In this document: positions 1 to 20,179 of the stretch, piece by piece
How positions within the stretch are numbered: position 1 is the first letter of the stretch
Layout of the letters: every line of letters starts with the position of its first letter
Source of the DNA: a virus
Virus record (IMG/VR): IMGVR_UViG_3300030451_002390
Coordinates: 1-20,179 of that record
Direction: 5' to 3' (one strand)
Length of the DNA: 20,179 bases
Notes under the pieces: model-generated
Database searches by the model: none
Told to the model about the DNA's origin: nothing
The model's input: only the letters and a program-made list of their open reading frames with translations
Program-made: the position numbers and the translations under genes

Positions 1-60
1 GAAAACATTGAATTTTCCTTGGAAGTTATTAGATATGTCTATTCTTGCTACTTCTAACAT
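1..60 (-). CDS. Partial CDS, N-terminal 20 codons only
   Basis: A gene begins here and runs off the left edge. The ATG lies at 60-58 and is preceded on the minus strand by TTAGGATATAAA, whose AGGA is well placed as a ribosome binding site. The visible protein starts MLEVARIDISNNFQGKFNVF. It follows the 575-aa protein gene after an 8-nt gap and so belongs to the same structural-gene run. Twenty residues are too few to name a family; a virion or fibre-associated protein is likely from position only. Confidence 0.6.
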   Translation of the reverse strand, partial: MLEVARIDISNNFQGKFNVF

Positions 61-68
61 TTTATATC

Positions 69-1796
69 CTAATTATTAGGTGTGGGGAAAGCTGGATCTG
101 GAGTATTGAAGTGGAGTGTTGCAGTTTCTCCCTTGCAGTTAGCAAAAGTTGATGCGCCATCCTCACTAGTTTCCTGACAAACATCCCATTTTCTATAATT
201 ATAAGTGACAGTAGTGGAATTAAAGTTACCAGTATCTTCGTCTAAAACTTCGTAAACTACATCAAAGTCATTATAGTCAACATGAGATGAAAAGTCCCAA
301 TATCTTCCACCGCTACAGATAATAAATACTGCTGCCCCTTTATTTCTTGATCCGTATTCATCATCATCATAATCGTCATCAGTAGCGGTTTCTACCATCA
401 AAGCGCAAGTTGGCCCAAAGGTTGCTACCTCATTTTGGTGAGCAGCGGACTTATATGTAAAGATATTATCCGTTGTAGTGCCATGTGGTCTTGCAATAGT
501 AGTAGCAAGACTTAAACTGGTGGTATAAGCAGCTAAATTTGCTCCTCCAGTTCCATAGAAATCATTGTGAGAGTCAGAAAATGTAGGTATACTACAAGTT
601 TGTCCATAACAAACGCCGTCACTACTATTCTGACCACCAGCTAAACTAATCACCGTATCACCATTGCTATCATCAACTTCAATCCACCACGCAGTGCCAG
701 CAAGATCAGCTGTGACACAAAATTTAAGGCATTCTGGACATTTATTTATTGTTGTAGTGTAAGGTGTGTTTTGAGTGCTAATTTTTCCAGTATCTAAAAG
801 CGACACTTCTGGAGATTCACACACATCAAATACTTCTAATTGATCGGGAATGGTGTATGTTTCAAATCTAATAGTAACAGGTGGCCCAGCACTTTGAATA
901 TCTGGACACAAAGTTGTTGTGGTAGTAGTGGTAGTAGTGGTGGTTGTGGTAGTTGTCGTGGTTGTAGTGGTAGTTGTTGTCGTTGTGGTAGTTGTGGTAG
1001 TTGTCGTGCTTGTAGTGGTAGTTGTTGTCGTTGGCGGGGCCGTTGTACTAGTAGTAGTAGTAGTGCAAGGAATAAAGTCGTCACCAATCGGTAAACAGCT
1101 TACATAGCTAGGATTATATTCAGCGCAAAATTTATTACATATGGGAGTAATGGAGATTTCACTAGGAACAAAGAAACATTCATTAATGGTAGATCTATCG
1201 CATAAACTTTCTACCTCAACCCGTAAAAATTTATTATTTAATTTTACTTTTCTAAGTATGTCTGAAGATGAAAATACTATCTCAGCATTGTTTAATACTA
1301 GTTTATCACCAAAAGTGTTTATATGTCTAACAGCTACTACATCTCCATTTTCAGTTTTTACTAAAACTTTAATAGCGCCGTCAATAGTTATTTTATTAGT
1401 TTTAAAATGATCTGCAAATTTAATTTTTAAAGAATTAAGAAAAACATCGCTACCGCTAGTAAGTGTAGCTGACTTGGTTTTAAACTCTTGTTCACTGTCA
1501 ACTAAAACATCTACAGTATGCTGTAAATCTAACTCTATAGAATTATTAATAACTAAAGAGCTACCAATAGATGAGTCAGTTGCACTTCCTCTAGGAAAGA
1601 ACATAGATCCGCAAAGACATTTTAGGATCTCAGTGTCTTCTTCAGTTACTATTGTAGAAACTGGACAGGGATTACCACTTTCTGGTATGTATATGTATGG
1701 TGTTTCAGTGGTCGTTGTGCTAGTCGTAGTAGCGGGTACATACCTTTTAAAAGGACTTACAGGATCGTCACACCTAGTTCTTCTTCCTCGCGCCAT
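69..1796 (-). CDS. Cys-rich virion-like protein with a poly-threonine linker (575 aa)
   Basis: No catalytic family is recognised. Residues about 21-31 form a first Thr-rich patch. Residues about 35-245 look like a compact domain with scattered cysteines. A Cys-flanked Thr/Ser/Pro stretch follows, with an unbroken run of 32 threonines (codons at 912-1007). The C-terminal half of about 280 residues is also Cys-containing and has an acidic DDDYDDDEYG segment. All four Thr codons are mixed in the run, so it is kept at protein level and is not a simple triplet expansion. The start is supported by GAGGA 8 nt upstream of the ATG. The gene begins 19 nt after the fibre-like gene, so the two are probably co-transcribed. 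Likely a fibre-tip, adhesin or other exposed virion protein with a flexible, possibly glycosylated spacer; this is inferred from context and composition. Confidence 0.7.
   Translation of the reverse strand: MARGRRTRCDDPVSPFKRYVPATTTSTTTTETPYIYIPESGNPCPVSTIVTEEDTEILKCLCGSMFFPRGSATDSSIGSSLVINNSIELDLQHTVDVLVDSEQEFKTKSATLTSGSDVFLNSLKIKFADHFKTNKITIDGAIKVLVKTENGDVVAVRHINTFGDKLVLNNAEIVFSSSDILRKVKLNNKFLRVEVESLCDRSTINECFFVPSEISITPICNKFCAEYNPSYVSCLPIGDDFIPCTTTTTSTTAPPTTTTTTTSTTTTTTTTTTTTTTTTTTTTTTTTTTTTTTTTLCPDIQSAGPPVTIRFETYTIPDQLEVFDVCESPEVSLLDTGKISTQNTPYTTTINKCPECLKFCVTADLAGTAWWIEVDDSNGDTVISLAGGQNSSDGVCYGQTCSIPTFSDSHNDFYGTGGANLAAYTTSLSLATTIARPHGTTTDNIFTYKSAAHQNEVATFGPTCALMVETATDDDYDDDEYGSRNKGAAVFIICSGGRYWDFSSHVDYNDFDVVYEVLDEDTGNFNSTTVTYNYRKWDVCQETSEDGASTFANCKGETATLHFNTPDPAFPTPNN
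912..1064 (-). repeat. Low-complexity poly-Thr coding tract
   Basis: Read on the minus strand the tract encodes T5-S-TT-A-PP-T7-S-T32, with a Cys on the upstream side and Leu-Cys on the downstream side. The 32-codon run at 912-1007 uses ACT 10, ACA 10, ACC 9 and ACG 3 times by my count. This mixture argues for protein-level selection. Long Thr/Ser/Pro tracts usually act as extended linkers and are candidates for O-glycosylation. Confidence 0.9.
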
Positions 1797-1815
1797 CCTA
1801 TTTGTCCTCGTTTTT

Positions 1816-4800
1816 TTAATTGCAGCATGAGTTGCAAGCTAAGTCTTCATTGCTAATCCATAATGGCCTAAATTCGTTATTAACCCTTAGTGCTACTATA
1901 TAATCGCCGCTTGTCAAACTAGAATACTTATCTCTATTTACAACAAATACACCATCTGTAGTTATACCGTTTTGGTCGTAAACTGTCATGAAACCACTTG
2001 TAGGACTAGTAAACGAAGCAGCAGTTCCTGCCCCAGTTACCATAAACCCTTCAGTAGTTCTTGCCTGAAGATTATCAAAAAGCACACCGCTGATAGCAAC
2101 ACCGCTAGCAGTATTCAAATCTATAGTATCTGTGCTATCAATAGAAGTTCCATCACTAAATCTTACAGCTCCTAAAAGTTTTATGTCTCCTGATACACTA
2201 ACGTTAGGTCGTGCAACATCTGGAGTTTCATAAATTGCAGCTGTAGTAGTATTTCTAAACCCACTCATTGGAACTGCGTCATGGCTAAATTCAGATAATC
2301 TAGCGCCACCTAACTCAAATTTAATAGCAGTGCTAGGGAAATCACTGGATGTACGATCAATATATTTTATAGTATCGCTATCAATACCTAAACCAATATT
2401 AGAATTAGAGCCTTGTACCAGCAGTTTACCATTTGGAAAATTTAATTGTCTATCCGCTATAGCTGGACCAGTGCAACCGCTCATCAAGACATTAGAAGCG
2501 TTTGATCCAAGTGTGAACTTATAAGAAGAATCTGTATCTAAATTATTACCAATTAGTATATTATAATTACCAGTAGTTATTCCGTTTCCAGTTTTATATC
2601 CTAGACCAATATTGTAATCACCATCAGTAATACCACTTAGGGCGTGTGAACCAAAGGCGGTATTATAATCACCAGAGCTGTTTAAAGCCAAAGCTCCGTA
2701 ACCAAATCCAGTATTATCAAGAGCGGTATTTAAGTGCGCCCTGTCAACAGTGGCATGAGACCCTGCGAAAGTATTTCTATTACTATCTTGTAATACTAAA
2801 TTGTCTTCATGGTTTTGTGGGTGTCTAGATAGTTTTACGATATTACCATCGTCGTCTATCATTTCTAGCTTACTAGACTCATAACTTGTTGCTGGCAAAA
2901 CTGCCTTAGCGTAAAGTTTTACATAGTCAGTTCTACTTGCATGGCCCGGATGATTACCACTGGTTTCTGCTATTGAAATTACAGGATCTGGGTGAAGGCT
3001 ACAACCTACTGTAAATGTGTCTTGCAAAGCTCCGCTTGACAAAACTCCAACTCTTCCTCCAGAGTCCATAGTTATAGCGCTGACAACGCCTGAAGCGTCA
3101 TACATGTTAAAGTTAGCTACACCGCTATTACCGTGATATATAATCTCAAGACCACTCGCTAAACAATTTAGATTTGTAAGTAGTTGTATGGCAGAAGAAA
3201 CATATCCATTTACTTCGGCAGTAAATCTTGCAGCAGTGCTAGTAATACTTCTAACATTTAAAGCAGTTTGTGGTATTACCGTATCTCCAGCTTCTGCAAA
3301 ATTATTGATTCCGAATATACCGCCTCCACTATGATTCTTCATCAATAACATGTTATTAAGAGAATAAGAAGTGTCGTCGTGAGACGTTATGGCAAATCTA
3401 TCTGTACGTGGACCAGTGTATAAAGTATCAGAATCGTCAATATATTTAACAGTAAATCCTTGTAATTTGTCAAGATTGTCACCATCTTTATTTCTTTGTT
3501 TAACACCACCTATAAATCTTTGACCAACAGTAACACCACTTTCTAAAGCTCCAACGGTCATGAAATAATCTTTATCTACACCCGATGGAGACAAAAGATT
3601 AACATCACCAACGCCAGCCAGATTGCCACTACTAGACGCAGGATTAGGCGTGAAAATATTACCACTGTCTGATGTAACATACAAAGCGCCACTATTCAAA
3701 TATAATCCAAACTCTCTGTCGTCGTCAGGAGAATATACTAGTAAATCAAGATCACGACTATTTAATATTCTTGGGGTGTGTATATGACAGTCAGACGTTG
3801 TATGAAGACTAGTGTTAAACTCATAGAAACACCTTGAGAGTAGAGTATAGTTTTCAAAAGATGTTTCAGGTACAGTAGACTCTCCACTCGGTCTAAAAGC
3901 AATATTGAAATCTGTACCAGTTGCTAGACCAACTCCGCTGCCTTTTAGTATTATGCCGCCATCTTTGATTTGCTCTAAAGTAGAGAATGTTTCCTGTGGA
4001 TCATTTCCATCAGATGCAAGAATAATATTTTTATCTGTAAAAGCACTGTTTGTAACAGTAGTAGTTACTTCTGTGAATAAATGAGTAATATACCCACTGG
4101 CAAAATAATTAGTAGAGGAACCTAGATCATAAGTTTTATGTGCATGTGGAACTATATCTCCAGAAACACCAATCCCCGTATCGTCTGCTAACTTAGAAAG
4201 TTTAACATTATCAGACATGCATATTTCATTTGATAGATATAAGTTTCTCCATTCATAATTAGGTTTATATCCTAAATCAAAAGTAGACCCTACTGTTGGA
4301 GAAATATTACCACTCGTTTGAAGCACACCTATCGGACGGCTATACAATTGTTTAGTACCAACACCTAGAACTATCTCAGCCATATCGCCATGAACTAAAG
4401 GTGTTAATCCAGACCCAAGAGGATTATCGCAGATATATTTTTCATCTACAGCATGAGAGGCAATATATAATTTATGATCTTCGTTCTTAGAATAATAACC
4501 AGCGCCATGACCAATAGCAACGTTAAAGTCACCAGTTTTATTTCTAGTTAAAGTGTAATTACCAAATCCAACATTTCCAAAACCATTAGTATTTTGACTG
4601 AGACTATTAACACCAATAGCAGAATTGTTATCACCAAAGATATTGCAACTCAAGGAGAAAGATCCTATGGAAGTATTTCCACTACCTTGATAATTATTTT
4701 TTAACGCTGCATAACCTATCGCGGTATTATCATTAGTAACATAACCATCAAGGTCTAGTTTACTAATTGCATCTTCACCCGCTATCACACTTCTATTACT

Positions 4801-4992
4801 AGGAGTGTAAAAGTTTTTTGCTGTCAAATTTTGTATAGTAATATCTTTTGTGCTATCTAATAAAAGATGTACAGAATCAATTAAGTCTATTAAATTATGA
4901 CGAATATCTTCTGGCGAAATCTCTTGATTAGAATTATTATTTATATCTGCATTTATACTATTAACCAGTTGGGTTTTAGAAACGGTAGTCAT
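1816..4992 (-). CDS. Tail-fibre-like protein with YadA-type head repeats (1058 aa)
   Basis: The N-terminus (about residues 1-45) resembles the short helical attachment segment common at the start of phage fibre and baseplate-associated proteins. Residues about 87-168 are a run of NTAIGYAAL, NTSIGSFSL, NSAIGVNSL and NVAIGHGAG units, the left-handed beta-roll pattern of trimeric autotransporter (YadA-type) head repeats. A second block of the same type lies at about 744-820. Between them are fibre motifs such as STFDLGYKPNYEWRNLYLS and KTYDLGSSTNYF. The C-terminus is compact and ends CNSCCN. The role is most likely a trimeric host-recognition fibre or adhesin on the virion. The ATG has a GCGAGAA element upstream. 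Neighbours on both sides look structural. Which fibre it is (tail, head or neck) cannot be told from sequence alone. Confidence 0.8.
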   Translation of the reverse strand: MTTVSKTQLVNSINADINNNSNQEISPEDIRHNLIDLIDSVHLLLDSTKDITIQNLTAKNFYTPSNRSVIAGEDAISKLDLDGYVTNDNTAIGYAALKNNYQGSGNTSIGSFSLSCNIFGDNNSAIGVNSLSQNTNGFGNVGFGNYTLTRNKTGDFNVAIGHGAGYYSKNEDHKLYIASHAVDEKYICDNPLGSGLTPLVHGDMAEIVLGVGTKQLYSRPIGVLQTSGNISPTVGSTFDLGYKPNYEWRNLYLSNEICMSDNVKLSKLADDTGIGVSGDIVPHAHKTYDLGSSTNYFASGYITHLFTEVTTTVTNSAFTDKNIILASDGNDPQETFSTLEQIKDGGIILKGSGVGLATGTDFNIAFRPSGESTVPETSFENYTLLSRCFYEFNTSLHTTSDCHIHTPRILNSRDLDLLVYSPDDDREFGLYLNSGALYVTSDSGNIFTPNPASSSGNLAGVGDVNLLSPSGVDKDYFMTVGALESGVTVGQRFIGGVKQRNKDGDNLDKLQGFTVKYIDDSDTLYTGPRTDRFAITSHDDTSYSLNNMLLMKNHSGGGIFGINNFAEAGDTVIPQTALNVRSITSTAARFTAEVNGYVSSAIQLLTNLNCLASGLEIIYHGNSGVANFNMYDASGVVSAITMDSGGRVGVLSSGALQDTFTVGCSLHPDPVISIAETSGNHPGHASRTDYVKLYAKAVLPATSYESSKLEMIDDDGNIVKLSRHPQNHEDNLVLQDSNRNTFAGSHATVDRAHLNTALDNTGFGYGALALNSSGDYNTAFGSHALSGITDGDYNIGLGYKTGNGITTGNYNILIGNNLDTDSSYKFTLGSNASNVLMSGCTGPAIADRQLNFPNGKLLVQGSNSNIGLGIDSDTIKYIDRTSSDFPSTAIKFELGGARLSEFSHDAVPMSGFRNTTTAAIYETPDVARPNVSVSGDIKLLGAVRFSDGTSIDSTDTIDLNTASGVAISGVLFDNLQARTTEGFMVTGAGTAASFTSPTSGFMTVYDQNGITTDGVFVVNRDKYSSLTSGDYIVALRVNNEFRPLWISNEDLACNSCCN

Positions 4993-5014
4993 TTGAATTT
5001 TTCTCGCAGGTTAT

Positions 5015-5722
5015 TTATTTTAAACTGATTTCTAAAGAATTCGTATCAAATTTAATACTGTCTCCTGTAAAGATATTTCTAGGGTTTTGTAATTCTGCGT
5101 ACATCAATACATTGCCAGATCCTACAAATTCACTGTCAGTAATTACAATTCCAGATATAAATCCCCAATCTGTATTAGCTGTTGAAAAAGCAAGTTGATT
5201 TTGATTTTTAATAAATCCATTTCCGTCATACTCTGTGTAACCGGGATCAGTGGAGCTATAATCACCTGAAACAAAAACGCCATTTGGACCATAAAAAGTC
5301 ACACCGGGAAAAGTTCCCTGAAAAGTAAACGCTGTTGCTGCGGGAGTGCCAGCTGTAGAAGCATTTGTTGCGGTAGTAGAATCTAAGTAGAGTGGATAAA
5401 AATAACCGCTGTTAGGTGTAAGTCCCACTCCAGACTCGCTAGAATAGACTTGAAAAGCAGTAGTAGTATCAATTCCCACTTGATTCCATTTTGTATTTCC
5501 ATCAGAACTAGCACCAAGATTTATTCTTCTGTAACCAGTGTCTACAAAATTAGATCCTTTAAAAGCACCTGATGGTAGCTCACTAATAGTTTCTCCACTG
5601 TCCGTATCTATAGGCACAGTGCTAGTCAGTCCAATTGAAATATTGGCTGGACTTGCAAAAGTCTCTCCAAAGAATATATGTTTCAAAAGTCCCGATTCAA
5701 GATAGTCAGATAACGCAGCCAT
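5015..5722 (-). CDS. Phage virion structural protein (235 aa)
   Basis: The N-terminus MAALSDYLESGLLKHIFFG resembles a recurring family of phage structural proteins that open with L-S-D-Y-L-E followed by a beta-rich body of the type 'SPANISIGLTS'. The rest is Gly/Ser/Thr/Asn-rich with no transmembrane segment. I place the start at 5722 rather than the in-frame ATG at 5737, because AGGAGAAG lies just upstream of the 5722 ATG and inside the longer reading frame. The gene follows the capsid terminator and precedes the fibre-like gene by 22 nt, so it starts a new structural unit. A fibre-adaptor, neck or minor virion role is possible; the exact position in the particle is unknown. Confidence 0.65.
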   Translation of the reverse strand: MAALSDYLESGLLKHIFFGETFASPANISIGLTSTVPIDTDSGETISELPSGAFKGSNFVDTGYRRINLGASSDGNTKWNQVGIDTTTAFQVYSSESGVGLTPNSGYFYPLYLDSTTATNASTAGTPAATAFTFQGTFPGVTFYGPNGVFVSGDYSSTDPGYTEYDGNGFIKNQNQLAFSTANTDWGFISGIVITDSEFVGSGNVLMYAELQNPRNIFTGDSIKFDTNSLEISLK

Positions 5723-5760
5723 TTTCTTCTCCTGCATAGAGTCCTACGGGTGATTCTACT

Positions 5761-5768
5761 GTTATATA
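5761..5768 (-). promoter_or_regulatory. Candidate late promoter element (TATATAAC)
   Basis: On the minus strand the sequence reads GTGTATATAACAG, immediately after the capsid terminator and about 38 nt before the ATG at 5722. It resembles the TATAAT/TATAAC elements upstream of other minus-strand units in the window. No -35 consensus is visible. Assignment rests on resemblance and position. Confidence 0.35.
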
Positions 5769-5772
5769 CACG

Positions 5773-5808
5773 AAAAAAGCCACCCCCAAGCAAATGAGGG
5801 CGGCTTTT
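5773..5808 (-). terminator. Rho-independent terminator after the major capsid gene
   Basis: On the minus strand AAAAGCCGCCC pairs with GGGTGGCTTTT (one G-T wobble) around a loop of about 11 nt, and the descending arm continues into a run of six T. It starts 22 nt after the capsid stop codon. It would end the head-gene transcript and protect its 3' end. Confidence 0.85.
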
Positions 5809-5829
5809 CACTAAGTCCACGGAAGACAA

Positions 5830-6837
5830 TTAGAATGAGCCAAGGATCACTCTACGGTTGTCTAGAACGCCAAAGCCAAGCTCTGCAAAGCCATAGTATC
5901 CAGCTCGCTGCTGACGATGAAGAGTAGGATCTTCAAAGACCTGCAACTGCTCCTTAACTGGCATTACAAAACTATCATTGCTGGACTGATCAAGACCAAC
6001 GACTAGCTCAAGGTCGCTTGCCTGAACAGCGCCAGAAAGCTCACCCGTGAAGAATGTCTGATATTCTTGACCTTCGCCAAGCTCATCAAGATCATGAAGA
6101 TTAACACCAAAGATCCGTGTGATGGGTGCGCCACCTTCTGGAGCAGTGTAAATCTCACGACGAGTTACTTCGTCAACTTGATCAAGACCCCAATTACGGA
6201 CATCTTCAAGAGCTTCTGGAGAAACATACAAGTCAGTTAGACGACCACGACCAACTGAAGCACTGTTACCACCAGAATTTCTACGCATGACGGTTTGCAT
6301 AAGAGAAACAAGTCTCTTGCTAAACAGCCCTGCTGTTGCGTCACCATCAAATACGAGAATGTTACGGTCAACGCCAGCGGCGAGGATCGTGTGCCATCCG
6401 TCGTCGTTCATCTTCTTGGTGAAACCAGCTTCCATGACCTGCATGGCGCGACCAACGATGTCCCAACGTGCTTCACGGGCATATCGGAGAAGATAATCAA
6501 CCGATGATGCAATGCTGTACGTTGGAATCATGACGTAATCGCCTTCTACCGAACGCTCTGGAATTCTACCATGACCGGGATTCGTGTAAGCAACATGCTC
6601 ACCTTCGAGTCCGGGGCTGATAAGATCAAGAGGAAACTCAGTAGTAGAACCAGTTTCTACATTGATGGTTTCAAAAATATCGCCAAGGATGTTACCAACA
6701 AGGACACCCTTGCGAAGTGGAAGCTCAAGTGCTTTAGCAAACTCTCGCTGTGCAGCTTGTGCTACGTTCACATCACCATCCCCTGACTGACGCAGGAGAC
6801 TGATGAATTCATCACTAGGTCTTTCATTAATAGGCAT
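5830..6837 (-). CDS. Major capsid protein, probably HK97-fold (335 aa)
   Basis: The protein starts MPINERPSDEFISLLRQSG, is soluble and alpha/beta, and has the size and gene position of an HK97-fold major capsid protein: directly after protease/scaffold and decoration genes and before a strong terminator. An N-terminal helical stretch (about 1-45) could be an N-arm or short delta-like segment. A basic 'SVGRGRLTDLYVSPEALEDV' segment in the middle resembles the P-domain region of capsid proteins that report a site or value. By eye its codons are more GC-rich than those of the flanking genes, as expected for a very highly expressed gene. AAAGGAGAATTAAAT precedes the ATG, a strong ribosome binding site. 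Family assignment depends mainly on synteny, since capsid sequences diverge widely. Confidence 0.8.
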   Translation of the reverse strand: MPINERPSDEFISLLRQSGDGDVNVAQAAQREFAKALELPLRKGVLVGNILGDIFETINVETGSTTEFPLDLISPGLEGEHVAYTNPGHGRIPERSVEGDYVMIPTYSIASSVDYLLRYAREARWDIVGRAMQVMEAGFTKKMNDDGWHTILAAGVDRNILVFDGDATAGLFSKRLVSLMQTVMRRNSGGNSASVGRGRLTDLYVSPEALEDVRNWGLDQVDEVTRREIYTAPEGGAPITRIFGVNLHDLDELGEGQEYQTFFTGELSGAVQASDLELVVGLDQSSNDSFVMPVKEQLQVFEDPTLHRQQRAGYYGFAELGFGVLDNRRVILGSF

Positions 6838-6863
6838 ATTTAATTCTCCTTTATGTGTTATGT

Positions 6864-7313
6864 TCAGGGAAGGTTAACTTCGACTTTTGCGTAACCATCC
6901 TCATCCTTAGTGGATAGGAAACGACCAACTTGATAAGTTCCTGTCATGCCGACATTGCCAGCAGTACCAGTACTGGCATATGCGCCAGAACCGGCAACAG
7001 GATCTTGTCCCGTGTCAATCGCGTTGGTTACAACGTAACCTTTACGAAGGACAGTTACTTTACCACCCTTTTGTACTTCATCCTTATGTTGATTAAGATG
7101 AGTACGAGTAAGATCCTTATTAACTACGTCGTTAAGAAGGATACCAACTGGAACACCAGCTGTATGCTTCTTCACAAGGTTAACACCCTGATCCATCGCA
7201 GCACCTGATCCAGCTGTGTCATGAACGACAACACATCCGCGAGTGGCTGTGCCAGCGTTGTAGAAAAAGCTGATATCAGTCTGAAGTTCAAATCTATCTG
7301 ATTTTAGAGCCAT
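6864..7313 (-). CDS. Probable head decoration / capsid-stabilising protein (149 aa)
   Basis: A small Gly/Thr/Val-rich, beta-rich protein lies between the protease/scaffold gene and the major capsid gene. That is the slot usually held by a decoration (lambda D-like) protein. It contains a 'TRGCVVVHDTAGSGAAMDQG' stretch and a 'VPVGILLNDVVNKDL' stretch, which resembles decoration proteins that read as a beta-barrel with a 'P-x-G-I-L' turn. AAGGAGAATAAATT precedes the ATG, a strong ribosome binding site almost identical to that of the capsid gene, consistent with near-stoichiometric production. The name is based on position and composition; no catalytic motif is present. Confidence 0.65.
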   Translation of the reverse strand: MALKSDRFELQTDISFFYNAGTATRGCVVVHDTAGSGAAMDQGVNLVKKHTAGVPVGILLNDVVNKDLTRTHLNQHKDEVQKGGKVTVLRKGYVVTNAIDTGQDPVAGSGAYASTGTAGNVGMTGTYQVGRFLSTKDEDGYAKVEVNLP

Positions 7314-7331
7314 AATTTATTCTCCTTATGT

Positions 7332-8060
7332 TCACTTGCTGAGTACGTTATTTTCAAGCCATTCTGCGACACTCGCTCTGGTGGCTTCTAGTTCGTCAGT
7401 TTCGTCTGAAGCATCTACAAGAGTAGCTTCGGAAGTTTCTACTTCTTCAAGAGCCTCTTCTGCTGATACTTCTGCTTCAGCTTCTTCGGCTTCAGCTTCG
7501 TCAGCAACTACAGGCTTCTTTGTAGGAGCAGCTTTTTCCTTTTTCTTCATCTCGTCTTCGTCATGCTTCATTGCTTCCTCTTTTTCCTTCTTCTTCTTAT
7601 CTCCATGCATGTCGCCATACTTCTTTTTCATCGTTGTCATTGCTGTAATGATAGCGTCAAAAGTAGCATCATCCATGTCGTCGTAAGAAGCGAGAGATTC
7701 TTCTGCTTCATCTTCGTCAAGACCAGCTTCAACCAAAGAAAGTTTTCTAGCTTCGGTCTTCTTTTCCTTCTTCATTTTACGAAGTTCTTCCATCTTTTCC
7801 TTCATGTCAGCTTCAACCTTTTCGGCTTCTGCTTGAAGTTCTGCGATGGTAGCATCCTTAGAAGCAACAGATTCTTCGAGCGTCTTGATTGCTTCAGCCT
7901 GAGAAGCGATTTCGCTTTCAAGCTTTGCAACTGCTTCAGTATGCTCTTTGGAAGTAGCTTCATCAAGCGAAGCCTGAAGAGTAGCAGCCTCTTCCTTAGC
8001 AGATGCTAGCTCACTACGAACTTCAGCAAGCTGCTGTTCTAACACATTAGTATCACTCAT
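7332..8060 (-). CDS. Nested scaffold protein from an in-frame internal start (242 aa)
   Basis: Inside the protease/scaffold gene an in-frame ATG at 8060-8058 (residue 262) is preceded on the minus strand by TTTAGGAGGCTCAAAA, a perfect AGGAGG with a 7-nt spacer. It sits exactly where the protease domain ends and the coiled coil begins (MSDTNVLEQQLAEVRSELA). Translation from here would give a free scaffold of Glu/Lys/Ala-rich helices with a short C-terminal capsid-interaction tail. The arrangement matches lambda, where Nu3 starts inside gene C in the same frame. The RBS is codon-constrained as Leu-Gly-Gly-Ser-Lys, so chance cannot be fully excluded, but position and quality together are hard to ignore. 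Confidence 0.7.
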   Translation of the reverse strand: MSDTNVLEQQLAEVRSELASAKEEAATLQASLDEATSKEHTEAVAKLESEIASQAEAIKTLEESVASKDATIAELQAEAEKVEADMKEKMEELRKMKKEKKTEARKLSLVEAGLDEDEAEESLASYDDMDDATFDAIITAMTTMKKKYGDMHGDKKKKEKEEAMKHDEDEMKKKEKAAPTKKPVVADEAEAEEAEAEVSAEEALEEVETSEATLVDASDETDELEATRASVAEWLENNVLSK

Positions 8061-8843
8061 TTTTGAGCCTCCTAAAGTTATAAAATTATTGGTAACGTTA
8101 CTATCTGAACTAGCCCTGCTAGCATCCAAAATTACACTTCTTGGGTTAGCGGGTTTAGAAACTAAACCTTTACCCGAAAAAGAAATGTTTTGTAAAGAGC
8201 GTCCGATCTTCCTTCCTTCATATTCACCAGTGCCACCATACGCTCTTAAGTGTTTTGTTAAAAATGCGGAACCTTCATTCCTTTGTAAGATGCTGGATTT
8301 TCCATCTTCATCTGTCATAGCGTAGTCAAAGCCAGCAAATAAACATTCCATAGAAACAAACCATTTGCCTTCTTCGATCTCGGCAATAATTTGCTGCATT
8401 CTCTGTCTATTCTCTGGATCTGTCCAACTATTATAAAGAACCGCTTCCGAAATTATATCGAAATCTTTGGGAGCTTCATTAGCTTCTACCTTGTTTCCTT
8501 CTTTGTCTACAACATAACTACCAGTAATATGTCCAATGATATCATTCTCATTATGCATAAAATTGAATTGTTTATCTTCTGGTGTATTTCTAGCTGCAAA
8601 TGTAGCCTCTGGGGTAAATACGTCGTCATTTTTGTTCCAACCTGTGGATACTAAAATAGACTTTATATAATACAAATCAACCTGCTTGGGATTAGCACTT
8701 TCCGCTTTTATCTTTTCGGCAAAAGCAATTGCTTCCGCATCACCTTCTTTACAAAGTACAGCGGGCATAGAATACGCGACACTTGCACTAGACTGTACAA
8801 GGTCAGCGATGCCATCAGATATTTCTTGTGGGTATATTTTCAT
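7332..8843 (-). CDS. Prohead protease fused to C-terminal scaffold (503 aa)
   Basis: The first 240 residues look like a herpes/HK97-type prohead serine protease. Candidate catalytic residues are His97 (FNFMHNEN) and Ser164 (WFVSMEC). A late 'SFSGKGLVSKPANPRS' segment is typical of the end of this fold. From about residue 262 the chain becomes a long charged coiled coil rich in Glu, Lys and Ala, ending in a short Leu/Asn-rich tail (WLENNVLSK), as expected for a scaffolding core that is later digested. Fusion of protease and scaffold in one gene is known in lambda (C/Nu3) and others. The gene is flanked by portal and decoration genes. TGAGGAGTAACA precedes the ATG at 8843. An internal ATG at 8060 with its own strong ribosome binding site is listed separately. 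The catalytic residues are assigned by motif, not alignment. Confidence 0.78.
   Translation of the reverse strand: MKIYPQEISDGIADLVQSSASVAYSMPAVLCKEGDAEAIAFAEKIKAESANPKQVDLYYIKSILVSTGWNKNDDVFTPEATFAARNTPEDKQFNFMHNENDIIGHITGSYVVDKEGNKVEANEAPKDFDIISEAVLYNSWTDPENRQRMQQIIAEIEEGKWFVSMECLFAGFDYAMTDEDGKSSILQRNEGSAFLTKHLRAYGGTGEYEGRKIGRSLQNISFSGKGLVSKPANPRSVILDASRASSDSNVTNNFITLGGSKMSDTNVLEQQLAEVRSELASAKEEAATLQASLDEATSKEHTEAVAKLESEIASQAEAIKTLEESVASKDATIAELQAEAEKVEADMKEKMEELRKMKKEKKTEARKLSLVEAGLDEDEAEESLASYDDMDDATFDAIITAMTTMKKKYGDMHGDKKKKEKEEAMKHDEDEMKKKEKAAPTKKPVVADEAEAEEAEAEVSAEEALEEVETSEATLVDASDETDELEATRASVAEWLENNVLSK
8067..8075 (-). promoter_or_regulatory. Internal Shine-Dalgarno for the nested scaffold
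   Basis: Minus-strand TAGGAGGCT ahead of the ATG at 8060. It is a full AGGAGG match lying within the coding sequence of the longer protease gene, and it decides the nested start. Confidence 0.75.
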
Positions 8844-8860
8844 TGTTACTCCTCATCAAC

Positions 8861-8866
8861 ATTATA
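8861..8866 (-). promoter_or_regulatory. Candidate late promoter -10 (TATAAT) before the protease/scaffold gene
   Basis: Minus strand reads TTTTGTGTATAATGTTG, with the hexamer ending 17 nt before the ATG at 8843. No TTGACA-like hexamer occurs at the expected distance. The element overlaps no codon of the downstream gene and lies in the 44-nt gap after the portal stop. It shares GTGTATAAT with the element at 19015-19020. Confidence 0.45.
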
Positions 8867-8887
8867 CACAAAATAACGAAAAACTCA

Positions 8888-10888
8888 TTAATTGTGTAAT
8901 TTATGGTCAACATAGGAGCCAATTACATATTTTCTGTAAGTATCTATGTTCATATTTTCAATGTTAATATTCTTGTTTTCGAGGTCTTCTGTGAAGCTAG
9001 CTGGAGTTTTAACATTAGCATTTAAGGACTTAAATATAGTTTTCTCAGAAACCTCATCTCCTATATCAAAGTTAGTAAATACGTCTAACTTTAGTTGTTC
9101 TAAATCTGTAAACTGGGCCTTAGTTAATTGTCTTAAATTCTTTTTATCATTTAGATTTAAGAACGCGCGTGTTATCACCTCTGATATTTTAGCCCACGAT
9201 TCCTCTGCATAAACAAAAGCTTCAGCCACTGACGGTGTAGATCTAGGTTTTTGCACCCTCTTTTTCCTTGGTCCTTCATCTTGTTTAAACAAAGGTCTAC
9301 CTCCCTCAACTTCTACATCTGTAGGTTTGTCGCTAGGAGATGGCTCGTCTTTTGCGGGATTTGGCTCTGGTTTTTCTGGAGGTGGAGGTGGATGAAAAGG
9401 ACCAGCTTTTTCTGGACCAACAGTATCCCTCTTGCTGAGTTCTCGTTTGATTCTAATATTTTCAATTTGAGGTATTTCTTTGAATCTTTCAAGAAGCGTT
9501 TCATGACTAATGATATCTCTATCCGCGAGTTGAATAAGAAGATTCTTCTCGGAAGTCTCGTCTGAAAGTGACATTTGATCAAATTGTATGTGAGCCTTAT
9601 ATCTAAAGCCCATAGCCTTTCGTACTATTTCTAGTTCTTTTTCCCAAAACCTTACAAGTTGGTCACGACCGTATTGTAGTCGTTCTACCAGCGTTTTCAA
9701 TGAAATGAAATTATTTGTAAATCCACCACCATTGTTAGCCATGCCAGTTAAGGTAGGAGGTACGCCAAGTCCAGCATATATACTGTTAAGAACAGAATTA
9801 TATTTCTCAGAACCTAAAAATTTATATACGTCACTACTAGACTCTTGGAACGAAAGCTCTGGACCCCAGACAAGTTCCATAGTACCACCGCCAACATTGC
9901 TAGATAAAATATCACGCAACTTATTAATGGCAGCTTTATTTGGAAGAATCTTATGATCAAGACTACCTAAAGTCCATAACCTAATATTAGAAATAGCTCC
10001 ATCGAGTGCAGAAAGATCTGCAAGTCGCATTTTCTCAAGCATGATAATATCATCGAGGATAGCATAAATCATGGGGTTGGCCCACTGTCTCCAATCGTCC
10101 TTTTTGTAATAGAACATGCTAATACGTTCAGGATCTAGAGGTATATCTTTTTCTCCACGCTTGATACTTTGTTTGATATTTACGGGTAAAGTTTCTAGCA
10201 CATGATTAGGGATATCGCCAGCTTGAAACTTGTCGAAGAAAGAATTAGTAGTAATAGTATAATTTCTTAATCCCATAAATAATGATAGATTACCATCTTT
10301 ATTTTTGACAGTCAAGGGGTTGAAGAAATTGTATCTCCACGGTATTTCGTTCTCAGCTAGATTAGGGACTTCTACTTTAATATCTGAAGATAATGCTTTC
10401 ATGTAATTATTTAGTTGAGGAGTGACCTTAGCGTAGCTACGGTAAATAATAACATTTCCAGCTTTATACAGATTATTTAGAAACCTTTCAGATCTTTCCT
10501 TACCGTGTACATTTCTAAACCATTGTTGATAGAACTTTTCAACGCTTTTGTCGCGGTGGACGATGTTAATACCTTGACTGCCAAAATCTCCCATTAAATC
10601 AATAATGTTACGAATAATTCCAACCTTGTCGTATGCGTCCATGCACATTTTGATAATCCTACGCTGCTGATTAGGAACCGCTTCGCCGGGGCGAAATGCA
10701 TAATAGTCGTTAGCGTTGAATCCGGGTCTGACTGAGCGATTTGGCTCAATGTCTATAAAATGCCGATAAGTGCTGCCTTGAGTTTTGCCTAAACCTGTAT
10801 AAGCATCTACGCTGTCCGTCATTTTGGACATAGCATTTGCTTTGCTTTGGGAGTCGTCGTCCGACCAAGTAATCATGTCGTCGCTCAT
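8888..10888 (-). CDS. Portal protein with proline-rich hinge and C-terminal extension (666 aa)
   Basis: Forms the dodecameric portal through which DNA is packaged and to which the tail is joined. The core (about 40-475) has portal-like features: 'DKVGIIRNIIDLMGDFGSQG' near the start of the body, and 'GLGVPPTLTGMANNGGGF' late in the core, which matches the G-x-P-P segment of HK97/SPP1-type portals. After the core a Pro/Glu/Lys-rich hinge (about 485-530, including five prolines in a row) leads to a separate helical domain of about 130 residues. That tail is longer than in most portals of this type. Two tandem ATGs occur at 10891 and 10888; GAGGT lies only 3 nt before the first, so the second is preferred. 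The gene lies directly downstream of the large terminase. Confidence 0.85.
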   Translation of the reverse strand: MSDDMITWSDDDSQSKANAMSKMTDSVDAYTGLGKTQGSTYRHFIDIEPNRSVRPGFNANDYYAFRPGEAVPNQQRRIIKMCMDAYDKVGIIRNIIDLMGDFGSQGINIVHRDKSVEKFYQQWFRNVHGKERSERFLNNLYKAGNVIIYRSYAKVTPQLNNYMKALSSDIKVEVPNLAENEIPWRYNFFNPLTVKNKDGNLSLFMGLRNYTITTNSFFDKFQAGDIPNHVLETLPVNIKQSIKRGEKDIPLDPERISMFYYKKDDWRQWANPMIYAILDDIIMLEKMRLADLSALDGAISNIRLWTLGSLDHKILPNKAAINKLRDILSSNVGGGTMELVWGPELSFQESSSDVYKFLGSEKYNSVLNSIYAGLGVPPTLTGMANNGGGFTNNFISLKTLVERLQYGRDQLVRFWEKELEIVRKAMGFRYKAHIQFDQMSLSDETSEKNLLIQLADRDIISHETLLERFKEIPQIENIRIKRELSKRDTVGPEKAGPFHPPPPPEKPEPNPAKDEPSPSDKPTDVEVEGGRPLFKQDEGPRKKRVQKPRSTPSVAEAFVYAEESWAKISEVITRAFLNLNDKKNLRQLTKAQFTDLEQLKLDVFTNFDIGDEVSEKTIFKSLNANVKTPASFTEDLENKNINIENMNIDTYRKYVIGSYVDHKLHN

Positions 10889-10915
10889 CATTTACCTCAA
10901 TTGGATTGTAATTGG

Positions 10916-10921
10916 ATTATA
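10916..10921 (-). promoter_or_regulatory. Candidate late promoter -10 (TATAAT) before the portal gene
   Basis: Minus strand reads AATTAGTATAATCCAATT in the 34-nt gap between the large-terminase stop and the portal start. There is no visible -35. It shares GTATAAT with three other sites in the window. Confidence 0.4.
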
Positions 10922-10925
10922 CTAA

Positions 10926-12905
10926 TTAATACACGTTTTTCATGCCATCTTCAAACCAAGATGGCGCAGTATACATCTTTCCATCTTTTTTGCTGGAATG
11001 TCCACCAGTTGCAAAACCTCCGTAAAATGAAGGCTGTGCCACAGTCGGCATCCTATCTAAAGTTCTAGCAGCCATGTTAGCCATCAATAGTGCTGAATAT
11101 CTATCTTTACGTAATTTCTTTTTCTTTCCAGTTCCTATAACCACCTCTGGTGTATCCCACCTATCCCTACCGTTACTAGTTTGAGCAATTTGTATCATAG
11201 ACAATTCGTTCTTTAGTTCTTCAATATCTGTAACGCATTCCTCTAGTGTATCATATATTCTATTCTGCATGTTATCTTCATGTTCAGATATTGCTATGCT
11301 AACAGGATCAAAAAATGGAAATAATAATATCTTGTCCTCAAAGTCTTTTCTCATACCATGATTCGCCTCCGCTAACCAATCATACTTAGCAAACTGGCAC
11401 ATTTCTAAAATATGTAATCCTCTTTCGCCGTCTGTGTCTTTTTCTTTTTTATCGTCAATGGTGGGCCAAATTAAATGCTCTCCGTCTTGTATTTTATCCT
11501 TATCGTGCAAGGCTTCCATTACAGCAACTCCACCGCCCTGAGCATCTAGAGCTATATGTATACATGGAAATAATTTCATTAAATCTCTAATTTTCCTAGC
11601 GCAGTATGAGTAAAAGTCAGTTTCACTAGCATATCCTTTTTTAACTTTATCTTTATGTTCTGTTCTAGTTGTTGTCCAACAATGTACTATCTTTCTGTGA
11701 TCTGGATTTACTTCTAATACTACAATACTAAAATTGTCTACCTCTGAAGCTGGGTCAACTCCAAATATATATTTACTATCTTTATTACCCTTGAGCTGTG
11801 CTTGAAATATAATATCATTGCCTTCTCTATCTTTAATTGTTTCTTTATCATCAACAACGCATGACTCTATAAGTGATCGTTTAAAGAATCCTTGAGAGTC
11901 CGTAGTAAAACAAGCTCCGTATTCCATTTGATAGATCCCAGTATGAACAGTAGCTTTAGATCTAGCAACTTGATCTGAATCCATAAAACCTTTTGGAAGT
12001 AATTCGTATGGCATACGTATAATAGAATACTGAGTCCAATCAAAATCTTCTGGAGGATCTTCTCCAAAAATTTCTTTTAGCTTGTGAGGCTGACCGCCGC
12101 TCTTAATAATAGATTTCCATTTTTTCCAGTATGTAGCAAAATGATTAAAATCATAATAAGCAGTACCAGAAAGAACAATTTGATTATCTTTACTTTGTTG
12201 TTTTTGTTCTTCCTCTAGTGCTAGTCCTAGTTCTTGCGCTTTCTTTTCAGCTGCTAATCTTTTGACGTTCGCCACTGGGTCAGAACTAACAGCAGCAAAA
12301 CCAGCTACAACATTTTCAAAAATTTCTCTGGGTATAGATGCAAACTCATCAGCAATGATATCATTTGCGCGTTGACCTCTAATTTTCTGACCATCGCCTA
12401 GAGGTAGGCAAGTCACAGTGCTATCGTTAAGTCTCAGGGTGCATCTGTCAGTGTCTCTACGTGGACCGCTATCGCTGTCGCATATATCTCTAAGCATAGG
12501 AGAATTTCTCCAAATGGTCTCCATATACTCAAACAGAACCTTTGACTGCCTAAACGCAGCACCAACTATAACAATCTTACGTTTGGGTAATATTAAAGCT
12601 CTAAGTATAGAATATAAGGACAACATAAAAGATTTACCAAAGCCTCGACTAGCAACAAGCATAGGAAACTTTCTTTGCCATACTTCGTTTAAGAAAAGAG
12701 ACTGTGATGGCAATAACTGTACATTTAGTATATGATGAGTTATAAAAGATAGATACTCTGGCCTGATCATTAGCCATGCTAATTTAAGGTTAAAATCATC
12801 TTGATCTGGATTAATCATAGACATTGGATTAAAAATCTGAGTGTCTATAGAGTCTAAGCCTAGCCAAGCTTCATCAATTTGTTTTAGCTTTTCAGTTTTT
12901 GCCAC
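10926..12905 (-). CDS. terL: Terminase large subunit (659 aa)
   Basis: Two-domain DNA-packaging motor. The ATPase domain carries Walker A ASRGFGKS at about 85-92 and Walker B DIIADE with Asp186 and catalytic Glu187. The RNase H-like nuclease domain has the expected acidic residues: Asp384 in FGVDPAS, Asp454 in IALDAQGGG and Asp601 in RKDRYS. Length is normal to slightly long for the family. I place the start at the GTG at 12905, preceded by CGAGGTAATAAATAC. A longer frame to a TTG at 12965 adds a basic stretch and has no comparable ribosome binding site. With this start it overlaps the ClpP-like gene by 22 nt, suggesting translational coupling. It acts with the candidate small terminase (17069-17854), the portal, and probably the neighbouring HNH protein during packaging. 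Confidence 0.95.
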   Translation of the reverse strand: MAKTEKLKQIDEAWLGLDSIDTQIFNPMSMINPDQDDFNLKLAWLMIRPEYLSFITHHILNVQLLPSQSLFLNEVWQRKFPMLVASRGFGKSFMLSLYSILRALILPKRKIVIVGAAFRQSKVLFEYMETIWRNSPMLRDICDSDSGPRRDTDRCTLRLNDSTVTCLPLGDGQKIRGQRANDIIADEFASIPREIFENVVAGFAAVSSDPVANVKRLAAEKKAQELGLALEEEQKQQSKDNQIVLSGTAYYDFNHFATYWKKWKSIIKSGGQPHKLKEIFGEDPPEDFDWTQYSIIRMPYELLPKGFMDSDQVARSKATVHTGIYQMEYGACFTTDSQGFFKRSLIESCVVDDKETIKDREGNDIIFQAQLKGNKDSKYIFGVDPASEVDNFSIVVLEVNPDHRKIVHCWTTTRTEHKDKVKKGYASETDFYSYCARKIRDLMKLFPCIHIALDAQGGGVAVMEALHDKDKIQDGEHLIWPTIDDKKEKDTDGERGLHILEMCQFAKYDWLAEANHGMRKDFEDKILLFPFFDPVSIAISEHEDNMQNRIYDTLEECVTDIEELKNELSMIQIAQTSNGRDRWDTPEVVIGTGKKKKLRKDRYSALLMANMAARTLDRMPTVAQPSFYGGFATGGHSSKKDGKMYTAPSWFEDGMKNVY

Positions 12906-13531
12906 GTATTTATTACCTCGTCTGCGAAACCGTAGTAAACCGCTTCGTCTGCTGTGATATACCAATCGCCAGATTTTAACTTACGGTACAAGAAATTCTT
13001 TACTTTGTCAGTTGTTGGTTTAGCTCCATACTTATCTTTAAAAAATTGTCCAGAAACACAGGAGTTTGCGTATATTTCCATCATAACTTCGCATATATGT
13101 TTTTCATACTTAGCCCAGTTTTGAACGCTAAGGTATTCTCCATTTGCCGCAGTGGAGCCATAGTGCGACATAAAATATGTATTAGGAGTAATATATCTAG
13201 TGTCACCTGCCTGTAGTATTATACTACTCATTGATTCTGCTTGACCATACGCAACGATTGTTACATGACATCTACACATAGATATCGCGTCGTATATTAC
13301 CATACCATCAGACCACTCTCCTCCTACGCTCTGCATATGTATAATAATTGGATTAGATGATTTGAGTTCTAGTGCGCGTAAGTTCTTTAAAAATGTATTT
13401 GACATTTTATACTCTACGCCCGGATTCTCTTCATCATTAGATCCGTAGTGATTATGTAGAAATATTTCTCTACTATCTAAATTTGAATTATAGTTATGCA
13501 AATCGTAAAGTATATCTTTATCATGTATCAT
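12884..13531 (-). CDS. ClpP-like serine protease (215 aa)
   Basis: Clp protease proteolytic subunit fold. From the chosen start the catalytic triad is visible: Ser100 in YGQAESMSS, His123 in YFMSHYG and Asp189 in SGDWYITADEA. The oxyanion strand appears as QSVGGEW (canonical SPGG). Length is normal for ClpP. The start at 13531 is chosen because GGGAGGAAATCTTAAT precedes it; an in-frame ATG at 13564 would put this ribosome binding site inside the gene. The stop of the ERCC4-type nuclease is one base upstream (TAATATG). ClpP-like proteins occur in phages either as head-maturation proteases or as accessory enzymes that work with host Clp ATPases. Because a dedicated prohead protease is also present, the second role is plausible here but unproven. 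Confidence 0.88.
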   Translation of the reverse strand: MIHDKDILYDLHNYNSNLDSREIFLHNHYGSNDEENPGVEYKMSNTFLKNLRALELKSSNPIIIHMQSVGGEWSDGMVIYDAISMCRCHVTIVAYGQAESMSSIILQAGDTRYITPNTYFMSHYGSTAANGEYLSVQNWAKYEKHICEVMMEIYANSCVSGQFFKDKYGAKPTTDKVKNFLYRKLKSGDWYITADEAVYYGFADEVINTWQKLKS

Positions 13532-13532
13532 A

Positions 13533-14036
13533 TTAAGATTTCCTCCCGATTGTATACATTTCATTTATCCTCTTGAAAATGCTGCTAACAGCAAGAAATG
13601 CAGTGTGCTTGTTTCCACAAAACAATACATGTACATTATTGTACAATTCAAATTCAACTAAACACTTCAGCATATATCTTCCAGTGATTTTGACTGAAGC
13701 TTTATTCTTAATTGGTATTCTTGTTTCTTTAGGAAATTTTAGCAAATCCTCCAAAGAAAATTCTAAAACTAAATACTTATGTGGAAAACTTTCCATTCTA
13801 TTTATTTCGTTCATGAAGGCGTGTTTTTTAGAGCCAAGATTTATTGCCAACTCCTCCACGCAGCCCTTTCTTTCTATACATATCTTGTCCTCTAGTCCCT
13901 CTATGGAATAATCTCCAGTATCAAGTTTATGTTCTATCATTCCAGCACATGTGTTAAACTTACTAAAGTAATATCCGTCTTGCTCACGGGTATCTTTTAT
14001 GACAGTAAAATCAGGCGCTTGTTTGTACTTAGCCAT
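13533..14036 (-). CDS. ERCC4/XPF-type nuclease (167 aa)
   Basis: A single ERCC4 nuclease domain without helicase or helix-hairpin-helix parts. The motif series is clear: VIKDTREQDGYYF (Asp15, Glu18), HKLDTGDYSIEG (Asp42) and CIERKGCVEEL (Glu55-Arg56-Lys57). The family signature is GD-Xn-ERK-X3-D; here the last position is Glu61 rather than Asp, a conservative change. Such nucleases cut branched or flap DNA and could resolve replication or recombination intermediates before packaging. It overlaps the upstream HNH gene by 8 nt and is followed at 1 nt by the ClpP-like gene. The ATG lacks a strong ribosome binding site (AGAGAAATAATAA), so translation is probably coupled. Confidence 0.85.
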   Translation of the reverse strand: MAKYKQAPDFTVIKDTREQDGYYFSKFNTCAGMIEHKLDTGDYSIEGLEDKICIERKGCVEELAINLGSKKHAFMNEINRMESFPHKYLVLEFSLEDLLKFPKETRIPIKNKASVKITGRYMLKCLVEFELYNNVHVLFCGNKHTAFLAVSSIFKRINEMYTIGRKS

Positions 14037-14286
14037 TTATTATTTCTCTAAAAAGTAATTGGTAGTGGGATTCTTTACCAGTTATAGATTGATGACATTT
14101 TTTACACAACGTAATTCCATTTGATGGTTCATATCTTAATGCAGAAGCATTGGACCAAGTTTGTATGTGATGTACATTTAAATTTTTTTTCGATTTACAG
14201 TTAGGCATACGGCATTTGAATTTATCTCTTTTTAAAACTTCTGTTCTAAATTTTTTATAATCTGGGTCGTTGTAATTTCTTCTCAT
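14029..14286 (-). CDS. Small HNH endonuclease (85 aa)
   Basis: An 85-residue HNH domain with almost nothing else. A Zn-binding set Cys25, Cys30, Cys61, Cys64 frames the catalytic core: His39-His40 in NVHHIQ, Asn56 in SNGITLC and His65 in KKCHQSI. Small HNH proteins encoded next to terminase and portal genes are a known component of packaging machines in cos phages such as HK97 (gp74), where they assist large-terminase cleavage. The position here, three genes from terL in the same operon, supports that role. A free-standing homing endonuclease is the alternative, but the gene overlaps both neighbours (4 nt upstream as ATGA, 8 nt downstream), which argues for an integrated operon member. Confidence 0.88.
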   Translation of the reverse strand: MRRNYNDPDYKKFRTEVLKRDKFKCRMPNCKSKKNLNVHHIQTWSNASALRYEPSNGITLCKKCHQSITGKESHYQLLFREIING

Positions 14287-14534
14287 AGCTGCTCTATTTT
14301 ATCTATTCTTATTAACTTTCTTATCTTTCTGCATAAAACTCTAGTCTCTATTGTAGGTTGTTGTCGCATAAGTTTTTTCATCAGTCTTAACGTAATTTCG
14401 TGACACGCATCATCTGGACTCGAAGCGTCTATAAAACACAATGCAAACGGTATGGAAAACTCACCCGTTAGAATATATTTTTTTAAATCATTTTGTAAGT
14501 CAGATAAATCTATTGATATTCTATAATTTGGCAT
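14283..14534 (-). CDS. Unknown small protein (83 aa)
   Basis: Not recognised. The sequence MPNYRISIDLSDLQNDLKKY opens with a short strand and a helix; the last third is strongly basic with several Lys/Arg-rich helical turns (RLMKKLMRQQ, CRKIRKLIRIDK). No membrane segment or metal site is present. It overlaps the Gmd gene by 14 nt upstream and the HNH gene by 4 nt (ATGA) downstream, and has no good Shine-Dalgarno, so it is probably translated by coupling. The basic tail could suit nucleic-acid or terminase contact; this is only a guess from charge and neighbours. Confidence 0.7.
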   Translation of the reverse strand: MPNYRISIDLSDLQNDLKKYILTGEFSIPFALCFIDASSPDDACHEITLRLMKKLMRQQPTIETRVLCRKIRKLIRIDKIEQL

Positions 14535-15567
14535 CCATCATAAGTTTTATTAACCCCTCCAAATTGTACTTTGGTGTCCATCCTAGTTCTTCTTTAGCTT
14601 TGGTGCAGTCTCCTCTGAGATAGTCTACTTCTGAAGGTCTATAAAATTTTGGATCAACTACAACATGATTTTTCCAATCTTCTATACCCGCATAGTCAAA
14701 TGCGATGTCTAAGAATTCTGATATTGTATGGGTTTCTCCAGTACAAACTACATAATCGTCAGCTTGATCTTGTTGCAGCATTAACCACATTGCTTCTACG
14801 TAATCTCCAGCGTAGCCCCAATCTCTATAAGCATTTAAATTACCAAGCCTTAGCTTTGGAAAGCGATTTCCAACATCTCTATCACAGTATATATAGTCAT
14901 CATTAAATGATGTTGAGCCTACACATACTTTATCTTTCCATGTTTTATAATTTTTAATCCAACGAACTATTTTTTGCGTAACAAAATTCTCTCCCCTTCG
15001 CGGTCCTTCGTGATTAAAAAGAATACCAGAACTAGCATGTATGTCGTAAGCGTCCCTAAAAAGACGAACGCTGTAATGAGCAGCGCACTTAGAGATTGCA
15101 TAAGGCGAGTTAGGCATAAACTTAGTTTGTTCATTTTGATATTTCCTTCCTTGTTTATCAATGTCGTAAGAACTGCCAAACATTTCGCTAGAAGAGGCTT
15201 GGTAAAATCTCGTCCTGAACATACCAAGGTCTACTAGAGATTGTAATAGATTTATGCATCCTTTACCTGTAATATCCCAAGTCAAAGATGGTTGATTAAA
15301 TGAGCTTGCTACATGCGACTGAGCCGCTAGATTATAGACTTCATCTACATCCTCGTTATTTTTGAATATATTTATAACACTACTTACATCTGTAATGTCT
15401 CCCTCGATTAAATTGAATTTGTCAAAGTCAAGTAGATGCTTAATTCTCTCCGTTGTGTCTACACTGCACCTCCTAGTTACTCCTATAACCTCATAATTCT
15501 TCTCAAGCAGTAAATCTGCGAGATGGCTTCCATCCTGTCCCGTAATGCCTGTGACTATTGCTTTCAT
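14521..15567 (-). CDS. gmd: GDP-mannose 4,6-dehydratase (348 aa)
   Basis: Short-chain dehydrogenase/reductase that converts GDP-D-mannose to GDP-4-keto-6-deoxy-D-mannose, the precursor of GDP-L-fucose and related 6-deoxy sugars. The NADP-binding motif GITGQDG is at 7-13, the 'YNLAAQSHV' strand at 78-86, the catalytic Ser127-Glu128 in SSSEMFG and the Tyr156-x3-Lys160 pair in SPYAISK. The substrate-side motifs NHEGPRRGENFVT, LGNLNAYRDWGYAGDYVEAM and the C-terminal GDCTKAKEELGW are all close to canonical. Length is normal, but a segment around residues 215-232 (SFNDDYIYCDRDVG) looks like an insertion before LGNL. The gene overlaps the GT6 gene by 4 nt (ATGA) and has AAAGGA as ribosome binding site. 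No GDP-fucose synthase is seen in the window, so the final sugar is uncertain. Confidence 0.95.
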   Translation of the reverse strand: MKAIVTGITGQDGSHLADLLLEKNYEVIGVTRRCSVDTTERIKHLLDFDKFNLIEGDITDVSSVINIFKNNEDVDEVYNLAAQSHVASSFNQPSLTWDITGKGCINLLQSLVDLGMFRTRFYQASSSEMFGSSYDIDKQGRKYQNEQTKFMPNSPYAISKCAAHYSVRLFRDAYDIHASSGILFNHEGPRRGENFVTQKIVRWIKNYKTWKDKVCVGSTSFNDDYIYCDRDVGNRFPKLRLGNLNAYRDWGYAGDYVEAMWLMLQQDQADDYVVCTGETHTISEFLDIAFDYAGIEDWKNHVVVDPKFYRPSEVDYLRGDCTKAKEELGWTPKYNLEGLIKLMMDAKL

Positions 15568-16328
15568 GTTATCCTTTCGACCTTTCCGTATTTAATATCT
15601 ATTTGATTATCTTTGTTCGCTAATAAATCTTTCTTTATTGTTTCTATACTTAAATGAGGATTCCTAGTCTCGCCAACTCCAGACTTATCGCTTACGTTAA
15701 AAACAAACTCCTCTATTTCTACAGTAAAAGGAGGATTATAGTGAAAATAAGCGTTAATATAACTTTCGTCGTTAACTCCCGGTTCATATGGTATTTCCTT
15801 ATCTATAAGTTGCCACTCTCTCAGCGTCCTACAAAAATTTAAAACTCTATCTTTTTCTCCACCAAAGAATGCTCCATAGTAATACATTTGTTTTAAAGGT
15901 GTGTCGTATGGTACATATGATTTAGATCTTGGGTTTCTGTCAAATGCTTTCTTGTCACGCATCCAAGATCTGTTTCCATAATGTTCGCCCCCTACTAACT
16001 CGCCAATGAACCAATCTGTAGTAAATGGCCTGCTGACACCAGTATCTGCATCGAAGTAATAAATGTAGTCAAGATCCTCGTCTTCCATAGTAAGTATATT
16101 TTTAAATTTTGAATTAGTTCCATCTGCCCACCTTTTGTGATGTTCTGGTATATATTTAACATTTAGTCGCGGATCGTTTGGTAAATAGGGCGCTGGGTCC
16201 GTATCTGAGAAAAAATAAAACGTTACCTTATCATGACCTGTATTAAAGAATGTAAATTGCTTTAAGAACTTTACTCCTAAAGCAAAATATGCATTCGTTG
16301 CTATAACTACTATTCCTATTTTTCTCAT
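15564..16328 (-). CDS. Family GT6-like glycosyltransferase (254 aa)
   Basis: A GT-A fold transferase resembling CAZy family GT6, which includes the vertebrate ABO and alpha-1,3-galactosyltransferases and some bacterial and phage members. The N-terminal KIGIVVIATNAYF strand, the metal-binding DXD motif (Asp93-Ala-Asp95 in YYFDADTG), the YYYGAFFGGEKDRVL segment at about 149-163 and NDESYINAYF at 186-195 match the family's landmarks. As I recall, most bacterial GT6 enzymes have NXN instead of DXD, while a cyanophage member keeps DXD; this protein is of the DXD kind. No membrane anchor is present, so it would be cytoplasmic. It overlaps the upstream miniprotein gene and the downstream gmd by 4 nt each, so the set is co-translated. 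The sugar donor and acceptor are unknown. Confidence 0.8.
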   Translation of the reverse strand: MRKIGIVVIATNAYFALGVKFLKQFTFFNTGHDKVTFYFFSDTDPAPYLPNDPRLNVKYIPEHHKRWADGTNSKFKNILTMEDEDLDYIYYFDADTGVSRPFTTDWFIGELVGGEHYGNRSWMRDKKAFDRNPRSKSYVPYDTPLKQMYYYGAFFGGEKDRVLNFCRTLREWQLIDKEIPYEPGVNDESYINAYFHYNPPFTVEIEEFVFNVSDKSGVGETRNPHLSIETIKKDLLANKDNQIDIKYGKVERIT

Positions 16329-16426
16329 TCTTTATCTCTAGCTATATATATAAAAAGAAACACTATGGGTAGCTCTACCATTAGAGCGACAGACCAGCAC
16401 ATCAATATATCAAGCAATGTTGGCAT
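16325..16426 (-). CDS. 33-aa single-pass membrane miniprotein
   Basis: A short frame reads MPTLLDILMCWSVALMVELP then IVFLFIYIARDKE. About 25 residues are strongly hydrophobic, with an acidic Asp6 and Glu18 and a charged ARDKE end, so a single transmembrane helix is likely. CAGGAGGGCATAA precedes the ATG, a perfect AGGAGG with 6-nt spacing and the best ribosome binding site in this part of the operon. Its TGA overlaps the GT6 start by 4 nt (ATGA), and its start overlaps the upstream glycosyltransferase by 17 nt. This tight packing supports a real gene. It could anchor or regulate the glycosyltransferases, act in membrane stress or holin-like processes, or mainly serve translational coupling. 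Confidence 0.72.
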   Translation of the reverse strand: MPTLLDILMCWSVALMVELPIVFLFIYIARDKE

Positions 16427-17066
16427 TTATGCCCTCCTGTTTACATATATTATAGAAGTCTTCTGTAAATTTGCCCTTACGACAAGCCTCTAAATACCAA
16501 GGTTTTTCTTGTGAGGCAAAGAAAATTCTGTGTAGACAATTATTATTTAAACGCTGAGATCCGTCAACTTCAAATTGCCACGGATCTTCTTCATTGTCTT
16601 TATCGAAGCAATCATACAAAAAGTCAGTATTCCAAAAGGATGCCTGTAAGGATATAGTATATAAACTTTGTTGGTGGAATTTATATATGTTGCCATACAC
16701 TGGTAGCTTTGCGTAAAAAGTGCTGTCATCATGTATTCCAAAGCGACCCGCTTTATTTGATATAAAGAAATCATAATAAGTTTGCATTTCTTCTAAAAGC
16801 AAATACCTTCTAAGAAAATAATCATCTTGTAACCACAGTATGTTCTTAGTCTTAATTTTGTCTAGGGCTTTCTTTACGCCCACACTAAAAGTGCCGTTCT
16901 TTACTTTTATGGTTTCAAACTTATGCAGGTTTGCGTCGAACTCTTGGGTAATAATATATTTCTTAACGTCTATAGCGTTATCCCAATACTTATGGAATAT
17001 ATAATTAAAGTGATTCCATAAATAATTATACTTATCACAAGATCCAACTAATATGGCAAATTCCAT
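16410..17066 (-). CDS. Putative glycosyltransferase (218 aa)
   Basis: Begins MEFAILVGSCDKYNYLW, a GT-A-like first strand. The segment KTKNILWLQDDYFLRR has an acidic pair where DXD motifs usually lie. The C-terminal half contains 'SLQASFWNTDFL' and 'EDPWQFEVDGSQRL', a pattern I associate with a group of glycosyltransferase-like proteins in viruses and polysaccharide loci (W-K-x-F-L ... N-P-W-x-F-E). I set the start at 17066: AAAGGAATAAAT precedes it and the stop of the upstream gene is only 3 nt away. A frame open to 17240 is an overlap with that gene in another frame. With gmd and the GT6 protein it makes a sugar-modification cassette. Substrate is unknown, and the family is less certain than for the GT6 protein. 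Confidence 0.65.
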   Translation of the reverse strand: MEFAILVGSCDKYNYLWNHFNYIFHKYWDNAIDVKKYIITQEFDANLHKFETIKVKNGTFSVGVKKALDKIKTKNILWLQDDYFLRRYLLLEEMQTYYDFFISNKAGRFGIHDDSTFYAKLPVYGNIYKFHQQSLYTISLQASFWNTDFLYDCFDKDNEEDPWQFEVDGSQRLNNNCLHRIFFASQEKPWYLEACRKGKFTEDFYNICKQEGINANIA

Positions 17067-17068
17067 AT

Positions 17069-17854
17069 TTATTCCTTTGCAGTATCTGGTGTAAGAAAAG
17101 GTTGATCTACAGTACCGTCCTCGTACTTGTGGTATGCCGCTAATCTTTGTCTTTCTTTCTCCATAGCTAGTCTCATCTTTTCCATTTCTATGCCATACTT
17201 TTTCATTAGCTCTGGATCTTGCATCATAGAGGCGACCCACGAAGTAAAGCTGAGTTTACTGTCTTCTAGTCGTTTAATTCGCTGCTCTCTCGTACCCTTC
17301 ATTTCTTTTAGCATAGAACTCTTTTTAGCCTGCAACTCGCGGTAATCTTTATTTAAACTTTCCTGCGAAGCCCTAAGCGAAGCCACCTGTCTTTCTAAGT
17401 TAATAATATAGTCTATGTCTTGTTGATCTTTGTCTCTAGCACGTTCGTCTTTAATCATAATATCATAAGTGTTAATCTGTTCTATGTTTTCTTTATTGCC
17501 TGTTAAACAGCGGTTCATAAGTAATTCAAGTTTTATGGTATCTACTATCTGCATTTCCTCTGTAGGTAATACATCGTTGTTAAACTGGGCGACCATGCGT
17601 GACCAACTATATTTAAATAATTCTAATTCATCGTCTGTAAATTGTTGTTTCAGTTCTTTGTAGAAAGGGCGATGTTCTAGTGAGTAGGCTGCTGCCTCTT
17701 CTCTGGATGTACCTACGTTAAATTTACGTTTAATAAAGTTTACAACAGACTCAGTATCACGATCTAGCTGAGTAGCAATATCTTCAGGGGTCATGCTATT
17801 AATAAGACGACCAATAGTTCTTTCCTCGTCTTTGGAGAATCTACCCTTTCTCAT
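17069..17854 (-). CDS. Candidate terminase small subunit (261 aa)
   Basis: The N-terminal 45 residues (MRKGRFSKDEERTIGRLI onward) form a SANT/homeodomain-like helix-turn-helix with 'SMTPEDIATQLDRDTESVVN' as the recognition unit. The middle (about 130-205) is a long charged helical region that can form coiled coil, and the C-terminus is Pro/Thr-containing. HTH plus oligomerising coiled coil is the plan of small terminase subunits, which bind the packaging site and load the large subunit. Another DNA-binding regulator is possible. It overlaps the sigma-like gene by 14 nt, with GGGAGCTGATAC before the ATG. It is separated from terL by about 4 kb containing the sugar cassette and nucleases, which is unusual. 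Confidence 0.55.
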   Translation of the reverse strand: MRKGRFSKDEERTIGRLINSMTPEDIATQLDRDTESVVNFIKRKFNVGTSREEAAAYSLEHRPFYKELKQQFTDDELELFKYSWSRMVAQFNNDVLPTEEMQIVDTIKLELLMNRCLTGNKENIEQINTYDIMIKDERARDKDQQDIDYIINLERQVASLRASQESLNKDYRELQAKKSSMLKEMKGTREQRIKRLEDSKLSFTSWVASMMQDPELMKKYGIEMEKMRLAMEKERQRLAAYHKYEDGTVDQPFLTPDTAKE

Positions 17855-18329
17855 GTATCAGCTCCCTTATAACTTCGATAACTTGCTCTCTACGTTTTTT
17901 AGAAACATATACGTCGTTTAACATTTTTAAGTAATCAGCTCTATACTCAGCTGGCAAGTATTTATCTATAATATTTTGTATTTGTACAAAGTCTACTTTT
18001 TCATCTAAGCAAAGTTCTTCTTGTGGTATAGAAGATTCATAGGAAAGTTGTTGGGGGCAAAGTACATTACGCTTCTTTTCATCTTGACCTATATAATGGT
18101 TATCACGTATAAAATTCTTTAAACGATTAGATAGATTAACTGCTAGGAAGTTCTCTAAGGGGCGTTTTTCATCATATCTATTTAGGGCATCCATACATAT
18201 CATAAAAGCTTCCTGTTTTATATCATCAAGATCATAACCGTGGAATGTGTATTTGGGCGATATTCTATTTACAACAAGATCTATTTTTTCTAAGACTTCC
18301 TCTTTAGACATGTTCTTTGGTATTTTCAT
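17841..18329 (-). CDS. Sigma-70 family protein, region-2 type (162 aa)
   Basis: Residues about 16-80 match sigma-70 region 2: 'GYDLDDIKQEAFMICMDALN', then a RYDEKRPLENFL stretch and a basic NRLKNFIRDNHYIG helix, corresponding to the core-binding and -10-recognition helices. A last helical part (about 125-162, rich in Lys/Arg) could be a degenerate region 4, but no clear helix-turn-helix is visible. Small phage sigma factors such as T4 gp55 direct late transcription from promoters that have only a -10-type element. Several TATAAT/TATAAC sites without a -35 precede minus-strand units here, which fits. It overlaps the 184-aa gene by 4 nt (ATGA) with AGAGGTATTT as ribosome binding site. Function in late transcription is inferred. 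Confidence 0.8.
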   Translation of the reverse strand: MKIPKNMSKEEVLEKIDLVVNRISPKYTFHGYDLDDIKQEAFMICMDALNRYDEKRPLENFLAVNLSNRLKNFIRDNHYIGQDEKKRNVLCPQQLSYESSIPQEELCLDEKVDFVQIQNIIDKYLPAEYRADYLKMLNDVYVSKKRREQVIEVIRELIHEKG

Positions 18330-18880
18330 AAATACCTCTTAAGCAAGCCAGCGAGTTCCTTGAAGGTTACAGATACTAATTTATTTTTATAACATACTAA
18401 AACAGAATTATTTTCAATCTTTATTGGAGAAGCAGGTCCATCGGAGTTAGATTTAAGCAACGAGTTAGGTTCTTGAAGTGCAGACTCTACATTAGGAGGA
18501 TTATAGCTTGAAACAGTCAAAGTTTGTCCACGTTCTACATCACGAAAGGGCAAGAACTTTCCATCACCTGCGTGTGCAGCGTTGTTAATAATCGTACTAT
18601 AAACGGATTCACGAACTAATAGGATCTTACCTTTAACGACAGATAAGTGGCCTATTCCTATTTCTGCAACATTTTCTTCATTTTCGCAAGTTAGCGATGC
18701 AATATACCAAAAAGAGTTTTTTTTACCAAAGACCTGTAGAAAAGTATAGAACTCGTCTCTAGGACTTTCTCTAGGGAGGTTTTCAGTTCCAAGTAATTCT
18801 AATGCGTTCGATCTGTCTTGTACTGGTCTAAAGTTCTCTGTCGCTATCTTGTAACTTGTTTTTAGCGGCTTCTTGCTCAT
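18326..18880 (-). CDS. Unknown protein in the sigma/terminase operon (184 aa)
   Basis: Not recognised. The protein looks soluble and mixed alpha/beta, with a central 'FYTFLQVFGKKNSFWYIASL' stretch, several Val/Ile-rich strands and a C-terminal 'KLVSVTFKELAGLLKRYL' ending. No catalytic or metal motif is evident. The ATG at 18880 has AAAGGAACTACTGG before it and starts inside the 55-aa gene (53-nt overlap, different frame). The stop overlaps the sigma-like gene start (ATGA). Position next to a sigma factor and candidate small terminase suggests a late-regulatory or structural part, but this is contextual only. Confidence 0.7.
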   Translation of the reverse strand: MSKKPLKTSYKIATENFRPVQDRSNALELLGTENLPRESPRDEFYTFLQVFGKKNSFWYIASLTCENEENVAEIGIGHLSVVKGKILLVRESVYSTIINNAAHAGDGKFLPFRDVERGQTLTVSSYNPPNVESALQEPNSLLKSNSDGPASPIKIENNSVLVCYKNKLVSVTFKELAGLLKRYL

Positions 18881-18995
18881 CCAGTAGTTCCTTTAGTGGG
18901 CGATCTTCTTGAGCGAAATCTTTTATGATTTCATCACGCAATCCTGCTGTTGCCTTACAATCTAATTGACATTCTAATTGTTTCGATTTATTCAT
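18828..18995 (-). CDS. Small charged protein, first gene of the late operon (55 aa)
   Basis: The frame starts MNKSKQLECQLDCKATAGLR and ends LQDSDREL. It has a Cys9-x3-Cys13 pair near the N-terminus and an acidic/basic helical remainder, possibly a short coiled coil. TAGGAGATACAAT precedes the ATG, a strong ribosome binding site, and a TATAAT element lies just upstream. The last 53 nt overlap the start of the 184-aa gene in another frame. The good start signals and promoter make a real gene likely. The family is not recognised; a small regulator or virion-assembly factor is possible. Confidence 0.68.
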   Translation of the reverse strand: MNKSKQLECQLDCKATAGLRDEIIKDFAQEDRPLKELLDEQEAAKNKLQDSDREL

Positions 18996-19014
18996 ATTGT
19001 ATCTCCTATTAGGG

Positions 19015-19020
19015 ATTATA
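19015..19020 (-). promoter_or_regulatory. Candidate late promoter -10 (TATAAT) of the long operon
   Basis: Minus strand reads AATAGTGTATAATCCCTAATAGGAG, shown here as AATAGTGTATAAT then the ribosome binding site. The hexamer ends 19 nt before the ATG at 18995. No TTGACA-like -35 lies 16-18 nt upstream. It shares GTGTATAAT with the site at 8861-8866. Confidence 0.5.
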
Positions 19021-19048
19021 CACTATTAACGAGAATAATACCACCTAA

Positions 19049-19163
19049 TTGTAGCTGTTAGGTTCGACAGGGGAGGATTGGGTAATACATATACACTTAG
19101 ATTTTTAATTGTGAGACAACCACCCCCCGCCAAGCGAGGGGGTATACGCTCGTACAGCTACAA
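19049..19163. other. Structured intergenic element bounded by a 10-bp inverted repeat
   Basis: TTGTAGCTGT at 19049-19058 is perfectly complementary to ACAGCTACAA at 19154-19163, closing a 115-nt element with internal C- and G-runs (hairpin at 19122-19143). On the plus strand the bases after the repeat read TTAGGTTCGACAGGGG, which resembles the 5' end of tmRNA (acceptor strand, then a GG(A)TTCGACAGGG segment). No T-arm, CCA end or tag reading frame is seen, so I do not call it tmRNA. CGAG at 19135-19138 can pair either in the hairpin or with CTCG at 19149-19152, giving two exclusive folds. It may be a structured RNA or leader on either strand, or part of a terminator region. The remaining gap around it (18996-19194) holds only the promoter and terminator listed. 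Confidence 0.4.
19122..19143 (-). terminator. GC-rich hairpin, possible second terminator
   Basis: Minus-strand ACCCCCTCGC and GCGGGGGGT pair around a TTG-containing loop, with one wobble or bulge. The following bases (GGTTGTCTC) are only weakly T-rich, so it may serve RNA structure rather than termination. Confidence 0.35.
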
Positions 19164-19165
19164 GA

Positions 19166-19187
19166 TAAAACCCCCCCGACGCGGGGC
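19166..19187 (-). terminator. Terminator downstream of the 59-aa gene
   Basis: Minus strand CCCCG-CGT-CGGGG followed by GG and TTTTATC, 8 nt after the stop codon at 19195. It is a short, GC-rich stem with a modest T-run. Confidence 0.55.
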
Positions 19188-19194
19188 GTGCAGA

Positions 19195-19374
19195 TTATTT
19201 TGTAATCTTAAAATCCTGCATCTTGTCCTCATACATAGCACGATAACCCTGCTCAGTTTTTACAGTCAATAAGATGCGATCATTAACGACTTGCATTTTT
19301 TCTACCATGCCTGTGCGTGGTTTGTTATTATAAACGCAAGAAATTGTAATGCCTTTTTTTGTCATGTTTACCAT
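19195..19374 (-). CDS. Small beta-rich protein of unknown function (59 aa)
   Basis: The frame begins MVNMTKKGITISCVYNNKPR and ends YEDKMQDFKITK. It alternates short strands (KGITISCVY, RILLTVKT, GYRAMYEDK), suggesting a small beta-barrel of about 55 residues, as seen in many phage proteins of unknown role. TTAGGAATATTAC precedes the ATG at 19374 (a second in-frame Met is at codon 4). It lies 50 nt after the Zn-ribbon-like gene and is followed by a terminator, so the two likely share a transcript. No specific function can be given. Confidence 0.65.
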   Translation of the reverse strand: MVNMTKKGITISCVYNNKPRTGMVEKMQVVNDRILLTVKTEQGYRAMYEDKMQDFKITK

Positions 19375-19424
19375 TGTAATATTCCTAAGTGTAAAGAGTG
19401 AAAAGTAAAGTAAGAAACCCGATC

Positions 19425-19604
19425 CTAACCAGCCCCGTAAAAATCGAGGCTGGCTTCAAAGTGTACAGCTTCCGCATCATCAAAGTCTACCCGATTCTCG
19501 ACAACTTCGCAATGCTCCAGACAATCAGGGCAGATTTGATCATCGGACTGAACATAGGAACCGCAGCAATCAGAGTGATAAGTAATTTCAAAATTGTTTG
19601 ACAT
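19425..19604 (-). CDS. Small zinc-ribbon-like protein (59 aa)
   Basis: The sequence begins MSNNFEITYHSDCCGSYVQS and has Cys13, Cys14, Cys25, Cys28 and Cys32 (CC then ICPDCLEHC), a layout suggesting a small zinc-binding knuckle. The rest is acidic (VDFDDAEAVHFEASLDF). AAAGGTTTTTACT precedes the ATG, a moderate ribosome binding site. A TATAAC element lies about 26 nt upstream. Its last codons form one arm of a 9-bp hairpin. Possibly a small regulator or protein-interaction module; the family is not recognised. Confidence 0.65.
   Translation of the reverse strand: MSNNFEITYHSDCCGSYVQSDDQICPDCLEHCEVVENRVDFDDAEAVHFEASLDFYGAG
19427..19451 (-). other. Hairpin overlapping the stop codon of the zinc-ribbon-like gene
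   Basis: Minus-strand CCAGCCTCG pairs with CGGGGCTGG (one T-G wobble) around ATTTTTA, giving a 9-bp stem that spans the last codons and reaches the stop. It is followed by TTAGGATCGGGTTTCTT, so it may partly terminate transcription or protect the 3' end. Confidence 0.45.
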
Positions 19605-19630
19605 AGTAAAAACCTTTCAAAGTGTTGTTT

Positions 19631-19636
19631 GTTATA
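19631..19636 (-). promoter_or_regulatory. Candidate promoter -10 (TATAAC) for the two small minus-strand genes
   Basis: Minus strand reads CTTAAGGTATAACAAAC, with the hexamer ending 26 nt before the ATG at 19604. The upstream side is a TATATA-rich tract with no -35 consensus. Confidence 0.4.
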
Positions 19637-19761
19637 CCTTAAGTATATATATTTATTCGGCCTTGTCCAGAGAAATCTTGAGAAAATCCAAATATAGTTT
19701 CATGCCAAACGAACATAAAAAACAAGAAAAAAAAGATAATATATTATTTTAAATTTTGTGC

Positions 19762-19790
19762 TTGCAACGGTCGATGATATAGATTAGACT
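19762..19790 (+). promoter_or_regulatory. Candidate host-type promoter for the plus-strand HNH gene
   Basis: TTGCAA (19762-19767) and TAGACT (19785-19790) are 17 nt apart, each matching four of six consensus bases of a sigma-70 promoter. An alternative -10 is TATAGA at 19778-19783. The gene starts 29 nt downstream. Unlike the minus-strand units, it has a -35-like hexamer. Confidence 0.4.
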
Positions 19791-19818
19791 GCTATTATTA
19801 ACCCACAAGGAAATAATA

Positions 19819-20179
19819 ATGCGAATCAAAAAACACAACAACGCAAAATTCCGCAAACTAGTTCTTGATCGTGACAACAACCGATGCCGTGCTTGTGGTA
19901 TCGGTGACGTTGATAGTCTCGAATGTGACCACATTGTACCAGAGTCGAAAGGCGGCAAGTCTATCCTGTGCAACATGCAAACGCTATGCCATACTTGCAA
20001 CATTCGCAAGGGTGAAACAAACGTAGGCGAGTTGCCAATACGTCCCCCTGTCGAGGGGTTCGGTGATTACAGTGAAGTTATGCAAGCTAGGCAAGATTTC
20101 CTAGTTATGGTAAATGACGCAAGGCAGGCAGAAATTGACGATTTGGTAACACAGGTAAAACAGTGGAGACAGGCAGGCG
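19819..20179 (+). CDS. HNH endonuclease, C-terminus cut by window end (120 codons visible)
   Basis: The only plus-strand gene. It begins MRIKKHNNAKFRKLVLDRDN, then shows a Zn-binding Cys23-x2-Cys26, the catalytic Asp37-His38 in CDHIVPESKGG, Asn52 in CNMQTLC and a second Cys57-x2-Cys60 pair followed by N-x2-K. This is a classic HNH nuclease of the McrA/restriction-like kind. After about residue 75 the chain becomes helical and charged, and it is still open at the window end. AAGGAAATAATA precedes the ATG. By eye its codons are richer in G/C at third positions than the neighbouring minus-strand genes. It may be an early nuclease or a mobile homing-type endonuclease next to the divergent region. 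Confidence 0.88.
   Translation, partial: MRIKKHNNAKFRKLVLDRDNNRCRACGIGDVDSLECDHIVPESKGGKSILCNMQTLCHTCNIRKGETNVGELPIRPPVEGFGDYSEVMQARQDFLVMVNDARQAEIDDLVTQVKQWRQAG

Follow-up and report, generated by a model that had tools for sequence, protein, structure and literature searches.

A core GDP-mannose 4,6-dehydratase gene beside an exchangeable slot of glycan enzymes in the packaging operon of uncultured aquatic phages

Results

Sequence comparison of a viral DNA segment with about 125 distinct relatives indicates that, in two deep phage lineages, the gene for GDP-mannose 4,6-dehydratase (Gmd) belongs to the ancestral backbone, has stayed intact and is not cargo, and that the space between this gene and its neighbor p261 is, judged in the same way, a hotspot at which glycan enzymes, in sets of 0-4, swap as whole genes. 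The segment, hereafter the window, is the whole stretch of 20,179 nucleotides that was analysed (IMG/VR record IMGVR_UViG_3300030451_002390). The relatives fall into lineage A, which includes the window, and lineage B, whose TerL is 53% identical, and both belong to a large, as yet uncultured group of water-borne phages. Gmd presence was scored over 73 lineage-A and 52 lineage-B loci, and slot contents over 75 and 48 loci, respectively. Among 50,697 phage records, neither p261 nor GTa, a slot gene of the window, had a match, and TerL reached only about 25% identity with these records, which are those of isolates. Bacterial matches consisted of two MAG contigs (SAR202 and Flavobacteriales), which are mutually discordant as to the host and may be misbinned.

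In the window, GTa, a 33-aa ORF, GT6 and Gmd form a block in which neighboring genes overlap, flanked by p261 on one side and by p83, HNH, ERCC4, ClpP and TerL on the other. The ATG of GTa, at 17066, lies 2 bp past the p261 stop, and the overlaps measure 17 bp (GTa/33-aa ORF), 4 bp (33-aa ORF/GT6), 4 bp (GT6/Gmd) and 14 bp (Gmd/p83). An overlapping sugar block between p261 and the HNH-ERCC4-ClpP-TerL group had been described in the initial annotation; coordinates and Pfam matches bear it out, and the coupling claimed for it is likewise seen, the genes being translationally coupled (overlapping or 2 bp apart). The features are as follows.

17069-17854, minus strand: p261, conserved protein with a predicted HTH and long coiled coil; left slot border; candidate small terminase or late regulator
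16410-17066, minus strand: GTa, glycosyltransferase of GT-A fold according to its predicted model, with an invariant QDDYF motif; exchangeable slot gene
16325-16426, minus strand: 33-aa membrane miniprotein, single-pass, motif IL-x-CW ... E/D-L
15564-16328, minus strand: GT6, family 6 glycosyltransferase (ABO/alpha-1,3-Gal transferase family; PF03414, 1.2e-18); exchangeable slot gene
14521-15567, minus strand: Gmd, GDP-mannose 4,6-dehydratase (PF16363, 1.5e-112); core gene and right slot border
14283-14534, minus strand: p83, small conserved lineage-A ORF without family
14029-14286, minus strand: HNH endonuclease (PF01844, PHROG 119)
13533-14036, minus strand: ERCC4-type nuclease (PF02732, PHROG 3490)
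12884-13564, minus strand: ClpP-like head maturation protease (PF00574, PHROG 94)
10926-12965, minus strand: TerL, large terminase (PF03237, Terminase_6N; PHROG 2), listed start TTG
69-1796, minus strand: protein carrying a Thr/Ser tract of 40 residues, which may serve as an O-glycan acceptor

No counterpart of p83 was found in the lineage-B locus L185. An Rfam search of the window gave no match, and its promoter candidates occur at a count near the shuffled expectation.

Taking the slot as the stretch from the p261 stop to the Gmd start, we found lengths ranging from 5 bp to 2.7 kb and, in the 75 lineage-A loci, ORFs of 31 families in about 40 arrangements; these 31 are clusters and not functions, family 0 fusing methyltransferases with GT2-like proteins by way of one fused ORF. 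The recognisable families are mostly glycosyltransferases, sulfotransferases or methyltransferases, with Pfam names comprising GT2, GT6, GT11, GT17, GT25, GT29, GT32-like, GT92, a sulfotransferase, several methyltransferases and a cytidylyltransferase; in locus L151, a GT11 fucosyltransferase immediately precedes Gmd. No recombinase or mobility gene of its own was recognised among the slot families, no tail fibre gene was recognised in the slots, and the window displayed no convincing border repeats. Loci L149 and L038 encode identical p261 and ERCC4 proteins but differ in their slot genes, and their DNA homology ends at the p261 stop to restart 6 bp into Gmd. On the lineage-A tree, slots changed between the empty and filled states 10 times, and relatives with a clean empty site exist for slot genes.

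Base composition, one of the checks initially proposed, gave a divided answer: slots are poorer in GC than the backbone, averaging 0.321 against 0.355 and falling below it in 58/63 loci, yet the difference in the window is small (0.340 vs 0.353), and composition alone was set aside as an insertion marker.

All 73 lineage-A loci and 48 of the 52 lineage-B loci have Gmd between p261 and HNH. The annotation of Gmd draws on (i) a GDP_Man_Dehyd domain score of 376.7 bits, against a cut-off of 27, (ii) top PDB matches that are Gmds (1n7g, 1.3e-92) and (iii) residues G7/G10/G13, E128, Y156 and K160 (GxxGxxG, (S/T)-E and YxxxK), intact in 123/123 sequences. With the NCBIfam gmd equivalog, whose cut-off is 415 bits, the window protein scores 360.7 bits, its alignment being interrupted by an insertion behind residue ~207; the next NCBIfam family reaches only 105.8 bits. 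Gmd distances correlate with those of p261 and ERCC4 (Mantel r, 0.57-0.59 in lineage A, 0.58-0.64 in lineage B and 0.91-0.92 together), the p261-ERCC4 reference being 0.61, 0.65 and 0.96, respectively, and in the Gmd tree one group (support 88) unites the proteins of both lineages and leaves out those of bacteria and cyanophages. Because of this near-universal presence, and because tree and distances track the backbone, Gmd does not appear to be part of an insertion. Four distinct loci are devoid of it, all inside lineage B, where p261 overlaps or abuts HNH; they correspond to two changes on the TerL tree, and these junctions look, from the sequences, like losses. Gmd is also retained beside empty slots (<120 bp) in 15/75 lineage-A and 45/48 lineage-B loci, and it therefore serves a purpose that does not depend on them being filled. 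The insertion proposed initially is thus upheld for the slot genes, for which relatives without the cassette glycosyltransferases were found and the borders are clean, coinciding with the end of p261 and the beginning of Gmd, but not for Gmd, which is inherited with the backbone.

A GDP-fucose synthase or other second SDR is absent from 13/13 genomes, so that the final sugar hangs on a further, predicted step. A fucose pathway was considered and rejected: in addition to the missing second SDR, GT11 and GT10 fucosyltransferases are rare, and a DegT aminotransferase occurs in 6/23 records only. The final deoxysugar therefore cannot be named.

As for the window's own slot genes, sequence searches of Pfam, PHROG, NCBIfam and the PDB found nothing for GTa, and it is its predicted model (pLDDT 72) that identifies it as a glycosyltransferase of GT-A fold, with Foldseek matches to RmlT, TarP, K4CP and GalNAc-T2 (about 1e-5 to 1e-4) and a VIA Z of 14.6 with B4GALNT1; QDDYF is invariant in the alignment of this family, which occurs in 9 distinct loci. 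GT6 scores 67.4 bits with PF03414 (cut-off 25) and matches ABO transferase in the PDB (3.7e-14), and both its metal-binding DxD (D93-A-D95) and D187-E188, containing the nucleophile Glu, are conserved with ABO transferase and the P-SSM2 GT6. Acting as its relatives do, it would add alpha-Gal or alpha-GalNAc. The 33-aa ORF, with about 25 relatives and a median dN/dS of 0.25, is by these comparisons a real gene, and it is also present in slots without any glycosyltransferase.

p261 is highly conserved (84% mean column identity across 21 relatives), and its AF2 model (pLDDT 83) consists of N-terminal helices and a long coiled coil. Its PHROG matches are weak and point to D5-like or HTH regulators. 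Homology to TerS was detected neither by PDB profile search nor by Foldseek (PDB and BFVD); when its profile was compared with the genes that precede terL in Bacillus phage Staley and Microcystis phage MaeS, no similarity emerged, and VIA-align returned only generic coiled coils among the matches listed. That p261 is a small terminase is unproven at the level of sequence and model, and so, therefore, is the initial view that an insertion separated the packaging genes.

Discussion

The slot module is a variation on known phage glycan islands. Those of the cyanophages P-SSM2, ACG-2014f and DSL-LC03 likewise hold sugar genes in overlapping blocks and share Gmd (ACG-2014f, DSL-LC03), GT6 (P-SSM2, ACG-2014f), GT11 and GT25 with the present phages, at about 44-46% identity for Gmd and 29% for GT6. 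In those islands, however, Gmd is followed by a GDP-fucose synthase or another SDR, whereas here it is usually the sole SDR (13/13), and the block is located at a distance from the packaging genes, in P-SSM2 and ACG-2014f close to hli/ferredoxin genes, whereas here Gmd sits in the packaging operon. The host recognition cluster of pelagimyophages and cyanomyophages is also a glycosyltransferase-rich hypervariable island in the structural region, but it averages 34-45 kb, between VrlC and gp14, and carries tail fibres (PMC7029224), while the present slot spans 0-2.7 kb, is bordered by p261 and Gmd, has no recognised tail fibre gene and changes by whole-gene replacement. Chlorovirus PBCV-1 resembles our phages in having a conserved viral Gmd that supplies a virus-made capsid glycan, and its Gmd on its own also makes GDP-D-rhamnose; it differs in being a virus of eukaryotes, in having GMER as a second enzyme, and in that its glycan target is demonstrated, as against a presumed one here (PMC4691112). 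In mycobacteriophages, glycans sit on subunits of the capsid and the tail tube (Freeman et al. 2023, as cited in PMC12619734), a likeness to the target that we propose. Moraphages, for which Bacteroidota hosts are predicted, are, by description, large phages of aquatic origin whose core orthogroups include four glycosyltransferases (PMC12619734).

On indirect evidence, we prefer virion glycosylation to a superinfection block, and consider it about an even chance (probability roughly 0.5) that the locus is a late glycan module, in which core Gmd supplies the sugar precursor and exchangeable enzymes decorate virion proteins, with a serotype-like switch. The slot genes and Gmd would, from the gene order, be made late with packaging and capsid genes. 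Gmd would yield GDP-4-keto-6-deoxymannose, from which either Gmd itself or an enzyme of the host would make GDP-fucose, GDP-rhamnose or a different deoxysugar. With the slot enzymes (GTa and GT6 in the window), a short glycan would be assembled or capped; its carriers would be virion proteins, for example the Thr-rich ones of the structural region, and its linkage probably an O-linkage. Recombination in the conserved flanks would replace the slot genes and change the glycan, as in a serotype switch. In favor of this reading we count the conservation of Gmd, the whole-gene turnover of the slot, the overlapping operon that joins slot and Gmd to the packaging genes, the GT11 gene ahead of Gmd in L151, and the lack of integrase, thymidylate synthase family and slot flippase genes reported below; against it, the rarity of fucosyltransferases, the missing second SDR and the retention of Gmd beside empty slots. 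Thr/Ser tracts are found in the window and in 5/6 large genomes; they were discarded as a slot marker, as empty-slot phages G022 and G010 also have them and they do not track slot state. A stronger version, which we advance only tentatively, holds that the deoxysugar glycan is obligate for the virion (or an infection stage), Gmd being core in the packaging operon and the adjacent slot a phage serotype locus, with whole enzymes exchanged through the flanking core genes and the virus glycan continually changed.

The same enzymes might instead alter glycans on the surface of the infected host, so that competing phages could not adsorb (superinfection exclusion) or progeny would not be lost onto debris, which is how the glycosyltransferases of pelagimyophage islands have been read (PMC7029224). 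Quick slot turnover fits a host-surface arms race, and the 33-aa membrane peptide could work at the membrane. GT25, GT32-like, sulfotransferase and O-methyltransferase families, all present in slots, also work on surface polysaccharides. We nevertheless consider this rather unlikely: a place in the overlapping packaging operon suggests expression too late for exclusion; unlike in gtr-type serotype conversion, no GtrA-like flippase or multi-pass enzyme such as GtrB was recognised among the 31 slot families, whose proteins are small and look soluble; and an integrase is found in 0/12 large genomes, so that no lysogenic conversion is expected. Improbable to a greater degree is a mixed use, with cargo of varied or no benefit tolerated at a recombination hotspot and a separate core task for Gmd; the retention of Gmd beside empty slots agrees with it, but nearly every slot gene that could be recognised encodes a glycan enzyme, unlike random cargo, and the reading frames are intact and coupled.

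That the whole block, Gmd included, is a recent single insertion splitting terS from terL could be read from the Gmd-less junctions of lineage B, but the distribution of Gmd contradicts this for Gmd itself, the Gmd-less cases being nested in lineage B and the Gmd tree and distances matching the backbone, and we regard it as very unlikely. Least credible of all is glycosylation of hypermodified phage DNA bases to evade restriction. The block adjoins packaging and nuclease genes, and such a role of phage glycosyltransferases is known (cited in PMC12619734), but the thymidylate synthase/dCMP hydroxymethylase family occurs in 0/12 records of 95-230 kb, and the slots include sulfotransferase, GT29, GT11 and GT6 families. 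Enzymes of these four families work on glycoproteins or glycolipids.

Aquatic viromes commonly contain phage glycosyltransferases, whose targets are seldom known. Here, two deep lineages have a sugar-nucleotide enzyme that acts as a core phage gene, and its neighbors turn over, even from one nearly identical genome to another, at exact gene borders, a caution that not every phage sugar gene is a recent auxiliary metabolic insertion. The locus offers a testable case for virus-made, fast-switching phage glycans, to be compared with bacterial surface serotype loci and chlorovirus capsid glycans, and the swap of sugar enzymes probably lets the phage alter its sugar coat as bacteria vary their surface.

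Gene order in the packaging operon

The window, a virus record, is 20,179 bases long. TerL scans of IMG/VR, in each of which the best 80 loci were taken, so that the sample is biased to close kin, returned a best 80 relatives of 73-93% identity (lineage A, which includes the window); a TerL of 53% identity on a Flavobacteriales MAG contig gave entry to a second lineage, B. The relatives' contigs reach 230 kb, and no close isolate relative was found among the phage records searched with TerL, p261 and GTa. On the minus strand of the window, the genes from a small ORF before a sigma-70-like gene through to TerL each overlap the next or lie at most 2 bp apart. The initial annotation had described a four-gene sugar block within this run, and its coordinates and order were confirmed:

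17854-17069, minus: p261, a 261-aa protein, on one side of the block
17066-16410, minus: GTa, a predicted GT-A-fold glycosyltransferase
16426-16325, minus: 33-aa membrane ORF
16328-15564, minus: GT6 glycosyltransferase
15567-14521, minus: Gmd, GDP-mannose 4,6-dehydratase
after Gmd, minus: p83 (a small ORF), HNH, ERCC4, ClpP and TerL, on the other side

In both lineages p261 is predicted to carry N-terminal HTH-like helices and then a long coiled coil, which suits a candidate small terminase; its PHROG matches were D5-like regulators, and no TerS homology emerged from the sequence, profile and structure comparisons run. The HNH and ERCC4-type nuclease pair (13533-14286, minus), upstream of TerL in both lineages, possibly represents packaging nucleases, and a sigma-70 region 2-like ORF near the operon head (17841-18329, minus), also kept in both, may be a late sigma factor.

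Gmd is a core gene

Gmd had been counted as part of an insertion; it proved instead to belong to the core. Counting distinct loci that carry p261, HNH and ERCC4, it lies between p261 and HNH/ERCC4 in 73/73 of lineage A and 48/52 of lineage B. The agreement of its distances with those of the backbone is about as close as that between one backbone gene and another, and in a tree with 16 bacterial (one phylum only) and 4 other viral Gmds, those of A and B group together (support 88), with a single clade for each lineage. Gmd matches PF16363 and Gmds of solved structure, with the catalytic set (Gly motif, Glu128, Tyr156, Lys160) intact in all 123 distinct relatives; a variable insertion at residues about 208-236 (gene at 14521-15567, minus) is missing in L008 and L023. 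The four distinct Gmd-less loci, where p261 and HNH abut or overlap, fall inside B on the TerL tree and need two changes, of which strongly supported branches force just one. Most simply, Gmd would have been gained once, before A and B diverged, and then lost once or twice within B. One Gmd-less B genome, G005 (locus L244), has another sugar cluster at about 71-85 kb, containing four matches to SDR and several to DegT. Two phage contigs, L184 (VFHP01000009.1) and L185 (NZWA01000009.1), were binned into SAR202 and Flavobacteriales MAGs, which beyond the phage copy gave just weak SDR matches to Gmd.

A variable slot between p261 and Gmd

The stretch from the p261 stop to the Gmd start (the slot) can be as short as 5 bp or as long as 2.7 kb across 75 distinct loci of lineage A. 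In 15 of them it stays below 120 bp, and in seven of those 15 it has roughly the length of the 33-aa ORF; among B loci, 45/48 slots are empty and 3/48 hold one gene. On this point the proposed insertion was not refuted, since relatives with empty slots exist. The 113 slot ORFs fall into 31 families in about 40 arrangements; Pfam names GT2, GT6, GT11, GT17, GT25, GT29, GT32-like, GT92, sulfotransferase, several methyltransferase and cytidylyltransferase families, and leaves several without a name. Slot AT content exceeds that of the backbone in 58/63 loci, and an A tree of p261 and ERCC4 requires 10 changes for empty versus filled and 42 for 37 arrangements.

Between loci L149 and L038 the p261 and ERCC4 proteins are identical and the surrounding DNA is 91-92% identical, but the slot genes differ, homology stopping at the p261 stop and returning 6 bp into Gmd. 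Aligning L154 (empty) to L152 (filled) gave about the same borders, and L133 and L128 (~98% identical) differ solely in the first part of the slot. As neither a mobility gene among the slot families nor a convincing border repeat in the window was found, exchange likely proceeds by recombination in the flanking core genes.

The window's GT6 matches PF03414 and the human ABO transferase and retains the DxD and nucleophile region. GTa matched no sequence family; its model, built with five relatives (pLDDT 72), adopts a predicted GT-A fold, with Foldseek matches to RmlT, TarP, K4CP and GalNAc-T2 and a VIA Z of 14.6 against B4GALNT1. The 33-aa single-TM miniprotein (16325-16426, minus), with the motif IL-x-CW...EL and a median dN/dS of 0.25, is kept in ~25 relatives, usually directly behind p261, and also occurs alone in slots without any glycosyltransferase.

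Probable target of the enzymes

We give a probability of about 0.5 to glycosylation of the virion, and about half that to remodelling of the host surface, on the following grounds. The overlap of genes along the operon suggests that the slot genes are expressed late. Neither a flippase nor a multi-pass enzyme was recognised in the slots, and no integrase in 12 large records, which counts against gtr-type conversion, and the lack of the thymidylate synthase family in the same 12 counts against the usual route of DNA-base modification. Gmd was the sole SDR in 13/13 records tested (one of four in another check had more); completing its product must therefore fall to the host or to Gmd itself, a step of which the PBCV-1 Gmd is capable (PMC4691112). 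A GT11 fucosyltransferase, rare overall, immediately precedes Gmd in one slot and would tie the slot to Gmd via GDP-fucose. The window and 5/6 large genomes (G001, G002, G017, G022, G010) encode Thr/Ser tracts that could serve as O-glycan acceptors, but not in step with slot state; the window's run of 40 residues lies in the protein at 69-1796 (minus).

In cyanophages, Gmd is found in blocks together with a second SDR, GT11 and GT6; pelagimyophages have glycosyltransferases and tail fibres in a large variable island (PMC7029224). The present slot works in a similar way but is small, sits inside the operon of the packaging genes and has a core Gmd as its anchor; we file it as a further form of the phage glycan islands already known in these two groups.
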